Source of the DNA: Oscillospiraceae bacterium | GTDB lineage: Bacteria; Bacillota; Clostridia; Oscillospirales; Acutalibacteraceae | NCBI GenBank assembly: GCA_015065425.1 | Contig: SVQH01000005.1 | Span: 52,337-116,336, forward strand | Length of the DNA: 64,000 bases | Direction: 5' to 3' | In this document: piece after piece, positions 1-64,000 of the stretch | Layout: the number at the start of each line of letters is the position of its first letter | Numbering within the stretch: the stretch's first letter is position 1 | Position numbers and translations under genes: made by a program | Notes under the pieces: model-generated | Database searches by the model: none | Told to the model about the DNA's origin: nothing | What the model saw: the letters and a program-made list of their open reading frames with translations, nothing else

Positions 1-1430
1 AGGGCTATGTCCTTGCAGATTCCATAATCGATGTTCAGCCCTATCAGGCATTGGCTTACAGGACAAGTGACCTGTTGGATATCGGTAATGCTTTTAACTT
101 CTGGGCAGACAGCGAACACACCATCATGGCAACGGAATGGGAACACTCCACCATGAGAGAATATCTCAATTCCGATTTTTATAACACAGCCTTCACCGAT
201 GCACAAAAATCCGTGATCAACACGGTGAAACTTGAAAATCCCGTTGTTCCCGCAGGAAACCCGATCTGTAACGGTAAGGATACTTTTGATAAGATATTCC
301 TTTTCAGCTATGAGGATGCATCGGGGAATAATCTTATTTCCCCCGACAGAACGAGAGCGGGCACGGATTATGCAAAGTGTCAGGGACTTTTCAATACTGC
401 CGCTCACGATATGGCAGCGAGTGTAAACGGTCTTTATTGGCTGAGAACTCCGTATAATACGTCTTATCTCTCGTATGTACAGGAAAACGGCAGAACCGCT
501 TATTCAAGTCTTAATTTCAACAGTCAGGATACAGGTGTCGTTCCCGCAATGTATATAAACCTTGAGGCATTTACGCAAAAAAACCTCTATGAGAACATAA
601 AAATTGATTTCAATAACGGCGTGTTGACTGTTTCGGGTAACGGTATGCTTCCCGACCCGACAAAATCTATCACCACCCCCCTTAAAGAATTCTCGGAAAT
701 CACAACTGCTGTTATCATAAAAGACGGCATCACTGAAATATCCGAAAATGCATTTATGGGATTCTTTGAGACAAAAACTCTGATTTTTGAAGGAAACACC
801 GTTCTCTGCGATAAATCCTTCCCTGATTCCTTCCAGTTGTCCACTGCAGTTTTCAAGGAGGATACAACAATAAACGGTAATCCCTTTGCAAACGATATTT
901 ATTATGTAAATATATTTGTAAAGCACGGAAAATCCTGTGCCTATGAATATCTTCCCGAAGGGGTTTCAGCATTTACTTATTTATTTAATGACACAAACAT
1001 TGAAATAAACGGCAATGTCACAATGAGCACTTATGAATTCTTTGATTTCATTGCCGTAATGTGCGGTGATTATGAGAATGCAGAAACCGTAAGCTTCAAC
1101 ACCTTCACATCTACTGACCTGAGATTCTATACTTATGACAGCAAAACAGGTCAAAAAAAGCTAATCCCCGATTCGACTATATCCGATGCTGTTTTCAGTG
1201 TTGAAGTATCTCAGAACGGTGCCCCCGAAAAAGTATCCTTCAATACCCTTTGCGAAATGGCGGCAAACGGTACACTTGAAGAGTTCTGGCTTATAACAAA
1301 ATCAACAACTATCAGTGATATTCAGGACACAGAAATGGAGATAAACTCCCTCGAAGACCTTATCACCTATGCTCTCAAATGGATAGTAAGCCTTCTGAAT
1401 TTCTTCTTCTCACTGTTCTCAAGACTCTGA
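1..1430 (+). CDS. DUF6273-containing protein, 5' end cut by window
   Basis: The reading frame is open from base 3 with no stop upstream, so the start lies outside the window and this is the 3' part of a longer gene. The first 180 or so visible residues have the DUF6273 pattern: TMREYLNSDFYNTAFT, a WLRTP segment and a closing VVPAMYINL. That domain of unknown function is common in secreted or surface proteins of gut Clostridia. The following part (DGITEISENAFMGF) resembles a BspA-type leucine-rich repeat unit. The extreme C-terminus is a short hydrophobic, aromatic stretch ending in SLFSRL, possibly a membrane-associating tail. A strong terminator follows. Function is unknown; a surface or secreted role is inferred. 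Confidence 0.75.
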   Translation, partial: GYVLADSIIDVQPYQALAYRTSDLLDIGNAFNFWADSEHTIMATEWEHSTMREYLNSDFYNTAFTDAQKSVINTVKLENPVVPAGNPICNGKDTFDKIFLFSYEDASGNNLISPDRTRAGTDYAKCQGLFNTAAHDMAASVNGLYWLRTPYNTSYLSYVQENGRTAYSSLNFNSQDTGVVPAMYINLEAFTQKNLYENIKIDFNNGVLTVSGNGMLPDPTKSITTPLKEFSEITTAVIIKDGITEISENAFMGFFETKTLIFEGNTVLCDKSFPDSFQLSTAVFKEDTTINGNPFANDIYYVNIFVKHGKSCAYEYLPEGVSAFTYLFNDTNIEINGNVTMSTYEFFDFIAVMCGDYENAETVSFNTFTSTDLRFYTYDSKTGQKKLIPDSTISDAVFSVEVSQNGAPEKVSFNTLCEMAANGTLEEFWLITKSTTISDIQDTEMEINSLEDLITYALKWIVSLLNFFFSLFSRL

Positions 1431-1505
1431 TAATACTCAAAACAATCTTAAAATTACAAACTTCTTGAAGAACAAACGAATGAATAAGAAAAAATAATAA
1501 CAATT

Positions 1506-1536
1506 AAAGCCGGAGTGATAGTGCTCCGGCTTTTAG
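1506..1536. terminator. Intrinsic terminator between convergent genes
   Basis: AAAGCCGGAG and CTCCGGCTTT form a perfect 10-bp stem with an 8-nt loop, followed by TTTTAG on the + strand. It lies between the convergent DUF6273 and endonuclease/exonuclease/phosphatase genes and probably serves both. Confidence 0.85.
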
Positions 1537-1547
1537 TATAATTATTT

Positions 1548-2423
1548 TTAGTAATACATTGTAAGAGTTGCAACAACGGGGAAATGATCTGAGGGGTAGA
1601 TTCCGTTTATTTTTTCTGTCACGACATCATAGACTGCAACTTCTTTGCAGTAGGAATTTACAAAGATATAGTCAATGGGTTTGCTGTTTGTTTTGTGAAG
1701 ATTGGCATAGCCGTGGTAGGTTGCACCCGAATCCGAGGTTTCGGCTAAGTATTTTGTATCACGGAAGCCTGCTTCAAGGGCTCTTTTGTACATAAGATTA
1801 CCCTCTTTTGCATTAAGGTCGCCGGAAAAGACAACAGGCATATCATAAGCAACGGCTTTTTCGGATACAATTCTTATTGCCTCAACTCTTGAAATCGAAC
1901 CTGAATTGTCAAAATGAGCATTGAAATGTGCATAAGTAAAGCCTGTTTCCTTATCTTTAAGGACTGCCACGGTGCAGATTCTGTTAATCCATGCATCCCA
2001 ACCTTTAGAGGGCTTGTCGGGAGTTTTTGAAAGCCAGAATGTTTCTGTTGACAGAAGTTCATATTTTTCATTCTTATAAAATACGGCACTTGCCTCTCCG
2101 CCGAGATCCTTATCTCTTCCGTGGCCTGCATAAGAATATTCAGGCAAAGCCGCTGACAGTCTCTTAAGCCATGCTTCGTCAGCCTCTTCCACACCGAAGG
2201 AATCGGGGTCTGCATTTCTTATAGTCTCTACCACCTCATCCGTTCTGTTTTCGGGGCTTTTCTTACCCGTACCCTTAATATAAACATTGAAATTCATAAC
2301 GGTTATCACCTGTATCTGAGCCGTTTCGGAAATCTCCGCCTCGGGCAGCACAGTCACGGGAGTGAACCATCCGCCAATAATTGTCATCATAAATGCCATA
2401 AAAGCACTGAATATCTTTTCCAT
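1548..2423 (-). CDS. Endonuclease/exonuclease/phosphatase family protein
   Basis: This 291-residue protein has the EEP (DNase I-like) fold motifs in order: MNFNVY near the N-terminus, a Glu in FGVEEAD, AHFNAHFD, SGDLNAKEG, KPIDYIFVN and a terminal SDHFPVVAT. These are the metal and catalytic positions of the family, which hydrolyses phosphodiesters in nucleic acids, lipids or inositol phosphates; the substrate cannot be read from sequence. A hydrophobic N-terminus (FMAFMMTIIGGWF) suggests export or membrane anchoring. An ATG at 2423 has AAAGGAGAG upstream and is preferred over an in-frame TTG nine codons earlier. It lies 78 bp downstream of the GH116 gene on the same strand and may be cotranscribed with it. 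Confidence 0.85.
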   Translation of the reverse strand: MEKIFSAFMAFMMTIIGGWFTPVTVLPEAEISETAQIQVITVMNFNVYIKGTGKKSPENRTDEVVETIRNADPDSFGVEEADEAWLKRLSAALPEYSYAGHGRDKDLGGEASAVFYKNEKYELLSTETFWLSKTPDKPSKGWDAWINRICTVAVLKDKETGFTYAHFNAHFDNSGSISRVEAIRIVSEKAVAYDMPVVFSGDLNAKEGNLMYKRALEAGFRDTKYLAETSDSGATYHGYANLHKTNSKPIDYIFVNSYCKEVAVYDVVTEKINGIYPSDHFPVVATLTMYY

Positions 2424-2501
2424 ATATTTTCTCTCCTTTCGTTTTAACAATAATACAGCATATTGTAAAAATTGTCAATAAACATAAAACTCTCCTGCCT
2501 G

Positions 2502-4964
2502 TTACTGCACACTTATATCCCAACCGCTCAAATCTCCGCTGATGCAGGTGATATCGCATTTGCCGTCTGTGAAGGTAACCTTAGCTAAAATATCAGGCAG
2601 ACAAAGAGGAAAGGTTATATTTTTATCAATGGGATTAAATGCCAGCTTTTTGTTTTCGCAGTCAACCGCCATTCCCGAAGCCGCAATAAGTGTGCTCCAG
2701 CTTGACATCGGACGGGTATAGTGATGTCCGCATTCCCAATGGTCCCAGAAGGTGCCGAATCTTAACTGATTGCTGTGAATTGAGCCGACTATGGTATCGG
2801 AAATTCCGCATTCCCCGACAGACATGGCGAGAGCCGAGAAGACATATCCGATACCTGTCCATACAGCTATTGTCTGACAGTTATTATAAGTATCAATAGT
2901 TGTCTTTCTTCCCTTCGGCACGGTAGCATTGACAAGTCCTTGTTCAGCATCAAAATTATTTCTGAAAATAAATTCAACCACCGAACGGACTTTTTCATGG
3001 GGAATATTACCCTCAAGTCCTGTCATTCTCAGGAACCATTCTCCGTCAAGCTGGTCAGTCATAAGTGATTCATCGGTTTCGTCATTGTTTCTCCATAGGT
3101 TATAGTACTCACCGTTCCAGAGCTTTTCTTCAAGAGCTTTCTTTCCCTTATGGAGGATACCGTTCCATTTTTCAGAAAAGAGATTTTCTCCAACTCTGTC
3201 AGCAATGATTGTTGCAGCCTTCAAAGTAGCTAACCAAAGAACAGAAATATATACGGGTGTGCCCGAGAAATTCCACGCATCATAGGTGTTACGCTTTGTG
3301 CCGTAATCGGGCAAACCGTCATTATCCGTGTCAAGCATTTCCATAGAATCCATAGCCCGTCTGACATTATCCCACAGGGAGATAAGATACTCTCTGTCGC
3401 CTGTAAAAAGATAATCGCGAAGCACCATCAGAACAAACTGCATATTGATATCGACTCTGTCGAAGCCGTTGTCCGAGCATTTCATATCAGGCTTGAAGCT
3501 GTGATGCACTCTGCCGTCTTCCCGCTGATAACAAGCCCCCATTTTCATTTGCTTTTTCTGTAAATCAGGGAAAAGGCAGATAAGAGAAAATGATGCGTGA
3601 TAGGTTATATCCGTGGTATGAAGTCCACAGTAGCCGAGCCCCTCCCACAGACCGAATTTTCCGTTTTTGAGATAAACGGAGTCCTTTACAAGCTGTGAAA
3701 GATTGGACGACCACGTATCGGGATAAACTGACGGCAAAGAAGTACTGTAAAGAAGCTCCGAAAAACCGACGGCGGACTTAAAAATGCTGTAAAAGCCTTC
3801 TTCAAGAGTTCTGTTTGCTTCAAGGGAGCTTTTATAAAGATTTTCATAATAATGTCCGATTCTTTCACCATCCGAAGCATAGTGATTGGGAAAGTACCAG
3901 GTGAGAATAAAACGGATATTTTTCTTTTCCCCGGGCCCCAGTACAACTTCAGAGCAAAGAGCACAGGCTCCGAAATCCTCACCCCTTCTGTCATTCTGAT
4001 TATAGCAGTTGTCAAGGAAGAAAATTTTATTTTCTCTTGTTGACAGAAAATCCGGCTTGCAGTATAAAATACGGCTGAGAAGTGAAGAAACAAAGGGATA
4101 TTTTATATATTCCTCACACCAAGCATCAAGCTCAGCGTCACTTAAATGTTCAAGGTTATCAGGTAAGGGCTTAAGCTTTGTTCCGATTTCTGTATCGGGA
4201 AGTCTGCCTTTTTCTCTGAAACCGAAGAGAACGGATTCCTGTGTTACACCGAGGTCTGAATCGGCTATAAATTCCTTCATGAAACGGTAGAAAGATGCGG
4301 TAATATAGGACTTTTCTCCTTCGCCGTTTACCGAAAGACAGAGATTTCCGCAAGAGGGTGAATCGGAAGTCTCAGCCGGCTCTATAAAAATTCCCACTCC
4401 GTCACCAATACTGTGAAGAGAATTTTTGTTCCCCTCATTTTTATTTGCAACATCAGGCACAAGAGTTCCCAAAAGACTTATCTGAAGCTCACTTTCTGTG
4501 GGGTTTTCTACGGTAAAATCCATATAAAAGCCGGGTGTTGACGAAATATCACTGTTATGGGGCACAAAGGGGGAAACCGCTTTAAGGCTGAGCTTACAGG
4601 ATAACGCACTGTCTACAAAATTTAAGTCACACACAGGGAATCTGCCGTCATATTCAATTTTTTCAACGGGCTTATTCCAGGAAAACATACGGTAGGTAAA
4701 ATCATCGGCATCGGTTTTCATCCCGAGCTTTCGGACAACAGGCTTACCTTCAGCCTTCTTTTCTCTCACATAAAAAGAGAGTGCACCCGTGCTCCCCTCT
4801 CCGTCATCTTCCTTTCTTTCAAAGCAAACCTGCGTTAATCTCGGCTGATTTGCAATAAGCCAGCTGTGAAACTCACCGTCAGGAAAAAGCTCAACGCTAC
4901 CGGCACCAATGCCGCCCAAGGCAATACCGCTTGAATGGTTTTTTGTTGTGGTAATTTTAGGCAT
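2502..4964 (-). CDS. GH116 family glycoside hydrolase (GBA2-like)
   Basis: This 820-residue protein matches the non-lysosomal glucosylceramidase family GH116, whose bacterial members are beta-glucosidases or beta-xylosidases acting by retention. The N-terminal domain starts with the family hallmark GIALGGIGAGSVELFPDG; the C-terminal half is the (alpha/alpha)6 catalytic domain. By motif comparison the nucleophile should be Glu441 in LWEGLGYCGLHTTD and the acid/base Asp562 in NTYDAW. The first domain ends near residue 400, and length is normal for the family. No signal peptide is visible, so a cytoplasmic enzyme acting on imported glycosides is likely. GGGAGG sits 8 nt before the ATG. Exact substrate is unknown. 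Confidence 0.88.
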   Translation of the reverse strand: MPKITTTKNHSSGIALGGIGAGSVELFPDGEFHSWLIANQPRLTQVCFERKEDDGEGSTGALSFYVREKKAEGKPVVRKLGMKTDADDFTYRMFSWNKPVEKIEYDGRFPVCDLNFVDSALSCKLSLKAVSPFVPHNSDISSTPGFYMDFTVENPTESELQISLLGTLVPDVANKNEGNKNSLHSIGDGVGIFIEPAETSDSPSCGNLCLSVNGEGEKSYITASFYRFMKEFIADSDLGVTQESVLFGFREKGRLPDTEIGTKLKPLPDNLEHLSDAELDAWCEEYIKYPFVSSLLSRILYCKPDFLSTRENKIFFLDNCYNQNDRRGEDFGACALCSEVVLGPGEKKNIRFILTWYFPNHYASDGERIGHYYENLYKSSLEANRTLEEGFYSIFKSAVGFSELLYSTSLPSVYPDTWSSNLSQLVKDSVYLKNGKFGLWEGLGYCGLHTTDITYHASFSLICLFPDLQKKQMKMGACYQREDGRVHHSFKPDMKCSDNGFDRVDINMQFVLMVLRDYLFTGDREYLISLWDNVRRAMDSMEMLDTDNDGLPDYGTKRNTYDAWNFSGTPVYISVLWLATLKAATIIADRVGENLFSEKWNGILHKGKKALEEKLWNGEYYNLWRNNDETDESLMTDQLDGEWFLRMTGLEGNIPHEKVRSVVEFIFRNNFDAEQGLVNATVPKGRKTTIDTYNNCQTIAVWTGIGYVFSALAMSVGECGISDTIVGSIHSNQLRFGTFWDHWECGHHYTRPMSSWSTLIAASGMAVDCENKKLAFNPIDKNITFPLCLPDILAKVTFTDGKCDITCISGDLSGWDISVQ

Positions 4965-5027
4965 ATCAAAACCTCCCTATCAGTTATGAATTAAGTATAC
5001 TGTAAATTTCACATTAATTCAAGCGAC

Positions 5028-5073
5028 AAAAAAACAGACACATCATAGTGAAAAACTCAAAAATGATGTGTCT
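5028..5073 (-). terminator. Intrinsic terminator of the GGGtGRT operon
   Basis: On the minus strand AGACACATCAT pairs with ATGATGTGTCT around a 16-nt loop and is followed by GTTTTTTTG. It lies about 100 bp past the stop of the GGGtGRT gene. A second small perfect hairpin (CTGAAATGC-aag-GCATTTCAG, 5149-5169) lies between. Confidence 0.85.
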
Positions 5074-5173
5074 AATCTTTTGTTCAATGATTGAATTTGT
5101 GATTTATAAATAAATCAATTATTACGAGCCTTAGCGAGTAACAAGGTTCTGAAATGCAAGGCATTTCAGGTTC

Positions 5174-6172
5174 TTATTTACTTGCTTCTTCGATAGCAAC
5201 AGCACAAGCAACTGTCATACCAACCATGGGGTTGTTACCGGCACCTATAAGTCCCATCATTTCTACGTGAGCGGGAACTGAGGAAGAGCCTGCGAACTGA
5301 GCGTCGGAGTGCATACGTCCCATTGTGTCTGTCATACCGTAGGAAGCGGGGCCTGCTGCCATATTGTCGGGATGAAGTGTACGGCCTGTGCCGCCGCCTG
5401 ATGCAACGGAGAAATACTTCTTGCCGATTTCAATGCATTCCTTCTTATATGTGCCTGCAACGGGATGCTGGAAGCGTGTGGGGTTAGTGGAGTTACCTGT
5501 GATGGAAACGTCAACACCCTCGTGATGCATAATAGCAACGCCTTCACGAACATCGTCTGCACCGAAGCAGCGAACCTTAGCTCTGGGGCCGTTGGAGTAA
5601 GCCTTTTCACTTACGATTTCAAGCTTACCTGTCATATAATCGAACTTTGTTTCAACAAATGTGAAGCCGTTGATTCTGGAAATAATCTGAGCAGCATCTT
5701 TTCCGAGACCGTTAAGAATAACCTGAAGGGGCTCTTTTCTTACCTTGTTAGCGGAGTTAGCAATACCGATAGCACCTTCAGCAGCAGCGAAGGATTCGTG
5801 ACCTGCAAGGAATGCAAAGCACTTTGTCTCTTCTCTTAAAAGCATAGCAGCAAGGTTACCGTGGCCGAGACCAACCTTACGGTCGTCAGCAACTGAACCG
5901 GGGATACAGAAAGCCTGAAGACCTTCGCCGATAGCTTCAGCAGCGTCAGCAGCCTTTGTGCAGCCCTTCTTGAGAGCGATAGCTGTACCTGTGATGTAAG
6001 CCCAGCAAGCGTTTTCGAAGCAGATGGGCTGAATTCCCTTGATAAGGTTGTAAACGTCAATACCCTTGTCGTCACAAATCTTCTTTGCTTCTTCGAGAGA
6101 GGCAATACCGTATTTGTTGAGAGCAACGTTAATCTGATTAATTCTTCTTTCGTAACTTTCAAATAAAGCCAT
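5174..6172 (-). CDS. GGGtGRT protein, function unknown
   Basis: This 332-residue protein carries the motif GGGTGRTLHPDNMAAGP that names the conserved GGGtGRT family found in anaerobic bacteria. No enzymatic activity is established for the family, to my knowledge. It is rich in Gly/Ala and lacks a signal peptide or membrane segments, so it is probably cytoplasmic. GGGAGG precedes the ATG by 8 nt. It lies 18 bp downstream of an IscU-like scaffold gene in the same transcript; this pairing recurs in Clostridia, which suggests a role with iron-sulfur clusters or a redox cofactor. That role is inference from context. Transcription ends at the terminator near 5030-5073. Confidence 0.85.
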   Translation of the reverse strand: MALFESYERRINQINVALNKYGIASLEEAKKICDDKGIDVYNLIKGIQPICFENACWAYITGTAIALKKGCTKAADAAEAIGEGLQAFCIPGSVADDRKVGLGHGNLAAMLLREETKCFAFLAGHESFAAAEGAIGIANSANKVRKEPLQVILNGLGKDAAQIISRINGFTFVETKFDYMTGKLEIVSEKAYSNGPRAKVRCFGADDVREGVAIMHHEGVDVSITGNSTNPTRFQHPVAGTYKKECIEIGKKYFSVASGGGTGRTLHPDNMAAGPASYGMTDTMGRMHSDAQFAGSSSVPAHVEMMGLIGAGNNPMVGMTVACAVAIEEASK

Positions 6173-6190
6173 TGTTATATCCTCCCTCTC

Positions 6191-6883
6191 TTATTCTTCA
6201 CGGGGATCGATGACCTTAGCAGCATCATCGAATCTGCCGTACTGACCTGTAGCCTTAACGAGTGCTTCGTTGGCATCCATACCCTTGCGGATGTTTTCCA
6301 TCATCTTGCCCAGGTGAACGAACTTGTAGCCGATAACCTGATCGTCTTCGTCAAGAGCCATCTTTGTGATGTAGCCTTCTGCAAGCTCAAGGTATCTTAC
6401 GCCCTTAGCCTTTGTGCTGAAGAGAGTACCTACCTGGCTGCGAAGACCCTTACCGAGGTCTTCAAGACCTGCGCCTACGGGAAGACCGCCCTCTGAGAAA
6501 GCTGTCTGAGTTCTGCCGTAAACAATCTGAAGGAAAAGCTCTCTCATAGCTGTGTTGATAGCGTCACAAACAAGGTCTGTGTTAAGAGCTTCAAGAAGAG
6601 TTTTGCCGGGAAGAATTTCGGAAGCCATGGCAGCTGAATGAGTCATACCGGAGCAACCGAGAGTTTCAACAAGAGCCTCTTCAATGATACCGTTCTTTAC
6701 GTTGAGAGTAAGCTTGCAGGCACCCTGCTGAGGAGCACACCAGCCTACACCGTGTGTAAGACCGTTGATATCAGTGATCTGAGTTGAATGAGTCCATGCG
6801 CCTTCCTGGGGGATGGGAGCACACTTGTGTCCTACACCCTTTGCAACAACGCACATGTTCTGTACTTCATGTGAATAGTTCAT
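6191..6883 (-). CDS. IscU/NifU-like iron-sulfur cluster assembly scaffold protein
   Basis: This 230-residue protein shows IscU-like sequence in its middle: ALVETLGCSGMTHSAAMASEILPGKTLLEAL, with a conserved Cys in the GCSG turn. IscU-type scaffolds build Fe-S clusters for transfer to apo-proteins. It is longer than ordinary IscU (about 130-150 aa), with an N-terminal extension containing GWCAPQQGAC and a C-terminal helical part, as is usual for the version paired with the GGGtGRT protein. GGAG lies 10 nt before the ATG. It is the first gene of a two-gene operon with a good sigma-A promoter upstream. Scaffold function is from homology; its specific client is unknown. Confidence 0.82.
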   Translation of the reverse strand: MNYSHEVQNMCVVAKGVGHKCAPIPQEGAWTHSTQITDINGLTHGVGWCAPQQGACKLTLNVKNGIIEEALVETLGCSGMTHSAAMASEILPGKTLLEALNTDLVCDAINTAMRELFLQIVYGRTQTAFSEGGLPVGAGLEDLGKGLRSQVGTLFSTKAKGVRYLELAEGYITKMALDEDDQVIGYKFVHLGKMMENIRKGMDANEALVKATGQYGRFDDAAKVIDPREE

Positions 6884-6918
6884 TGGAATTATCTCCTTTC
6901 AATTTTTACATCCATATA

Positions 6919-6947
6919 ATTATACAGGTATCCGACAATATTTTCAA
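6919..6947 (-). promoter_or_regulatory. Sigma-A promoter for the IscU-like/GGGtGRT operon
   Basis: On the minus strand TTGAAA is followed after 17 nt by TATAAT. The -10 box lies about 35 nt upstream of the start codon. Confidence 0.75.
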
Positions 6948-6988
6948 GTATTTATTAATTTAATTATGTGCATTTTTGGGAAAATATA

Positions 6989-7018
6989 TTTACAAAATAT
7001 GTGAGATTGTGCTAATAT
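6989..7018 (+). promoter_or_regulatory. Putative sigma-A promoter for the DUF554 gene
   Basis: TTTACA, an 18-nt spacer and TAATAT lie upstream of the DUF554 start codon at 7054. Its position downstream of the divergent minus-strand promoter leaves room for both to be used. Confidence 0.55.
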
Positions 7019-7053
7019 TTATCGTAAATTCCCTCTCGGAGATGAAAAAAAAC

Positions 7054-7752
7054 ATGACAGGTGTGCTTATAAATACGGGAACGGTCATTTTAGGAAGCCT
7101 TCTCGGACTTTTACTGAAAAAAGGAATTCCCGAAAAAATTTCAAAAGCTGCCATGACCGCAATAGGTCTTTGCACAATATACATAGGCATTGACGGTGCA
7201 CTTGAAGGCAGTAATACCATAGTTCTCATTCTCTCAATGGTCTTCGGCACCATAATCGGAACGGCAGTTGACATTGACGGTAAAATTGAAAAGCTGGGCT
7301 CCTTTATTGAGAACAAAATGAAAAAAAACAAAGAAAAAGGCAGTGTTGCACAGGGCTTTATCACAGGCTCACTTCTTTTCTGTATAGGAGCAATGACAAT
7401 AGTGGGCTCTCTCAATGCAGGACTTAAGGGTGACAATGAGCTTCTTATAACAAAAGCGATTCTTGACCTCATTTCCTCATGTATGCTGGCAAGTACCCTC
7501 GGCATCGGCGTTCTGTTTGCTGCCTTATTCGTACTCGTCTATCAGGGCGGACTCGTACTTATGGCTTCACTTCTTCAGAGTATTCTTACAGATACTGCCA
7601 TGATAGCAGAGATAACCTGTGCAGGTTCCGTAATGATAATTGCCCTCGGACTTAATATTATCGGAATAACAAAAATCAAGGTGGCAAACTTCCTGCCCGC
7701 ACTTATACTGGTTCCTCTGTTTTTCTATCTTGTCTCTTTTCTTCCTTTATAA
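7054..7752 (+). CDS. DUF554 family membrane protein
   Basis: This 232-residue polytopic membrane protein matches the DUF554 (YdfK-like) family: it opens with GVLINTGTVILGSLLG, has a Gly-rich FGTIIGTAVDIDGKIEKLG segment and an internal FCIGAMTIVGSLNAGL motif. About seven hydrophobic segments are visible. The family is annotated as a possible transporter, but no substrate is established. The ATG at 7054 has GGAG about 10 nt upstream; earlier in-frame starts lack a ribosome binding site. It is a single-gene unit, divergent from the IscU-like operon, and ends in a strong bidirectional terminator. Confidence 0.85.
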   Translation: MTGVLINTGTVILGSLLGLLLKKGIPEKISKAAMTAIGLCTIYIGIDGALEGSNTIVLILSMVFGTIIGTAVDIDGKIEKLGSFIENKMKKNKEKGSVAQGFITGSLLFCIGAMTIVGSLNAGLKGDNELLITKAILDLISSCMLASTLGIGVLFAALFVLVYQGGLVLMASLLQSILTDTAMIAEITCAGSVMIIALGLNIIGITKIKVANFLPALILVPLFFYLVSFLPL

Positions 7753-7773
7753 TTATTAATAACCGAAATATTA

Positions 7774-7816
7774 TCACCCTCAGCATTTTTACTGTGCTGA
7801 GGGTGATTGATTTTAA
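7774..7816. terminator. Bidirectional terminator
   Basis: ATCACCCTCAGCA pairs perfectly with TGCTGAGGGTGAT around a 9-nt loop, followed by GATTGATTTT on the + strand. It separates the convergent DUF554 and phosphoesterase genes. Confidence 0.85.
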
Positions 7817-7822
7817 CAGAAA

Positions 7823-10800
7823 CTATTCAATTACATTTCCGCTGAGTTCGGATTTTCCTATAACAAATGAGCCGGGAGTGAATTTTTCGAGACCTACGGC
7901 TGCTCTGAGGATAAGTCTTGCATCTGCAGAGGAAACTACATCATCTTTATTTACCATTGCACATCTTATTGCAAGGGGGCTGAGTTCTTCAAGCCCTACG
8001 GAGTATCTGAGTGCAAGTCTTGCATCTGAAGAAGATACCGCACCGTCAAAGTCAATGTCACCCATGATAAGCTCTGTATCGGCTTTTTCCTTTGCAAAGG
8101 AATCAATTTCAGTTACCGTATCACCGTCAACGGTATAAGCATCGACAGTAAGTATTGAGCCGTTAATTGTAACAGCGGTAAACATGGGAAGCTCTGTGTC
8201 GTTGAAGGTATCGGTGAAATCATTCTCAAAAGCATCACGGAAGCTGTCTGTTGTACATCCGCTTATAACTGCAACAGTTCCCTTTTCGTCAAGATATGTT
8301 ACGTAGTCCTTACCTTTTACGGTAACCTTCTTTTCTGTACCTGCAATAACTCTGTCATTCTGAAGAAGCTCTGTTCTGAAATATGCAGTTTCGCTTCCCT
8401 GAAGAATAAGGTCAATATTTCCGTATTCCTCCATCAGAGAAACAATCTGTGTATGAAGGGTTGAAGAAGTGACCGAACCGTAAATGCTTTCATTCATGAT
8501 AAGAATGTTCCAAGTCTTATCTGAAGCTTTCAGGTCATTTTTAAGCCAGCTTGTCTGCTCCCTTGTAAGTGTACCTCCCGATGTCTTTGCATTGGTATTG
8601 AGCACTATAAAATGAGCATTTCCGTAATTATAAGAATAATAATAACCTGAATCTGTAAGCTGAGCGGGAGCATAGGATACGGGGAAGAATTTTTCGACTG
8701 CATAATTTCCTTCAATGTCGTTTACACCCGGCGAATATACAAAGGGCTTTGAAGAGAATATTTCTTCCGCACTTTCTATTGCCCATGACCACTGGTCATC
8801 ATTTGTGGGTGTTGTAACAAGATTACCCGTATGAACGGTAAATGCGGCATCGGGATAAAGCTCGTCTGCCTTACTCATTACATTACCGAAGGTTTCATAA
8901 TGTGAAGGAGTCATACCGCCTGTTTCGGAAACATGAATAAAGGTAAATTCACCGTCCTCTGCGGGTGCTGTGGTAACACTGCTGTCACAGGTAAAGGCTT
9001 TTTCAAAATCACCAAATCTGAACACATATTCAGTATCAGGTTCAAGTCCGGTTACGGTAACAGAGTGAGTCATGATTTTGGCTTCATAAGGAAGAATGTT
9101 AATTGTACCTGCATCAAATCCGGGAGCGGTATATACACTCTCACGTGTCACGGCAGTAACATTTTCGGTCTGAGGATTGCCTGTAAATTCTTCACCTTTT
9201 TCAACAACCTCGATATCACTACCCTTGACAGAATATTTTGTCATCCAGTTTACCGTAAATGAGGTGCTGTTATCCTCTGTCATACTGAGTGTCACATTTA
9301 CGGGAAGCTGCATTTTTTCTTTTGTGGGAATAACTTCAACACTGCCATTGTTGGTATAGGTTACATCCCAGTCCTTTGTGCTGTCCTCTACCATACCGCC
9401 GATAACGATTTTTGCCTGATATACGGTTGCTTCAACAGCTTCACGAGGAAGGAACTGATTGAGAAGTGAATCAATAAGACCATCTATTGTCGTACCGTAA
9501 TTGATAAGTCCCGTGGAAAGAACTGCCTCAACAAGTTTTTTCAGTGAAACATCACCGAAGCCTTCAAGGAACTTAACAAGTGCATCAACAAATTCATCTT
9601 TATTCTGCACATTTATCATACCGGAATCAAGGAAAGAAAGAAGCAGTGCATAAAATATCTGTATATATCCGCCTATATCAGCAGCTTCACCGGGGAAGAA
9701 TGAACCTAAATCAAGGCTGATATTTAAGAGAATATTATTTACAAGAATATCGTCAACTATATAGGTTTTTACTGTATCAATAAGAAGGTCAAAGAATTCT
9801 GTTGTACCCGTGAATTCAATGAAATCCTGCATAAAGAGGTCATCGGAGATATCTTCATTTCCGAGATACATATAAGCGAGCACGGAAAGCACGGCATCAC
9901 CGAGAGTACCGCCTTTTTCGGTATCACCGAAGCCGTAAGTATCAATAAACTTCGTGCAGGGATATTCGGATACCTGCACCTGAGTTACTTTTTCAAGTGT
10001 TTCTCTTATAAGTGCGTAAGTCTCGGTTTTCTGATAAATGTAACGCTCCATAAGCTGTTTATCAAGGCTGTCAAGGAAGTTCATTACATTTTCGCCCGAA
10101 AGAACTACTTTACCGTCCAGTTTGATACCGCCGAAAAGAAGGTCGTCAACAGTCTTTTCAATATCGATTTCAAGCTCTTTTTCAACATAATCAACGATAC
10201 TGCCTTCAGCACGGATTGCATTTATATACTTATCAAGTGTGCTTTTAAGTATGCTGTATACGTAATCTCCGGCATCGGCATGAGAACCGAATTGCTTATA
10301 AAAGCCCGTATTTCTGTAAGGAGCAGGATAATTTCCGTTGCCTGAAAGTGCCTTTACTCCCGAATATTCGTCACAGCTTTTCATATTGAAAGTAACATCA
10401 AGACCGCCTTCACTGTTTTTCTTGAAATCGGTAACTCTGTAAGAAAAGGGGAACTGTGTGAGAGTAGGGGTGATAACGGAATACATGGGATTGCCGATAT
10501 CGGAATATGTAATGTTGACATCACTTACATGCTGATGACCGCTGAAGGTATAATTGATACCTGCATCTGCAAGTACATCCTGAAGTATGGCAGCATCATC
10601 AATGACAAAGCCCTGAAGAAGAAATTCATGGAAATAGTTCATGCCTGACATATTCCAGTGTGTGAAAAGAAGAGGGATTTCACCGTCTTTTTTCGCATCC
10701 TCTGCTTCAGAGAGAACCCATTCGAGAAGTTCGGGAGTAAACATACCTGCAGTTTCCTGCTCATTTGTCTTTGAATCAGTCACATCCTCGGTAAACTTTC

Positions 10801-11413
10801 CGCCGTCAGCAAGAATAAGTCTGTAGCCGTCGGAGGTCTTTACGGAATAAGAAAGACTTCCGCCCATATTTGCATCAAAAGAGGTAAACTGATGATAAGC
10901 ATCGGAAAAACCAAGGTCTTTATATATTTCGGCAAATTCGGGAGGAGTAGTAATTCTTCCCGGCTCTTTCTTATCATTTACAAAAGTAGATGCTCTTGAA
11001 TTGTTTATGTCATGATTTCCGGGGGTAACATAAACCGATGCACCCGTTTTCTGCTCAAATGCAAGAAGCTTTGCAGCAAGTGCCTCATGACCTTCATATT
11101 CACCGTTGGTAGTAAGGTCACCTACAAGAACTATGTGCTTTACACCGTTATGCTCAACTTCATATTCAAGTGACTCAAGAGATGCATTAAGTATAGCATC
11201 AAGGTCATGATATACACAGTTGTGTCCTGAAAGGTAAGTATAAAAAGCTTCCTTTTTATTACCTGCAAGGCTCTCGGGATAATAGTGAGTATCATTAATA
11301 GTGGCGATGGAAAAAACTTCACCTTCCGTTGCCATAGCTACAGGCAGACAAGAGAGCAGAAGTGCCGCACTGAGAACAAGCGACAGAAATTTTACGGATA
11401 TTTTCCTGAACAT
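7823..11413 (-). CDS. Secreted dual metallophosphoesterase-domain protein with dockerin
   Basis: This 1196-residue exported protein starts with a signal peptide (LVLSAALLLSCLPVAMA). An N-terminal calcineurin-like phosphoesterase domain (about residues 30-360) has all metal motifs: NDTHYYPE, GDLTTNGEY, PGNHDIN, FTHW and SGHQH. A helical region follows, then a fibronectin III/purple-acid-phosphatase-type N-domain (VTGLEPDTEYVFRFGD) and a second phosphoesterase-like domain. In that second domain the expected ligand motifs read HVSETGG, HTGNLV, PGVNDIE and GSETAYFR, so it is probably inactive. The C-terminus carries two type I dockerin repeats (DIDFDGAVSSSD and VNKDDVVSSAD), the second lacking the first Asp. 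GGGAGGA supports the ATG at 11413. Substrate is unknown; nucleotides or phosphate esters outside the cell are plausible. Confidence 0.88.
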   Translation of the reverse strand: MFRKISVKFLSLVLSAALLLSCLPVAMATEGEVFSIATINDTHYYPESLAGNKKEAFYTYLSGHNCVYHDLDAILNASLESLEYEVEHNGVKHIVLVGDLTTNGEYEGHEALAAKLLAFEQKTGASVYVTPGNHDINNSRASTFVNDKKEPGRITTPPEFAEIYKDLGFSDAYHQFTSFDANMGGSLSYSVKTSDGYRLILADGGKFTEDVTDSKTNEQETAGMFTPELLEWVLSEAEDAKKDGEIPLLFTHWNMSGMNYFHEFLLQGFVIDDAAILQDVLADAGINYTFSGHQHVSDVNITYSDIGNPMYSVITPTLTQFPFSYRVTDFKKNSEGGLDVTFNMKSCDEYSGVKALSGNGNYPAPYRNTGFYKQFGSHADAGDYVYSILKSTLDKYINAIRAEGSIVDYVEKELEIDIEKTVDDLLFGGIKLDGKVVLSGENVMNFLDSLDKQLMERYIYQKTETYALIRETLEKVTQVQVSEYPCTKFIDTYGFGDTEKGGTLGDAVLSVLAYMYLGNEDISDDLFMQDFIEFTGTTEFFDLLIDTVKTYIVDDILVNNILLNISLDLGSFFPGEAADIGGYIQIFYALLLSFLDSGMINVQNKDEFVDALVKFLEGFGDVSLKKLVEAVLSTGLINYGTTIDGLIDSLLNQFLPREAVEATVYQAKIVIGGMVEDSTKDWDVTYTNNGSVEVIPTKEKMQLPVNVTLSMTEDNSTSFTVNWMTKYSVKGSDIEVVEKGEEFTGNPQTENVTAVTRESVYTAPGFDAGTINILPYEAKIMTHSVTVTGLEPDTEYVFRFGDFEKAFTCDSSVTTAPAEDGEFTFIHVSETGGMTPSHYETFGNVMSKADELYPDAAFTVHTGNLVTTPTNDDQWSWAIESAEEIFSSKPFVYSPGVNDIEGNYAVEKFFPVSYAPAQLTDSGYYYSYNYGNAHFIVLNTNAKTSGGTLTREQTSWLKNDLKASDKTWNILIMNESIYGSVTSSTLHTQIVSLMEEYGNIDLILQGSETAYFRTELLQNDRVIAGTEKKVTVKGKDYVTYLDEKGTVAVISGCTTDSFRDAFENDFTDTFNDTELPMFTAVTINGSILTVDAYTVDGDTVTEIDSFAKEKADTELIMGDIDFDGAVSSSDARLALRYSVGLEELSPLAIRCAMVNKDDVVSSADARLILRAAVGLEKFTPGSFVIGKSELSGNVIE

Positions 11414-11449
11414 AACCGTATTCCTCCCAAAAAATAAATATTCAGGATA

Positions 11450-11478
11450 ATTATACATCATTATCATAATATTGTAAA
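11450..11478 (-). promoter_or_regulatory. Sigma-A promoter for the dockerin phosphoesterase
   Basis: On the minus strand TTTACA, a 17-nt spacer and a perfect TATAAT end 37 nt upstream of the start codon. Confidence 0.75.
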
Positions 11479-11516
11479 GTAAATATTATGATTTATATTC
11501 CTTTTATATTAAATTC

Positions 11517-11545
11517 AGCGGCTGCAAATAACTGCAGCCGCTGTG
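11517..11545 (-). terminator. Terminator of the tldD-pmbA-lon-engB operon
   Basis: CAGCGGCTGCA pairs with TGCAGCCGCTG around a 6-nt loop directly after the engB stop codon. The following minus-strand T tract is weak (AATTTAAT), so termination may be partial. Confidence 0.65.
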
Positions 11546-11546
11546 A

Positions 11547-12131
11547 TTACTCTTCGAGCATTTTTTCTATTGTTTCTTTGAGTTCTTTCATGCCCTCGCC
11601 GTTCTGTGCCGAGGCTTCTATTATGCCGAGAGAGGCTCCGAGAAGAGGATTTTCTGTAAAAGCAGCTCTTCTCTGTGTTCTTTCTGTCTTATTGAGTTTA
11701 TCGCATTTTGTAAGAACGCATACAAACGGGAACCCCGCTTCTGTGAGAAAATCAAGCATTGTCTTGTCATCGGCTGTGGGTTCGTGACGCATATCAAGAA
11801 GCTGGACTACAAGCTTTATATTTCTTTCAGAGGCAAAATAAGCCTCCATAAGCTCTCCCCAACGTCTTTTTTCGCTGTCGGAACGCTTTGCATAGCCGTA
11901 TCCGGGAAGGTCTGCTATTCTGACGCCGTCCACCTGAAAGAAATTTATTGTGGTGGTCTTTCCGGGAACACCCGAAACTCTTGCGAGGTTTTTCCTGTTG
12001 AAAAACTTATTTATAAGTGAAGATTTTCCCACATTGGATTTACCGGCAAAGACAATTTCAGGCATATCGGAGGCTCTCAGCTGTGCCGACGTTCCGAAGG
12101 AAGCCTCAAATTTAACATTGTTGATATTCAT
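11547..12131 (-). CDS. engB: Ribosome biogenesis GTPase EngB/YsxC
   Basis: This 194-residue GTPase matches EngB (YsxC/YihA), which is needed for assembly of the 50S ribosomal subunit. Visible G motifs are GKSNVGKSS (residues 30-38, P-loop), a Thr-rich switch I, DLPGYGYAKR (G3) and LTKCDKLNK (G4). Length is typical. AGGAG precedes the ATG by 6 nt. It follows lon by 15 bp; the lon-engB order is well known in Bacillota and supports both assignments. It is the last gene of the operon. Confidence 0.96.
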   Translation of the reverse strand: MNINNVKFEASFGTSAQLRASDMPEIVFAGKSNVGKSSLINKFFNRKNLARVSGVPGKTTTINFFQVDGVRIADLPGYGYAKRSDSEKRRWGELMEAYFASERNIKLVVQLLDMRHEPTADDKTMLDFLTEAGFPFVCVLTKCDKLNKTERTQRRAAFTENPLLGASLGIIEASAQNGEGMKELKETIEKMLEE

Positions 12132-12146
12132 ATTAATCTCCTAAAC

Positions 12147-14597
12147 TCACTTTCTGCCACAGGATATCCCGATTCCGTTTTCACATTTGGGAAGAATGGG
12201 AATACTTTTATCTTTTTTTCTCTTTTCCTCTGAAAAAGAAGTTTTCCCCCCGAGAAGTGCCGCGGAAATTACTTCATCTGCATTTTTAACGGGTACAAAG
12301 GTAATTTTCTCTTTTACGACCTCATCGATTTCTTCAATGTCGGGAATGTTTCCGTGGGGAATGATGACAGTACCAATTCCCTCTCTGTATGCAGCCATGG
12401 CCTTTTCACGCAGTCCTCCTATGGGAAGAACTCTGCCCGTAAGTGTTATTTCGCCCGTCATTGCCACATCACCTCTTACCTCTCTTGAAGTCAGAGCAGA
12501 AACAAGAGCCGTTGTAACCGTTACGCCTGCACTGGGTCCGTCCTTGGGCACAGCCCCTTCGGGGAAATGCACATGGATATCCTTTTCTTTATAGAAGGAC
12601 GGGTCTATACCGAGTATTTCCGCACGGCTTCTGACATAGCTCACGGCTGTTCTTACGGATTCCTTCATGACATCACCGAGAGAGCCTGTATATTCTATTT
12701 TTCCCGTTCCCGTAAGAATAACGGCTTCAGCCTTAAGCAGCTCACCGCCGACAGATGTCCATGCAAGTCCGTTTACGACACCTACATGGTTTTCAAGCAC
12801 ATTTTCTTCGGGTCTGTATTTTCTTACACCGAGTATTTCTTCGATATTCTTCGGTGTGACAGTAAGCTTTTCCGTGTTTCCTTCAGCAATTCTCACGGTC
12901 ACCTTTCTGCATAAAGCAGCAATTTTTCTTTCAAGTATTCTGACACCTGCTTCTCTTGTATAGCCGTCTATAAGAACTCTCAGTGCTGCATCATTTATTT
13001 TAAGATTTGAAGCAGTAAGCCCGTGTTCCTTAAGCTGCTTGGGAATAAGATGCTTTTTTGCAATGGAAAACTTTTCTTCATAAGTATAGCCGGGAAGTTC
13101 AATGATTTCCATTCTGTCTCTCAGTGCATCGGGTATCATCTGCTTGTCATTTGCAGTTGTAATGAAAAGCACCTTACTGAGATCAACGGGAAGGTCTACA
13201 TAATGGTCACGGAAGGAGAAATTCTGCTCTGCATCAAGAACTTCAAGAAGTGCAGAGGCAGGGTCTCCCTTAAAATCTCCGCCCAGCTTGTCTATTTCAT
13301 CAAGAAGCATGAGGCAGTTCATGGAGCCGGCCTCAATAAGTCCGTTGATAATTCTTCCAGGCATGGCACCGATATAGGTTTTTCTGTGACCTCGTATTTC
13401 TGCTTCGTCCCTGACACCGCCAAGGGAGATTCTTACATACTTTCTGCCTGTTGCTTTTGAAATACTCTTTGCAACGCTTGTTTTTCCGACTCCGGGAGGA
13501 CCTGCCAGACAAATTATCTGTCCTTTTATATCGGGAGACACTATATGTGCAGAGAGCATTTCAACTATTCTCTCCTTGACATCCTTAAGTCCGTAATGGT
13601 CTTTTTCAAGAACCTTCTTTGCCTTATCTATGGCAGTGTTCTCCTGTGTAAATTTTCCCCAAGGCAGTTCAATGCATTTTTCTATGTACGAGCGAAGCAC
13701 ATTTCCGTCAGCCGATGACGGAGACATTCTTTTAAGTCTCTCGGTTTCCGAAAGAAGCTTTTCCTTTATTGCATCGGGCATCAGGGACATTTTTATATCT
13801 ACTATAAGATCGGTTATTTCGTCAGAGCCGTCAATTTCGCCCAATTCTTCCGTAATGGCTTTGAGTTCCTCTCTTAAGTAATACTCACGCTGATTTTTGT
13901 CCATCTGCTCCTGTACTCTGTCCTGAAGCATGGCATCCATCTGAAGTATCTCAGTTTCCTTTGCCATGGCAATACAGAGTATTTCGGTTCTTTTATAAAT
14001 ATTGAGTTCCGAGAGCACCTTCATTTTATCTTCCACCGGAAGCATTATATTTCCTGCGACATAGTCTATGGTAAGTCCGAGACTGTTGGATTCAAAGACC
14101 TTGGAATATATATCATCGGAAAGATGTGCAATATTCATTGCATACTCGTCAAAATATCTTTTTATACTGAAAAGAGAAGCCTCATCCATAAGGGAAGGTT
14201 TTTCATTTCCGAGATAACTTTTTGACAAAAAACCGTCGGGAACGGATTTGTCATCATCAACTCTTTCAACCTCACATTTAAGGAATTGCTTTTTCTGTAC
14301 TACATCCTTAAGTCTTGCCCTGTACTTTCCTTCTACGACAACTCTCACCACAGAAGTATGGTCGGGAATCCTTATTATCTGACGGACAGTACCGACAACT
14401 CCCATGTCATAAAGGTCTTCTTTTACAGGCTTTTCAACGCCCACATCCTTCTGTGTAACAAAGAAGACATCCTGTCCGTGTGCATTTTTCAGTGCCGCCA
14501 GAGAAGCCTTTCTTCCCACATCAAAATGAAGAGTCATTCCCGGGAAAAGAACAACACCTCTGAGGGGCACCGTTATAAAAATATTTTCTCTGTCCAT
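12147..14597 (-). CDS. lon: ATP-dependent protease La (Lon)
   Basis: This 816-residue protein has the full Lon layout: N-terminal substrate-binding domain, AAA+ module with Walker A GPPGVGKTS and Walker B LMLLDEIDK, and C-terminal protease domain with the Ser in KDGPSAGVTVTTAL and the Lys in GGLREKAMAA forming the Ser-Lys dyad. Lon degrades damaged and some regulatory proteins in the cytoplasm. GGAG lies 7 nt before the ATG at 14597; a longer start would run into the upstream stop. It sits 19 bp after pmbA and 15 bp before engB. No CIRCE or other heat-shock element is seen nearby. Confidence 0.97.
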   Translation of the reverse strand: MDRENIFITVPLRGVVLFPGMTLHFDVGRKASLAALKNAHGQDVFFVTQKDVGVEKPVKEDLYDMGVVGTVRQIIRIPDHTSVVRVVVEGKYRARLKDVVQKKQFLKCEVERVDDDKSVPDGFLSKSYLGNEKPSLMDEASLFSIKRYFDEYAMNIAHLSDDIYSKVFESNSLGLTIDYVAGNIMLPVEDKMKVLSELNIYKRTEILCIAMAKETEILQMDAMLQDRVQEQMDKNQREYYLREELKAITEELGEIDGSDEITDLIVDIKMSLMPDAIKEKLLSETERLKRMSPSSADGNVLRSYIEKCIELPWGKFTQENTAIDKAKKVLEKDHYGLKDVKERIVEMLSAHIVSPDIKGQIICLAGPPGVGKTSVAKSISKATGRKYVRISLGGVRDEAEIRGHRKTYIGAMPGRIINGLIEAGSMNCLMLLDEIDKLGGDFKGDPASALLEVLDAEQNFSFRDHYVDLPVDLSKVLFITTANDKQMIPDALRDRMEIIELPGYTYEEKFSIAKKHLIPKQLKEHGLTASNLKINDAALRVLIDGYTREAGVRILERKIAALCRKVTVRIAEGNTEKLTVTPKNIEEILGVRKYRPEENVLENHVGVVNGLAWTSVGGELLKAEAVILTGTGKIEYTGSLGDVMKESVRTAVSYVRSRAEILGIDPSFYKEKDIHVHFPEGAVPKDGPSAGVTVTTALVSALTSREVRGDVAMTGEITLTGRVLPIGGLREKAMAAYREGIGTVIIPHGNIPDIEEIDEVVKEKITFVPVKNADEVISAALLGGKTSFSEEKRKKDKSIPILPKCENGIGISCGRK

Positions 14598-14616
14598 TAT
14601 TTTTCTCCGAATCAAA

Positions 14617-15918
14617 TTAATTGGCACCTGAAACGGTAATTCCGCCGAATGCCGCGTAAGGCATGATACAGGTACCGTAATTTACGCTCTCTTCCGATAT
14701 ACCTTCAACACATTTCACCATAAGAGCAAGATTACCGCTTATCATGGTCTCCGAAAGAGGCTGAGCTATCTTACCGTCTTTTATCAGGAAGCTGTTTTTG
14801 GCAACACCTGAGAAATCACCGTTGCCTGCAGGCTCACCGCCTGAAAAACGGCAGACAAGAATTCCGTTTTCTATATTCTTTATAATTTCATCAAGGCTCT
14901 TTTTACCGCTTTTTACCCGTATACAGCCGCTGCTGCTCTTTGCACGGGGAAGCCCTGTTTTTCGTGCGGCATATTCCGAAAGACAGAAGCTTTCAAGCAC
15001 ACCGTCTTTTATAACATCAAAGTTTTCCGCTTTGTATCCGTCAGAGGTGATACGCTCTCCGCAGACAATATCATCACTGAGAGGAATCACGCTGACATTG
15101 AAATCATCATGGGCAACTTTTTTGCCGAGGCTGTCCTTCCAGGGGGAAGTACCTTCTATAAGTGACATATCACCCGTAAAAGAATCGGTTATTGTGGATA
15201 CAAATTCACTGAGACATGCAGGGGAAAATACGGCTGTACCCGTAAATTTACCCGTAAAAGGCTCCGCTTTCAGTTCTTCCACAGCTCTTTCAAGCATAAG
15301 TCTTACATCGGCTGCTTCAAGTATATCCTGTGAAGGGTCAAGATAATCCACCACTACGCAGTTGAATGAGGTAACAGCGGTATCATTGTGTGCGGAATAC
15401 ATTATGCTCACGGAATATGAGCCGTCCTCCTCCGTAAAAAGGACACCGTTTGTGTTTGCGACAACATGCTTACCGTACGAATATGATGCAATTACCTGTT
15501 CGAGCATTATTTCAGGAAACTGCTCTTTAACATCATCAATGAACTTAAGGAGAGAATCAAAGAATTTTTCCTTATCGGGAGAGAGTGCACCTGAAACAAA
15601 ATCTTCATTTTCCTCTTTTTCGGCAATGGAAAGTGCTTCATCCTTTACTCCCGTTTCGGCTGCCGTGATACATTCAGCCACTGCATTGTCCACAGCTTCT
15701 TTATCCAGCTGATTTACAGCGGCTGTGCCTTTTTTCATATCTTTGATGACCTTCATGGATGCACCTGAATTGAACACGCTTCTTATCAGCGAAAATTCGC
15801 CTGCATCCACATTAAACTCCTCAACTCTGCCCTCGGAAACACTTACCTGAGCCATGTCCCCGCCGGAGGATATGAGAGAATCGAGTATATATTCTGCTGC
15901 TTTTTTTAGTTTATCCAT
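14617..15918 (-). CDS. pmbA: TldD/PmbA family protein, PmbA (TldE)-like subunit
   Basis: This 433-residue protein belongs to the TldD/PmbA family and corresponds to the TldE/PmbA subunit, which lacks the HExxxH zinc site. In E. coli TldD and TldE form a heterodimeric metalloprotease that degrades unfolded peptides, matures microcin B17 and processes the CcdA antitoxin. Visible features include the N-terminal RSVFNSGASMKVI segment and a C-terminal SFLIKDGKIAQPLSETMISGN, typical of the family. It starts 2 bp after the tldD stop with GGAGG upstream, so the two subunits are translated together. Confidence 0.93.
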   Translation of the reverse strand: MDKLKKAAEYILDSLISSGGDMAQVSVSEGRVEEFNVDAGEFSLIRSVFNSGASMKVIKDMKKGTAAVNQLDKEAVDNAVAECITAAETGVKDEALSIAEKEENEDFVSGALSPDKEKFFDSLLKFIDDVKEQFPEIMLEQVIASYSYGKHVVANTNGVLFTEEDGSYSVSIMYSAHNDTAVTSFNCVVVDYLDPSQDILEAADVRLMLERAVEELKAEPFTGKFTGTAVFSPACLSEFVSTITDSFTGDMSLIEGTSPWKDSLGKKVAHDDFNVSVIPLSDDIVCGERITSDGYKAENFDVIKDGVLESFCLSEYAARKTGLPRAKSSSGCIRVKSGKKSLDEIIKNIENGILVCRFSGGEPAGNGDFSGVAKNSFLIKDGKIAQPLSETMISGNLALMVKCVEGISEESVNYGTCIMPYAAFGGITVSGAN

Positions 15919-15920
15919 AA

Positions 15921-17300
15921 TTATCTTCCTCCGATATTTACCTTACATCTGATGGACGGACCGCCCATAGATACGGGCATGGGCTGCTTCTTTCCGCAAT
16001 AGCCTGCAAAATCCCACTGAACCGTATCAGATAGCATATCAACGCTCTTAAGCATATTGAAGGCAACACCCGAAATGGTGGTATCTCTGAGAGCCCTGCC
16101 GAGCTTTCCGTTTATTATTTCATATCCCATGGTGATTCCGAACATGAATTCACCCGTGGTATCAGCCTGTCCGTTCTGAGTTCTTGTAAGATAATATCCC
16201 TTATCAACAGAAGCTATCATATCTTCAAGCTTGTCTTTACCGGGATGAATGGCTGTATTACGCATTCTTACAAGGGGCTCATCGGAAAACGCGTAAGCTC
16301 TCGCATTGCCCATGGGCTCCATGCCGAAATGAAGGGCACTTTCAAGATTATTCATATAACCCGTAAGCACACCGTCTTTGATAATAACAGTATCCTGACA
16401 GAGAGTTCCTTCATCATCCACATATACGGGAAGGGGGGCTTTTTTTCCGAAAGCAGTGTGTGCAAAGTCCGTAAGATTTATAAGAGGAGATGCAACCTGC
16501 TGTCCGAGAGCCCCTGCGGCAACGCTTCCCGCAAGTACAAGGTCAGCTTCAACCGTGTGTCCCACAGCCTCGTGAGCCACCATACCTGCAATGGAGGAAT
16601 CTATAATACAGAGGGCTTCGCCCGCATCGGGGAAAATTCCCTCCTTTTTTTTCATAAGTTCTTCATGAAGGGAATCTATCTGAGGGAATAAAAGAGCCGG
16701 CTCGGAATAGTGATCGTCAAAAGAGCCTTCACCGCCGCCAAGTACATCGAAAAGCTCCACAACCTCTCCGTCGGAAGTCCGTGCAGACATAGAAACTATC
16801 ATATATGTCCGCGGAAAAAGCTGATAGGCAAAGGTTCCCTCACTTGTAACAAGAGTTTTTTCAATACAACCTGAAGAAAATCCCACGTATCTTGAAGACA
16901 GGGAGGGATATGTTTTTTCAATATAAGCATCTACAGCCATGGCAAAATCAACAAGAGTTTTCTGAGGAACATCCCTGAAAAGGGCTGACTCCGAATACTC
17001 CGCCTTTACGGCATTTGCAAGGGGGCTTTTACTCTGCGGTCTTTTTGAAGCAAGTAAAAGTGCATTTTCCTTTGCACTTGAAAGAACCTCCCGTGCACTT
17101 AATTCATCAGTACTGCTTTTTGAGGCAAATCCCCATACTCCGTCTTTATAAACACGGGCACCTATACCCTTTGAAACAGATGACATATTGCCGACAAGTG
17201 AGCCTGCAACAACAGAAACTCTTCTGGTTCTTGCCGTCTGTGAGCGTAACTCGGTATGACATTTTTCGCCCGACAGTATATTCTTCATGTAGTCATTCAT
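15921..17300 (-). CDS. tldD: TldD family metalloprotease subunit
   Basis: This 459-residue protein is the catalytic partner of the PmbA-like protein. The zinc motif is visible as VAHEAVGHTVEADL (HExxxH), and the conserved C-terminal segment TTGEFMFGITMGYEIINGKLGRALRDTTISG is present in pieces. It would form a barrel with PmbA that degrades flexible peptides. The ATG at 17300 has GGAGG 8 nt upstream; an earlier in-frame start has no such site. It is the first gene of the operon tldD-pmbA-lon-engB, which groups two cytoplasmic proteolytic systems. A sigma-A-like promoter lies just upstream. Confidence 0.95.
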   Translation of the reverse strand: MNDYMKNILSGEKCHTELRSQTARTRRVSVVAGSLVGNMSSVSKGIGARVYKDGVWGFASKSSTDELSAREVLSSAKENALLLASKRPQSKSPLANAVKAEYSESALFRDVPQKTLVDFAMAVDAYIEKTYPSLSSRYVGFSSGCIEKTLVTSEGTFAYQLFPRTYMIVSMSARTSDGEVVELFDVLGGGEGSFDDHYSEPALLFPQIDSLHEELMKKKEGIFPDAGEALCIIDSSIAGMVAHEAVGHTVEADLVLAGSVAAGALGQQVASPLINLTDFAHTAFGKKAPLPVYVDDEGTLCQDTVIIKDGVLTGYMNNLESALHFGMEPMGNARAYAFSDEPLVRMRNTAIHPGKDKLEDMIASVDKGYYLTRTQNGQADTTGEFMFGITMGYEIINGKLGRALRDTTISGVAFNMLKSVDMLSDTVQWDFAGYCGKKQPMPVSMGGPSIRCKVNIGGR

Positions 17301-17323
17301 AATATCAGCCTCCGTAATATGTA

Positions 17324-17352
17324 ATAATATCATAGAACACAAAATAATGCAA
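17324..17352 (-). promoter_or_regulatory. Putative sigma-A promoter for tldD operon
   Basis: On the minus strand TTGCAT, a 17-nt spacer and TATTAT lie 24 nt upstream of the tldD ATG, in the AT-rich region shared with the divergent thrC promoter. Confidence 0.55.
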
Positions 17353-17377
17353 GATTATATATATTAATAAATAATAC

Positions 17378-17406
17378 TTTACAACCTGAAATTTTTCTGA
17401 TAAAAT
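17378..17406 (+). promoter_or_regulatory. Sigma-A promoter for thrC
   Basis: TTTACA, a 17-nt spacer and TAAAAT lie 36 nt upstream of the thrC ATG. The leader is too short for a T-box or threonine attenuator. Confidence 0.7.
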
Positions 17407-17442
17407 ATATTGCAAAATTATTCCGGTACGGAGGTCTATGTT

Positions 17443-18933
17443 ATGAATTATACTTCTACAAGAAATAATACCCTCTCGGTCACTTCCGGTTTTGCCATTG
17501 CAAACGGCATTTCAACCGAAGGAGGTCTCTTCGTGCCCACCGATATTCCAAAGGTAACAGCGGAATTCATCGAATCCCTTGTTCCCATGACTTATATTGA
17601 GCGTGCACGGAAAGTTCTTTCTCTTTATCTCACAGATTTTACCGATGAAGAGATCGACGAAGATACTGCAGGTGCATATTCAACGGGATTTACCCACGAA
17701 AAGGTGGCTCCCCTTGTAAACCTTCATGACAACGTAAACATACTCGAATTGTGGCACGGTCCCACCTGTGCTTTCAAGGATATGGCTTTGCAGCTTCTCC
17801 CCTATCTTCTTACGGGCAGTGCTGAAAAAATGTCAGACGGGAAAGAGATAGTAATACTCGTAGCAACATCGGGCGACACGGGCAAAGCAGCTCTTGAAGG
17901 CTTCAAGGATGTCCCCGGCACAAAAATTCTCGTATTTTATCCCAGTGACGGCGTAAGTGCCATGCAGAAATTACAGATGACGACTCAGGAAGGTCATAAT
18001 GTAGGTGTGTGTGCAATCAGAGGCAACTTTGACGATGCACAGACAGGTGTAAAGAGCATCTTTACCGACCCTGCAGTAAGAGAAGCACTCGATAAGAACA
18101 ATATGGCATTTTCATCTGCAAATTCTATAAACTGGGGCAGACTTGTTCCTCAGATAGTATATTATTTCTCAGCTTATGCGGATATGATAGCTTCGGGACA
18201 GATAACAAACGGCGAAAAAATCAATTTCACCGTTCCCACAGGTAACTTCGGCAACATTCTTGCTGCTTTCTACGCTATGGAAATGGGACTTCCCGTAAAT
18301 AAGCTCATCTGTGCTTCAAATGCCAATAATGTCCTTACCGAGTTTATCAACACCGGAAGATACAACCGTTTAAGGCAGTTCCATACAACAGTATCACCCT
18401 CAATGGATATCCTTATTTCAAGCAATCTTGAAAGACTTCTTTTCCATCTCAGCGGTGACAACAGTGAAGAAACAAAAGCACTGTTCTCCTCACTTTCGCA
18501 AAACGGTGAATACACTGTTTCAACAGAAATGCTTGAAAAAATTCAGAAGGTATTCGCTGCAGGATGCTGCGATGACTCTGAGACAAAGCAGACCATCGGT
18601 AACACCTTCAGAGAAAACGGATATCTCTGTGACCCGCACACGGGTGTTGCAATAAATGTTTATAATGCCTACAGAGAAAAAACGGGTGATACCACACCTA
18701 CTGTCATCGTATCCACCGCATCTCCCTACAAATTCTCCCCTGCCGTACTTGAAGGTCTCGGAGAAAACATCGTAACCGATGATGAGTTTGAAAAGATGGC
18801 GGCACTTGACAGCATCTCAGGTGTTCCTGCCCCCGCAAAGCTTACATCACTTTGGGGTGCTTCTCCCAGATTTACCGATATCTGCGAAAAAGAAGACATG
18901 CAGAATGTTGTTTTCTCAATGCTTGATATCTGA
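17443..18933 (+). CDS. thrC: Threonine synthase
   Basis: This 496-residue PLP enzyme converts O-phospho-L-homoserine to threonine, the last step of threonine synthesis. The PLP lysine is Lys112 in WHGPTCAFKDMALQLLP, and the phosphate-cup region VATSGDTGKAALEGF and FTVPTGNFGNILAAFYAMEMGLP are clear. Its length and N-terminus (YTSTRNN, then FAIANGISTEGGLFVP) match the longer fungal/bacterial ThrC class. GGAGGT lies 7 nt before the ATG. It stands alone on the + strand without hom or thrB beside it, so the pathway is scattered. Confidence 0.96.
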   Translation: MNYTSTRNNTLSVTSGFAIANGISTEGGLFVPTDIPKVTAEFIESLVPMTYIERARKVLSLYLTDFTDEEIDEDTAGAYSTGFTHEKVAPLVNLHDNVNILELWHGPTCAFKDMALQLLPYLLTGSAEKMSDGKEIVILVATSGDTGKAALEGFKDVPGTKILVFYPSDGVSAMQKLQMTTQEGHNVGVCAIRGNFDDAQTGVKSIFTDPAVREALDKNNMAFSSANSINWGRLVPQIVYYFSAYADMIASGQITNGEKINFTVPTGNFGNILAAFYAMEMGLPVNKLICASNANNVLTEFINTGRYNRLRQFHTTVSPSMDILISSNLERLLFHLSGDNSEETKALFSSLSQNGEYTVSTEMLEKIQKVFAAGCCDDSETKQTIGNTFRENGYLCDPHTGVAINVYNAYREKTGDTTPTVIVSTASPYKFSPAVLEGLGENIVTDDEFEKMAALDSISGVPAPAKLTSLWGASPRFTDICEKEDMQNVVFSMLDI

Positions 18934-18958
18934 TAAACCTTGTTAAAAATACCGTATC

Positions 18959-19141
18959 TCAGATACTTCCGACAGCAGATTCATTAAGCTTGAAGGTAGC
19001 ACAGCTTGTTTCTGCACACGAGCAGGCATTTTTGTTGCTGACCTTGATGGAATCGGCTGTACATTTGCAATCTGTCGTATGATAGACACAGTTTTTAACA
19101 TCACAGCAGATATTGCTGTTTTCTTTGCAATTTTTACTCAT
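18959..19141 (-). CDS. DUF1540 cysteine-rich small protein
   Basis: This 60-residue protein carries ten cysteines in a DUF1540-like pattern (NCVYHTTDCKCTADSIKV, then ACSCAETSCATF). Such proteins are common in spore-forming Clostridia and probably bind metal through cysteine clusters; no function is established. The ATG at 19141 is supported by GGAG 9 nt upstream, and an upstream in-frame start would add a stretch unlike the family. It converges with thrC, whose stop is only 25 bp away, with no clear terminator between. Confidence 0.75.
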   Translation of the reverse strand: MSKNCKENSNICCDVKNCVYHTTDCKCTADSIKVSNKNACSCAETSCATFKLNESAVGSI

Positions 19142-19312
19142 AATTATCAACTCCGATAACACGGAAACCGCCTTCTGATTTTGTGCCCTTTTTCCGATTT
19201 TCCCCATGGGGCATTTTTTCGGAGGAAACGGGAAGCGGCTTCCGTTTTTATCATACCCGTCAATGCTTTTTATATCAGCGGTAAAATCTGTTTATATTTT
19301 TCAGGTGACAAA

Positions 19313-20002
19313 ATGTCTGTTTATGTTATATCCGATCCGCATCTGTCGCTGTCCGTGCCGAAGCCTATGGATATATTCAGAGGTTGGCAGGACTATACTC
19401 AGCGGCTGAAAACAAACTGGGAAAACCTTGTTTCTCCCGGTGACACGGTTATTATGCCCGGAGACATATCATGGGGCATGAGTCTTGAGGAAGCAAAAGC
19501 AGACCTTCAGTTTATAAATTCCCTGCCCGGAAAAAAAATAATCGGAAAAGGCAATCACGATTATTGGTGGAATACCATGAACAAGCTGAAGATTTTCACT
19601 CAGGAGAATGAACTTACCACACTCAGCTTTCTTTTTAATAATGCTTATGAAACGGAAAATTTTTCCGTATGCGGCACAAGAGGCTGGTTTTTTGACGACA
19701 AAAGTGAAAACGCACCGAAGGTCATAGCAAGAGAAGCAGGAAGACTTACCATGTCCGTAAAGGCGGCACTGGAGACGGGAAAGGAACCCGTAGCTTTTCT
19801 GCACTATCCCGTCGTATATGAATCAGGTGTGTGCAATGAAATTTTAGATGTTCTGAAAAAATACGGAATAAAAAGATGCTACTTCGGTCACATTCACGGG
19901 GAAAAAACGGGCAGATATGAAAAATATGAATATGACGGCATCACGTTTTCACTGATATCGGCAGATTTTCTTGCATTCTGCCCAAAAAAAATTATGCTTT
20001 AG
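19313..20002 (+). CDS. Calcineurin-like metallophosphoesterase
   Basis: This 229-residue protein has the complete metallophosphoesterase motif set: ISDPHLS, MPGDISWG, GKGNHDYWW, FLHYPVV and FGHIHGE. These residues bind the two metals of calcineurin-like hydrolases. It resembles the YkuE/YfcE-type cytoplasmic members, with no signal peptide in the chosen frame. An ATG at 19313 with AGGTGA upstream starts exactly at the phosphoesterase fold; earlier in-frame starts encode non-family sequence. Substrate is unknown. It stands alone between thrC and tig. Confidence 0.85.
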   Translation: MSVYVISDPHLSLSVPKPMDIFRGWQDYTQRLKTNWENLVSPGDTVIMPGDISWGMSLEEAKADLQFINSLPGKKIIGKGNHDYWWNTMNKLKIFTQENELTTLSFLFNNAYETENFSVCGTRGWFFDDKSENAPKVIAREAGRLTMSVKAALETGKEPVAFLHYPVVYESGVCNEILDVLKKYGIKRCYFGHIHGEKTGRYEKYEYDGITFSLISADFLAFCPKKIML

Positions 20003-20056
20003 GATTATTATTATAATATTTTTTTATAAAAAACAGTGGAAATTTATTTTTCTTTT

Positions 20057-20065
20057 TGTTATAAT
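20057..20065 (+). promoter_or_regulatory. Extended -10 promoter for tig
   Basis: TGTTATAAT (extended -10 TGn plus perfect TATAAT) lies 55 nt upstream of tig in an AT-rich stretch; no good -35 is seen, as expected for the extended class. Confidence 0.6.
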
Positions 20066-20120
20066 ACTGTAGTTAATAATTTGTTACCAAAGACTTCAAA
20101 TAGTCAGGAGGACTAAAAAA

Positions 20121-21500
20121 ATGTTAAAATCAGCAGAAAAAACAGGTACAAACGAATTTACCCTTGCACTTTCAATTTCAGCAGAGGATTTTGAAAAAGC
20201 CGTAAACAAGGCTTACAACAAAGAAAAAGGAAATATTGCCATTCCCGGTTTCAGAAAAGGTAAAGCTCCCAGAGCTATAATTGAGAAGAGATACGGTGAG
20301 GGTGTTTTCTATGATGATGCACTTGACATTGCTTTCCCCGAAGCTTATGAAAAGGCAGTAGAAGAAGCAGGCATTACTCCCGTTGACAATCCCTTTGATT
20401 TCGACATCAAGGAAATCGGCAAAAACGGCGTTGAACTTATTTGCAAAGTAACCGTTAAGCCCGAAGTTAAAATTGAAAACTACAAGGGTCTTTCAGCAGT
20501 AAAGTCTCCCACAGAAGTTACTGACGAAGAGGTTGAAGCAGACCTTCAGAAGAAACTCGAACAGAATGCAAGAATTATCCCCGTTGAAGGCAGAGCAGTA
20601 CAGAACGGCGACATCGCAGTTATCGACTTTGAAGGCTTCGCAGACGGTGAAGCATTTGAAGGCGGAAAAGCTGAAGAATACGAGCTTGAAATCGGTTCAG
20701 GCAGCTTTATTCCCGGCTTTGAAGATCAGATAATCGGACACAGTGTTGATGAAGAGTTTGATGTAAATGTAAACTTCCCCGAAGATTATGCAGAAACTCT
20801 TGCAGGTAAGGCTGCAACATTCAAAATCAAGCTTCATGCAATCAAGGCAAAGGAGCTTCCCGTTGCTGATGATGAGTTTGTAAAGGATGTTTCCGAATTC
20901 GACACACTTGACGAATATAAGGCTGACATCAGAAAGACTCTTGAAGATCAGAAGAAGACCGCTTCCGACAGAAACTTTGAAAACGAAATTTTCGACAAAC
21001 TTGCAAACATTCTTGACGCTGAAATTCCCGAAGTAATGATCAACAGAACTGTTGACAACATGATTTCAGAGTTCAGATATAATGTTGAATCTCAGGGCAT
21101 TCCCTTTGAACAGTATCTCGGATATCTCGGCATGAGCGTTGACTCCATCAAGGAAACATACCGTGAGAGAGCTGAAAAGGAAGTTAAAATTGAACTTGCA
21201 CTTGAAAAGATTGCCGAGCTTGAAAACATCGAAATCACAGACGAAGATGTGGAAGCTGAGTACAAGACAATGTCCGAAAAGTACGGCGTTGATATTGACA
21301 CGGTAAAGAAGGCTGTTATGGCTGACACCGTAAAGAAGGAACTGAAGGCAAGAAAGGCTTCTGCCATAGTTACCGACAATGCTGTTGAAGAAGGTGCACC
21401 CAAGAAGAAGGCTGCTGCTAAGAAGCCCGCTGCCAAGAAAACAACAAAGAAGAAGGCAGAGGAAGCTCCCGCTGAAGAAAAAACTGAAGCAGCTGAATAA
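20121..21500 (+). CDS. tig: Trigger factor with Lys/Ala-rich C-terminal tail
   Basis: This 459-residue ribosome-associated chaperone and peptidyl-prolyl isomerase has the ribosome-binding signature GFRKGKAPRAIIEKRYG near residue 43, the FKBP-type PPIase domain (IDFEGFADGEAFEGGKAEEY) and the helical C-terminal arms. The last 45 or so residues (KKKAAAKKPAAKKTTKKK, then Glu-rich) are a low-complexity basic/acidic extension outside the standard fold. GGAGG lies 9 nt before the ATG. It precedes clpP and clpX, the classical tig-clpP-clpX order, with a hairpin terminator after tig that would reduce readthrough. Confidence 0.97.
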   Translation: MLKSAEKTGTNEFTLALSISAEDFEKAVNKAYNKEKGNIAIPGFRKGKAPRAIIEKRYGEGVFYDDALDIAFPEAYEKAVEEAGITPVDNPFDFDIKEIGKNGVELICKVTVKPEVKIENYKGLSAVKSPTEVTDEEVEADLQKKLEQNARIIPVEGRAVQNGDIAVIDFEGFADGEAFEGGKAEEYELEIGSGSFIPGFEDQIIGHSVDEEFDVNVNFPEDYAETLAGKAATFKIKLHAIKAKELPVADDEFVKDVSEFDTLDEYKADIRKTLEDQKKTASDRNFENEIFDKLANILDAEIPEVMINRTVDNMISEFRYNVESQGIPFEQYLGYLGMSVDSIKETYRERAEKEVKIELALEKIAELENIEITDEDVEAEYKTMSEKYGVDIDTVKKAVMADTVKKELKARKASAIVTDNAVEEGAPKKKAAAKKPAAKKTTKKKAEEAPAEEKTEAAE

Positions 21501-21540
21501 TCGGGAATAAAAACGCCTCATTCGGTCAAATATCATTAAT

Positions 21541-21575
21541 AAACGGTCGGGGATAATTTTTCCGACCGTTTTTCA
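21541..21575 (+). terminator. Terminator between tig and clpP
   Basis: AAACGGTCGG pairs with CCGACCGTTT around an 11-nt loop and runs into TTTTT. It would separate or attenuate tig from clpPX expression. Confidence 0.8.
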
Positions 21576-21604
21576 AAAAAAATTTTTCATAAGGAGGAAA
21601 CAAT

Positions 21605-22204
21605 ATGTTACCTAATCCCTATATGTCACTTGTTCCTACCGTAATTGAACAGACCAACCGCGGCGAAAGAGCATACGATATCTATTCAAGATTACTCAAT
21701 GACAGAATTATAGTTCTTTCCGAAGAAGTAAATGACGTTACTGCAAGTCTTGTAGTAGCTCAGCTTCTTTTCCTTGAAGGACAGGATCCCGAAAAGGACA
21801 TTTCACTTTACATCAACTCCCCCGGCGGTTCAGTATCCGCAGGCTTTGCAATTTTTGACACAATGAATTACATCAAGTGTGATGTTTCCACCATCTGCAT
21901 GGGCATGGCAGCAAGTATGGGTGCCTTCCTTCTTGCAGCCGGTGCAAAGGGCAAGAGATATGCTCTCCCCAACGCAGAGATTATGATACATCAGCCTCTC
22001 GGCGGTGCTCAGGGTCAGGCATCCGACATCAAGATTGCCGCAGACCACATACTTAAGATAAGACACAAGCTCAACAATATCCTTGCTGAAGAAACAGGCA
22101 AGCCCCTTGAAATAATTGAGCGTGATACTGACCGTGACAATTTCATGAGTGCTGAAGAAGCTCTTGAATACGGTCTTATCGACAAGGTACTTTACAACAG
22201 ATAA
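21605..22204 (+). CDS. clpP: ATP-dependent Clp protease proteolytic subunit
   Basis: This 199-residue serine protease subunit forms the two-ring barrel of Clp proteases. The catalytic triad is visible as Ser in GMAASMGAF, His in IMIHQPLGG and Asp in [15 protein letters not shown]. Its N-terminus ([20 protein letters not shown]) is typical ClpP. AAGGAGG lies 7 nt before the ATG. It is 14 bp upstream of clpX, its unfoldase partner, and the two are probably cotranscribed. Confidence 0.98.
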
Positions 22205-22218
22205 CGGAGGGAATCCCA

Positions 22219-23514
22219 TTGGCTAAATACGAGGAACCCAACAAGGTACGCTGTTCCTTCTGCGGCAGAGCACAGGAACAGGTATCAATGCTCATTCAGG
22301 GTCCCGATGCATTTATCTGCGATGAATGTATCGAAAACTGTTTAAGCATTATAAATGCAGGCGAACCCGCAGCCAGAAAAAGCGGCAAGAAAAAAACTTC
22401 TTCTCCGAGAATACTTCCGAAGCCTGAAGAACTCAAGGCAAAGCTTGACGAATATGTTATCGGACAGGACCAGGCAAAAATAGCACTTTCCGTAGCAGTA
22501 TATAATCATTATAAGAGAATTTACAAAAAAGCAAAAACGGATGTTGAGATAAACAAATCCAATGTCCTGCTTTTAGGCCCTACAGGTGTTGGTAAAACTT
22601 TTCTTGCACAGACACTTGCAAAGACACTTGATGTTCCTTTTGCAATAGCAGATGCAACAACTCTCACGGAAGCAGGTTATGTAGGTGAGGATGTTGAGAA
22701 CATTCTTTTAAGACTCATTCAGGCTGCCGACTTTGATATTGAAAAGGCTGAGAGAGGCATCATTTATGTGGACGAAATAGACAAGATATCAAGAAAAAGC
22801 GAAAACACCTCCATTACCCGTGATGTAAGCGGTGAAGGTGTTCAGCAGGCACTTTTGAAAATTCTTGAAGGTACGGTTGCAAATGTTCCTCCTCAGGGAG
22901 GCAGAAAGCATCCTCAGCAGGAATTTTTACAGATAGATACCACAAACATTCTGTTTATCTGCGGCGGAGCATTTGACGGCATTGAAAAAATAGTCGAAAA
23001 GAGAATGGGAAATTCCGTTCTCGGCTTCGGCTCGGAAATAACTCTCAAATCAGAGCTTGATGAAGATGCAATAATGTCAAAGGTAATTCCTCAGGACCTT
23101 GTAAAATACGGTCTTATTCCCGAACTTGTGGGAAGACTTCCCGTACTTACGGCACTGAGAAATCTTGACGAGGAGGCACTTATAAAGATACTCAAGGAAC
23201 CGAAAAATTCACTGTTCAAGCAGTATCAGGGACTTTTCAGCATAGACAATATAGAGCTTGAATTCACACCCGAAGCCTTAAGTGAAATTGCGAAATCGGC
23301 TCTTGAAAAGAAAACAGGTGCCCGAGGACTGCGTTCCATCATGGAAAAAGTGCTTCTCCCCGTAATGTACACCGCCCCCTCAGACCCTTCCATTGAGAAG
23401 ATAACAATAACTGCCCGGTGTGTACTGAACGGCGAATTACCCGTAATAGAAAGAAATCCCGCAAGACTTTCCGCAAAAGAAGGCACAAATGCACTCAAAC
23501 CCACAATAGCATAA
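22219..23514 (+). CDS. clpX: ATP-dependent Clp protease ATP-binding subunit ClpX
   Basis: This 431-residue AAA+ unfoldase delivers substrates to ClpP. The N-terminal zinc domain has Cys12, Cys15, Cys34 and Cys37; Walker A is GPTGVGKTF, Walker [10 protein letters not shown], and the ClpP-docking IGF-type loop corresponds to NSVLGFGSE, which reads LGF here instead of IGF. The start is a TTG with GGAGGG 7 nt upstream; no ATG is nearby in frame. It follows clpP by 14 bp and ends at a strong terminator. Confidence 0.97.
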
Positions 23515-23520
23515 AAAATC

Positions 23521-23561
23521 CGGCTGATATTCATCAATATTGAGAATATCAGCCGTTTTTT
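23521..23561 (+). terminator. Terminator of clpX
   Basis: CGGCTGATATTC pairs with GAATATCAGCCG around an 11-nt loop, followed by six T residues. Confidence 0.9.
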
Positions 23562-23564
23562 AAT

Positions 23565-23587
23565 GGTGTTCCGCCAAGGCGAACACC
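23565..23587. repeat. Small hairpin after the histidine-kinase gene
   Basis: GGTGTT-c-CGCC-aa-GGCG-AACACC forms a stem with one bulged base and a very short loop. It lacks a T tract in the minus direction. Part of it (AATGG, then GTGTnCCGCC) recurs at 25841-25858 upstream of the same operon. Confidence 0.5.
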
Positions 23588-23595
23588 TCATTAAA

Positions 23596-25128
23596 TTATG
23601 ATTTTTTCTGTTTTTTTATGTCGAACCAGAATTCTACTCCGTTTTCTTTATTTGTTACACCGTACTGTTCACCGTGAAGACGTTGTATGGATGCTACTAT
23701 TGCAAGTCCAAGTCCGAAGCGACCCTGTGAACGGGAAAGAGACTTATCTGCCCTGTAGAAGGATGTCCATATTTTATCAATATCTTTTGCGGCAATGCGT
23801 TCACCCGTATTGAACACAAATAAACGGTATTTATCCCCAATATCCTCAGCAGAACAGATTATTTTCTTCTCACCCGAGACGTGCACCACGGCATTTGAGA
23901 GATAATTGTTAAGAACAGAGGCAAGAATTATTTTATCACCGTTTCCTATGAAGCTTTCGTCAATACTGTTGACTGTCGTTATACCTTTTTCTCTGAGTAT
24001 GGAAGAATTTCTGTCATACCAGTCAGATACAAGCTCATTTAATGAAAAGTCTTCACGCTGAGGCTCATAAGCACCTGAATCATACTTTGTAATTTCAAGC
24101 AGCTTCATGACCATGTTGTTCATACGGACAGATTCTTCTGCTATTATATCACAGTACTGTGCGGCAGTTTCGCTGTTGCCCGCCTCATAGAACATTTTTG
24201 CACCTTCGGCATATCCCTGGATTATTGCAATGGGAGTTTTAAGCTCATGAGAGATACCCGAAATGAATGTCTGCCTGAGATTATCTATGGTCTTTTCATT
24301 TTCAATATCCTGCAGAAGCTTTTTATTTCTCTGTTCAAGGTCAGTCAATGCATTATCGAGTGCATCCGACATGGTGTTGATACTTTCTGAAAGCTGAGTC
24401 ATCTCCGTAAGCTTTGTAGGGGGACACTTCTCTGAGAAATCAAGTTTTGACATGCGGTCAGTTATCTTACACATATTGTCAATGGGCTTTGAAAACCTGT
24501 AAAGATATATTGTAATGGCAATAAAACCTATAAACAAAGCGGTCATAAGAAAACAGAATGCAACTATGAAATCTATTTTCGTGGTAGAGATAACCTGACT
24601 TACCTGCATGCAAACCTCTATTCTTTCTCCGCCGTCAAAGTGAAAATAGCACACAAGGAAGTCAACATCAATGTTGCCGCTGTCATACACTTTTATAAGA
24701 AAGCCTCTGTTGCCGCTGCTTACATCTCCTTCCGTAGTTTTATATGTAAGCTTATACTTATTATCAACGGTATCAGCCTTTGAAAGGTCTGTAGGAAGAG
24801 CAGTCTTGTCAGAATTAAGAGAAGAATATATAAATCTGCCGTCAGCAGAATATATTTCTATATTTGAGTCATAACCCTTTTCAACATCCCTGAGAACATT
24901 GGTAAACTCCTCAGTTCCGTAAGCACTGTTTATCTCATCCACGGCAAAATAAAGCCTTACTGCGGGATTGAGATAATATACCCATCCGGGTAAAAGATAA
25001 TATGCAACCGTAATTACACTGATAACGATAAAAAAGATCAGAGCGATGCTGCTCATGAGCCTCGCCGTGATCTTTCTCTGTCGTTTTATTTTTTTATTTT
25101 TTACGGAAGCGTTTTTGTTTTTACGCAT
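23596..25128 (-). CDS. Two-component sensor histidine kinase
   Basis: This 510-residue membrane kinase has TM1 near residues 27-48, an extracytoplasmic sensor domain (about 50-182), TM2 near 186-210, a HAMP linker, the phospho-accepting His294 in SGISHELKTPI, and an HATPase domain with the N-box LNNYLSNAVVHV and G-box GRFGLGLAIV. It would autophosphorylate and pass phosphate to the regulator encoded just upstream, whose stop codon it overlaps by 8 bp. It resembles the VanS/YycG-like class, but the signal cannot be read from sequence. Its basic N-terminus (KNKKIKRQRKI) fits inside-positive topology. Confidence 0.93.
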   Translation of the reverse strand: MRKNKNASVKNKKIKRQRKITARLMSSIALIFFIVISVITVAYYLLPGWVYYLNPAVRLYFAVDEINSAYGTEEFTNVLRDVEKGYDSNIEIYSADGRFIYSSLNSDKTALPTDLSKADTVDNKYKLTYKTTEGDVSSGNRGFLIKVYDSGNIDVDFLVCYFHFDGGERIEVCMQVSQVISTTKIDFIVAFCFLMTALFIGFIAITIYLYRFSKPIDNMCKITDRMSKLDFSEKCPPTKLTEMTQLSESINTMSDALDNALTDLEQRNKKLLQDIENEKTIDNLRQTFISGISHELKTPIAIIQGYAEGAKMFYEAGNSETAAQYCDIIAEESVRMNNMVMKLLEITKYDSGAYEPQREDFSLNELVSDWYDRNSSILREKGITTVNSIDESFIGNGDKIILASVLNNYLSNAVVHVSGEKKIICSAEDIGDKYRLFVFNTGERIAAKDIDKIWTSFYRADKSLSRSQGRFGLGLAIVASIQRLHGEQYGVTNKENGVEFWFDIKKQKKS

Positions 25129-25804
25129 CCTTATTCACCTCAAGCTTATAACCTGCACCGTATATGGTCTTTATGTGCTGTGCACCCCATTCACCGAGCT
25201 TTGTACGAAGTCTTGCTACGTGTGAGTCAACTGTACGCACATCGCCGTCAAAATCATATCCCCATATATCATCAAGAAGCTGTTCACGGGTAAAAACTCT
25301 GCCGGGGACAGCAAGAAGCTTCTGAAGGATGCTGTATTCTTTAAGAGTAAGGCTGATGCTTTTTCCGTCAAGCCACACTTCATGAGCAAAAGAATCAAGC
25401 TTTAATTCATCAATGGTAAGTACCTTTTCAGAGGAAGTTCCCTCACCTCTTCTGAGAAGAGCCGCAACTCTTTTCATAAGCACCGACGGACTGCAGGGTT
25501 TTGTAACATAATCATCAGCACCTGCATCAAATGCCGTGAGCTGATCATATTCGGTACTTCTTGCAGTAAGCATAATTATGGGAACAGCAGAGCGTTCCCT
25601 GATTTTCCTGCAGACCTCCCAGCCGTCAACCGTCGGCATCATAATATCAAGTATAAGAAGTGCAGTATCGGGATTTTCATCAAACAGTCTCAGTGCAACA
25701 TCGCCGTCGTCTGCCTGCAAGGGTTCATAACCTTCCTGAACGAGGAAGTCACTGACGAGTCGCCTTATAAGCTCCTCATCATCTGCAACAATGATTTTTT
25801 TCAT
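25121..25804 (-). CDS. OmpR/PhoB-family response regulator
   Basis: This 227-residue regulator has a receiver domain with Asp8-Asp9, phospho-accepting Asp53 in LILDIMMP, a Thr in MLTARS and Lys in VTKPCSP, then a winged-helix DNA-binding domain (LTLKEYSILQKLL, VDSHVARLRTKLG). The ATG at 25804 has GAAGGT 6 nt upstream; a longer in-frame start would add seven residues outside the fold. It is translationally coupled to the downstream kinase. The 158-bp leader contains two matched hairpins, which may regulate this operon. Target genes are unknown. Confidence 0.95.
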   Translation of the reverse strand: MKKIIVADDEELIRRLVSDFLVQEGYEPLQADDGDVALRLFDENPDTALLILDIMMPTVDGWEVCRKIRERSAVPIIMLTARSTEYDQLTAFDAGADDYVTKPCSPSVLMKRVAALLRRGEGTSSEKVLTIDELKLDSFAHEVWLDGKSISLTLKEYSILQKLLAVPGRVFTREQLLDDIWGYDFDGDVRTVDSHVARLRTKLGEWGAQHIKTIYGAGYKLEVNKDA

Positions 25805-25822
25805 AATTTTACCTTCTTTTTT

Positions 25823-25858
25823 CACGGTGTGCCGTGTATTTAATGGCGGTGTGCCGCC
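25823..25858. repeat. Twin hairpins with identical loops upstream of the response regulator
   Basis: CACGGTGTGCCGTG (25823-25836) and GGCGGTGTGCCGCC (25845-25858) are two 5-bp-stem hairpins sharing the core CGGTGTGCCG, 22 nt apart. On the + strand the second is followed by TTTTTTC, terminator-like but facing away from any + gene. They sit directly before the ribosome binding site of the regulator gene. Confidence 0.6.
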
Positions 25859-25962
25859 TTTTTTCTTTCCGGGATTTTTCTTCCCGTATGATTACCGTGC
25901 AGCTCAGTTTTAAGTCTGCGAACAGATAATCGGATAAAAATATTATATCAAATATACTGTTT

Positions 25963-27369
25963 TTAGTCAACAAGAATATATGACATAATTATTAAAATAA
26001 CACTCTGAACAGCAAGGTGTCCCGTCACTGTAATACCCGAACCGAAGGCACCTGCAAAGGTCTTTTTCTTGCTGCGATAGTCCTTTATTCTGTCGGGAAG
26101 GAATGAATATATGATACAAGCACCTGTATATCCCGCAGTGTAAAGAAGCATCGTATCGGGAAGTGACAATGTTCTGTAATTGAAGCAGAACCATACGGGA
26201 AGCACTACCCAGAGCACACCGAAGGCTGCTCTTATATACTTTTTGTATGCTGATTTTTCATACCACTCTATAGTACATTTTTCGCATAAAGCCCATGCGA
26301 GAGTGCCAAAGGTACCAAAGGCGGCGGCAGTGGGAGCACCGAGAAAAATAAAAATAAGAGGAACAGCCGACCACAGGGGGCGTTCAATGAGTTCAAAAAT
26401 ATGAATATCAGGTTCTTTTCCCGTTTTCTTTTCAACTGTTTTACATATCGGATACTGAATGGCACTGATAAGAAGAAGAATGAAGGGCACCAACGCAAGA
26501 ACAAAGCTATCCTGTCCTAAAGGAAGTACATTTAAGTCAGCTTCATCAAGAAGAGAAATCAGATGCTTGTTATTCAAAGCAAAATACAGCATGAGTGCAC
26601 CGCCCGCAAAGGCTCCGAAGGTATGCTCCATAATTTTCCAGCCGTCAATATAACCCATCCGACAGAGCTTTCCGAATATTTTTTTACCCTGTCTTCTTTC
26701 AATGTCATAAAACACAAGACCAATAAGAAAACCGAAGCCGCCTGATATAAAGCCTGTAAGACCTGCACCGAGAGCAAAGAAATCTCCTTTTATTGCCGCA
26801 AAAACAGTAAGCACGGCAATAATCATAACATTACTTCCCCACTCCTCTCTTCTGTCAAGAGAAAAATACAGCTTCGGAAATTTTTTCTTTTCTCTGTCAT
26901 AAGGAGTATTGAATATCTTTGTACCGATGAAGGATACAAAGGGGAAAAGTGCAAACATAAGAATAATTTCCCACAGGGAATATATTCCCGACAAAGCGGC
27001 AGGAAGCATTGCGAGAACAAAGCCCGGGATACAAAACCAGAGACCGCCCTTCAGAAATATTCCGATAACACCTTTTTTAAGCTGGCCGTAATAGGGACCT
27101 TTTACATCACGGGACAAAAGAAAGGACATGGTTTGTGCATAGGTTTCAGTTCCGCCGTAAAACATGGAGAGAGCACCTGCTGCGGCAAAAAATGTCCACA
27201 GCTCATGTCCCTTGTCTCCTGCGGCAAAGAAAGCCACCCCGATTCCGAGCAGTGCACCCGGAAGCAAAGCCCCTTTTTCACCGCCGATAACAAACCCACG
27301 TATACCCCACCCGTAGGACACGGCAAAACCTGCAAAAAGAACGGAGATAATAATCAAACCTGTTGTCAT
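25963..27369 (-). CDS. Polytopic membrane protein of unknown function
   Basis: This 468-residue protein has roughly twelve hydrophobic segments and no motif I recognise. The N-terminal part is Gly-rich (SYGWGIRGFVIGGEKGALLPG), followed by AAGDKGHELWTFFAAAGALS; a cytoplasmic loop with KGPYYGQLKKG is visible. It could be a transporter or a membrane enzyme; neither is supported by a clear signature. A GGGGG stretch lies 7 nt before the ATG. It sits 45 bp downstream of the YbaK gene and 158 bp upstream of the two-component genes, all leftward. Confidence 0.7.
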   Translation of the reverse strand: MTTGLIIISVLFAGFAVSYGWGIRGFVIGGEKGALLPGALLGIGVAFFAAGDKGHELWTFFAAAGALSMFYGGTETYAQTMSFLLSRDVKGPYYGQLKKGVIGIFLKGGLWFCIPGFVLAMLPAALSGIYSLWEIILMFALFPFVSFIGTKIFNTPYDREKKKFPKLYFSLDRREEWGSNVMIIAVLTVFAAIKGDFFALGAGLTGFISGGFGFLIGLVFYDIERRQGKKIFGKLCRMGYIDGWKIMEHTFGAFAGGALMLYFALNNKHLISLLDEADLNVLPLGQDSFVLALVPFILLLISAIQYPICKTVEKKTGKEPDIHIFELIERPLWSAVPLIFIFLGAPTAAAFGTFGTLAWALCEKCTIEWYEKSAYKKYIRAAFGVLWVVLPVWFCFNYRTLSLPDTMLLYTAGYTGACIIYSFLPDRIKDYRSKKKTFAGAFGSGITVTGHLAVQSVILIIMSYILVD

Positions 27370-27414
27370 AGCAAAACCCCCATCAAATCATATTAACAGT
27401 CTTTGATTGCTAAA

Positions 27415-27879
27415 TTATGATTTACACACATCTATCCATCCCAAAGAACCAGAATATTTTTCAAGTTCCTCGGGTGTCAGTTCTATGGCACTGGCGGCGT
27501 TGCCGGCAGCGGGGTATACTATTTCAAATCTTCTGAGAGATTCGTCGAGATATACTTTACAGCCGTCATTTACCGCAAAAGGACACACACCGCCTATGGA
27601 ATGTCCTATAAGCTCATCCACCTGTTCGGGAGAGAGCATTTTTGCTTTTGCATGGAAAAACTCCTTGAATTTATGGTTGTCAATTTTCATATCGCCGGCG
27701 GTAACTATCAATACTGCACTGCCGTCAACAAGAAAAGAAAGAGTTTTTGCAATTCTTGCACCCTCACACCCCAGAGCCTCTGTGGCAAGTTCAACTGTCG
27801 CTGAGGATACCTCAAACTGCTTTATTTTATCGGCACAACCGAGTTTTTCAAAATAATCAATTACCTTTTCAATAGCCAT
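27415..27879 (-). CDS. YbaK/EbsC-family aminoacyl-tRNA deacylase
   Basis: This 154-residue protein matches the YbaK/ProX fold, which hydrolyses mischarged tRNAs such as Cys- or Ala-tRNAPro in trans. The conserved Lys45 in ARIAKTLSFL and the GHSIGGVCPFAV loop are present. Within the family it looks like a stand-alone YbaK-like member; the exact amino acid specificity cannot be read. It lies 12 bp after the MATE gene in the leftward run, a functionally unrelated neighbour. Confidence 0.9.
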   Translation of the reverse strand: MAIEKVIDYFEKLGCADKIKQFEVSSATVELATEALGCEGARIAKTLSFLVDGSAVLIVTAGDMKIDNHKFKEFFHAKAKMLSPEQVDELIGHSIGGVCPFAVNDGCKVYLDESLRRFEIVYPAAGNAASAIELTPEELEKYSGSLGWIDVCKS

Positions 27880-27890
27880 ATCTGTCTCCT

Positions 27891-29258
27891 TTATGAAGCC
27901 TTTGCTTCATTTTCCTCATGGGTCAGCACTCTTATCCACTTATAACGGTTTACCTTTGGTATTGCAACAAGGCACTTTGTCAGCTGGTCTGACTTCAAGA
28001 TAAAGAAGGTAACAGCCACGGGCCAGTTAAAAACAAAAGCAGACAAAAATGCAAGGGGAAGTACTATGCACCACATAAAAATTATGTCATTCTTGAAAAC
28101 AAATCCGGTATCACCGCCGCCTGAGACAATTCCGCAAAGACAGGGGGCTTCGTAAGACGAGCCTATTACTGTCACGGCAAGAATATTTATAAACGTCGCT
28201 GAAAGTGCGGCAGTTTCCGCAGTGACATCATACATTGAAATTATCGAATCTCTTGCAAGAAGCAGACACACACAGGAAATAAGCCCTATTATGATGTACA
28301 TTATCTGAAGCTTCTTTGAATATTTTTTTACTCTCGGAATATCTTTTTCGCCGACGGTTTTACCTATAAGAACACTTGAAGCGTTACCCGAGGACGTATA
28401 AAGCACGGATACCACCTGAAAAATGGGAGCGGCAACACCGTTAGCACCAATGGCGGCGGCACCAAGCCGCCCGATAATGGAAGTCTGCACCGTCATTGCA
28501 ATTCCCCATGAACCGCCGGAACCGATAAGAGGAAGCCCCGCTTTTATATAATCCTTTATGTATGTCTTTTCAAGAGAAAGCACATCCTTGGGACGAAGCT
28601 TCAGCTTTTTGTCGATAACGAAAACATAGACAAGAACTGCGATAAACTCAACGATTCTTGACACAAGAGTTGCAACGGCGGCACCTATAACACCCATTTC
28701 AGGAAAACCGAAGTTTCCGAAAATAAGGCAGTAATTAAGCCCTACATTGAAAACAAAAGCAAAAAGCGATGTATAAAAACCTATTCTTACAGCTTCAACA
28801 CTACGCATGAGTGCAATAAGAATATTGGTAACGGCAAAAATTATGTAGGTAAATGCCATTATTTCAATATATCTTGCACCCTCTTTTACAATCTCCGCTT
28901 CATTGGAAAGAATATTCAGTACGCCTTCGGGGGAAATCAGCACTGCCGTCATAATCACAAGACTTATTGCAACTCCCGCGAAAAAGGCGGCGGCAAAGAC
29001 TTTTTTTATGGGCTCAAGATGTTTTTTACCCCAGTACTGGGAAGCAATGACCACAAGTCCGTTTGCCGCACCGTTTACAAACATCTGCAGAAGAAACTGT
29101 ATCTGATTTGCAAGTGACACACCGCTCATTGCAGTTTCGCTGTAAGAACCGAGCATTATGGAATCGGCAAGATTTACGCTGAACACAATGAGATTCTGCA
29201 AAGCAACAACAAAAAACAAGCTGAAAAATGTTTTATAAAAATATTTATCCTTAATCAT
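27891..29258 (-). CDS. MATE family efflux transporter
   Basis: This 455-residue protein has twelve predicted membrane segments in the duplicated MATE arrangement, with NLADSIMLGSYSETAMSGVSLANQ in the first repeat and GNASSVLIGKTVGEKDIPR in the second. MATE proteins export cationic drugs and metabolites using Na+ or H+ gradients. The ATG at 29258 overlaps the last 8 bp of the upstream GH84-like gene, and no good ribosome binding site is seen, so translation is probably coupled. In-frame starts further upstream lie inside the GH84 gene and are rejected. Substrate is unknown. Confidence 0.92.
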   Translation of the reverse strand: MIKDKYFYKTFFSLFFVVALQNLIVFSVNLADSIMLGSYSETAMSGVSLANQIQFLLQMFVNGAANGLVVIASQYWGKKHLEPIKKVFAAAFFAGVAISLVIMTAVLISPEGVLNILSNEAEIVKEGARYIEIMAFTYIIFAVTNILIALMRSVEAVRIGFYTSLFAFVFNVGLNYCLIFGNFGFPEMGVIGAAVATLVSRIVEFIAVLVYVFVIDKKLKLRPKDVLSLEKTYIKDYIKAGLPLIGSGGSWGIAMTVQTSIIGRLGAAAIGANGVAAPIFQVVSVLYTSSGNASSVLIGKTVGEKDIPRVKKYSKKLQIMYIIIGLISCVCLLLARDSIISMYDVTAETAALSATFINILAVTVIGSSYEAPCLCGIVSGGGDTGFVFKNDIIFMWCIVLPLAFLSAFVFNWPVAVTFFILKSDQLTKCLVAIPKVNRYKWIRVLTHEENEAKAS

Positions 29259-30885
29259 ATATTCCGAGCACACTTTCCACATATTCTCTGAAACAGAAAG
29301 ACGTAAGCACGGTTGCCGACTCATTATACTGTTCCATAAGATGTTCAAGCTCTCTTTTTTTATCAGCACCTTCGAGAACTTCAAGAGAAAGGTCAAGTAT
29401 CTCACTCATAAGATAAAACTTTTTAAGCCAACGGGACAGCTCCTGATATACGGGAGCTTTTCTCATTCTGAGCCTATTTGCCGCTGTGCGTATTTTTTCG
29501 GCATATTCGCCTACGGTCTTTATTGCCTCTTCTGCATTTCCCGTCTGAAAAAGCACAGATGCACGGGAGAAATATTCTCCCGCTATTCTCGAATTTTCGT
29601 CTTTGAGGCAGGATGTTCTGAAATGATCGGAAAGAAGGATGATGTCCTCTCTTTCTTCCGGCGGGAAAAGAAAGCTGACAGCCTCACAATAAGCCTCTTC
29701 GGGGTCATATTCTTCGGGTGCCCACAGATAAGCTGCCACTGTGATAAGAGGCAGCTTATTGCAGTTAAAATATTCCATACAGTTGGAAATAAGACCTGCA
29801 CTTGCTTTATAAAGCTCCTTTTCTCTTCCCGTTATGGGACCTGTGTGCATCTCCATAAACATTTCCGCATCGTTTACGGGATAATTGTCCCAGTATAAAG
29901 GACGGTGTGCCGTATTTTTATAAAAGACCTCGGCATCTCTTACCGTAAGCTCCTTTGAACAGATGTCAGGTCCCGTAAAGAAAACGGACACTTCGGGAGA
30001 AATTTTTCCTGCAAAATCCGTAAGCTCCTTTTCATCACCCTTACCGTGATAACTGGTGGGACACACGGTAAGCTTAATGTCGGAAGACAATTCTTTCAGA
30101 AAATCATAATATTTTCCCGTGAGATAAACATGAGCTGCAGCGGCATTGCCGAAACGGATTTTATCCTCTTTATAAAAAAGATCTGAAGGGATATCATCAA
30201 GAAGCAGACCGAAATTTTTAATTCCCATGGAATAAAGCTGTTTTGTTTTGGAAAACAGTGCATTCAGGTCATCCTCTGAAGAATACTGCATACTGAGCCC
30301 CGGAGCAATGCAGTAATAAAAATCAACATAAAGGCTGTTTGCCTTATCTACAAGCTTTCTGAGCCTTTGTGCATCCTGCTGAGGATAAAGCTCTCTCCAC
30401 TTATTTCTGTGGTAGGGGTCATCCTTGGGGGCATAATAATGGGTATTTTCCCCGAAAAGTGCCATAAGCTCAAGCATTTCAAGTCTCTGTTCGGTTTTCC
30501 ACGTTTTCCCGTAAAAGCCCTCTATATATCCTCTTACAGAGAAAGACGGATAATCGTATATACATCCCGTGAAGAACTCATTTTTAAGGCACATTCTTCT
30601 GAGACAGAAAAGTGCCCTCATAAAGCCCTTATATGTAGATGTACGGATTTTTGCTTCAACAGAATTTTCAATACCGCATATTTCAAGATGATAAGCCTCG
30701 GGATGCTCAGACTTATCTGCAATTTCTGCACTTATAAGAATATTACCCTTTTCGTATATTTCTCCGAAAACGGTTTTCAGACATCTGAGAGTCTCTTCAT
30801 CTGTACTCTCGGAAAATACTCTGAATTTTTCGGTAAATACCAGTGTACCCGTAATATTACTTTCTTTAACGGGAGGAAAAAGCAT
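29251..30885 (-). CDS. GH84-like beta-N-acetylglucosaminidase
   Basis: This 544-residue protein carries the NAGidase (GH84) domain: RGYIEGFYGKTW, then HYYAPKDDPYHRNKWRELYP, and the catalytic Asp pair at about residues 230-231 in FGLLLDDIP. GH84 enzymes remove beta-linked GlcNAc by substrate-assisted catalysis. The N-terminal 110 residues resemble the usual GH20b-like domain, and the C-terminus is helical. No signal peptide is seen, so it probably acts inside the cell. An ATG at 30885 with GAGGTGG upstream is preferred over a GTG three codons earlier. It follows a solute-binding lipoprotein gene, suggesting use of imported amino-sugar conjugates. Confidence 0.88.
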   Translation of the reverse strand: MLFPPVKESNITGTLVFTEKFRVFSESTDEETLRCLKTVFGEIYEKGNILISAEIADKSEHPEAYHLEICGIENSVEAKIRTSTYKGFMRALFCLRRMCLKNEFFTGCIYDYPSFSVRGYIEGFYGKTWKTEQRLEMLELMALFGENTHYYAPKDDPYHRNKWRELYPQQDAQRLRKLVDKANSLYVDFYYCIAPGLSMQYSSEDDLNALFSKTKQLYSMGIKNFGLLLDDIPSDLFYKEDKIRFGNAAAAHVYLTGKYYDFLKELSSDIKLTVCPTSYHGKGDEKELTDFAGKISPEVSVFFTGPDICSKELTVRDAEVFYKNTAHRPLYWDNYPVNDAEMFMEMHTGPITGREKELYKASAGLISNCMEYFNCNKLPLITVAAYLWAPEEYDPEEAYCEAVSFLFPPEEREDIILLSDHFRTSCLKDENSRIAGEYFSRASVLFQTGNAEEAIKTVGEYAEKIRTAANRLRMRKAPVYQELSRWLKKFYLMSEILDLSLEVLEGADKKRELEHLMEQYNESATVLTSFCFREYVESVLGIYD

Positions 30886-30901
30886 ATTGTCCACCTCTCA
30901 A

Positions 30902-32428
30902 TCAATCGGAAAAAGTCCAGTTATATATGTCACCGAAAATGCTGCCCTCGGTAACGGTCATTTCAGATGTGACCTTTCTTGTATAACAAAGTCTGCCGTT
31001 GCGGTATAAAATGGGGATGAAGGGCATATCTGAATTAAAAACATCAATGAACTCTTCAAAGGTTATCTCCCCGTTTTTATATCTGAAATATTCTTCATCC
31101 GAGCGGCAGTTTTCAAAGTTGATGCCGTAAGAAGCTGCTCCGCCCTGAATAAAAAACTGAGAAAGATCCATTGTTGCAGGAATTTTGATTTCTGCAAGAT
31201 ACAGGTCATATTCCCCTGCTTTTACAGCTTTTTCAAGGTTTTCGGCACTGAGAAGCTTTACTGTAACATTTACATTATAAGGCTTCAATGCCTGAGCTAT
31301 AAGAGAGGCGGTGTTTCGCATAAAGCTGTTTCCCTCATTGCATATAAGCGTGAGTTCAAGGGGGAGACCGCCCTCACCGAAACCGTTTGCGGAGAGAAGC
31401 TGTGCCGTTTTTTCTCCCTGAGAAGAAAGAGAAAGGCTCGATGCCAAGGGAGAGGCTGAATACCTGCTCCATGAGGTATTGAAGGGAACTGCGGCGGCAC
31501 GGGCATAGCCTCTGAAAGCACTTTCGGCAATAGCTTGTCTGTCAACGGCATAAGAAATTGCCTGTCTGAAGGAAGCCAGTACAAGATTTACATTCTCATG
31601 ATTGACACCAATATACACAAGGTTATTGAGATATACTCCCGTAACGGAGGCATTCACTGCTGCAATATTTGCATCGGCAAGGTCTGAATAATAAAAATCT
31701 ATCTCCGAAGCGGATACAAGGTTTTCGGGACTTATATTACCTTTTACGTCTGTAAGCCTTACTGTCCCGATTTCGGGAAGCTCGCCTGCATATTTAAGAT
31801 TTGCCTTAAGGGAAAGGCGGATTCCGTCCTGACTGAACTGATAAAATCCGTTGCCTATGGGAAGAAAATCCTCCGTTGCGGCGGTTCCCCTTTCAACTAT
31901 CGGGAAAGTAAGTACATTGAGTGCATTTTCATCATATTCTTTGAGTGTAAACGTAACGCTTCCGTCCTCTCCCTGAGTACACGAAGAAATGCTTTCAAGG
32001 GTAGAGGAATAAAGATATGATTTCTTTGCACATTCAAAGGAATATACAACATCCTCAGCGGTAAGTTCTCCTCCGTCGGAAAAAACAAGGTCTGAGACAA
32101 GATATACTTTTATATTAAGTCCCGACACAGTTTCCGATGCTGCAAGGTCTCTTACTGCCGAAAAAGAGGTATCGAGTTTATAAAGAGAACGGTAAACAAG
32201 GGAAATGGGTACACTGTTGAGCACACTCTCGGTAAAAAACGGATTCAAAGAATCAACAGAGGTATAAGGCACACTGAGACTTCCTCCGGGAATTACGGGC
32301 TCGGTGCTTTCCTCTTCTCCCTGTGTCGTCGTCTCATTTTGTCCCATATCACAGGAGGACACGCAAAAACACAAAAGCACGGCAACAAAAACTGAAATTA
32401 TTTTTTTAACGGATATCGAAGCTTTCAA
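30902..32428 (-). CDS. OppA-type (family 5) solute-binding lipoprotein
   Basis: This 508-residue protein has a lipoprotein signal peptide ending in CVSSC (Cys26) and the family 5 extracellular solute-binding fold (SLNPFFTESVLNSVPISLVYRSLY, then FSDGGELTAEDVVYSFECA). Such proteins capture peptides, nickel or oligosaccharides for ABC importers. No permease or ATPase genes lie beside it, so it is orphaned here. The start is a TTG at 32428 with GGAAGGG upstream, overlapping the 3' end of ymdB by 23 bp; no ATG is available in the signal peptide. Ligand unknown; the GH84 neighbour hints at glycopeptide or amino sugar. Confidence 0.88.
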   Translation of the reverse strand: MKASISVKKIISVFVAVLLCFCVSSCDMGQNETTTQGEEESTEPVIPGGSLSVPYTSVDSLNPFFTESVLNSVPISLVYRSLYKLDTSFSAVRDLAASETVSGLNIKVYLVSDLVFSDGGELTAEDVVYSFECAKKSYLYSSTLESISSCTQGEDGSVTFTLKEYDENALNVLTFPIVERGTAATEDFLPIGNGFYQFSQDGIRLSLKANLKYAGELPEIGTVRLTDVKGNISPENLVSASEIDFYYSDLADANIAAVNASVTGVYLNNLVYIGVNHENVNLVLASFRQAISYAVDRQAIAESAFRGYARAAAVPFNTSWSRYSASPLASSLSLSSQGEKTAQLLSANGFGEGGLPLELTLICNEGNSFMRNTASLIAQALKPYNVNVTVKLLSAENLEKAVKAGEYDLYLAEIKIPATMDLSQFFIQGGAASYGINFENCRSDEEYFRYKNGEITFEEFIDVFNSDMPFIPILYRNGRLCYTRKVTSEMTVTEGSIFGDIYNWTFSD

Positions 32429-33185
32429 TGCTTATCGCCCTTCCTGTTTTATTATCGGTTTCAACGATGACAGCATTCATCATGCATTCACCGTCGGGAT
32501 TTTTGAAATGTACGGGAAGCCCCGTAATGACTTTTCTTGCGGCACAGGACTTTTCAACTCCAAGTACGGAATCGACAACACCTGTCATTCCCGCATCCGT
32601 AATATAAGCAGTGCCGTTTTCAAGTATCATGCTGTCGGCTGTTCTTATGTGAGTGTGAGTACCAAGCACTGCACTTACCTTTCCGTCAAGATAAAAACCC
32701 ATGACCCTCTTTTCCGATGTGGCTTCAGCATGAAAATCGACAAGTATATTCTTTATTCCCTGTAAACTCAGCTCGCTTACAAGTCTGTCGGCTTCATCAA
32801 AGGGATTATCACAGGCATCCATATAAATTCTGCCCATAAGATTTATGACACCGAGTCTGAGACCTATCTTTTCAAGGACATACACACCTCTTCCGGGGGC
32901 TGACCTGTGAAGATTTGCAGGTCTTATAACGGGATTATTCTCATTTTCAAAATATTTTTCAATTTCAGGTCTTTTAAGGGCATGGTTGCCCGAGGTTATA
33001 AGGTCTGCACCGGATGTAAGTATATGCTCACAGGACATTGGAAGCATACCGTTACCCTGAGCGGCATTTTCACCGTTTACGATGCAAAAATCAATATTCT
33101 GTACTTTTTTAAAAACGGGAAGTACACGCCTGAGATGTTCACAGCCCTGAGGAGCCACAACATCTCCAACAAACAAAATTCTCAT
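32406..33185 (-). CDS. ymdB: YmdB-family metallophosphoesterase (TIGR00282)
   Basis: This 259-residue protein matches the YmdB family: it opens ILFVGDVVAPQGCEHL and contains VNGENAAQGNGM, TSGNHALKRPEI, VDFHAEATSEK and VLGTHTHIRTAD, the dimetal ligands of the fold. In Bacillus YmdB is a 2',3'-cyclic-nucleotide phosphodiesterase affecting biofilm and motility decisions. It lies downstream of rny, the same neighbourhood as in Bacillus, although a strong terminator separates them here. A weak AGGT precedes the ATG. Confidence 0.93.
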   Translation of the reverse strand: MRILFVGDVVAPQGCEHLRRVLPVFKKVQNIDFCIVNGENAAQGNGMLPMSCEHILTSGADLITSGNHALKRPEIEKYFENENNPVIRPANLHRSAPGRGVYVLEKIGLRLGVINLMGRIYMDACDNPFDEADRLVSELSLQGIKNILVDFHAEATSEKRVMGFYLDGKVSAVLGTHTHIRTADSMILENGTAYITDAGMTGVVDSVLGVEKSCAARKVITGLPVHFKNPDGECMMNAVIVETDNKTGRAISIESFDIR

Positions 33186-33214
33186 AAAAGTTTACCTGTT
33201 ACTATATAATAAAA

Positions 33215-33255
33215 GCAAAAAAATCTCCCGAAAAAGATTTTTCTTCCGGGAGATT
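33215..33255 (-). terminator. Terminator of rny
   Basis: On the minus strand AATCTCCCG pairs with CGGGAGATT (with extra A-T pairing inside) and is followed by seven T residues, between rny and ymdB. Confidence 0.88.
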
Positions 33256-33260
33256 AAGGT

Positions 33261-34820
33261 TTATTTTGCGTAGTCAAACACACGGCTCTCTCTGATGATG
33301 TGAACCTTGATCTGACCGGGATATTCAAGCTCTTCTTCTATCTTCTTTGAAATATCTCTTGCAAGAACAACCATCTGATCGTCACTTACAGCATCGGGCT
33401 TTACCATGATACGGACTTCTCTGCCCGCCTGGATTGCGAAGGATTTTTCAACACCATCAAAGGATGTGGATATCTCTTCAAGCTGTTCAAGACGCTTGAT
33501 GTAGTTCTGAATGTTTTCACGACGGGCTCCGGGACGGGCGGCTGAAACAGCATCCGCTGCCTGAACAAGTACGGCAACAAGTGTCTTTGCCTCAACATCA
33601 CCGTGGTGAGCCTCAATGGCATGAACGATTTCGTCCTTTTCTTTATATTTCTTTGCATATTCCACACCGAGGGAAATGTGTGTTCCTTCGATTTCGTGGT
33701 CGAGAGCCTTACCGATATCGTGAAGAAGACCTGCTCTCTTTGCGGCTTTCACATCTGCACCAAGCTCTGCAGCCATAAGACCTGCAAGATATGAAACCTC
33801 AAGTGAATGATTAAGCACATTCTGACCGTAGCTTGTGCGGTACTTAAGACGGCCGAGAAGCTTTATAAGTTCTCCGTTGATTCCGTTGACACCTGCTTCA
33901 ATAGCAGCTCTCTCACCGGTTGATTTGATGGTAGCTTCTACCTCTCTTTTTGACTTTTCATACATCTCTTCAATTCTTGAAGGATGTATTCTGCCGTCGG
34001 TGATAAGCTTTTCAATGGTAAGTCTTGCCACTTCACGGCGGACGGGGTCAAAGCTTGAAACTGTGATAGCCTCGGGAGTGTCATCGATTATAAGATCAAC
34101 CCCCGTAATGCTTTCAAGGGTTCTGATGTTTCTGCCCTCTCTGCCTATAATTCTTCCCTTCATTTCATCATTGGGAAGATCTACAACAGATACGGTTGCC
34201 TCGGCTGCATGGTCTGCAGCACAGCGTTGAATGGCAGTAGTAATGATTTCTTTTGCAAGGTTGTCAGCCTCTTCACGGGTACGCTGCTCAATCTCCATGA
34301 TTTTAAGAGCTTTTTCGTGTACGAGCTGGCCTTCAAGATTTTTGATGATGTATTCCTTAGCCTGTTCTTTTGTATAACCCGAAATTTTTTCGAGCATATC
34401 AAACTGACTCTTCTTGAGAGCTTCTACCTCTTCAAGCTTATCATCAGCATCTTTTATTTTTTGCTGAAGGACTTCTTCCTTCTTTTCGAGAGCTTCGGTC
34501 TTTTTATCAAGAGATTCTTCCTTCTGTATCATTCTGCGTTCCTGACGCTGAACTTCGTTTCTTCTTTCCTTTATCTCTTTTTCGTGTTCGGTTCTCTCTT
34601 TATGGATTTCATCCTTTGCTTCAAGGATAGCTTCACGCTTTTTCGTTTCTGCAGTGGTAAGTGCACTGCTGATAATGCGTTTTGCTTCTTCCGTCGCAGA
34701 ACCTATTGCTTTTTCAGCCACTTTTTTTCTGTGCATTCCGCCGAAAACGAAACCGAGTGCACCGAAAATGACAGCGGCAACAACAGCAATGATTATTGCA
34801 ACGACAATGTGAACCTGCAT
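33261..34820 (-). CDS. rny: Ribonuclease Y
   Basis: This 519-residue endoribonuclease has an N-terminal membrane anchor ([22 protein letters not shown]), a long charged coiled coil (about residues 35-200), a KH domain ([17 protein letters not shown]) and an HD domain ([12 protein letters not shown]). RNase Y starts decay of many mRNAs at the membrane in Bacillota. The ATG at 34820 has AGGAGG upstream; the GTG four codons earlier overlaps that site and is rejected. A consensus-like promoter and a long leader containing a perfect palindrome lie upstream. Confidence 0.97.
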
Positions 34821-34860
34821 TTTGTCAAACACCTCCTGTATATTTTTTAGGATATGGTAA

Positions 34861-34879
34861 TGTGTACATCATGTACACA
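34861..34879. promoter_or_regulatory. Perfect 19-nt palindrome in the rny leader
   Basis: TGTGTACATCATGTACACA is a perfect inverted repeat with one central base, 41 nt upstream of the rny ATG and downstream of its promoter. It could be a protein operator or an RNA stem in the untranslated leader. Confidence 0.6.
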
Positions 34880-34975
34880 GAAAACAGTAATAATGCATAA
34901 ATAAAATCTATATAAAAATCTATTTAAAAGAGAACGCAAAATACCGCATTTCCGCATTCTCTCGCATTATCCATA

Positions 34976-35015
34976 TTATTTTATAATTTATATTATAAAA
35001 AGTCAAGTGTTTTTA
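34976..35015 (-). promoter_or_regulatory. Sigma-A promoter for rny
   Basis: On the minus strand TTGACT, a 17-nt AT-rich spacer and TAAAAT are found, about 160 nt upstream of the rny ATG. The leader between them can also form a GAGAAT/GTTCTC stem. The 245 bp between rny and the next gene hold nothing coding. Confidence 0.65.
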
Positions 35016-35077
35016 CTTTACATTTTTGTATAAAATATAAAATTTTTACAATATACTCTCAATTTTTCATATCGTTT

Positions 35078-36469
35078 TTATTTATATAAATCATCAAGAG
35101 AAACAAGTGTCACCAAACCTTCCTTTTCAGCATTCTTAAGACCTTCGCTAAAGCCGCCTTTTGAAAAAATATAGTAATAATACTTTTTGCCGTAACCGAA
35201 AACATCTGCATAATGCTTAAGAAGGTCCAGTTCATCAATACCGGTTTTTTCATTTTTATACTTACACGAGCCTATAATATACTCATTACCTTCAACCGTG
35301 GGACATACAATATCAATCTGCACTTCTTTTTTTTCTGTCGGGTCACTTCCCCACCATTGTCCCGCTTCTGAAATCAGCACGGGAAGATTATCGGCATAAC
35401 GAAGCAGATATTCTTTGCACATCTGTTCAAAAATTTGGCCCATATAATTGTGATAGTGTTTTTTTACAGCCTTCTCATAAATCCGGGGAAATTGTCCCGA
35501 CATAACGGCGGACATATTTTTTTGCACAAAACAATACCAGAAACGGAAGAAATTATCGCCGATTGAATAAATCACCTTTTTACTGTTTTTTTCAGCAACA
35601 GGACTTTCTTTTTTCAATATATTCAGTTCAATTAAAGTTTTAAGATATTTTACGCATACGGCTGTATCAAGTGACGTTTTTGTTGAAATTTCATTGACAC
35701 GGGAAGCTCCGCCGGCAACTGCAGCAATAATGGAATTATATACTGCAGGTTCTCTCAGCTCCTGCTTAAGAAGGTTTTCAGGCTCTTCAAAAAGATAGGC
35801 TGATGTATTGAATATACTTTCAATCACTGCACTGTCAAAATCCTCATCGGCATCAAGCATATTGATATAATGAGGAATTCCGCCTGTTATACCGTATACC
35901 ATAGCCTGCTGTTCTGAACTCAGTGCAGGATTAAAGACAGCAACCTCACGGTAGGTAAGAGCATTTATTTTGTACTGTGCCGTGCATCTTCCGTAAAGCG
36001 GACTTTCATATCCCAGCACCTGATTTGCCATAAAGCTCATTGATGAACCGCAGAGTATCAGAAAAATACTGCTGTTCTGCCATACTCTGTCGATAAGGTG
36101 CTGAAGTCTTGAAGATATTGACGGCTCTGCCTTTGCAAGATAAGGGTATTCATCAACAACAAAAACAAGCCTGTGCTTTTCCGACAATGCCGTAATCGCG
36201 GAAAATGCATCATCGAATGAATTATACACAGGGGCATTCACGCTTTCCGGCCGTAAAAAGCTGTATATGGACTTCGACAAAGCCTCAAGATTTTCTTTTG
36301 CCGTTGCACTGAGTGCCGAAAAGAACACCGTAGGTTTATCTTTGCAGAATTCATTTATAAGCGATGTTTTACCCACACGCCGGCGTCCGTATATAACGGC
36401 ACACTCAAAATTTCCTTTATTATACCGTTTATTAAGGTCATTAAGCTCCTTTTCTCTGCAATAAAACAC
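35078..36469 (-). CDS. Archaeal-type ATPase with DUF234-like C-terminus
   Basis: This 463-residue STAND/MCS-type ATPase has a P-loop at residues 28-36 (GRRRVGKTS) and Walker B RLVFVVDEYPYL. The C-terminus has a winged-helix segment (ISTKTSLDTAVCVKYLKTLIEL) and a PD-(D/E)XK-like region (EVQIDIVCPTVEGNEYIIGSCKYKNEKTG) as in DUF234 proteins. Such ATPases occur in archaea and Clostridia in several copies; no function is settled. Translation starts at GTG with GAGGTGG just upstream. It stands alone under a perfect consensus promoter with an inverted repeat at the transcription start, suggesting tight control. Confidence 0.85.
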   Translation of the reverse strand: MFYCREKELNDLNKRYNKGNFECAVIYGRRRVGKTSLINEFCKDKPTVFFSALSATAKENLEALSKSIYSFLRPESVNAPVYNSFDDAFSAITALSEKHRLVFVVDEYPYLAKAEPSISSRLQHLIDRVWQNSSIFLILCGSSMSFMANQVLGYESPLYGRCTAQYKINALTYREVAVFNPALSSEQQAMVYGITGGIPHYINMLDADEDFDSAVIESIFNTSAYLFEEPENLLKQELREPAVYNSIIAAVAGGASRVNEISTKTSLDTAVCVKYLKTLIELNILKKESPVAEKNSKKVIYSIGDNFFRFWYCFVQKNMSAVMSGQFPRIYEKAVKKHYHNYMGQIFEQMCKEYLLRYADNLPVLISEAGQWWGSDPTEKKEVQIDIVCPTVEGNEYIIGSCKYKNEKTGIDELDLLKHYADVFGYGKKYYYYIFSKGGFSEGLKNAEKEGLVTLVSLDDLYK

Positions 36470-36505
36470 AGAACCACCTCATTTTTTGCTGACTTGCGAG
36501 TTAGT

Positions 36506-36532
36506 GAATCGTAAGTTAGTGAAATACGATTC
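36506..36532. promoter_or_regulatory. Inverted repeat over the ATPase transcription start
   Basis: GAATCGTA (36506-36513) and TACGATTC (36525-36532) form an 8-bp inverted repeat with 11-nt spacing, just downstream of the -10 box. Two GTTAGTGAA direct repeats overlap it. It fits an operator position. Confidence 0.55.
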
Positions 36533-36541
36533 AGCAACTTT

Positions 36542-36570
36542 ATTATAATTATTATTATGGTCCTTGTCAA
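36542..36570 (-). promoter_or_regulatory. Perfect consensus sigma-A promoter for the DUF234-type ATPase
   Basis: On the minus strand TTGACA is followed after exactly 17 nt by TATAAT, ending about 72 nt upstream of the GTG start. Confidence 0.85.
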
Positions 36571-36581
36571 GTCAATTATCC

Positions 36582-36623
36582 TGCAAAAAAATATAAGGTT
36601 CACTCTTGCAGAAATGAACCTTG
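36582..36623 (-). terminator. Terminator of the kinase-HAD operon
   Basis: AAGGTTCA pairs with TGAACCTT around a 12-nt loop; the minus-strand continuation is ATATTTTTTTG. It lies about 120 bp after the HAD gene stop. Confidence 0.75.
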
Positions 36624-36744
36624 TTTTAATCAGTTATCCTTTTGTTAAATATATGCCTCTGCATTACAAATTCGGCAAATTCGACAGGACAACAAAAAGA
36701 CAGAAAAATAACCGGAGCAGTCTGTTTGCCGCTTCGGTATTTTG

Positions 36745-37368
36745 TTACCTGATTATTGATTTTATTGTTTCGGCAACTTCTTTTATTGAAGCGGTGTAAT
36801 AGGTGTATTCACTTTCTTTAAGAGTTCCGAATTCATCAAAAAGAAGGGCTTTTATGCCTGCATTAAGTCCTGAGCCGCAGTCTATTGTGCGGTCACCCAG
36901 CATAAGACAGCGGTCTTTATTGAGAGAGTGCTTTTCAATGAGATAATTTACGGCATCGGGGGCAGGTTTGAAGGAAAAATCCATTTCTCTTGTGACAAAA
37001 TCTGTGAACAGCGGTGCGAGCCCGTATAAATCAAGATACTGTACTGCCACTTTGTCACGGTGGGTATAAAGATAATTTCTGCCGCCGTTTTCTGTTATGA
37101 ATCTGAGAATTTCGGGGATTCCTTCATAAGGAACACCTCTCGGCAGAAAATCAAGATCATCCTCAATTTCATAAAACTCCTTTTCTCCGTCTTCGGGTAA
37201 GGAGAAATAACGGAAAGCCTCTCTTATACTGATTTTTAACTTCCCGAAGGCTTCTTCAGGGTCAATTATTTTCCCGTGCCGTCTGAAATATTCACATAAA
37301 GCCGCCGTGGTGTGAGGGTATGTATCAAAAAGCATACCGTCAAAATCCCATATAAATTCAGTTATCAT
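36745..37368 (-). CDS. HAD-IA family hydrolase
   Basis: This 207-residue protein has the HAD phosphatase signature with the nucleophile Asp in FIWDFDGMLFDTYPHT, a Ser/Thr in LYTHRDK, a Lys in FSFKPAPDAV and the acidic motif MLGDRTIDCGSGLNAG. The usual DxDGTL is DFDGML here. It resembles phosphoglycolate-phosphatase/beta-phosphoglucomutase-type members. The start ATG overlaps the last 11 bp of the upstream sugar kinase gene (coupled translation), so a sugar phosphate linked to that kinase is a plausible substrate, by inference. A terminator follows. Confidence 0.88.
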   Translation of the reverse strand: MITEFIWDFDGMLFDTYPHTTAALCEYFRRHGKIIDPEEAFGKLKISIREAFRYFSLPEDGEKEFYEIEDDLDFLPRGVPYEGIPEILRFITENGGRNYLYTHRDKVAVQYLDLYGLAPLFTDFVTREMDFSFKPAPDAVNYLIEKHSLNKDRCLMLGDRTIDCGSGLNAGIKALLFDEFGTLKESEYTYYTASIKEVAETIKSIIR

Positions 37369-38260
37369 TTTCACAAAGTTCCTTTGCCGCAAGTACTGCA
37401 CCGAATACGGGTTCTTTTTCCAGCAGCTCACATTCACTGCAGAAGTCCGAGAGAGCGTTTCTGAAATAAGATGTATATATCTCATCATGCTGAAAAACTC
37501 CGCCGTAAAGTGCAATATGCGGCCTTTCAGGCATTTCACTCAGCAATGCTTTTACGGTGTAATAAAGAAGCTCACCCTGCTCTGTGAGAATTTTTCGTGC
37601 TGTCGCATCACCTTTTTTTGCAGCCTTTGAAACAAAGGGAGCAAAAGCAGCAATGGATTTTCTGTCCTTTTCGGGGGAATAAAAGGCATCTACAAGCTCT
37701 TCTTTGGTATTAACACCTGCAAAATCAAGAAGATATTCTCCGAGAAGGGAATGCATTCCCGTATTATCAAGACTTCTGACACCTTCTCTTATGCCGTCAA
37801 GGGCAATTCTGTAACCGCTGCCCTCGTCACCCAAGATGTAGCCGTAGCCGCCTTTGGTAATTATTTCGCCCTTACCGTTGAAGCCTGCCGCCATGGAGCC
37901 TGTACCTGCAATTACAACTGCGGCATTTTTTCTGCCCGTGGCTTTAAGAGCAATGAAAAGGTCAGAATCCATAATAATGCTATCGGCATGAAAAACACCG
38001 TCACAAAAATCTGATTTTGTTTTTTCATCTGCTCTGCCGAAAAGTGCGGAAGAACCAATACAAACACCGTCGAATCGGGAAATCCCCGTATTATTCTCAA
38101 TATCCGAAAGCATGGCTTTCATATTTTCCCGTGCCCTGTCAAGCCCTTCGGAATAAAAATTTATTGAAGAACCCACAGTACGGAATATTTCACTGAGATT
38201 TTCGTCACAGACAAGGCAGGTGGTTTTTGTACCTCCGCCGTCAATTCCGAGATAATACAT
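37358..38260 (-). CDS. BadF/BadG-type ATPase, N-acetylglucosamine kinase-like
   Basis: This 300-residue protein belongs to the BadF/BadG/BcrA/BcrD ATPase family in the GlcNAc-kinase-like branch. The phosphate motif is YYLGIDGGGTKTTC at the very N-terminus, with VVIAGTGSMAAGF and GGYGYILGDEGSGYRIAL in the adenosine/sugar region. It probably phosphorylates an amino sugar, feeding cell-wall or glycoconjugate recycling; this fits the GH84 enzyme encoded nearby. GAGGAGGT lies 6 nt before the ATG at 38260. Confidence 0.88.
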   Translation of the reverse strand: MYYLGIDGGGTKTTCLVCDENLSEIFRTVGSSINFYSEGLDRARENMKAMLSDIENNTGISRFDGVCIGSSALFGRADEKTKSDFCDGVFHADSIIMDSDLFIALKATGRKNAAVVIAGTGSMAAGFNGKGEIITKGGYGYILGDEGSGYRIALDGIREGVRSLDNTGMHSLLGEYLLDFAGVNTKEELVDAFYSPEKDRKSIAAFAPFVSKAAKKGDATARKILTEQGELLYYTVKALLSEMPERPHIALYGGVFQHDEIYTSYFRNALSDFCSECELLEKEPVFGAVLAAKELCENDN

Positions 38261-38276
38261 AATTTTACCTCCTCTG

Positions 38277-38308
38277 TAAAAAAAACCGGAAGGCATGATT
38301 CCTTCCGG
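38277..38308 (-). terminator. Terminator of yebC-lgt
   Basis: CCGGAAGG pairs with CCTTCCGG around a 7-nt loop and is followed on the minus strand by eight T residues, directly after lgt. Confidence 0.9.
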
Positions 38309-38319
38309 ATTCATTAAAT

Positions 38320-39486
38320 TTATTTTGCCTTGACTTTTTTTGCCTGCTTCAATGCCTTTTTCTCGTCCTGAAGACGCACCTTTTCCTGAGCCTCACTCAG
38401 TTCAGCCTGTGCTTTTTTTAGTTTCTCTTCAAGAGAAGCAATTTTTCTTGCATCAGGCTTATCGTCAGTATCTGCGTCCTTTTTTGCCTTAAGTACTGTC
38501 AGCTCTTCAGTAAGCTTTTCGACAAGCTTCTCTGCCTCAGCCGCCTTTTTCCTGTGACGGTAAAGCGGAATTTCATTGAAATAGTCCACACCCTCAATGG
38601 GCTTGGGATTTTTGGTATACTTTATCATAAAAATGACAAAGAGTACCAGTGAAGCCACAGCAAGGACAAGAGAGAGCACCTGTGATGTTCTGAGATTTGT
38701 GTCACCTATGTAAAGAGAGTCTGTTCTGAGTCCTTCAACTACAAATCTTTCCATTCCGTAAAGAACGCCGTAGCCGAGGAATATCTGGCCTGAGAACTTA
38801 CGGAATTTCTGACACATTACGAAAAGAATGACAAAGCTAAGAAGACACCAGAGAGATTCATACAAAAATGTGGGATGAACATAAGCCGTGGGGTCCACAG
38901 TGGTATCGGCACCCGTTACCACAAGACTCTGAAGGTATTCTTCAGTCTTTACGGAATACATACCCCATGGAAGAGAGGTATTTGTTCCGAAAGCTTCCTG
39001 ATTGGCGAAATTGCCCCATCTGCCTATACCCTGACCTATAAGAAAACTCATTCCGCACAAATCAAGAAGATTGAGTATATTGAGCTTTTCCACCTTGCAG
39101 ACTATAAGTGCGGCAAGAATACCGCCTATGAGTCCGCCGTAAATGGCAAGACCGCCGTGCCATATCTGAAATATTTCTCCGGGGTTTACGCTGTAATAAT
39201 CCCATTTACTGAAAACATAGTAAAGTCTTGCACCTATAATACCGCCGACTGCACCGTATATGAGAACATCAAGCATTTTGTTGATATCCATTTTCCACAC
39301 ATAAGCCTTTCTTCCGCCGAATAAAACAGCAAGAGTAAGACCGAATGCAATTATAACACCATACCAGCGTATAGTTATGGGAGCAGAGAGAAACGGAAGG
39401 TCTATTTCACAGAAAATTGAAGATACAGAAATGGGATTTTCGAGGAATTTAAAGAAAACCTCTGTCTTATCGGGACAAAAATTCAT
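38320..39486 (-). CDS. lgt: Prolipoprotein diacylglyceryl transferase with C-terminal extension
   Basis: This 388-residue integral membrane enzyme transfers a diacylglyceryl group to the lipobox Cys of lipoproteins. Signature residues are present in IRWYGVIIAFG, IGARLYYV, HGGLAIYGGLIGG and GQGIGRWGNFANQEAFG. It has about seven membrane segments. The last 100 or so residues form a charged coiled coil (KLVEKLTEELTVLK and later KLKKAQAELSEAQEKVR) beyond the normal fold. GGGAG lies 8 nt before the ATG. Lipoproteins encoded in this window would be its substrates. Confidence 0.96.
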   Translation of the reverse strand: MNFCPDKTEVFFKFLENPISVSSIFCEIDLPFLSAPITIRWYGVIIAFGLTLAVLFGGRKAYVWKMDINKMLDVLIYGAVGGIIGARLYYVFSKWDYYSVNPGEIFQIWHGGLAIYGGLIGGILAALIVCKVEKLNILNLLDLCGMSFLIGQGIGRWGNFANQEAFGTNTSLPWGMYSVKTEEYLQSLVVTGADTTVDPTAYVHPTFLYESLWCLLSFVILFVMCQKFRKFSGQIFLGYGVLYGMERFVVEGLRTDSLYIGDTNLRTSQVLSLVLAVASLVLFVIFMIKYTKNPKPIEGVDYFNEIPLYRHRKKAAEAEKLVEKLTEELTVLKAKKDADTDDKPDARKIASLEEKLKKAQAELSEAQEKVRLQDEKKALKQAKKVKAK

Positions 39487-39504
39487 AAACTCAACTCCCG
39501 TAAA

Positions 39505-40239
39505 TTATTCGTAATCGTCTTCGTTTTCCCAGTTGTGCCATACTGCCTGAATGTCGTCGTTATCCTCAAACATTTCAAGCATCTTACCCATACGGGTAAT
39601 ATCATCACCCTGTAAAGCGGTATATGTAGAGGGAACATATTCGGGCTGAGCGGAAACAACGTTATATCCGAGCTTTGTAAGTGCCTCAGAAACATCGGCA
39701 ACAGCATTTATGGCTGTGCGGATATCGAAAACGCCTTCATCGGGAATAACATCATCTGCACCTGCTTCAAGTGCATCTTCCATTATCTTATCTTCGTCAA
39801 CATCCTCTGCATCAACAAGAACAACCCCCTGACGGGTGAACATGAACATAACCGAGCCTGACTGACCCATGTTTCCTCCGTACTTATCAAAATAATGACG
39901 GACATCGCCTGCAGTTCTGTTTCTGTTGTCGGTAAGTGCTTCTACAACAACTGCAACACCTGAGGGACCGTAGCCTTCATAAATTATCTCTTCATAGTTA
40001 TCGCCGCCGCCTTCGCCTGCAGCCTTTTTGATGATTCTGTCAATATTATCATTGGGAACGTTTGCAGCCTTTGCCTTTGCAATAACATCCTTAAGCTTTG
40101 AGTTACCTGCAGGGTCGGGACCGCCCTCTTTTACTGCAACGGCAATTTCTCTGCCGATTTTAGTAAAGACCTTTGCTCTCGCATTATCGGTCTTTTCCTT
40201 CTTTCTCTTTATGGTACTCCATTTGGAATGACCTGACAT
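39505..40239 (-). CDS. YebC/PmpR family protein
   Basis: This 244-residue protein matches the YebC/PmpR family throughout: SGHSKWSTIKRKKEKTDNARAK at the N-terminus (shown in part), then NDNIDRIIKKAAGE and VEALTDNRNRTAGDVRH. Members are DNA-binding regulators or, as shown recently for some, ribosome-associated factors that relieve stalling at proline runs. The ATG at 40239 has GAAAGG upstream; an earlier in-frame start adds three residues before the conserved N-terminus. It is 18 bp upstream of lgt and cotranscribed. Confidence 0.95.
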   Translation of the reverse strand: MSGHSKWSTIKRKKEKTDNARAKVFTKIGREIAVAVKEGGPDPAGNSKLKDVIAKAKAANVPNDNIDRIIKKAAGEGGGDNYEEIIYEGYGPSGVAVVVEALTDNRNRTAGDVRHYFDKYGGNMGQSGSVMFMFTRQGVVLVDAEDVDEDKIMEDALEAGADDVIPDEGVFDIRTAINAVADVSEALTKLGYNVVSAQPEYVPSTYTALQGDDITRMGKMLEMFEDNDDIQAVWHNWENEDDYE

Positions 40240-40330
40240 AAAAAACATCCTTTCAGTTAAAAATAATCATATCGTGACAGCATATTTTAACACATAAATT
40301 CTGATTATGCAAGAAAAACCGTGGTTGTTA

Positions 40331-40359
40331 TTGAAAAAAATGATGCGTTGTGATAATAT
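40331..40359 (+). promoter_or_regulatory. Sigma-A promoter for the ABC exporter operon
   Basis: TTGAAA, a 17-nt spacer and TAATAT end 34 nt upstream of the first ABC gene, divergent from yebC. Confidence 0.65.
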
Positions 40360-40393
40360 TTAGGAAATATTTACCGTTTGCGGAGATATAATA

Positions 40394-42118
40394 ATGAAAA
40401 AATTACTTATCTACCTGAAAAATTACAGGCTCGAAACCGTACTTGCCCCTCTGTTCAAGATGCTTGAAGCACTTCTTGAGCTTTTTGTTCCTCTGGTTGT
40501 AAAAGAGATAATTGATGCAGGGATTTCTTCGGGAGATACCACTTATGTACTTAAAATGTGCATACTTCTTGCTGTTCTTGCCTTTGTGGGTCTTTCCTTT
40601 TCGATTACGGCACAGTATTTTGCCGCAAAAGCCGCAGTGGGCTTCTCCTCGGCACTGCGATATGACCTGTTCTCTCATACAGGAAAACTCAGCTACAGCG
40701 AAATAGACACTCTCGGCACATCAAAGCTTATAACAAGAATGACAAGCGATGTCAATCAGGTACAAAACGGAATCAATCTCACATTAAGGCTTCTTCTTCG
40801 TTCTCCCTTTGTGGTCTTCGGTGCAATGATAATGGCTTTCACCGTTGACTCTGCCGCGGCTATGACATTTGCGGGCACCATTCCTGCCCTCTCCGTTGTG
40901 GTATTTGCCATAATGCTCGGCACCGTTCCTCTTTATAAAGCCGTCCAGAAGGCACTTGACAGCGTGCTGTCAAAAACAAGAAGCACACTTACCGGGGTAA
41001 GAGTCCTCAGAGCCTTCGGAACGGAAAAAAGAGATATTGAAGATTTTCTTGACAGAAACGCCGTTCTTCTTTCCGCTCAGAAAAAAGCGGGCAGAATATC
41101 CGCACTTCTGAATCCCCTGACTTATGTTCTCATAAACACAGCCATAATCGTTCTTATTTACACAGGAGCTTTAAGAGTCGAAGCGGGAATAATTTCACAG
41201 GGTGCTGTGGTGGCTCTTTATAACTATATGTCACAGATACTCGTTGAACTGATAAAGCTTGCAAATCTTATTATCACCATTACAAAAGCTTTTGCAAGTG
41301 CAAGAAGAATAAGTGAGGTATTTGACACCATTCCCTCACTGAATTTCCCCGAAGAAGGTGAAACTCCTGATTTTTCGGCTCCCGCAGTGGAATTCAGAAA
41401 TGTTTCCTTTACTTACAAAAACGCAGGTGAAAAATCTCTTTCAGATATTTCATTTACGGTGAACAAGGGTGAAAAAACGGGAATTATCGGTTCAACAGGT
41501 TCAGGTAAGTCCACACTTATCAATCTTATTCCGCGTTTTTATGAAAAAGATGAGGGTGAAATACTTCTTTTCGGAAAAAGTATTGATTCTTACAGTGAAA
41601 GCACCCTGCGTTCTCTTACTGCCACTGTAGCACAAAGGGCGGTGCTTTTCAGCGGAAGTATAAGAGACAATCTTCTGTGGGGCAAAAGGGACGCCTCAGA
41701 AGAAGACCTTCTCACAGCAATAAAAACCGCTCAGGCTGAGGATGTCATTTCATCAAAAGAAAACGGGCTTGATGAAATTCTCACGGAAGGCGGAAAAAAT
41801 CTTTCGGGCGGTCAAAAGCAAAGGCTTACCATAGCAAGGGCACTTGTAAAAAAAGCTCCTATACTGATACTTGATGATGCATCATCTGCACTGGACCTTG
41901 CAACAGATCTGAAACTGAGAAAAGCCATAGCAGACCTTCCCGACTCACCCACGGTATTCATAGTTTCCCAGAGAACCTCCTCTGTCATGGGCTGTGACAG
42001 AATAATAGTCATGGAAGACGGCATGATAGATGCAATAGGAACTCACAGTGAGCTTCTTGAAAAAAGTGAAGTTTATAAAGAAATATATAATTCTCAGAAC
42101 GGAGGTGCGGAAAAATGA
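40394..42118 (+). CDS. ABC exporter half-transporter, degenerate-site subunit
   Basis: This 574-residue half-transporter has an N-terminal six-helix membrane domain and a C-terminal ATPase with Walker A STGSGKST (near residue 366), signature LSGGQKQ and Walker B ILILDDASSALD. The catalytic Glu after Walker B is Asp, the hallmark of the degenerate-site subunit in heterodimeric exporters such as BmrC or TM287. Its stop overlaps the next gene's start (ATGA), so the two halves are translated together. It probably exports drugs, lipids or peptides; substrate unknown. GGAG lies 8 nt before the ATG. Confidence 0.94.
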   Translation: MKKLLIYLKNYRLETVLAPLFKMLEALLELFVPLVVKEIIDAGISSGDTTYVLKMCILLAVLAFVGLSFSITAQYFAAKAAVGFSSALRYDLFSHTGKLSYSEIDTLGTSKLITRMTSDVNQVQNGINLTLRLLLRSPFVVFGAMIMAFTVDSAAAMTFAGTIPALSVVVFAIMLGTVPLYKAVQKALDSVLSKTRSTLTGVRVLRAFGTEKRDIEDFLDRNAVLLSAQKKAGRISALLNPLTYVLINTAIIVLIYTGALRVEAGIISQGAVVALYNYMSQILVELIKLANLIITITKAFASARRISEVFDTIPSLNFPEEGETPDFSAPAVEFRNVSFTYKNAGEKSLSDISFTVNKGEKTGIIGSTGSGKSTLINLIPRFYEKDEGEILLFGKSIDSYSESTLRSLTATVAQRAVLFSGSIRDNLLWGKRDASEEDLLTAIKTAQAEDVISSKENGLDEILTEGGKNLSGGQKQRLTIARALVKKAPILILDDASSALDLATDLKLRKAIADLPDSPTVFIVSQRTSSVMGCDRIIVMEDGMIDAIGTHSELLEKSEVYKEIYNSQNGGAEK

Positions 42119-43866
42119 GCAAAGAAAAAGCACCAAAAGGTACCCTTATAAAAGTTCTGAAATTTATATCTCACTATAAGTTTTCTGTCATAGCCTCCCT
42201 TTTTCTGGCTTTTGGGAGCGTGGTACTGACTCTTTATATCCCCCTTCTTTTCGGTGATGCCATTGACCTTATACTGGGAAAAGGCAGTGTTGATTTTCCC
42301 GGAATTATAAGAACTCTCGGGAAAGCAGGAATTCTTGCGGCAGTGTGTGCATTCGCAACATGGGTAATGAATTCCGTCAACAACAGGATAACTTTTTCAG
42401 TTGTAAAAGATATCAGAAACCGTGCTTATGAGAAAATAAACTCCCTTCCCCTTTCCTATCTCGACACGCACAAAAGCGGTGAGACCGTAAGCCGTATAAT
42501 CACCGATGCCGACCAGTTTTCAGAGGGGCTTCTCATGGGATTTACTCAGTTTTTTACGGGTATTCTCACGATTATCGGCACACTTATACTGATGCTCATG
42601 CTTGACTGGAAAATTGCCCTTGTGGTTGCCGCACTTACTCCCGTTTCCCTTTTTGTAGCAAAATTTGTGGCAAAGCACACATACAGATTTTTCTCGGAGC
42701 AGTCTTCCGTCAGAGCAGAGCAGACGGCTATGACAGATGAAATTACGGAAAATCTCAAAACCGTCAAGGCATTCGGTAAAGAGAAGGACTCCCTCGAAGC
42801 CTTCGGAGAAGTAAATGAAAGACTCAGAAAAATTTCGCTCAAAGCAATTTTTTATTCATCCATCACAAATCCGGCTACCCGTTTTGTAAATGCCATTGTT
42901 TATGCGGCAGTTGCCTTTACGGGAGCTCTTGCAGTAATTTCAGGCGGCAGCATAAGTATCGGCGTGCTCACATGTCTTCTCTCCTATGCCAATCAGTACA
43001 CGAAGCCCTTCAATGAAATATCGGGTGTTGCAGCAGAGCTTCAGAACGCTTTTGCCTGTGCTTCAAGGGTAATTGAAATACTTGAGGAATCCCCCGAAAT
43101 ACCCGACAAGAAGGATGCACTTATAAAAACCGACACCGAAGGAATTATGGAAATAAAAGACGTGTCCTTTTCTTATGCCCTCGAAAAAAAGCTTATTGAA
43201 AACTTTTCTCTCAGTGTAAAAAGCGGACAGAAAACTGCCATAGTAGGCCCTACGGGTTGCGGAAAGACCACATTCATAAATCTTCTCATGCGTTTTTATG
43301 ATGTAAACGGCGGAGCTATATATATTGACGGAGTTGACATAAGAGACATCACGAGAAATTCTCTGAGAAGCTGTTACGGTATGGTGCTTCAGGACACCTG
43401 GCTTATGCCCGGCAGTATAAGAGACAATATAAAAATGGGAAAACCCGATGCCACCGACGAAGAAATAATCGAGGCGGCAAAGCTTTCCCATTCGTATTCA
43501 TTTATTAAAAGACTGCCCGAAGGACTTGATACCTTCATCGGTGAAGACGGAGGTTCATTGTCTCAGGGACAAAAACAGCTTCTGTGCATAACAAGAGTGA
43601 TGCTTACTGACCCGGAAATACTGATTCTTGACGAGGCCACGTCATCCATTGACACAAGAACGGAAATAAGGGTCAACAAGGCATTTGACACTCTTATGAA
43701 AGGTAAAACAAGCTTTATAGTGGCACACCGTCTTTCAACCATATTAAAAGCCGACAAAATACTTTATATGGAAAACGGTAAAATACTTGAAACGGGCACA
43801 CACGAAGAGCTTCTCAACAAAAACGGAAAATATGCCCGTCTTTTCAGAAGTCAGTTTGAAGCTTGA
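42115..43866 (+). CDS. ABC exporter half-transporter, catalytic-site subunit
   Basis: This 583-residue partner has the same layout: a membrane domain (GETVSRIITDADQFSEGLL in the coupling region), Walker A GPTGCGKTT, and Walker B ILILDEATSSID with the normal catalytic Glu. Its signature motif is LSQGQKQ instead of LSGGQ. Together with the Asp-containing partner this gives one degenerate and one canonical ATP site, as in BmrCD and TM287/288. Start codon overlaps the previous stop by 4 bp. Its 3' end overlaps the convergent SLOG gene by 16 bp. Confidence 0.94.
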   Translation: MSKEKAPKGTLIKVLKFISHYKFSVIASLFLAFGSVVLTLYIPLLFGDAIDLILGKGSVDFPGIIRTLGKAGILAAVCAFATWVMNSVNNRITFSVVKDIRNRAYEKINSLPLSYLDTHKSGETVSRIITDADQFSEGLLMGFTQFFTGILTIIGTLILMLMLDWKIALVVAALTPVSLFVAKFVAKHTYRFFSEQSSVRAEQTAMTDEITENLKTVKAFGKEKDSLEAFGEVNERLRKISLKAIFYSSITNPATRFVNAIVYAAVAFTGALAVISGGSISIGVLTCLLSYANQYTKPFNEISGVAAELQNAFACASRVIEILEESPEIPDKKDALIKTDTEGIMEIKDVSFSYALEKKLIENFSLSVKSGQKTAIVGPTGCGKTTFINLLMRFYDVNGGAIYIDGVDIRDITRNSLRSCYGMVLQDTWLMPGSIRDNIKMGKPDATDEEIIEAAKLSHSYSFIKRLPEGLDTFIGEDGGSLSQGQKQLLCITRVMLTDPEILILDEATSSIDTRTEIRVNKAFDTLMKGKTSFIVAHRLSTILKADKILYMENGKILETGTHEELLNKNGKYARLFRSQFEA

Positions 43867-44339
43867 AAATAATCTGCGATATTTATGATTTCAAGTCCGG
43901 ATTTACGGGCATAATTAACAGTATAGGCACTTCCGCCCGCAGTTTTAGTAAGGTAAGAGATACACACGCTGCTGTTTTCGACCATATAACGGTTTCTCGC
44001 CTGCATACAGCCGGTGTAATAATTATCCGACAGGCATTTTACCTCATCAGCCTTGCTGAGTATATCGGAATGTGCCGCTTTATTTTCCTCACTCCAGCCT
44101 CTTGTCTGATTTTCACAGGGCATGATTATATGAAGCTCTGTATCGGGATATTCCTCTTTAAGTGCAAGAACACAGCGGGCAGCAAGGGTATCAAAGCCTA
44201 TTGCCCCTCCTGCGTAAAAACGGCGGATACCGTTTTCTATGCACTTAAGTATCTCTTCACTGAGTTTTTCGGCAACAAAGGGAACATCCTCAGGGTTAAT
44301 TTCTCTGTGCCCCGTGAAGCAGCAGGATATATTTTTCAT
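43851..44339 (-). CDS. SLOG/DUF1273 family protein
   Basis: This 162-residue protein fits the DUF1273 (YpsA-like) branch of the SLOG superfamily, Rossmann-type proteins proposed to bind nucleotide-derived ligands. Visible motifs are CCFTGHREINPED, FYAGGAIGFDTLAARCVL, LHIIMPCENQTRGWS and a C-terminal ISYLTKTAGGSAYTV. Family members have been linked to phage defence and cell division, but no function is clear for this form. AGGTGAT precedes the ATG. It converges on the ABC operon and is divergent from the YhcH gene with only 36 bp between. Confidence 0.85.
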   Translation of the reverse strand: MKNISCCFTGHREINPEDVPFVAEKLSEEILKCIENGIRRFYAGGAIGFDTLAARCVLALKEEYPDTELHIIMPCENQTRGWSEENKAAHSDILSKADEVKCLSDNYYTGCMQARNRYMVENSSVCISYLTKTAGGSAYTVNYARKSGLEIINIADYFQASN

Positions 44340-44375
44340 AGCATCACCTCATTTTATTAAGAAAGGATAATTTTT

Positions 44376-44831
44376 ATGATTATTGACAAAATTTCGGAAG
44401 CAAAAAAGTATTTCGGTGTCCATCCCTCATTTGAAAAGGCATTCAAGGCTCTTGAAGCCATTGATGACAACACTCCCAATGACAGAATAGGTGTTGACGG
44501 AGACAATATTTTCATAAATCTCTCCGACTACACAAACAAAAATGTTGACGACTGTCTTTTTGAATCCCACAAAAAGTACATCGACATTCAGTTTGTCTTA
44601 AAAGGCAGCGAAATTATTGATGTGTGTGATGCGGATAATCTCACTTACACAGACAACCGTCTTGAAACAGATGACATTGCATTTTTTGAAAATACAGATA
44701 TTTTCTCAAGTGCATATCTTGAGGAAGGTATGTTCCTTGTTCTCTTCCCCGGAGAAGCACACAGACCCTGTGTTGCCCCCGACGGAAAAGGCGTAAAAGT
44801 AAGAAAAGCAGTGGCAAAGATTATATTATGA
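44376..44831 (+). CDS. YhcH/YjgK/YiaL family protein
   Basis: This 151-residue protein matches DUF386 (YhcH/YjgK/YiaL), cupin-like proteins often found with sialic-acid or beta-galactoside genes. Family motifs include ESHKKYIDIQFVLKG (H and Q ligands) and FLVLFPGEAHRPCVA near the C-terminus, with VKVRKAVAKI at the end. Some members are proposed sugar anomerases or isomerases. AAAGGAT lies 7 nt before the ATG. No sugar genes are adjacent, so its role here is uncertain. Confidence 0.9.
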   Translation: MIIDKISEAKKYFGVHPSFEKAFKALEAIDDNTPNDRIGVDGDNIFINLSDYTNKNVDDCLFESHKKYIDIQFVLKGSEIIDVCDADNLTYTDNRLETDDIAFFENTDIFSSAYLEEGMFLVLFPGEAHRPCVAPDGKGVKVRKAVAKIIL

Positions 44832-44834
44832 TTT

Positions 44835-45062
44835 TCACTTATCAACAAGCCTTCTTCCTGCCTCAATTACGGAAGCCTCGGAATCTTTCCCGAAATCCCC
44901 TCTTTCAATGTGAGAGGTTTCATGCTCAAGACTTTTCCTCTGCTGTTCAAAAGGCAGGTTTTCGTTGATATAAATATTGTAATCTCCCTGAGCATCAGGA
45001 AGAGTAAATGCCCTTACCCCCAAAGGTAAGGGTATTTTTCTTATATAAATATTCTCAGTCAT
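44835..45062 (-). CDS. Small HExxH protein next to an XRE regulator (ImmA/IrrE-like)
   Basis: This 75-residue protein carries HETSHIERGDF (His47, Glu48, His51), the zinc-metallopeptidase helix of ImmA/IrrE-type proteins, in a much shorter chain than usual. Upstream it has YNIYINENLPFEQQRKSLEH, like the strand-helix preceding the active site in that family. ImmA-type proteases cleave partner repressors, and here an XRE regulator gene ends 22 bp upstream in the same transcript. GGAGG lies just before the ATG. Activity is inferred from motif and context only. Confidence 0.7.
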   Translation of the reverse strand: MTENIYIRKIPLPLGVRAFTLPDAQGDYNIYINENLPFEQQRKSLEHETSHIERGDFGKDSEASVIEAGRRLVDK

Positions 45063-45084
45063 GCTACCTCCGTATGCTCATAAT

Positions 45085-45411
45085 TTATTCGCTTGTAAGT
45101 GCGTCTACTATTTTTATAAGTTTATCCAAGTCCTCTTCCGTGGCTTTTGCGGAGAGGTCAAAAAGAAGCTTTCTTTTTCTGAAAAGCTCGTTACGTCTTC
45201 CTTCCACGGCATCCTCCTCTCCCGTGAGAAGGCTTAAGGGTACTTTGAAATACGCGGCTATTTTTTCAAGTGTCGGAACGGACAGTTTTTTTGTTCTGCC
45301 CTTCTTAAGCTCCGTAAAAACCGAGCTTCTTATTCCTACACCTGCTGCGAGAACCGACATTTTTATCCCTTTTTCGTCGCAAAGCTCCTTTATTATCATG
45401 TATGTATCCAT
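45085..45411 (-). CDS. XRE-family HTH transcriptional regulator
   Basis: This 108-residue protein has an N-terminal Cro/CI-type helix-turn-helix (KMSVLAAGVGIRSSVFTELKKGR, shown in pieces: VLAAGVGIRSS and FTELKKGR), then PTLEKIAAYFKVPLSLLTGEED, typical for XRE repressors. The C-terminal part is helical and may dimerise. GGGGG lies 7 nt before the ATG at 45411. It is the first gene of a two-gene unit with the HExxH protein. Three near-identical palindromes with CTGTA arms lie upstream inside and between promoters, so autoregulation is very likely. Confidence 0.85.
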   Translation of the reverse strand: MDTYMIIKELCDEKGIKMSVLAAGVGIRSSVFTELKKGRTKKLSVPTLEKIAAYFKVPLSLLTGEEDAVEGRRNELFRKRKLLFDLSAKATEEDLDKLIKIVDALTSE

Positions 45412-45449
45412 AATATTGCCCCCATATCTTTCATACACGGAAAAAAGCA

Positions 45450-45478
45450 TTGACAAATACAGAGTTCTGTATTATTAT
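45450..45478 (+). promoter_or_regulatory. Rightward promoter facing the XRE promoter, with operator in spacer
   Basis: TTGACA, a 17-nt spacer and TATTAT on the + strand. The spacer is almost exactly the palindrome ATACAGAgtTCTGTAT (45457-45472). Transcription would run towards the Cys-rich protein gene at 45756. Confidence 0.6.
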
Positions 45479-45545
45479 AATCATAGATTACAGTTTTCTG
45501 TACTATACACACCCTTTGAGCATATTATAATACTGTTTTCTGTAA
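45457..45545. promoter_or_regulatory. Three phased operator sites for the XRE regulator
   Basis: Sites at 45457-45472 (ATACAGAGTTCTGTAT), 45488-45503 (TTACAGTTTTCTGTAC) and 45530-45545 (ATACTGTTTTCTGTAA) share CTGTA-type arms. Their starts are 31 and 42 bp apart, close to three and four helical turns, so bound dimers would face the same side of the DNA. Confidence 0.75.
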
Positions 45546-45552
45546 TTGTCAA
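45524..45552 (-). promoter_or_regulatory. Perfect consensus promoter for the XRE gene with operator in spacer
   Basis: On the minus strand TTGACA, exactly 17 nt and TATAAT. The spacer contains the third CTGTA palindrome (45530-45545), an ideal place for repression. The rest of the 344-bp gap to 45755 shows an IR TACGG-catata-CCGTA near 45693 and no supported gene. Confidence 0.85.
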
Positions 45553-45755
45553 ACATTTTTTTGAACAAAAATTGCTTCTGAGAAAAAATAATCTGCAATT
45601 TTCAGAATTTTTTTCAAAAACCGCATTTTCAGGGGCGAAATACTGAGTATTCGTCTGCTACACTACTCTCAACGAAATGTCTCACCGTCATTATACGGCA
45701 TATACCGTACCATGCTTGGGACTTCGGATATATATTTTCAAGGAGGTCTAAAAAA

Positions 45756-46034
45756 ATGAACATTCCGATCACGGCAAAAATCCGGTGCCCGTTTTTCCTT
45801 TCAGTAAAAAACAATCTGCTGTGTTGTGAGGGATATATTGACAACACCTGTATGACGACAAAATTTTCCGACGAAAAAAGTAAAAAAGATTACATAAAAA
45901 ACCACTGCTTCAGGTGCGACGGAGGCGGGTGCACTTTTGCAGAAAACCTTTATAAAAAATATAAAGCCATTGAAGAAAAAGAGGACATGGAAAGAGAGAA
46001 GAGAGCAAGGGAGAAACTTAAAAAGACAGGCTGA
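45756..46034 (+). CDS. Small cysteine-rich protein, unknown function
   Basis: This 92-residue protein begins with a Cys-containing module (KIRCPFFLSVKNNLLCCEGY, then DNTCMTTKF and NHCFRCDGGGCTFAENLYKKY) followed by a charged helix (EEKEDMEREKRAREKLKK). The spaced cysteines suggest a metal-binding or redox fold. Similar small proteins occur beside regulatory or prophage-like genes in Clostridia, in my recollection, but no function is known to me. AAGGAGGT lies 9 nt before the ATG. A rightward promoter embedded in the XRE operator region 280 bp upstream could drive it. Confidence 0.7.
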   Translation: MNIPITAKIRCPFFLSVKNNLLCCEGYIDNTCMTTKFSDEKSKKDYIKNHCFRCDGGGCTFAENLYKKYKAIEEKEDMEREKRAREKLKKTG

Positions 46035-46043
46035 AAATTATAA

Positions 46044-46072
46044 TTGATTATTATATGAAAATAAGTTATTAT
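46044..46072 (+). promoter_or_regulatory. Putative sigma-A promoter for the GDPD gene
   Basis: TTGATT, a 17-nt spacer and TATTAT lie 37 nt upstream of the GDPD start codon in an AT-rich gap. Confidence 0.5.
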
Positions 46073-46109
46073 ATATTATAATAACAAATATTTCAGCAGG
46101 AGGTCAGTT

Positions 46110-46949
46110 ATGATAGATTTCAGCTTATCTCTATTTCAGAACGCCCGTAATAATACTCTTGTATGTGCCCACCGAGGGTCATCCGGGGCAAACATCCCCT
46201 GCAACACCCTCGCCTCCTTCAAAGCGGCACTCGAACAGGGAGCTGACATAATAGAGCTCGATGTTTCAAAAAGCCGTGACGGAAAGTTTTATGTTTTTCA
46301 TCCCGGCATGGAAAGTGCCCATCTTCTCTTTCCGATGCTTTTATCAAAGCTCAACTCAAAAAGCATAAACCGTCTTCGTTTTGTCAATCAGGATAATGTT
46401 CCGACATTATGTAAAATCAACACACTTGAAGAAGTGCTTACCTTCCTTAAGGGGAAATGCTACATAAACATAGACAAGTTCTGGATCGACATTCCCGGAA
46501 TTACGGAAATAATCAGAAAAACAGGTGTTGAAAAGCAGGTTATAATCAAAACGGACACCAAGGAAAAATATCTGAAGCAGGTACTGAAATACGCACCCGA
46601 CCTGATGTTTATGCCCATAGTTTCCGAAAAAGACGAAATTACCGACTCACTTTGTGAAAGAGGTATAAACTGTATCGGTGCAGAAGTGCTTTTCAAAGCA
46701 GAAAATGCTGAGGTATGTCAGAGAGAATATATTGAAAGCATGCATAGAAAAGGCAGAATCGTATGGGTCAATTCCATTGTATACAACTATAAAGCCGTAC
46801 TGGATGCCGGTCACACTGATGATATTTCCGTTACGGGCGAAGCCGACAGAGGCTGGGGCTGGCTCATTGACAGAGATTTTGACATAATCCAGACAGACTG
46901 GTGCCTTATGCTTAAAAACTACATAAAAACAAGGGGGAATAAAGACTGA
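46110..46949 (+). CDS. Glycerophosphodiester phosphodiesterase-family protein
   Basis: This 279-residue protein has the GDPD barrel signature: CAHRGSSGANIPCNTLASF, ADIIELDVSKSRDGKFYVFHP (His, Glu, Asp and the second His all present) and a late WVNSIVYNY segment. GDPDs cleave glycerophosphodiesters to glycerol-3-phosphate and an alcohol. The normally conserved Glu of the PENT motif is Cys here (PCNT), so metal binding may differ. There is no signal peptide. GGAGGT lies 6 nt before the ATG. The next gene starts 1 bp after its stop, so the two are coupled. Confidence 0.87.
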   Translation: MIDFSLSLFQNARNNTLVCAHRGSSGANIPCNTLASFKAALEQGADIIELDVSKSRDGKFYVFHPGMESAHLLFPMLLSKLNSKSINRLRFVNQDNVPTLCKINTLEEVLTFLKGKCYINIDKFWIDIPGITEIIRKTGVEKQVIIKTDTKEKYLKQVLKYAPDLMFMPIVSEKDEITDSLCERGINCIGAEVLFKAENAEVCQREYIESMHRKGRIVWVNSIVYNYKAVLDAGHTDDISVTGEADRGWGWLIDRDFDIIQTDWCLMLKNYIKTRGNKD

Positions 46950-46950
46950 T

Positions 46951-47583
46951 ATGAAAAAGCTGTCAGCTGTTTTACTTTCATTTACTTTTATTTTCCTGTG
47001 TGCATGTAATTCGGCACAGACGGAAGAAACCACTGTAAAAGCAGAGGTAACCACCCTTCCCGAGGAGATAACCACAGTAGAGAGTCTATCTCTTGAAGAA
47101 GTTGACCCTGCAAAGGTGCTTACCGTATATTTTTCGCATAAAGATTCCGTATCTGCCGCCGCAGAATATATTTCGGAAAAAACCGACGGCGGGCTTTACA
47201 GAATTGAGACCACAGGCAAATATCCCGAAGATGAGGCTGAACTTGTAAAAAAGGCACATGAAGAACACCTTAAAAATATCCGTCCCGCACTTAAGAATGC
47301 TCCCGGAAGCATGAGTGAATATGACATAATTTTCCTGTGCTTCCCCTCATGGGACAACACCATGCCCATGGCAGTTTGGACCTTCATTGAAGACTATGAC
47401 ATGAGAGACAAGGCAGTTATCCCCGTGTGCGAAGGCAGTTCTGCGGCACTTACAAATGCTATAAGAGACATAAATAATCTCGTTCCCGGCATGATGGTGG
47501 TTGAAGGCTTCTCTTATACCGAAGACTTTCTCAGTATAGCCGATGATTTCGGTGCTCGCATAGACACTGCACTTTACGGATAA
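46951..47583 (+). CDS. Flavodoxin-like lipoprotein
   Basis: This 210-residue protein has a lipoprotein signal (FTFIFLCACNS, Cys at about 19), a Thr/Glu-rich linker and a flavodoxin-like domain: VYFSHKDSVSAAAEYISEKT, then IIFLCFPSWDNTMPMAVWTF and a C-terminal helix. Members of this flavodoxin_4 type are common secreted or membrane-attached proteins in gut Clostridia and probably bind FMN, giving redox function outside the cell. The FMN phosphate loop is weak (SHKDS instead of T/SxTGNT), so cofactor binding is uncertain. It follows the GDPD gene directly. Confidence 0.82.
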   Translation: MKKLSAVLLSFTFIFLCACNSAQTEETTVKAEVTTLPEEITTVESLSLEEVDPAKVLTVYFSHKDSVSAAAEYISEKTDGGLYRIETTGKYPEDEAELVKKAHEEHLKNIRPALKNAPGSMSEYDIIFLCFPSWDNTMPMAVWTFIEDYDMRDKAVIPVCEGSSAALTNAIRDINNLVPGMMVVEGFSYTEDFLSIADDFGARIDTALYG

Positions 47584-47627
47584 AATAATTTTTGATTTGC
47601 GTTTCTGAAGTTCAGTTTACATAACGA

Positions 47628-47664
47628 ACAAACGGCTGCAGCCCGTCTCGGGTGCAGCCGTTTT
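47628..47664. terminator. Terminator between convergent genes
   Basis: AACGGCTGCA pairs with TGCAGCCGTT around GCCCGTCTCGGG, followed by TTTG on the + strand and AAAC-bounded on the other; it separates the flavodoxin-like and NhaC-family genes. Confidence 0.8.
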
Positions 47665-47688
47665 GTATTGCGTAAATTTATCTATAAA

Positions 47689-49533
47689 TTATTTTGCAGG
47701 CTTTGCATCATTTTTAACATTCTTGTCTTTTGTAACAGCCTTGATAACAAAAATTGTTCCGAGCATTGCAACAAGACCGAAGCCAAGAGAAATTACTGCA
47801 CAAAGTGCATAAGAGCTTATGAAGCTCTGAACAATACCGGATACGACGTATGTTACAAATGAAACACCTGCAACGGTAAGAGCATAGGGAAGCTGTGTAT
47901 TTACATGGTTGATGTGGTTACACTGAGCACCTGCGGAGGACATGATTGTTGTATCCGAAATGGGTGAGCAGTGGTCGCCGCATACAGCACCCGCAAGACA
48001 AGCAGAGATGCCGATGATGAGAATGTTTGAATCTGCAGGGAATATTGCAGTAACAATGGGAATGAGAATACCGAAAGTACCCCATGATGTACCTGTAGCA
48101 AATGCAAGTCCGCATGCAACTACGAAAATAATTGCAGGAAGGAAGTTTGCAAGACCTGCTGCAGCACCGTTCATAAGGTCAGCAACAAAGTACTTTGCAC
48201 CGAGAAGACCTGTCATGTTCTTAAGTGCTGTTGCGAATGTAAGAATAGTAATGGCGGGAACCATTGCCTTGAAGCCTTCGGGAATACATTCCATCATGCC
48301 CTTGAAAGTGATAACTCTTCTGATAAGGAAATAAACCATTGTCAGAACAAGTGCAATGAGACCACCCCAGGGAAGACCTACCGTGGCATCTGTATTTGAG
48401 AAAGCATCAATGAAGCTTTCTCCGTCAAGGATACCGCCGTTGTAAACGAGTGCAAATACGCAGGTTACAATAAGAATGGCAACGGGAACAATGATATCAA
48501 TAACCTTGCCCTTGGGATTGCCCATGTCTTCTTCCTTTGAGTCAACTCTTTCACCTGCTGTGTAAAGATCGCCGTTAAGCATTGCATTCATTTCGTGAAG
48601 CTTCATGGGACCGAAATCTATCTTCAGGAATACAATTGCAAGGATAAATACGAAGGTAAGAAGTGAATAGAAATTGAAGGGGATAGCCTGAATGAAAAGC
48701 TTAAGTCCCTGTCCTTCTTCAGCATAGGAAGCAACTGCGGCAGCCCATGAGGAAATGGGAGCTATCATACATACGGGAGCAGCAGTAGCATCTATAAGAT
48801 ATGCAAACTTTGCTCTTGAAATTTTGTGAGAGTCTGTTACGGGACGCATAACAGAGCCTACGGTAAGACAGTTGAAATAGTCATCGATGAAAATGAGGAC
48901 ACCGAGAATAAAGGTTGCAACCATGGCACCTGCACGGGACTTTATGTTCTTTACAGCCCAGTTACCGAAGGCTCTTGAACCGCCCGATTTATTGATAAGT
49001 GCAACCATGATGCCGAGAAGTACAAGGAAAATGAATATACCTGCACTGTCGGAAACTGCGGCAATAAGACCGTCGTTTATAATGTAGTCCATGGCACCCG
49101 TAAGTGAGAAGCCGGGTTTGAACACATTTGCGGAAAGAAGACCGCCCACAACGATACCGACAAAGAGAGAGGAATATACTTCCTTGGTAATAAGTGCAAG
49201 TCCTATGGCAATGATGGGAGGAATGAGTGCCCAGAATGCTGCGAAATAATCGCTGGAGGCACCTTCTCTTACATCCACAAGACCTGTACCTGCACAGGTT
49301 TCGCAAACACCTGTAAATCCGCAGTCTTCACATTCGTAACAGCTTCCTTCTCCGTCACAATCGGGACAGGAATCCTCATAAACATTAAGACCTGCATCCT
49401 CTGCTGCAGCACCGTCATCAGAAAGAAGAACCGCAGTATCATCTGCTTCGGTTGCACCTGCACTCATGGAAATAATGAAGCAGCTGAGAACCAGAGCAAT
49501 GAGCATACACAAAAGCTTTTTGCGTGTTTTCAT
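47689..49533 (-). CDS. NhaC-family transporter with Cys-rich exported N-terminus, probable lysine transporter
   Basis: This 614-residue protein has an NhaC Na+/H+ antiporter-family core from about residue 95 (FWALIPPIIAIGLALITKEVYSS, shown in pieces: WALIPPIIAIGLAL) with 10-12 membrane segments and family loops such as GVLIFIDDYFNCLTVGSVMRP and AGAVCGDHCSPISDTTIMSSAG (both in part). Before the core is a signal-like segment, an acidic linker and a Cys-rich knuckle with Cys56, 59, 65, 68, 71, 77 and 80, resembling DnaJ-type CxxC repeats. AAAGGAAG supports the ATG at 49533. A lysine riboswitch controls it, so it fits the LysW-type lysine transporters described by comparative genomics; that role is inferred. 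Confidence 0.9.
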   Translation of the reverse strand: MKTRKKLLCMLIALVLSCFIISMSAGATEADDTAVLLSDDGAAAEDAGLNVYEDSCPDCDGEGSCYECEDCGFTGVCETCAGTGLVDVREGASSDYFAAFWALIPPIIAIGLALITKEVYSSLFVGIVVGGLLSANVFKPGFSLTGAMDYIINDGLIAAVSDSAGIFIFLVLLGIMVALINKSGGSRAFGNWAVKNIKSRAGAMVATFILGVLIFIDDYFNCLTVGSVMRPVTDSHKISRAKFAYLIDATAAPVCMIAPISSWAAAVASYAEEGQGLKLFIQAIPFNFYSLLTFVFILAIVFLKIDFGPMKLHEMNAMLNGDLYTAGERVDSKEEDMGNPKGKVIDIIVPVAILIVTCVFALVYNGGILDGESFIDAFSNTDATVGLPWGGLIALVLTMVYFLIRRVITFKGMMECIPEGFKAMVPAITILTFATALKNMTGLLGAKYFVADLMNGAAAGLANFLPAIIFVVACGLAFATGTSWGTFGILIPIVTAIFPADSNILIIGISACLAGAVCGDHCSPISDTTIMSSAGAQCNHINHVNTQLPYALTVAGVSFVTYVVSGIVQSFISSYALCAVISLGFGLVAMLGTIFVIKAVTKDKNVKNDAKPAK

Positions 49534-49554
49534 AAATTGACTTCCTTTCTTTGT

Positions 49555-49598
49555 AAATAAAAAACGGTTCACCGCAGAAAAATACACAGTGAACCGTG
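49555..49598 (-). terminator. Expression-platform terminator of the lysine riboswitch
   Basis: On the minus strand ACGGTTCAC pairs with GTGAACCGT, followed by six T residues, directly between the aptamer and the ribosome binding site. Lysine-bound aptamer would favour this terminator and switch the transporter off. Confidence 0.85.
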
Positions 49599-49599
49599 A

Positions 49600-49768
49600 A
49601 ACCACGATAGCACTCCGCATATACTGCGACAGTCATAAGAATGTTCTTCTTATGCCCGACTGACAGCATCACCGGCTGATACTGCCGCCTCGGCGTCGGC
49701 TCCTTTCACTGTCATTCAAATCCGGAACAAACTGACAGCTACTGATAACAGACGCACCTCTACCGACT
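49600..49768 (-). promoter_or_regulatory. Lysine riboswitch (L box)
   Basis: Read on the minus strand the leader contains conserved L-box elements in order: GGTAGAGGTGCG, AGTA, GGAGCCGACGCCGAGG, GTCGGGCATAAGAA, ATGACTGTCGCA and GGAGTGCTATCG. The ends pair as P1 (CGGTAG with CTATCG). The arrangement matches the lysC-type aptamer of Bacillus. A terminator hairpin follows. Lysine riboswitches upstream of NhaC-family genes are known in Bacillota, supporting lysine import as the controlled activity. Confidence 0.92.
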
Positions 49769-49790
49769 TTTTATTTTGTATTTATATATA

Positions 49791-49818
49791 ATATTACATA
49801 TTATCTGTGAATTGTCAA
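49791..49818 (-). promoter_or_regulatory. Sigma-A promoter for the lysine riboswitch/NhaC gene
   Basis: TTGACA, a 16-nt spacer and TAATAT on the minus strand, ending about 25 nt before the riboswitch P1 stem. Confidence 0.7.
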
Positions 49819-49936
49819 TAAAAAACAACTACAAAAAAATAATTATGACAAATTACGGTCTAAAAATTACCGTGCATTGCAATAACAATTATATTTTTTT
49901 ATAATTGCAATGAAAAAACAAGGAAAGAAGTCAGTT

Positions 49937-50644
49937 ATGAAAAAGCTAAATAAAATAAAGCCCATACCCCTGTGGCATCAGATAATATGGTGGGCTGTCC
50001 GTGCCTCCCTTCTCATTTTCGGGATATACGGATTTCTGCACAACTCAACAACTCAGTTTCTAATGGGCATATTCGCCATTGCTTTTACACATCTGTGGGA
50101 TATGTTCCAGCTTTTCGGCGGAAAATCATTTATCACACGAGTTTCATATCAGGCACAGACCATGCTCAACATATTTATCTGTTTCGGTGTGGTAATCGGC
50201 TATGTTCTCAATACAAAGACAAACTTTCAGTATGTTGACATTATTGAGCATTTCATTTCAGGTGTGGTAGCCTCGTACTTTGCTTATGATTTTGCCGTAG
50301 CCTTTCAAGGAAAATCCCGTCATTTAAGCCCGGGACTTGCAGCATTCTTCTCCCTTTGCTTCTCATGCTTTATACTTGTAGCCTGGGAATTTTACGAATT
50401 CACCATGGACCGTCTTTACGGATATACCCTTCAGGTATCCTCCATACTCAGTGAGGACGGACTGGTTGATACCATGATAGACATGATTCTTGCAGGTGCA
50501 GGCTCGGTACTGGGAATGTTCTGGGTGGCATTTTCAAGAAACGGTGTCATCGGAAAAAACAGAAAAGAACTCAGAGCCAGGGTAAAAGCACAGTCAAAGC
50601 TTGACAGGGAGACAGAGCTGAGATATCTTGAAGAAAACGATTAA
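49937..50644 (+). CDS. Integral membrane protein, possibly YjdF/DUF2238-like
   Basis: This 235-residue protein has about six membrane segments. Conserved-looking positions are HFISGVVAS, WEFYEFTMDRLYG, an isolated Gln and DTMIDMILAGAGSVLG, an order that resembles the YjdF (DUF2238) family, though I hold this loosely. No function is established for that family. An ATG at 49937 with AAGGAAAG upstream is preferred; an ATG nine codons earlier lacks a ribosome binding site. A terminator follows. It is divergent from the riboswitch-controlled transporter. Confidence 0.7.
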   Translation: MKKLNKIKPIPLWHQIIWWAVRASLLIFGIYGFLHNSTTQFLMGIFAIAFTHLWDMFQLFGGKSFITRVSYQAQTMLNIFICFGVVIGYVLNTKTNFQYVDIIEHFISGVVASYFAYDFAVAFQGKSRHLSPGLAAFFSLCFSCFILVAWEFYEFTMDRLYGYTLQVSSILSEDGLVDTMIDMILAGAGSVLGMFWVAFSRNGVIGKNRKELRARVKAQSKLDRETELRYLEEND

Positions 50645-50652
50645 ACTTAAAA

Positions 50653-50699
50653 ACACTGTCATATCGAAAAAAAATATTTCGGTATGACAGTATTTTTTT
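50653..50699 (+). terminator. Terminator after the membrane-protein gene
   Basis: ACTGTCATA-t-CGAAA pairs with TTCG-g-TATGACAGT and is followed by ATTTTTTTG. Confidence 0.88.
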
Positions 50700-50772
50700 G
50701 TGCAATATCAATTAAATAAATTCATTGAATTTTATTTATTAAAAAAATACATTAATAATCGCAAAAAAAATA

Positions 50773-50801
50773 TTTACAAGAAAACTTTTTTGCAGTATAT
50801 T
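50773..50801 (+). promoter_or_regulatory. Sigma-A promoter for the leucine dehydrogenase gene
   Basis: TTTACA, a 17-nt spacer and TATATT, about 65 nt upstream of the start codon. Confidence 0.65.
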
Positions 50802-50866
50802 ATTAACTAAATTGAGATATTGCTTTCGGGGATATTTCAAAATCCAAGCTTAAGGAATGATACAAA

Positions 50867-51904
50867 ATGAATGTAATGCAGGAAATCACCAAATACGGTC
50901 ACGAAAAAATACTTTTCGTCAACAACGAAAAAGCAGGTCTTAAGGCTATTATCGCTGTTCATAACACAGTAAGAGGTCCCGCTATCGGCGGCTGCCGTCT
51001 TCTTCCGTATGCTTCCGAAGATGAAGCTCTTTTCGACGTTCTTCGTCTCTCCCGCGGTATGTCACACAAGAACGCAGCAGCAGGTCTTGACTTCGGCGGC
51101 GGTAAATCCGTTATCATTGCTGACCCCTCACAGAAGACAGAAGCAATGTTTGAAGCATTCGGCGAAGCTATGAATGCTCTGAACGGTTGCTACATCACTG
51201 CAGAAGACGTTAACACAGACTGTGACGATGCTCTTATCATTGCAAGAAAGACAAAGCACATCTGCGGTCTTCCCCACATTTCAGGTGACCCCTCCCCCTT
51301 CACCGCTATCGGTGTATATCAGGGAATCAAGGCTACTGCAAAGGTAGCATTCGGCTCTGACAACCTTGAAGGCAGAACCATTGCTGTTCAGGGTGTAGGT
51401 AAAGTTGGTCTTGACCTTTGTAAGCATCTCGCTTCAGAAGGTGCAAAGCTTTATGTTGCAAACAGAAAGAACAAGGCTAACCTTGAAATCGCTGCTGAAA
51501 AATACGGTGCTACCATCGTTTCCGCAGACGAAATTCTGACGCAAGAATGCGACATCTTCGCTCCCTGTGCTCTCGGTGCAATAGTTAATCCCACAACAAT
51601 TCCCGGTTTCAACTGCAAGGCTATTGCAGGTGCTGCAAACAACGTTATCCTTGACCTCGCTTCAGGTGAAGCTCTCAAGGCAAGAGGCATCCTCTATGCT
51701 CCCGACTTCATCATCAACGCCGGCGGTGTTATCAACGCAGCAGGCGAAGCCGCAGGCAACTACAACGAGGAAGAAGTTCTCAAGAAGGTTAACAATATCT
51801 ACAACACTGTTGAACGCATTCTTACAGAATCTCAGAAGACAGGCGAACCCGAAGGCGTTATCGCTGAAAGATACGCAGAAGAATGCATCTACGCAGGTAA
51901 ATAA
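50867..51904 (+). CDS. Leucine/valine dehydrogenase (Glu/Leu/Phe/Val DH family)
   Basis: This 345-residue NAD-dependent amino-acid dehydrogenase deaminates branched-chain amino acids reversibly. The substrate region has GGCRLLPYASEDEAL and the catalytic lysines Lys68 and Lys80 in GMSHKNAAAGLDFGGGK; the nucleotide-binding fold starts at TIAVQGVGKVGLDLCKHL. Its length and motifs fit leucine dehydrogenase rather than glutamate dehydrogenase. AAGGAA lies 9 nt before the ATG. Codon use is strongly biased (GGT, GCT, AAC), suggesting high expression. It stands alone between two terminators. Confidence 0.93.
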   Translation: MNVMQEITKYGHEKILFVNNEKAGLKAIIAVHNTVRGPAIGGCRLLPYASEDEALFDVLRLSRGMSHKNAAAGLDFGGGKSVIIADPSQKTEAMFEAFGEAMNALNGCYITAEDVNTDCDDALIIARKTKHICGLPHISGDPSPFTAIGVYQGIKATAKVAFGSDNLEGRTIAVQGVGKVGLDLCKHLASEGAKLYVANRKNKANLEIAAEKYGATIVSADEILTQECDIFAPCALGAIVNPTTIPGFNCKAIAGAANNVILDLASGEALKARGILYAPDFIINAGGVINAAGEAAGNYNEEEVLKKVNNIYNTVERILTESQKTGEPEGVIAERYAEECIYAGK

Positions 51905-51920
51905 ATCATCACTGAAAATC

Positions 51921-51955
51921 AACAACTCCCGAAGAGATTCCGGGAGTTGTTTTTC
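51921..51955 (+). terminator. Terminator of the leucine dehydrogenase gene
   Basis: AACAACTCCCG pairs with CGGGAGTTGTT around a 9-nt loop, followed by TTTTT. Confidence 0.9.
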
Positions 51956-52116
51956 ACTTTATAGTAAATTCCTTCCTATAAAGTGAAAAAAATTATAAGT
52001 CCCTCAGAAACTCGCTTCGCGATTTCCTGAGATGGACAATACGAAATCGGTTCCACGCGATGCGGCGAAGCCGCTTTCTTATTATACAGGAAATTACTCG
52101 CATCGTGAGTAATTTG
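51950..52116. repeat. Intergenic cluster of four hairpins
   Basis: Within 167 nt lie TTTTTCACTTTATAG/CTATAAAGTGAAAAA (perfect 15 bp), a CTCAG...TTCG...CTGAG stem with a TTCG loop, GCGGC-gaa-GCCGC, and AAATTACTC/GAGTAATTT. CGATGCG and CGCATCG can also pair at longer range. The tract is non-coding and lies between a + gene's terminator and the end of a minus gene. It could be a small mobile repeat or a structured RNA. Confidence 0.65.
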
Positions 52117-52183
52117 CTTATGTCAAAAAACACCGATTCCCCCAAGACCCGGGGCAGGGGTTGATAAATCAAAAGATTTTTTC

Positions 52184-52753
52184 TTAATCGTAAAATTTAA
52201 TTTTATTTATATCGAAGAAATCTGTTTCCACGATTTTTATTACTTCGTCAATATCATCGGTAACTCTGAAAAGGTCAGGAGTCTGAGCTCTGATAAATCC
52301 GTCTTTTACATTGTCGTCAATAAGACTTAAAAGCTTGTCGAAAAATCCGTCAATATTGAAAAGTATAATGGGCTTTGAAAGACGGGCAAGCTGTTTTAAT
52401 GTGAGAACCTCAAGAAATTCTTCATAAGTACCGATTCCCCCGGGAGTGACTATGAAGGCATCGGAATTGTCTTCCATATATTTTTTACGGTCTCTCATGC
52501 TCTCGGGCCATACGAATTCATCACAGGCATCATATAATACATCGCCTTCCTTGAAAAATTCGGGGGCAACTCCCGTGATTTTTCCGTGACCCTTTGTAAA
52601 GCCACGGGCTGCCGCACCCATAAGACCGTTTTTACCGCCGCCGAACATGAGAGAATGACCTCTTCTTGCAAGCTTTTCTCCCAGTGCTTCGGTTTTTTCT
52701 ATGTACTTATTATCAATTTCGGTTCCCGATGAACCAAATACGCATACTACCAT
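52184..52753 (-). CDS. LOG-family Rossmann-fold protein (TIGR00730)
   Basis: This 189-residue protein matches the TIGR00730/LOG family (cytokinin riboside 5'-monophosphate phosphoribohydrolase type). Motifs GGGKNGLMGAAARG and the catalytic PGGIGTYEEFLEVL are present. Bacterial members hydrolyse nucleoside monophosphates such as AMP to base and ribose-5-phosphate. AGAGAGGT lies 6 nt before the ATG. It is 12 bp downstream of yifB and probably cotranscribed. Confidence 0.93.
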   Translation of the reverse strand: MVVCVFGSSGTEIDNKYIEKTEALGEKLARRGHSLMFGGGKNGLMGAAARGFTKGHGKITGVAPEFFKEGDVLYDACDEFVWPESMRDRKKYMEDNSDAFIVTPGGIGTYEEFLEVLTLKQLARLSKPIILFNIDGFFDKLLSLIDDNVKDGFIRAQTPDLFRVTDDIDEVIKIVETDFFDINKIKFYD

Positions 52754-52765
52754 AAAGTACCTCTC

Positions 52766-54289
52766 TTAATAGATTTTTCTGTAACGCAAAGCTTCAAGTA
52801 TATGATTCTTCGTTATTATATCATATCCTCCGAGGTCGGCAATGGTTCTTGCAACTCTGAGAATTTTATCATAAGTTCTGCCCGAAAGTCCGAGGGTTTC
52901 ATATTTTGACTCTATAAGCTGCTGTGCCGCGTCCTCAAGAATACAGTATTTTCTTGTCTGAACGGAAGTCATTTTCGCGTTACAGGTAACGGAAGTTCCC
53001 TTGAATCTTTCCGTTTGTACGGCTCTTGCTTTTTCCACTCTCGCCCTTATTTCTGCCGATGTTTCCTCCTGCTTTGCTTTGCCGCTTATTTCATTGTAGG
53101 CAACAAGCGGAACATCTATCTGAATATCAATTCTGTCAAGAAGAGGGCCTGATATACGGTTTTTGTACCGCTGAATTGCATTCTGAGTACAACTGCACTC
53201 TGTCACGGGATGTCCGAGATATCCGCAGGGACAAGGATTCATTGCACCGACGAGCATAATTGAACAGGGATAAGTAAGAGAACCTGCCACACGGGAAACA
53301 GTAATTTCCCCGTCCTCCACAGGCTGTCTCATGACCTCCATGGTTGTCCGTGAAAATTCGGGAAGCTCATCAAGAAATAATACTCCGTTGTGTGCAAGAG
53401 AAATTTCACCGGGCTTCGGCACAGTTCCGCCGCCTGAAAGTGCCACAGGTGACACGGTATGGTGGGGTGAACGGAAAGGACGCTCAGTCATAAGTCCCGT
53501 CTGTCCTTTAAGTCTTCCCGAAACCGAATATATTTTTGTTGTATCAAGTGCTTCTTCAAATGTCATATCGGGCAGAATGGACGGAAGTCTCTTGGCAAGC
53601 ATACTTTTACCTGACCCGGGAGGGCCTGACATCAGCACATTGTGACCGCCTGCCGCGGCAATTTCAAGGGCTCTTTTAGCTGCACTCTGTCCTTTGACAT
53701 CTGCAAAATCAGGGGAAAGAGGGTCTTTCTCTCCCTTCCTGTAAAGAATGGGTTCAGCCTTTATTATTCTGGCCCCTTCTTCTTTTTCCTCAAAATGAGC
53801 AATGAGCTGTTTTGCGTTTTTTACGGGATAAATGTCTATACCCTCAACAACCGCGGCTTCTCCTGCATTTTCATAAGGAAGATATACTTCCTTTATACCT
53901 GCTTTTTTTGCTTCTATAACCATGGGAAGAACACCGTCAACGGGACGCAGATTACCCGAAAGAGACAGTTCACCTATAAATGCTTTATCCTTTACACTTA
54001 CAAAAAGCTGCTTCGCCGCTATGAGCACCGCCATAAAAATGGGCAGGTCATACACACTTCCCTCTTTTTTTACATCCGCAGGAGCAAGATTTACGACTAT
54101 GTGCATAAAAGGAAAACCGAGTCCGCTGTTTTTAATGGCAGCCTGAACTCTTTCTCTCGCTTCGGATACAGCCGTATCCGGAAGTCCTACCATATCGAAA
54201 CGGAATTTTCCGCCTGATATATCAGCTTCAACCTCTACCATATAAGAACGCATTCCGAATATACCCATACTGTTGACTTTTGATGTCAT
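52766..54289 (-). CDS. YifB/ComM family Mg-chelatase-like AAA ATPase
   Basis: This 507-residue protein has the YifB layout: a Lon-protease-like N-domain (PADVKKEGSVYDLPIFMAVL), Walker A GPPGSGKSMLAKRLP, Walker B NGVLFLDELPEF and a C-terminal Mg_chelatase_C region with CNAKMTS and LRVARTIADL. ComM, the studied homologue, is a helicase aiding branch migration during natural transformation. GAGGTGGG lies 7 nt before the ATG. It is the first gene of a two-gene unit with the LOG protein. Confidence 0.95.
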   Translation of the reverse strand: MTSKVNSMGIFGMRSYMVEVEADISGGKFRFDMVGLPDTAVSEARERVQAAIKNSGLGFPFMHIVVNLAPADVKKEGSVYDLPIFMAVLIAAKQLFVSVKDKAFIGELSLSGNLRPVDGVLPMVIEAKKAGIKEVYLPYENAGEAAVVEGIDIYPVKNAKQLIAHFEEKEEGARIIKAEPILYRKGEKDPLSPDFADVKGQSAAKRALEIAAAGGHNVLMSGPPGSGKSMLAKRLPSILPDMTFEEALDTTKIYSVSGRLKGQTGLMTERPFRSPHHTVSPVALSGGGTVPKPGEISLAHNGVLFLDELPEFSRTTMEVMRQPVEDGEITVSRVAGSLTYPCSIMLVGAMNPCPCGYLGHPVTECSCTQNAIQRYKNRISGPLLDRIDIQIDVPLVAYNEISGKAKQEETSAEIRARVEKARAVQTERFKGTSVTCNAKMTSVQTRKYCILEDAAQQLIESKYETLGLSGRTYDKILRVARTIADLGGYDIITKNHILEALRYRKIY

Positions 54290-54359
54290 TATTATCCCAC
54301 CTCAATGCGAACATTTGTTTGTAGTATACGACAAAAAAATAATAATGTCAATACATAAA

Positions 54360-54401
54360 AGAAAACAGGGCAGTTTTCTCAAAAGGAAAACCACCCTGAA
54401 T
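54360..54401 (-). terminator. Terminator of the zinc-ribbon membrane protein gene
   Basis: CAGGG-tg-GTTTTCC pairs with GAAAAC-tg-CCCTG and is followed on the minus strand by TTTTCTTTT. Confidence 0.8.
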
Positions 54402-54407
54402 ACGCAT

Positions 54408-54938
54408 TTACCAAGGCATATAGCTGCCGAAATCAGATGCTACTGCCGAAAAAGAAACACCGAATACTGTCATAAGTATTATTGCGATTACGACGAGTAC
54501 CACTGTCACAATGGCAACAACAAGCCATAAAATGAGAAATGCTTTAAAGAAATTGGCTCTTGCGGGATAGCTTTTACCGCAGGCAAAAACAATTACGAGA
54601 ATAGGATAAAGAAGAGGTACAATGGATGCAAGAGGCAGAACAAACAGCCACAGGAAATATTCACCCTTGGTAGGTATTCTTTCATGGGGAACTTCATACA
54701 TATTCTGCTGATTATACCGATAAGGGTCGTTATAATGAGCAGAATAATTCTGCTGATAGCTTTCCTGCTGATAATTACCGTATACGTTGTTTTGGGGCAT
54801 TTCACCGTACACATTTTCATTGTACTGCTGCTGTGCCTCATTTGCAACGGCTTCACGCTCAGCACTTACTATCTCACCGCAGTTGGAGCAAAAGACCATA
54901 CCGTCTTCGATGGGAGCATTGCATTTTGGACAATTCAT
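54408..54938 (-). CDS. Zinc-ribbon membrane protein
   Basis: This 176-residue protein has an N-terminal zinc ribbon with Cys3, Cys6, Cys17 and Cys20 (NCPKCNAPI, FCSNCGE), a Gln/Asn/Tyr-rich disordered linker (residues 35-80) and two or three C-terminal membrane helices (FLWLFVLPLASIVPLLYPIL and a long Val/Ile-rich segment). Such architecture is common in Clostridia without known function. AAAGGAGGT lies 7 nt before the ATG. It lies 22 bp downstream of the patatin gene and ends at a terminator, so it closes that operon. Confidence 0.8.
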   Translation of the reverse strand: MNCPKCNAPIEDGMVFCSNCGEIVSAEREAVANEAQQQYNENVYGEMPQNNVYGNYQQESYQQNYSAHYNDPYRYNQQNMYEVPHERIPTKGEYFLWLFVLPLASIVPLLYPILVIVFACGKSYPARANFFKAFLILWLVVAIVTVVLVVIAIILMTVFGVSFSAVASDFGSYMPW

Positions 54939-54960
54939 AAAATTTACCTCCTTTATTTTA

Positions 54961-56376
54961 TTACAGTTTCAGCCTCTGAAGAGTCCGCATGAAACTTGTA
55001 AATATAAGCATAATAACATCTTCGTCATACTTTTTGATTTCGCTGTGTCTGTTTTTACCGAATTCCCTGATAAATTCTCTGACTCTTGAAAATGCACTCG
55101 CAGTATCAAATTCGAGCAGGGGATAAAGCCCGTCTACCTCAGATTTAAGAAAATACAAAAGCTCTGACAGTACATAGTCCTTTTCCTCATCATAATTTAT
55201 GGCTTTAAGGAACATTTCAAATGCACCGAGGAAGATTTCAGCTTCAGAGGGCTTTTCTTTTCCGATGAAGTCTGAAATGACCGTGGTACAGCCTTCAAAC
55301 TTATTTATACGCTGATAGCGTACCTTACCAGAAAAATCAAAGGAGGCTTCGGCAGAAGTCAGGATATCGGTAAAAAGTTCTGCGGCTTCGTTCAGTATTG
55401 CAATATCATTTTCTTCGGGTATAAAAGTAAAATCATTACCCAGATACTTCCCGTATACCTTCATGGTATCATTATAGCCCAGCCTTATTGAACGGTCAAG
55501 CACTTCCCTGTTGAAATTCAGAAAAGCTCCGAGGTCCTTTGAGGGTCTTATATATGTAACTCTCGGATGTTTTATATAACCTTCGTGGTTGTTTTCCGTA
55601 TTAAGGTCGACTACGACCACACGGGAAGCTCCGAGTCTTATGGCAGAAGCCACGGGGATATTGTCAAAATATCCGCCGTCAATATAATTCTTGCCGTCTA
55701 TTTCCATAACGGGGAAAACGGGAAAACAGGCGGCTGAAGCGGCTATCCATTGCCACGCATTTTTGCCGTAGGGAAACATATCGGTCTTTTTCATTTCAAC
55801 GGGAATGATATCAGAAGGGGTATATCCGTTGAAATTTACGGTCATAAGTGCATAGTCCACATCGGATGCAAAAAATTTTTCGGGAGAAAAATATTTTTTC
55901 ATCATATCAAGAAAGGGAGTATTATCAACACTTTTTGTATTGAGATAGTTTTTCAGAAAGGGAAAAAGATTTTCCTTCTGAGAAAAAATACCTTCAAATG
56001 ACACATCAAGATTTATGCCGTTTTTCATAATATCTCCGGCAGTTATCTCGCCCCACATCTTCTCGGCAGCTTCATAGTCCTTCTGAACATAAAAAGCCGC
56101 ATTTATGGAGCCTATGGATGTTCCCGTTGCAATCTGAAAAACCTCGCCCAGTTCATTAAGAGCCTTCCATGCACCAATCTGATATGCACCCTTTGAACCG
56201 CCTCCGGCAAAAACTATTGCTTTTTTCTCTCCGGAAGCAGTACTGTCGCCACCAATCTTCAGTACAAGCTGAGGAGCCTCCTCCTCATTAATGTCATCTT
56301 CTTTTTCTTCCGTTAACGGAAATTCTCCCTTTAGTATTTCTTCAAACATACTGAATTCATTATCAGTATTTTCCAT
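54961..56376 (-). CDS. Patatin-like phospholipase
   Basis: This 471-residue protein contains a patatin fold: oxyanion loop GGGSKGAYQIG (residues 58-63 and on), nucleophile Ser87 in GTSIGS and catalytic Asp233 in YIDGGYFDN, so the Ser-Asp dyad is complete. Patatin enzymes release fatty acids from lipids. The N-terminal 50 residues are acidic and the C-terminal 200 are helical without known domain. An ATG at 56376 preceded by GGCGGTGATGAG fits best; upstream TTG and ATG alternatives overlap the previous gene's end. No signal peptide is present. It follows the DUF2344 gene within one operon. Confidence 0.87.
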   Translation of the reverse strand: MENTDNEFSMFEEILKGEFPLTEEKEDDINEEEAPQLVLKIGGDSTASGEKKAIVFAGGGSKGAYQIGAWKALNELGEVFQIATGTSIGSINAAFYVQKDYEAAEKMWGEITAGDIMKNGINLDVSFEGIFSQKENLFPFLKNYLNTKSVDNTPFLDMMKKYFSPEKFFASDVDYALMTVNFNGYTPSDIIPVEMKKTDMFPYGKNAWQWIAASAACFPVFPVMEIDGKNYIDGGYFDNIPVASAIRLGASRVVVVDLNTENNHEGYIKHPRVTYIRPSKDLGAFLNFNREVLDRSIRLGYNDTMKVYGKYLGNDFTFIPEENDIAILNEAAELFTDILTSAEASFDFSGKVRYQRINKFEGCTTVISDFIGKEKPSEAEIFLGAFEMFLKAINYDEEKDYVLSELLYFLKSEVDGLYPLLEFDTASAFSRVREFIREFGKNRHSEIKKYDEDVIMLIFTSFMRTLQRLKL

Positions 56377-56401
56377 CTCATCACCGCCCATTTTGAAAAA
56401 A

Positions 56402-57061
56402 TCAGACAAATTTCGTCATATCCCCCGTCAGCAGTGCAGTTCTTATCATCCTTACGGGAACCACCTCTTTGCCGAGATAACCCGAAACAGCCTGAGACAG
56501 CTGAAGAGGATTAAGATTGAAGGTACTTCCCGCAGGAAGGACAACATCAAGAAGGATGTCCTCTCCTTCACCTGAAAGGGTAAAACTCTTTATATTTTCC
56601 GAAACATTTACCTGCTTCATGACCTTCTTTTTTCCCTGTTTACCGCTTTTTTCACAGGTAAGCACACCGCTTGAAAGAGAATTGAAAAGTTCACTTTCGC
56701 TTACGTCATCTTTTGAATATGTAACCGTGTAGGAAGCAAAAGCTATGTCACCGCTTTTATCGTATGGCTTTACGGCACTTTCAACATAAAGCCCCTCGGG
56801 CATACACTTATTGAGTCTCTCTTTAATTTCATCGGGGGACATATCCCCCACAATTCTTATATCAACGGGTTCTCCTTCGCTTTCAACTCCTAAAGAAAGA
56901 GCAAGAAGGAAGGATATATAAGGATGAGGATTGAAGCCCTCGGTATACCACAGAGGTATATCGGCACGTCTTACGGCACGCTGCATAAGACGGAACATAT
57001 CAAGATGGGACACAAATTTTATTCTGCCCTTTTTGGATATATAAAGTCTCAGTTCATACAT
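56402..57061 (-). CDS. TIGR03936/DUF2344 radical-SAM-associated protein
   Basis: This 219-residue protein fits the DUF2344 family (TIGR03936), which always accompanies the large TIGR03960 radical-SAM protein. Signature stretches are KGRIKFVSHLDMFRLMQRAVRRA (in part) and WYTEGFNPHPYISFLLALSLG. It resembles tRNA pseudouridine/THUMP-like RNA-modifying folds only distantly; the function is not established. GGAGGT lies 7 nt before the ATG, and it overlaps the upstream radical-SAM gene by 8 bp. In many Clostridia RNase G and ribosomal L21/L27 genes follow; here a patatin gene does. Confidence 0.9.
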   Translation of the reverse strand: MYELRLYISKKGRIKFVSHLDMFRLMQRAVRRADIPLWYTEGFNPHPYISFLLALSLGVESEGEPVDIRIVGDMSPDEIKERLNKCMPEGLYVESAVKPYDKSGDIAFASYTVTYSKDDVSESELFNSLSSGVLTCEKSGKQGKKKVMKQVNVSENIKSFTLSGEGEDILLDVVLPAGSTFNLNPLQLSQAVSGYLGKEVVPVRMIRTALLTGDMTKFV

Positions 57062-58889
57062 CGCACTTACCTCCGTTCAGTTTATTTGCACTGCAGCCTG
57101 CACACTTCACACGGCAGTGAGGAGTGGTTTCGGCATTGTATGATTTTCTGCTCTCTTTTTCAAGAAAAGCCTTGCTGACACCAAAATCAAGATGCTCCCA
57201 TGGGAGAACTTCTGAATAATCCCTTTTTCTGTTGGCATAAAACTCAGGAGAGACGGAACATTCCCTGAAACTTTCAAGCCAGTTTTCATAAAGGAATTTA
57301 TCTCCCCAGCCGTCAAATTTACATCCCTTCTGCCAAGCTTTTTCAATGACAGAGGAAAGTCTTCTGTCACCTCTTGCAAAAACACCCTCAAGGAATGATG
57401 TGGGGATATTGTGGAAGCTTACATTTATCTTCTTTGAAGGAAGAGTATTTTTGAGATGCTCCTGTTTTTCTTTCAGTTCATCAGGTGTCGCCTGAGCTTC
57501 CCACTGGAAGGGGGTAAAGGGCTTGGGCACAAATGATGAAGCACTGATACCGACGGTAACACCCTTACCCTTGGGACGGTCGGGATTCATATAAAATTCA
57601 TCAACGACTTTTTTTGCAAGTATTCCTATACCTTCAACATCTTCCGGTGTCTCTGTGGGAAGTCCCAGCATAAAGTAGAGTTTTACCGCACTGTAGCCGT
57701 TTGAAAATGCAATTCCCGCAGTTTCAAGAAGCTCGCTTTCGGTAACATTCTTATTTATCACATCACGCATTCTCTGAGTTCCCGCTTCGGGAGCAAAGGT
57801 AAGACCGCTTCTTCTGACTCCCGTAAGCTTTTTTACGAGAGAATCGGAGAAATTATCCACTCTCAGAGAAGGAAGTGCAATATTGACTTTTTCCTTCTCT
57901 GTCCAGTCAAGAAGCTTTTCAAGCAGCTCTTCAATTCCCGTATAGTCACTGCTTGAAAGGGAGCACAGGGAAATTTCATCATAACCCGTGTTTTTGCAAA
58001 GAGTCTTACACTGCTCGTTTATAACATCGGGACTTTTTTCTCTTATGGGTCTGTAAATGAATCCTGCCTGACAAAAACGGCAGCCTCTTATACATCCTCT
58101 GAATATTTCATGAGTAACTCTGTCGTGTACCACATCAATAAAAGGTACAACAAAATTGTCGGGGTAAAAAACATTGTCAAGGTCTTTTATTATTCTCTTT
58201 GTGACCTTTTCGGGGGCACCGTTTTTCGGAGTTATCGCCTTAACGGTTCCGTCGGGGTTATATGTAATATCATAAAGAGAAGGGACATACACACCCTCAA
58301 TTTTTGCGGCATCAATGAGAAATTCTTCCTTGGTTGAGCCTCTTTTTTTATGCTCTTTGTAAAGGTCCATAATTTCACTGTTGACCTCTTCACCTTCGCC
58401 TAAAGAGAACAGGTCAAAAAACTCTGCCACAGGCTCGGGATTGCACACGCATGGACCGCCGCCCATTACTATGGGAGACAGAGCCTTTCTGTCCTTTGCT
58501 TTTACGGGAAGCCCCGCCAGATCAAGCATATTGAGCACATTTGTATAACAAAGTTCATACTGAAGCGTAAAGCCAAGTATATCAAAATCCTTGATGGGGT
58601 CGCCGCTTTCGAGGGCATAAAGAAGAATTCCGTTTTTACGCATTTGTTCTTCCATATCATCCCAGGGTGCAAAAACTCTTTCACACCAGGTATCCTCTCT
58701 TGCATTTGCGGCAGAGTAAAGAATTTTCATTCCGAGATGCGACATACCTATTTCATAAGAATCCGGGAAACAAAAGGCAAATCTTATGTCGACCTCATCT
58801 TTATTTTTAATTACACTGTTCAGTTCACCGCCCGTATACCTTGCAGGCTTCTGTACCAGAGGCAGTATTCTTTCAAGCTTTCTGTCCAT
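57054..58889 (-). CDS. TIGR03960 B12-binding/radical SAM protein
   Basis: This 611-residue protein has a B12-binding-like N-domain (MSHLGMKILYSAAN) and a radical-SAM barrel with the cluster motif FRGCIRGCRFCQAGF, then SLCSLSSSDY and a TFAPEAGTQRMRDVIN stretch. A C-terminal region carries HCRVKCAGCSANKLNGGKC, a likely auxiliary cluster or zinc site. Its reaction is unknown; conservation with the DUF2344 partner suggests RNA modification. The ATG at 58889 begins MDRKLERILPLVQKPARYTG, the family N-terminus; the in-frame extension upstream is not conserved. Confidence 0.92.
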   Translation of the reverse strand: MDRKLERILPLVQKPARYTGGELNSVIKNKDEVDIRFAFCFPDSYEIGMSHLGMKILYSAANAREDTWCERVFAPWDDMEEQMRKNGILLYALESGDPIKDFDILGFTLQYELCYTNVLNMLDLAGLPVKAKDRKALSPIVMGGGPCVCNPEPVAEFFDLFSLGEGEEVNSEIMDLYKEHKKRGSTKEEFLIDAAKIEGVYVPSLYDITYNPDGTVKAITPKNGAPEKVTKRIIKDLDNVFYPDNFVVPFIDVVHDRVTHEIFRGCIRGCRFCQAGFIYRPIREKSPDVINEQCKTLCKNTGYDEISLCSLSSSDYTGIEELLEKLLDWTEKEKVNIALPSLRVDNFSDSLVKKLTGVRRSGLTFAPEAGTQRMRDVINKNVTESELLETAGIAFSNGYSAVKLYFMLGLPTETPEDVEGIGILAKKVVDEFYMNPDRPKGKGVTVGISASSFVPKPFTPFQWEAQATPDELKEKQEHLKNTLPSKKINVSFHNIPTSFLEGVFARGDRRLSSVIEKAWQKGCKFDGWGDKFLYENWLESFRECSVSPEFYANRKRDYSEVLPWEHLDFGVSKAFLEKESRKSYNAETTPHCRVKCAGCSANKLNGGKCDV

Positions 58890-58945
58890 AACAAAACCGT
58901 CCGTTATATTTATTATTTTTAATATAACATCTTTTGTCCGTTTTT

Positions 58946-59551
58946 TCAAGTAAGCTTATCGTTAATATAGCCCAATGTGCAATAAAAAAAGAAAAACATC
59001 AGAAAAAGCACATACTTTTTCATAAAAAGGGTCACAGCAAAAACACCGCCGAGAAAAACAAGAGAAGTAACAGCAAGTATGTCGCAAATTTTTCTTATTT
59101 CATGTTCTTCATATTTTACTGCAAGAAGGGCTGCGAGAGTGCGACCGCCGTCAAGAAAGGGAAGGGGCAGGAGATTCACTGCACCCGTTATGAGATTTAT
59201 TACGGCAAAAATATAAAATACTTCTTTGCGAAAAAGGAAAAAAAGGCAATAAAACAAGGCACCCGTAATGATATTTACAATGGGTGCCGAGACAGTACAC
59301 AGAACAGTATTTTTATATGAAAGAAGAGAAAATCCGTCCGTCTGCATTTTTATGCCGCCGAAGGAAAATTTCAGCAATATTTTTCTGCAGCCGCATTTTT
59401 TCAGAAAAAAAACATGAACACCTTCATGCAAAAAAGCACATATAAGTGAAAGAAGATATGTCCTTCCCACAGAAGTATTTGCGGCAACGGCAAGAAAAAC
59501 AGCAAAGGAGAAGCTTATGTAAAACGTGATATTCCCGATTTCAATGTACAT
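58946..59551 (-). CDS. SpoIVFB-like site-2 (M50) membrane protease
   Basis: This 201-residue membrane protein has the M50 zinc site FLHEGVHVFF (His42, Glu43, His46) and the third ligand in NLLPLPFLDGGRT (Asp134), with four to six membrane segments. This is the size and layout of SpoIVFB, which cuts pro-sigma-K in the mother cell during sporulation. Its start overlaps the last 11 bp of a membrane-anchored M23 gene that looks like SpoIVFA, the SpoIVFB regulator, and spoIIR lies next upstream. The combination makes the SpoIVFB role likely; a general site-2 protease cannot be excluded. Confidence 0.85.
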   Translation of the reverse strand: MYIEIGNITFYISFSFAVFLAVAANTSVGRTYLLSLICAFLHEGVHVFFLKKCGCRKILLKFSFGGIKMQTDGFSLLSYKNTVLCTVSAPIVNIITGALFYCLFFLFRKEVFYIFAVINLITGAVNLLPLPFLDGGRTLAALLAVKYEEHEIRKICDILAVTSLVFLGGVFAVTLFMKKYVLFLMFFFFYCTLGYINDKLT

Positions 59552-60302
59552 TTACAGCCCCACCGAGTATTTTTTCGGGATCTTCAATATTTCCGTTTAA
59601 ATGATATTCAAAATGAAGATGGGGACCCGTTGCAAGTCCCGTCTGCCCTACAGCCGCTATGATATCGCCCTTTCTGACACTGTCACCTTTTTTAACATAC
59701 AATTTGCTGCAGTGACAGTAAAGCGTGACTTTATTGTTACCGTGGTCTATCTTTACATAATTTCCTGCAGAGGAGGCAGTGCCTGCAGCCATAACCGTGC
59801 CGTCAAGTACAGCATACACAGCACTACCCTCAGGTGCGGCTATATCTCTTCCTGCGTGAAAATTATCCGTACCGTAAATGGGGTGTATCCTGTAGCCGTA
59901 GGGAGATGTCACCTGTCCGTTGACGGGCATTACGGCTTCGGCTGAATAAAATTCAATATTATCTGAAACATTCTCTGTTACCGCACAGAAAACAAGATGC
60001 TCACTACCGTCAGAAATATCGGATTCTTCAGTAAAAGACATCTGAGATAAAACTGATGTGTCACCGGACACTGAAAATTCTTTTTCTTCGGTTGGGGTGA
60101 AATATCCGCCGATATCATAATTCTTCCTGAACATCTCTTCTATTTCCCCTTTTATTCCGTAAAACGCATTGGGACTTATCCTTGACACGGCAAATATCAT
60201 AATGACTATGAGCACCACAGCCGCAGATTGAGCAAGGCACAAAACGGTAAACATATCCGTTTTGTACCCTTTTTTTCCTGTTTTTATTCTGACTGTTTTC
60301 AT
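59541..60302 (-). CDS. Membrane-anchored M23 peptidase-domain protein (SpoIVFA-like)
   Basis: This 253-residue protein has one N-terminal membrane segment (CLAQSAAVVLIVIMIFAVS) and a C-terminal LytM/M23 domain with zinc ligands His149 and Asp153 (HAGRDIAAPEG) and HLH (GPHLHFEYHL, His228 and His230). In Bacillus SpoIVFA, also an M23-fold protein, holds SpoIVFB inactive until forespore signals arrive. Here the zinc ligands are retained, so it may be an active endopeptidase, unlike many SpoIVFA or SpoIIQ proteins. GGAG lies 8 nt before the ATG at 60302. It is coupled to the M50 gene by an 11-bp overlap. Confidence 0.85.
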   Translation of the reverse strand: MKTVRIKTGKKGYKTDMFTVLCLAQSAAVVLIVIMIFAVSRISPNAFYGIKGEIEEMFRKNYDIGGYFTPTEEKEFSVSGDTSVLSQMSFTEESDISDGSEHLVFCAVTENVSDNIEFYSAEAVMPVNGQVTSPYGYRIHPIYGTDNFHAGRDIAAPEGSAVYAVLDGTVMAAGTASSAGNYVKIDHGNNKVTLYCHCSKLYVKKGDSVRKGDIIAAVGQTGLATGPHLHFEYHLNGNIEDPEKILGGAVNVH

Positions 60303-60356
60303 AAAACCACTCCGCAGGACAAATATCACTATTATCTTATGAGTGAAATTTTATGT

Positions 60357-60998
60357 TTATTCCCTGATACGGTTTATTATTTCTTCAGCTATCTCAACTA
60401 TTCTGAATTTTATTTTATAACCGCTTTTTTCTTTTATAAATTCGCTTCCGTTATCACCGAATACTGCAAAAATACTGTCCGTGTCAGTCCCTTTTTTTGT
60501 GGCGGCAGGAAGGCACAGGGGCGGAAACATCACGCACCACCAGTTTTGTCCGCCGCCGTCACCGAGAATTATTTTACAAGCCTTATACACACCTGCGGGC
60601 AGTTTCACATTTTCATATTGTCTCGTATCAAAGTATTCATCCGTAATTAAGACACTTGCTTTATAATCAAAGCCGTTTTTTTCAAGGACACTGTTTATAA
60701 AATCGGTTATTTCATTTTTATTGTTTTCAACACTCTCTGCGGCTTCAAGAGCATCCGTACTTTCAAGAAAAATATTTTCGGTAAATTTAAGCACCTCGTC
60801 ACGGACAGTAAGCTTTACAGCCTGATCATCTTCGGCATCCGAATTTGCAAGAATATGAAGCCTCAGACTGACATTGCGGACTTTTTCAGCCGCAGCAAAA
60901 CCGTCGCAGACCGACAGTATGAGAATACTGAGAGAAAGAATAAGTATCAGAGGGAAATTTCCGTAAGTTTTTAGTGTTCTTTTTACTTTATGTTCCAT
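60357..60998 (-). CDS. spoIIR: Stage II sporulation protein R
   Basis: This 213-residue secreted signal protein is recognised by NVSLRLHILANSDAEDDQAVKL (in part), then KLTVRDEVLKF, KNGFDYKASVLI and the C-terminal LPAGVYKACKIILGDGGGQNWWCVMFPPLC (in part). SpoIIR, made in the forespore under sigma-F, triggers SpoIIGA to process pro-sigma-E in the mother cell. An N-terminal hydrophobic segment (LILILSLSILILSVCDGFAA) supports export. The ATG at 60998 has AAAGGAAGG upstream, inside the ispE terminator stem. It is followed by the SpoIVFA/SpoIVFB-like genes. Confidence 0.94.
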   Translation of the reverse strand: MEHKVKRTLKTYGNFPLILILSLSILILSVCDGFAAAEKVRNVSLRLHILANSDAEDDQAVKLTVRDEVLKFTENIFLESTDALEAAESVENNKNEITDFINSVLEKNGFDYKASVLITDEYFDTRQYENVKLPAGVYKACKIILGDGGGQNWWCVMFPPLCLPAATKKGTDTDSIFAVFGDNGSEFIKEKSGYKIKFRIVEIAEEIINRIRE

Positions 60999-61031
60999 AA
61001 AAAAAGACCTTCCTTTCACAGGAAAGTCTTG
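60999..61031 (-). terminator. ispE terminator overlapping the spoIIR ribosome binding site
   Basis: On the minus strand AAGAC-t-TTCCT pairs with AGGAA-g-GTCTT and runs into seven T residues ending at the spoIIR ATG. The 3' arm contains the spoIIR Shine-Dalgarno AAAGGAAGG. Confidence 0.82.
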
Positions 61032-61046
61032 ACAGATATTTCCGAT

Positions 61047-61901
61047 TTATTCAATGCCCTTGTTTTTTGTTGTTGTGACAAACACACTTTCAACCCTGCC
61101 TCTTAAAAGGTCAGCACAGGCAAAGGCATCTTCCTTCGAGTCAAAAAGTCCGTAATAAGCAGAACCCGAACCTGACATGGATGAGAACCATGCCCCCGAG
61201 TGATTCATGGTCTCCTTTATCAGTTCACCCGATTTTACATCACTTAAGGCTTCAAAAATATTTGATGCATATTTCATAGCCTCTTTATATTCCCCTGCGG
61301 CGGCATAATACAAAAAGGATGTATTATCCGGATGAAGAATGCTTTCTGCCGTATCAAACCGTGCATAGGCATCCTTTGTAGACACTCTTTCAAAGGGCTT
61401 TACAATAAGCACGTTTGAGAAAAATGAAGGAAGCGGTGACATAATTTCGCCTATGTTCTGACAAAGCCTTGTACCTCCGAGATAGCAGAAGGGCACATCT
61501 GCCCCCACTTCAAGGGCAAGAGACATTATATCTCTGTGGGAGAGCTTTTCGGGGTAAAGCCCCGTAAGAGCTTTAAGAACTGCAGCAGCATCTGCACTTC
61601 CGCCTGCAAGTCCGGCTCCTGAGGGAATAACTTTTTTTATAAATATTTCACAAGACGGCTCAATTCCCGCTTTTTCATAAAACAGCTTTGCCGCCTTGAA
61701 TGCGGTATTCCTCTCATCGCAGGGAATGTATTTTTCCGAGCATCGCAGAAGTATGCCGTCTCCGCCTTTTTTAACACTGACCCCGTCAAAAAGTCCTACG
61801 GACTGCATACAGGTAAATATTCCGTGATACTTGTCGGGCAGAATTCCCGTAAGATCAAGAGTAAGATTTATTTTTGCATACGCCTTTAATTTAACTTCCA
61901 T
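61047..61901 (-). CDS. ispE: 4-diphosphocytidyl-2-C-methyl-D-erythritol kinase
   Basis: This 284-residue GHMP kinase catalyses ATP-dependent phosphorylation in the MEP isoprenoid pathway. The N-terminus AYAKINLTLDLTG holds the catalytic Lys/Asn, the phosphate loop is PSGAGLAGGSADAAAVLKAL and the third motif MSGSGSAYYGLF. Length is normal. AGGCGGA lies 8 nt before the ATG. It ends 48 bp upstream of spoIIR, and a terminator overlaps that gene's ribosome binding site. Confidence 0.96.
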   Translation of the reverse strand: MEVKLKAYAKINLTLDLTGILPDKYHGIFTCMQSVGLFDGVSVKKGGDGILLRCSEKYIPCDERNTAFKAAKLFYEKAGIEPSCEIFIKKVIPSGAGLAGGSADAAAVLKALTGLYPEKLSHRDIMSLALEVGADVPFCYLGGTRLCQNIGEIMSPLPSFFSNVLIVKPFERVSTKDAYARFDTAESILHPDNTSFLYYAAAGEYKEAMKYASNIFEALSDVKSGELIKETMNHSGAWFSSMSGSGSAYYGLFDSKEDAFACADLLRGRVESVFVTTTKNKGIE

Positions 61902-62066
61902 CTGAAAGTCCGCCTTTCATATAACAAACCCCACCCCGCCGCGGGAGAGATTATATATCATTTACATTCTATCACATTTCCCTCGGTTTTGCCACTGTTT
62001 TTTATTTCTTCAAAGAAATATCAAATTTTTTACATTGAATAAAAAAACGTGCACATCGGGAAAAAA

Positions 62067-62208
62067 TGTTGAAAACCTTGTGAAGTAAAGTTAATATTTT
62101 TACAAAAATCAAGTTTCTTTTGAGGAAATAAAAAAACTTTTCAACATTTTCAACCGATTTTTCAACATTTCCACAGTAAATATCAACATTACATAAAAGT
62201 TTTCAACA
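62067..62208. other. Cluster of DnaA-box-like repeats in AT-rich DNA
   Basis: Within a 518-bp gap without an intact gene (61902-62419), seven related 9-mers occur: TGTTGAAAA at 62067 (reverse), TTTTCAACA at 62138, 62159 and 62200, TTTTCAACC at 62147, ATTTCCACA at 62167 and TATCAACAT near 62181. They resemble relaxed DnaA boxes (consensus TTATCCACA). The rest of the gap is AT-rich and shows no gene. It may be an origin-like or DnaA-binding site; see findings. Confidence 0.45.
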
Positions 62209-62419
62209 CTGTAAAGCCCCTGTTCTTTACACCGTTTTTATACATCACCCATGCATAAAATGGCAATTAATGGAAATACTCTGCCAATTAAATGACATAT
62301 ATTCAACATCCGATAACGAAAAAAGAACCCCGAAATTTCAATCCGAAGTCCTTATTAATTTACTGTCCGGCTTCCGGTTTATTGTTGTAGGAAGAGAACA
62401 CTTATATCTGTCCCTTTTC

Positions 62420-62662
62420 TCATGTGAGAGAATTACCTCTGTACGATGTAGGATTTTCCAAAGCATCATAGGAAATACTCTCTCCGTCAAAGTATATGAG
62501 CTTATCCTTCCATGTATCGTTATATGAATACGTAACGGTATCAAGTAAGAGTAAGGGGTCAGAGGTAGAATAATCATAATGCTTTCTTGTGAGAATATTA
62601 CCTCTCTTGTCACACTTTATCGAGGCAAGGCGGAGAGCAGAATCTCTGCCGAATGAAAACAC
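62420..62662 (-). pseudogene. RHS/YD-repeat fragment
   Basis: This 80-codon fragment reads as RHS/YD-repeat sequence: YDYSTSDPLLLLDTVTYSY, then NDTWKDKLIYFDGESISYD and ENPTSYRGNSLT. In intact RHS proteins the last motif is normally followed by TWE or similar and continues for hundreds of residues. Here a TGA stands where Trp is expected (ACA TGA GAA AAG GG), with a further stop soon after. No start or promoter is convincing. It is a decayed remnant, downstream and in the same orientation as the RHS toxin gene at the window edge, as left behind by toxin-cassette exchange. Confidence 0.75.
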
Positions 62663-62734
62663 AAATGTGAATATTATTCACAACCATAAACCCAAACCGT
62701 GATAGGTTACAAAACCGTTCCCTGATAGATACTG

Positions 62735-63439
62735 TCAAGTCCAGCCGTTTCTTATCTTAAACTGTGAAAATTCTTCAACATTAAATGAAGGAAAATCTGT
62801 TATTTCAAACAAATCATAATTAAGGTCTGTTGATACAAACAGAAAATATTCTGTTATACCGTTGTTATTCTTTAATTTGAAGTAAAGTATCTCATTTCCT
62901 TTTGTATCAACATCATCTACACATAATTCTTGGATATTCCCACCTGAAAAACCAAGTTTTTCGTGACATAACTTCAGTATTTCTGAATACTCAATTGAAT
63001 TATTTGACATAATAAATCCGTCAAAACTGATAATAATCGGTCTTTTTGTCATTTTATCAACATTCAGTTCTTTGTTCCAGTCATTTGCTTCTTTCAATAA
63101 ATTGACTGTTAAATCGTTATATGTATCAAATGAAAAACAGACATCTTCATAAAAATATACATAATCGGAATCTGCTTTCTGACAGATAACAAAAACACTT
63201 TCTGTTTCCCCGGTAATAAAACATGGGGTAATGAATTCAAATAAAACTCTGTCAAAGGAATCCGTTTCTATAATTTTATAATCAGTCTCAGACCCCTTCA
63301 AATCAGGATAAAAAATTCCGGGAACTGCGTAGGCACCACAAATTAAAAGATTGGGATAATCTTCTGTTTTTATTTCTTCTGTACAACCATTCAGAATAAT
63401 ACAAAGTAAAATAATCACTATAATTTTGATAATTTTCAT
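62735..63439 (-). CDS. Lipoprotein, candidate immunity protein for the RHS toxin
   Basis: This 234-residue protein starts with a lipoprotein signal (IIVIILLCIILNGC, lipobox Cys19) and has no domain I recognise. The rest is acidic, rich in aromatic and Asp/Asn residues (YYFYEDVCFSFDTY-like stretches). GGAAAGGATGG supports the ATG at 63439. It begins 30 bp after the stop of the RHS C-terminal toxin-like domain on the same strand, exactly where polymorphic toxins carry their immunity gene. That role is inference from position. Its lower GC content than the housekeeping genes to the left fits a transferred cassette. Confidence 0.65.
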   Translation of the reverse strand: MKIIKIIVIILLCIILNGCTEEIKTEDYPNLLICGAYAVPGIFYPDLKGSETDYKIIETDSFDRVLFEFITPCFITGETESVFVICQKADSDYVYFYEDVCFSFDTYNDLTVNLLKEANDWNKELNVDKMTKRPIIISFDGFIMSNNSIEYSEILKLCHEKLGFSGGNIQELCVDDVDTKGNEILYFKLKNNNGITEYFLFVSTDLNYDLFEITDFPSFNVEEFSQFKIRNGWT

Positions 63440-63469
63440 TGTTACCATCCTTTCCATCTAATTAGCCCG

Positions 63470-64000
63470 TTAGAAGGAAGCAAAATATGCAAGAGCCGCA
63501 CTAAAAGCATATTCAGCATGTTGCCTGTCAACATTTCCTATAATATCAGCAGTATATTCCCATGGTGGATTATAATAATTTTCATGTATAAATTTACCCA
63601 CAGGATTCTTCCCTCGGGAAATCAGATTAAATAATGCAGAAGGAAGTGCTATATATAATATATAATCATCAATTCCTATAAGTTTTTCTTGTAAAATATG
63701 ACCATATTCATGTTTCAAATAATTCGCTCTGTATTCATAAGAGTATGCATCGAGATTATGATTCAAAAAGATAATTCCACCAATAGACCAGGAGGTCAAA
63801 AAATCATTTGAGTGACGAATAACTAAAGCATCCTTATAAAATGTAAAATATTTTGTTGCGAATACAGCATTTAATTTATGTTCTTCAAGAACTTCCTTTA
63901 CTCCCATTGGAATATTGGAAGTTGTTCCCGAAGCACCGACCCCATCCGTACCTTTAACATGCATAGTCCCTGTTACATCAACATACATCACCGGGTTATT
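63470..64000 (-). CDS. RHS-repeat protein C-terminal end with HExxH toxin-like domain, cut by window
   Basis: The reading frame is open to the right edge (NNPVMYVDVTGTM), matching the end of the RHS core where NP-x-x-YxDPxG marks the junction to a variable C-terminal domain. About 150 residues follow with a metallopeptidase-like HEYGH motif in YLKHEYGHILQEKLIG and a conserved NPPWEYTADIIGNVDRQHAEYA near the end. RHS proteins are polymorphic toxins whose variable C-terminus is the active part. A peptidase activity is inferred from HEYGH alone. The main protein lies beyond the window, and the true start is not visible. Confidence 0.8.
   Translation of the reverse strand, partial: NNPVMYVDVTGTMHVKGTDGVGASGTTSNIPMGVKEVLEEHKLNAVFATKYFTFYKDALVIRHSNDFLTSWSIGGIIFLNHNLDAYSYEYRANYLKHEYGHILQEKLIGIDDYILYIALPSALFNLISRGKNPVGKFIHENYYNPPWEYTADIIGNVDRQHAEYAFSAALAYFASF

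Follow-up and report, generated by a model that had tools for sequence, protein, structure and literature searches.

The window analysed here, a 64,000-nucleotide stretch (G000:C40:52337-116336) of a 2.79 Mb genome in 59 contigs, ends where contig C40 ends, and this end cuts through an RHS gene. Its last 531 bases hold, on the minus strand, only the 3′ part of this gene; the remainder lies beyond the contig end (Table 1). The frame opens with 11 core-like residues, recognised by eye, and continues into a variable tip that contains HEYGH plus NPPWEYTADIIG. The initial annotation had described this joining of an RHS-core terminus to a HEYGH domain, and the description holds: a like junction (NNPV..DP.G or close) is present in RHS relatives, with DVTG in the window where these have DP.G.

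Also as initially annotated, a lipoprotein gene lies 30 nt 3′ of the tip stop, given a start at the ATG at 63439. The ORF as a whole spans 62735-63457; the chosen start yields 234 residues and has a ribosome-site-like stretch, GGAAAGGATGG, just 5′ of it. The N-terminus, MKIIKIIVIILLCIILNGC, combines a signal and a lipobox as in bacterial lipoproteins, and the lipobox cysteine is invariant in four homologues. Beyond the lipoprotein is an RHS remnant, on which the initial annotation was silent. Promoter and terminator scans gave scores no better than those of shuffled sequence.

Table 1. Features at the right end of the window (coordinates are window positions)
Feature	Position	Strand	Remarks
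Tip gene ORF	63470-64000	-	176 aa, open at window end, begins NNPVMYVDVTG
RHS-associated core, C-terminal end (NNPVMYVDVTG, 11 residues)	63968..64000	-	ORF list; like junction in RHS relatives
RHS tip, zincin-like domain (~165 residues, stop included)	63470..63967	-	Relatives and invariant residues in 16 rows
HEYGH motif in tip	63712-63698	-	ORF translation
PWEYTAD motif in tip	63565-63545	-	ORF translation
Lipoprotein, putative immunity protein, family i	62735..63439	-	234 aa, lipobox cysteine 19; homologues after tip in L004, L094, L145
RHS/YD-repeat remnant, 3′ of lipoprotein	62420..62662	-	Best matches RHS genes in L054, L004, L055

Residues 35-150 of the tip are 52% identical to the C-terminus of a 2110-residue RHS protein (E 5.4e-28), a likeness beyond chance, and this protein is also followed by a homologous lipoprotein. 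A contig scan with the window tip alone returned 33 pattern stretches, none confirmed as relatives; scanning named genomes with an alignment of three close rows (A5) yielded at least 49 relatives. These divide into two groups: A, the tip family proper, and B, solo proteins mostly of about 125-220 residues with a hydrophobic N-terminus and HEYGHTIQSL.LGPLY-like and TEKWAN-like motifs. Group B is spread over many Clostridia, with one copy in the window's own genome (C37:8288), and the profiles of the two groups match at an hhalign probability of 99.3%. Tip-family searches found matches in 19 of 394 genomes of the order (single-protein query, E 0.01), 18 of 391 of the class (E 1e-4) and 8 of 31 of another order of the same class (E 1e-10), counts that take in the window's genome and distant solo relatives. 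Among 299 genomes of the phylum searched with alignment A3 at E 1e-10, only the window's own genome was found.

All 16 aligned group-A members, including the window, share invariant H, E, G, H, Q, P, S, W, E, A, G and Y residues. The group-A pattern is HE(Y/W/F/R)GH..Q with, unless the tip is truncated, a later WE..A. In a joint alignment of 47 tips and solo relatives H, E, G, H and Q remain invariant, and a later E, A and G are each conserved in at least 90% of rows. Zincin metallopeptidases (clan MA) are marked by HExxH and a conserved third ligand further along the chain; motif and conservation together suggest such a pattern here, with the glutamate of the W-E..A as the putative third ligand. 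The tip would thus be a zinc metallopeptidase built on HExxH plus the glutamate of PWExxAD.

Searched with the tip, Pfam, NCBIfam, PADLOC and PDB sequences gave no match, the tip-family profiles match no PDB chain by sequence, and plasmid and phage collections likewise gave no match; a PHROGs search returned weak matches only (E 0.01 or worse). Metallopeptidase models (M36, M3, M78, M12B, M57, M50B and eCIS_core) match one to three members each at E 0.006 or worse, and unrelated models score similar E-values. Several candidate families were tried and rejected. Peptidase M48 has no Pfam match to the tip, and hhalign against one M48 protein gave 2-4%, confined to the HExGH helix, compared with 0.1-0.6% for shuffled copies. 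The PVC metallopeptidase model (eCIS_core, PF13699) matches one of 16 members at E 0.28 and one of 47 at E 0.1. Pfam includes models for some of the Tox-MPTase1-5 families; Pfam-A scans gave no such match. A Pfam match of the trimmed tip to HincII (E 0.13) is below cut-off. The tip belongs to a toxin-type family that recurs across genomes but is not listed in the libraries searched, and among the titles and abstract starts listed from the open-access collection none describes this tip or these lipoproteins.

We also noted several proteins outside the RHS-attached set. Solo membrane-like proteins with HEYGHTIQSL...TEKWAN are found at L002 (G000:C37:8288), L015, L017, L019-L022, L029-L045 and most of L096-L135; two that were checked show nothing above the Pfam cut-off and nothing in NCBIfam. 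They are perhaps unstudied membrane-associated metallopeptidases. Two members of the joint alignment, taken by ORF length to be L096 and L125, match Pfam LacAB_rpiB (best E 2.3e-5), and these long ORFs may be fusions of a HEYGH domain with a sugar-phosphate isomerase. The RHS-less family members L138, L139, L140 and L144 have hydrophobic N-terminal stretches and basic ends, with no lipoprotein neighbour seen (within 386 bases for L144), and are perhaps domesticated tips. In Bacteroidales, L130 (JAFSTI010000174.1) encodes an RHS protein that ends in a related HEYGH tip, and the next gene product is lipoprotein-like by eye, so the tip-lipoprotein pairing may extend across phyla. HExxH also occurs in other RHS tips of the order (L056, L071 and L163), where the next genes are of the membrane, lipobox and membrane type, respectively.

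Intact group-A tips are located at the C-termini of RHS proteins of 2110, 2197, 2151 and 2127 residues, and the RHS-core model TIGR03696 scores above cut-off in relatives L003 and L005. By eye, N-termini resembling Sec signals are present in L004, L046, L047 and L048, and the RHS gene on contig C53 of the window's genome starts similarly. The only RHS core above the family cut-off in the window's genome is on C26 (L055, G000:C26:34000-45581). This ORF of 1378 residues has a different tip, HNH-like by eye, and the next protein, of 259 residues, has no lipobox by eye. Thus, in this genome the lipoprotein accompanies the tip, and RHS genes do not all have one.

Sixteen RHS-attached group-A tips have room for a neighbour, defined as 250 or more bases downstream, and in 13 of these 16 the next gene has a lipobox (L088, L087, L047, L089, L053, L048, L004, L052, the window, L054, L046, L090 and L145), against 15 of 69 other RHS tips from the same order scored by the same rule. 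The Fisher p of 1.5e-5 ignores relatedness and, like the other p-values given here, is too small because controls share genomes and tips share ancestry. Under this shared rule the three remaining neighbours are two membrane proteins and one soluble protein: L092 is followed by a membrane-anchored member of lipoprotein family ii (see below), the L130 neighbour counts as membrane by rule but as a lipoprotein by eye, and in L067 the tip is truncated and the neighbour soluble. L091, also attached to RHS, has no room downstream and is not in the count. The lipobox and membrane rules are home-made; a first rule, stricter than the later shared one, gave 12 of 15, or 12 of 16 once L067 is included (p 1e-4 against controls). 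Within the tip set, L087 and L088 are near copies (95%), L090, like L067, carries a truncated tip, core and tip of L053 lie in different frames, and the core of L145, like that of the window, was recognised by eye.

The controls were drawn from 92 RHS places, namely 30 with loci (L056-L085, with L067 moved to the tips) and 40 of the other 62 (L163-L202); 20 were left out, and two that carry the tip family (G054:C20:75376 and G179:C8:18024) were removed. The tip profile has no match to L163-L202 at E 1. Of the 69 controls, 15 have a next gene with a lipobox, 35 one with a membrane or signal segment and 19 one of neither type, or 7/15/7 of 29 and 8/20/12 of 40 in the two subsets; an earlier rule had given 8 lipobox, 14 membrane and 8 soluble for 30 controls. 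Envelope-type neighbours (lipobox or membrane/signal) thus follow 50 of 69 control tips, compared with 23 of 50 window ORFs taken from a rough gene list (Fisher p 0.003). Among group-A members that show no RHS core, L094 and L095 have a lipobox neighbour and L093 a membrane-anchored relative of family ii, L010, L138, L139, L140, L012 and L013 have no lipobox neighbour, L144 has no ORF within 386 bases, and L025 has no room. By position and by recurrence (13 of 16 lipobox), the lipoprotein is a candidate immunity gene directly 3′ of the tip.

By BLAST and phmmer, the neighbours of the tips belong to three lipoprotein families. Family i follows the tip in the window, L004, L094 and L145, the last two from a single genome (G1099). 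Family ii comprises L087, L088, L089, L090, L092 and L093, and family iii L047, L048, L053 and L046, with L052 and L054 mutually tied and loosely placed here; the neighbours of L095 and L130 fall in none of the three. Had homologous tips never been followed by the window's lipoprotein family, the immunity proposal of the initial annotation would have failed; family i instead recurs at three further tips. This recurrence and the recurring lipobox neighbour support the tip and a lipid-anchored partner as a unit. Mapped on the tip tree, all labels including the solo proteins require 9 changes, compared with a mean of 13.9 for shuffled labels, and none of 200 shuffles was as low. Family ii and the solo proteins account for this clustering; taken alone, families i and iii do not exceed shuffled labels (95 of 500 and 227 of 500 as low). 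Partners thus seem to have been exchanged now and then. Some homologues of family i have no tip beside them (L151, L152, L153 and L155); in G255, G212 and, twice, G243, the 1.1-1.5 kb seen upstream contains no tip match at E 1, and two matches in G405 are marginal.

The remnant downstream of the lipoprotein is 39-51% identical to its best-matching RHS genes. Within it, 77 bp (62536-62612) are identical to the last 77 bases of contig C53 (L159), on which a further secreted-type RHS gene of this genome breaks off as the contig ends. Such an identity is expected where an assembly breaks within an RHS repeat, and it suggests that the window tip may be part of the C53 gene or may have been displaced from it. 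RHS pieces also lie 3′ of the cassette in L004, L046, L052, L053 and L054, as in the window, while none were seen in L047-L051. Probably, tip and partner move as one cassette through recombination in the RHS repeats, leaving RHS remnants downstream.

WapA is a Gram-positive RHS toxin with changeable tips and cytosolic immunity. The protein encoded at the window's end would share the Gram-positive RHS body and the changeable tips; according to the available text of one report (PMC5566331), WapA of Bacillus subtilis is a tRNase, whereas the window tip is zincin-like. By analogy, the nearest worked example for the tip and its lipoprotein is VgrG2b/Tpe-Tpi. In the available part of its description (PMC6899460), the metallopeptidase is active in the periplasm, and the immunity proteins are periplasmic, lipid-anchored or membrane-anchored. 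Like the VgrG2b C-terminal domain and Tpe1-Tpi1, the locus pairs the tip of a polymorphic effector, here a predicted peptidase, with envelope immunity that includes lipoproteins; unlike them, it would use an RHS body with a Sec-like signal in Clostridia in place of Gram-negative type VI delivery (PMC6899460, available part).

TslA-TilA provides a case of lipoprotein immunity in a Gram-positive bacterium. As far as its available description goes (PMC10730906), an extracellularly active toxin is neutralised by a lipid-anchored immunity protein in Bacillota, a role that is putative here, while the toxin is a phospholipase with type VII secretion and reverse domain order; the likeness drawn here is one of description. 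Tox-JAB-1/Imm65 likewise combines an RHS tip with a lipobox immunity protein, although in Bacteroidetes and with a JAB domain (PMC3482391, available part). The same portion of that 2012 survey also places zincin-like HExxH domains in RHS toxins, as Tox-MPTase1-5 and as the PVC metallopeptidase (eCIS_core) with HExxHxxQ-E, families from which the window tip differs in having no Pfam-A or NCBIfam match, with eCIS_core reaching E 0.28 in one of 16. It names Imm65 as the only lipoprotein immunity in its collection and describes all but a few of the immunity proteins known at the time as cytoplasmic, and to that extent agrees with the initial annotation, which had called lipid-anchored immunity unusual. 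Such a partner is not rare in this order, since a lipobox neighbour follows 15 of the 69 control tips and a membrane/signal neighbour another 35.

We consider it likely, with a probability of roughly 0.7, that the locus encodes a polymorphic RHS toxin of the WapA kind, secreted through Sec by a Clostridia bacterium, that the variable tip is its toxin domain, a metallopeptidase active on the outer side of the membrane, and that the lipoprotein is the immunity protein. The tip family, its attachment to RHS, the conserved zincin-type residues, the lipoprotein as next gene and the signal-like N-termini of relatives can all be read from the sequences themselves. In the predicted mechanism the RHS body is exported and presents the tip, which, provided that it is a peptidase, would attack envelope proteins on the outer side of the target's membrane. 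The lipoprotein, predicted to be anchored on the outer face, would bind and block the tip, and the producer would be protected because its own membrane carries this lipid-anchored inhibitor at the outer face. Counted against this reading are the family i homologues without a nearby tip (G255, G212 and the two in G243), which fit orphan immunity but also a wider role; the seven RHS-less tip relatives without a lipobox neighbour (L010, L012, L013, L138, L139, L140 and L144, the last with 386 bases); and the distribution of families i and iii on the tip tree, which shows no clustering beyond that of shuffled labels.

Position and a lipobox cannot alone separate immunity from a role of the lipoprotein as surface anchor, adaptor or delivery partner of the RHS protein, and a lipoprotein with such a proposed role, MafA beside MafB, appears in the available part of the 2012 survey (PMC3482391). 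An adaptor for the RHS body should be constant, yet the partners belong to three different families, neighbours of other kinds follow other RHS tips of the order, and copies of the partner exist without a nearby tip, so we regard this role as unlikely. Still less probable is that the HExxH domain releases the RHS protein by self-processing and is not a toxin. The PVC metallopeptidase, with the same HExxHxxQ-E pattern, is described in that part of the survey as mostly a releasing enzyme (PMC3482391); here no further domain follows the HExxH domain in the RHS proteins examined, and hhalign against one eCIS_core protein gave a probability of 1-2%, with nothing aligned beyond the HExxH helix.

Two further explanations concern the state of the window copy and where the tip acts. 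The tip may enter or lodge in the membrane or the cytosol, with the lipoprotein blocking binding or entry and not enzyme activity. A long hydrophobic stretch between core and tip domain in L014, L026 and L027 and the hydrophobic N-termini of solo relatives are consistent with entry; this stretch is missing, by eye, from the window tip. We consider this reading rather improbable. There is somewhat more to be said for the window copy being a displaced, silent cassette from RHS recombination, an orphan tip that works only once recombined onto an active RHS gene. The contig breaks right at the core, an RHS remnant lies downstream, 77 bp are identical to the end of the other RHS contig, and orphan tips are known for RHS in Salmonella (PMC3967940, available part). 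Against this, the reading frame of the tip continues without a stop through the junction with the core as far as the contig reaches, and intact versions of 2110 to 2197 residues exist in relatives. A silent cassette is a possibility to which we give the smaller share of belief.

Beyond the single locus, the reading of the tip as a toxin domain held off by a lipid-anchored immunity protein allows a more speculative extension. RHS toxins as a class in this Clostridia order might fight at the outer face of the membrane, and the tip might be a membrane-face protease recruited from the widespread solo HEYGH family and kept in check by lipid-anchored inhibitors from at least three families; we put this forward tentatively, as something we doubt more than we believe. 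What is new is a putative zincin-like toxin family absent from the libraries searched, together with three lipoprotein families as candidate immunity proteins. The conserved, membrane-associated HEYGHTIQ... family, which has no family name in those libraries, is likely kin of the toxin domain. For Gram-positive RHS toxins, the proposal would add a testable site of action other than the cytosol.

What the first reader, a model, noticed from the sequence alone, without database searches (positions are those of the whole stretch)
62735..64000. RHS polymorphic toxin with HEYGH C-terminal domain and a lipoprotein as putative immunity partner
The right edge shows an RHS-core terminus (NNPVMYVDVTG) joined to a variable domain with HEYGH and NPPWEYTADIIG. 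A lipoprotein gene of unknown family follows 30 bp downstream. A lipid-anchored immunity protein would imply the toxin is met at the outer face of the membrane, which is unusual compared with cytosolic immunity proteins.
Basis: partly seen in the sequence, partly recalled or inferred. Interest (0 to 1): 0.72.

Follow-up and report, generated by a model that had tools for sequence, protein, structure and literature searches.

The report
Zinc-peptidase Rhs toxin with surface immunity lipoprotein
The end of this contig carries the tail of a large secreted bacterial weapon protein, a small predicted zinc protease, beside a gene for a membrane-anchored surface protein that most likely protects the owner, and the recurrence of this pairing in other bacteria suggests that the toxin is met outside the cell membrane.

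Summary
Window 63470-64000 (-) is the C-terminal end of an RHS protein cut off by the contig end. Its tip is a predicted minimal zincin (HEYGHxxQ, then a conserved Glu 47 residues on; AlphaFold mean pLDDT 86.7). The adjacent gene (62735-63457) is a lipoprotein with lipobox LNGC. The window's two proteins match no Pfam or NCBIfam family above cut-off. Of 25 tips that I found in a toxin context, 22 are followed directly by a lipobox lipoprotein, against 5 of 57 RHS proteins with other tips and 0 of 51 small standalone HEYGH proteins. The partners fall into at least four groups without detected sequence relation; in two of them one member has a transmembrane anchor instead of the lipid. This points to an immunity protein shown on the outer face of the membrane and a toxin that acts there. 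Precedents exist (VgrG2b/PA0261, TelC/TipC), so the principle is known; the toxin family and its partners appear undescribed in what I could search. Target, catalysis, toxicity and protection are inferred; nothing was tested at the bench.

The parts
63470..64000 (-). C-terminal 176 residues of an RHS protein (RHS-core end NNPVMYVDVTG, linker, tip); 5' part lost at the contig end
   Evidence: homologues with full RHS core joined to the same tip
63470..63883 (-). toxin tip: predicted minimal zincin domain (about 137 residues)
   Evidence: alignments; AlphaFold model; weak zincin matches
63698..63712 (-). HEYGH, predicted zinc ligands and catalytic Glu
   Evidence: H, E, G, H and a Gln three residues on are invariant (partly by construction of the scans); profile searches brought in HEFGH, HEWGH and HERGH variants
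63545..63562 (-). WEYTAD; its Glu is the predicted third zinc ligand
   Evidence: W, E and A are invariant in 17 of 17 tips; the Glu lies 47 residues after the second His and on a later helix of the model
62735..63457 (-). lipoprotein gene, putative immunity protein (preferred start 63439, 234 residues)
   Evidence: same family beside homologous tips in L004, L006, L007, L199
63383..63385 (-). lipobox Cys (LNGC) of the lipoprotein
   Evidence: invariant Cys; position from the sequence
63445..63455 (-). GGAAAGGATGG, likely ribosome-binding site of the lipoprotein gene
   Evidence: sequence; reading as a ribosome-binding site is inference
62420..62662 (-). decayed RHS-repeat fragment downstream of the lipoprotein gene
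   Evidence: 33 of 65 residues identical (E 7e-15) to an RHS fragment of L203; frame closed by a stop

Best explanation
This is a polymorphic-toxin cassette: an RHS toxin tip and its immunity gene. Inferred working: the RHS protein is exported by the Sec pathway and sits on the producer's surface. On contact it delivers a roughly 140-residue zinc metallopeptidase that acts in the neighbour's inner wall zone or at the outer face of its cytoplasmic membrane, most likely by cutting an exposed membrane protein or lipoprotein. The lipoprotein encoded next to it is the immunity protein: lipidated and held on the outer leaflet, it binds the peptidase there and blocks it, protecting the producer and its kin. 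Shown here by computation: the conserved domain, its predicted zincin-like fold, the recurrent pairing, the lipobox, the exchange of lipid for transmembrane anchors, and signal peptides on four of five long RHS relatives examined. Inferred: zinc binding and catalysis, toxicity, binding and protection, target, release and delivery.
For: Same lipoprotein family beside homologous tips in L004, L006, L007, L199. Next-gene lipobox in 15 of 17 toxin-context tips found first and in 7 of 8 found later by a profile search, against 5 of 57 RHS proteins with other tips and 0 of 51 standalone HEYGH proteins. The three exceptions are two TM-anchored proteins, L021 and L198, that align with lipoprotein groups, and L052, whose next gene has a signal peptide without a canonical lipobox. 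At least four partner groups without detected relation beyond the signal peptide. Conserved HExGHxxQ and distal Glu, model with mean pLDDT 86.7 and mostly metallopeptidases among the best, weak, fold matches. Signal peptide (by eye) on the RHS proteins of L208-L211.
Confidence: 0.75

Rival explanations
1. The pair is toxin and surface immunity, but the substrate is peptidoglycan: the tip is a zinc endopeptidase of stem or cross-bridge peptides rather than a protease of surface proteins.
For: The inferred place of action, outside the membrane, holds both kinds of substrate; several known outside-acting toxins attack the wall (established knowledge).
Against: Fold matches are to protein-cutting zincins such as BlaR1, BepA and an M48 peptidase, but too weak to decide. 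No wall-binding domain was seen in the tip.
Confidence: 0.2
2. The lipoprotein is not an immunity protein but a helper, for example a surface chaperone, anchor or processing factor for the RHS protein.
For: It is encoded in the same direction right behind the toxin. It also occurs without a tip in G167 and G262.
Against: A helper should go with the RHS trunk, yet only 5 of 57 RHS proteins with other tips have a lipoprotein next to them. Partners go with the tip, also on other trunks (L014, L040), and differ in family from locus to locus, with tandem copies in L011, L066 and L203, as immunity genes often do.
Confidence: 0.1
3. The toxin has a cytosolic target; the lipoprotein only shields the surface of producer and kin by catching the toxin before entry.
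For: Not excluded by any search; the 2012 survey mentions immunity proteins thought to act on uptake at the membrane (passage cut).
Against: No cytosolic partner was seen beside the tips, while other RHS tips mostly have partners without a signal peptide. The HExxH toxin VgrG2b, with similarly placed immunity, is toxic in the periplasm and not in the cytoplasm (PMC6899460).
Confidence: 0.1
4. The window copy is a remnant: an orphan tip and immunity gene without a working RHS gene.
For: The contig ends right at the RHS-core end; an RHS remnant lies downstream; the stretch has 31.4% GC against 41.8 +- 2.3% for 1.26-kb pieces of the rest, whose minimum is 32.8%.
Against: The tip frame is intact with the conserved residues and the lipoprotein has a good ribosome-binding site. 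Homologues are fused to long RHS frames elsewhere. A contig break inside a repeat-rich RHS gene is expected from assembly alone.
Confidence: 0.2
5. The zincin is not a toxin but a self-processing peptidase of the RHS protein, as the PVC-type peptidase is in other toxins.
For: Same HExxHxxQ-E signature as the PVC-metallopeptidase (PMC3482391, passages); weak eCIS_core hits in 4 of 34 tips.
Against: It lies at the extreme C-terminus where toxin tips lie, with no further domain after it, and is paired with its own neighbour genes.
Confidence: 0.06

Closest known systems
VgrG2b C-terminal metallopeptidase with immunity protein PA0261 (Pseudomonas aeruginosa T6SS; PMC6899460, passages read)
   Same: HExxH metallopeptidase toxin; acts outside the cytoplasm; immunity proteins reach the envelope by signal peptide, lipid anchor or TM anchor within one family.
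   Different: Delivered by T6SS in Proteobacteria, not by RHS trunks in the groups seen here. A profile of 34 tips finds no solved chain at E <= 10, so none of VgrG2b if it is in that set. Partner relation to PA0261 was not tested.
TelC/TipC and the lipocone toxins (PMC12419801, passages; PMC6193138, start of abstract in a listing)
   Same: Toxins acting in the inner wall zone or at the membrane, with immunity proteins of several folds that are all TM proteins or lipoproteins.
   Different: Lipocone toxins act on lipids or lipid-linked precursors; here the predicted enzyme is a zinc peptidase.
Tox-MPTase1-5 and the PVC-metallopeptidase (PMC3482391, passages)
   Same: Zincin-like domains as RHS toxin tips; HExxHxxQ-E signature of the PVC type; weak eCIS_core hits in 4 of 34 tips, best E 0.016.
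   Different: No immunity partner is given for Tox-MPTase1-5 in the table passages seen; Imm65, with Tox-JAB-1, is called the only lipoprotein immunity of that collection. The window's tip matches no Pfam model at E <= 1.
Small standalone HEYGH proteins of Bacillota, phages and others (for example L034, L067, L205)
   Same: Same HEYGHxxQ...PS...YY...E core.
   Different: No trunk, often an N-terminal hydrophobic stretch, and no lipoprotein next door (0 of 51); function unknown.

Membership tests
RHS polymorphic toxin with immunity gene | variable C-terminal tip after an RHS core | tested here: met
   RHS-core end at the window edge; same tip on full RHS cores in P0002, P0004 and other genomes
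RHS polymorphic toxin with immunity gene | adjacent gene that goes with the tip | tested here: met
   same family in four other genomes; next-gene counts
RHS polymorphic toxin with immunity gene | complete RHS trunk with export signal in this genome | not testable with these tools
   contig ends at the window edge; signal peptides seen in four of five long relatives
RHS polymorphic toxin with immunity gene | toxicity and specific protection | not testable with these tools
   needs an experiment
zincin metallopeptidases | HExxH plus a third ligand on a later helix | tested here: met
   HEYGH and a Glu 47 residues on, on separate helices; Glu in 17 of 17 tips; HExxH itself is partly fixed by the selection of loci
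zincin metallopeptidases | zincin fold | tested here: inconclusive
zincin metallopeptidases | zinc binding and proteolysis | not testable with these tools
   needs an experiment
PVC-metallopeptidase / eCIS_core | match to the family model | tested here: not met
   no hit for the window's tip at E <= 1; 4 of 34 relatives hit weakly, best E 0.016
VgrG2b metallopeptidase family | sequence relation to its toxin domain | tested here: inconclusive
   profile against all PDB sequences gives no hit at E <= 10; VgrG2b itself was not compared
bacterial lipoproteins | signal peptide ending in a lipobox Cys | tested here: met
   MKIIKIIVIILLCIILNGC; Cys invariant in the family
PepSY / propeptide-like peptidase inhibitors (C-terminal half of the lipoprotein) | helix followed by antiparallel strands as in peptidase propeptides and latexin | tested here: inconclusive

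The most novel reading that the evidence does not exclude
The HExGHxxQ tips are a compartment-bound class of polymorphic toxin: an outer-face zinc peptidase carried by different trunks (RHS, another polymorphic trunk in L014, a GG-leader protein in L040) in Clostridia-type bacteria and Bacteroidota, against which at least four separate families of surface-anchored immunity proteins have been recruited, with lipid and TM anchors interchangeable. The window's partner may inhibit through a propeptide-like (PepSY or cystatin-like) domain, that is, a peptidase inhibitor turned into an immunity protein.
Probability: 0.3. Interest if true: 0.7.

Novelty: new variant of a known kind. Interest (0 to 1): 0.52.

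Why it matters
It offers an outside-acting zincin toxin for Gram-positive and Bacteroidota bacteria, many from animal guts, together with several immunity families whose anchoring predicts where the toxin works. A toxin that acts at the outer face needs no import route, so finding its substrate would reveal a surface molecule that these bacteria cannot do without. The exchange of lipid for TM anchors within single groups makes the compartment idea directly testable.

Tried and rejected
The missing RHS trunk: the only other RHS core over the cut-off in this genome (C26) has another tip (HH-rich end, nuclease-like by recall) and a next gene without a lipobox; it does not supply the trunk. None of the other 25 genomes of the genus search has the tip. 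Viral contigs: 7 relatives of the tip, small frames without an RHS core; none of the lipoprotein. Solved structures by sequence: no hit for the tip profile, one chance-level hit for the lipoprotein profile (E 0.33) and one each for the single proteins. Phylum search with the tip profile: 3 of 398 genomes, one of them the own; the matches in the other two are in short frames (164 and 175 residues) that I did not inspect. Lipoprotein family search: 6 of 300 genomes with the own; two convincing others (G167, G262) and three weak ones (G316, G253, G114).

Lipobox rule: a first permissive rule flagged 13 of 58 controls, many of them plain membrane proteins. A stricter one gave 3 of 57 controls but missed the window because it forbade Asn. 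The final rule was widened and applied alike to all sets (5 of 57). It was thus tuned after seeing the first loci; applies it unchanged to loci found later. One search prints 16 of 17; for L052 a second ORF fires, not the adjacent one, so I count 15. L021 and L036 are fragments without a visible trunk; L021 was included partly because of its partner. Without these two the count is 14 of 15. L200 is an orphan tip among RHS fragments. Without the eight loci from Bacteroidota and one Ignavibacteria genome (L030, L036, L040, L052, L054, L062, L064, L066) the joint count is 15 of 17.

Dropped before the counts: L039 (contig ends inside the tip). From 66 control loci: L088, L091, L095, L108, L110 (no core found), L106, L133, L146 (toxin runs off the stretch), L131 (same place as L107). 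The 51 standalone loci include near-duplicates (L068/L069, L019/L070).

Partner groups: hhalign aligns only the signal peptides of the three groups compared (made before L194-L204 were known). The L195/L197/L198 group was not compared by hhalign. L111, L112, L200, L203 and L204 are placed with the L008 group only by a loose alignment. Two-chain co-folding was not available.

Full report
What is there. The last 1.27 kb of the window hold, on the minus strand, the end of an RHS protein (63470-64000) and a lipoprotein gene (62735-63457). The contig ends exactly at the window edge, so the trunk of the RHS protein is lost. This stretch has 31.4% GC, against 41.8 +- 2.3% for 1.26-kb pieces of the rest, whose minimum is 32.8%. 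Just downstream lies a decayed RHS-repeat fragment (62420-62662), identical in 33 of 65 residues to the RHS fragment that follows the lipoprotein genes in another genome, L203. A new C-terminal cassette with an older RHS end behind it fits the described way in which rhs genes change tips by C-terminal displacement (PMC2935791, title and start of abstract in a listing).

The tip. The window's tip matches no Pfam or NCBIfam family. Eight proteins were found in the protein database, one of them the window's own (the search is limited to similar lengths), 63 loci in named species genomes by a pattern scan and 7 in viral contigs. In 34 aligned sequences HEYGHxxQ, a Gly and a Ser are invariant, and a Pro, a Tyr, a distal Glu and an Ala nearly so. 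The HEYGH part is partly fixed by the scan pattern. Profile searches brought in HEFGH, HEWGH and HERGH variants; in the 17 tips the distal W, E and A and the P-S pair are invariant. AlphaFold gives mean pLDDT 86.7; each ten-residue block from 41 to 170 averages 92 or more; HEYGH lies on one helix and the Glu on a later one. Foldseek and VIA-align put BlaR1, an M48-type peptidase, ArdC, BepA, PprI and jannalysin among the best rows, all weak; that these are zincins is my knowledge of the entries. I read the tip as a minimal zincin. Weak hits of some relatives to eCIS_core and Peptidase_M78, and the HExxHxxQ-E signature described for the PVC-metallopeptidase (PMC3482391, passages), point the same way.

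The partner. Its family, seven proteins (one the window's own), has an invariant lipobox Cys and blocks around ExD..GR and LK..NDW. It lies next to homologous tips in L004 and L006, 368 bp after a trunkless tip in L007, and in L199. It also occurs without a tip in G167 and, as one full and one shorter tandem copy, in G262, as immunity genes often do. The model (mean pLDDT 86.0) has a beta-rich first half and a helix-plus-sheet second half. The second half resembles, weakly and among other rows, PepSY-type and latexin-like domains. That would suit an inhibitor of a zinc peptidase but is not established.

The general rule. I counted the tips that I found in a toxin context and whose downstream side could be read: 17 from the window, the pattern scan and one class-level search, and 8 from a later order-level profile search. 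In that search 38 of 394 genomes had a match, and I fetched the 11 strongest matches outside the window; three of these were standalone. The directly following gene has a lipobox in 15 of 17 and in 7 of 8. Of the three others, L021 and L198 carry TM-anchored proteins that align with groups otherwise made of lipoproteins, and L052 has a signal peptide without a canonical lipobox. For RHS proteins with other tips from the same class the figure is 5 of 57, and for small standalone HEYGH proteins 0 of 51. Fisher tests give 9.8e-10, 8.4e-6 and, jointly, 2.8e-12; the loci are not fully independent, so these are guides. Toxin-like tips that stand alone mostly lack the partner: 1 of 10, two of them at contig ends (by hand).

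The partner groups. At least four have no detected relation beyond the signal peptide: that of the window, that of L008/L011/L014/L021/L194, one in Bacteroidota and one Ignavibacteria genome (L030, L036, L052, L054, L062, L064, L066), and L195/L197/L198 (the last was not compared by hhalign). L040 has yet another. None of the members scanned in Pfam gave a credible family. Trunks differ too: most are RHS, L014 has another polymorphic trunk, L040 a GG-leader protein, and L021 and L036 show none.

What follows. RHS trunks with other tips rarely have a lipoprotein next door, so the surface location of the partner goes with the tip. The simplest account is that toxin and immunity protein meet outside the cytoplasmic membrane. 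Of five long RHS relatives whose N-terminus I looked at, four begin with a signal peptide by eye (L208-L211); L212 does not. The step from location to mechanism, cutting a surface protein, is inference; peptidoglycan is the main rival substrate.

What is known. VgrG2b/PA0261 shows the same logic in a T6SS: a HExxH peptidase toxic in the periplasm and not in the cytoplasm, with immunity proteins that are periplasmic, predicted lipoproteins or TM-anchored (PMC6899460, passages). Lipocone toxins have immunity proteins that are TM proteins or lipoproteins (PMC12419801, passages). In the 2012 survey Imm65 was the only lipoprotein immunity (PMC3482391, passages). Searches for the motif word and for combinations of RHS, metallopeptidase or metalloprotease, and lipoprotein immunity listed no paper that I recognised as describing this family; the library holds only open-licence papers. 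So this is, as far as I could see, a new toxin family with new partners that works like a known kind.

Verdict. Interest is moderate: the pattern is general and testable, with clear precedents.

Noticed in passing
L205 (G000:C37), frame 1567-2061 (+): The same genome holds a standalone HEYGH protein with an N-terminal hydrophobic stretch; its relatives are widespread in Bacillota and their function is unknown to me.
   Followed up: partly
L067 and L068 (viral contigs): Standalone HEYGH proteins occur in phage contigs; in L067 the next genes look like terminase subunits (by eye). A phage use for this zincin is unexplained.
   Followed up: no
L003 (G000:C26), frames 1-2382 and 2405-3184 (+): A second RHS protein in this genome has a different, HH-rich tip (nuclease-like by recall) and a next gene without a lipobox.
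   Followed up: partly
L040:3527-5882 (+), Sphingobacterium arenae: A HEYGH tip on a short GG-leader, glycine-rich protein, followed by a lipobox protein and then by a second GG-leader protein with another C-terminus.
   Followed up: no
L066:4528-6366 (+), Bacteroides pyogenes: Three tandem, similar but not identical lipoprotein genes follow the HEYGH tip.
   Followed up: partly
L200:473-4611 (+): RHS-core ends with other tips, each followed by a different lipoprotein gene, flank an orphan HEFGH tip; those tips may be further outside-acting toxins.
   Followed up: no
L006:2555-3939 (+): Behind the tip and its partner lies a second RHS-core end with another tip, again followed by a different lipoprotein.
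   Followed up: no
L120:807-1808 (+) (G253): A weak relative of the window's lipoprotein family is part of a protein with an N-terminal Cys-rich, zinc-ribbon-like motif and a membrane stretch.
   Followed up: no
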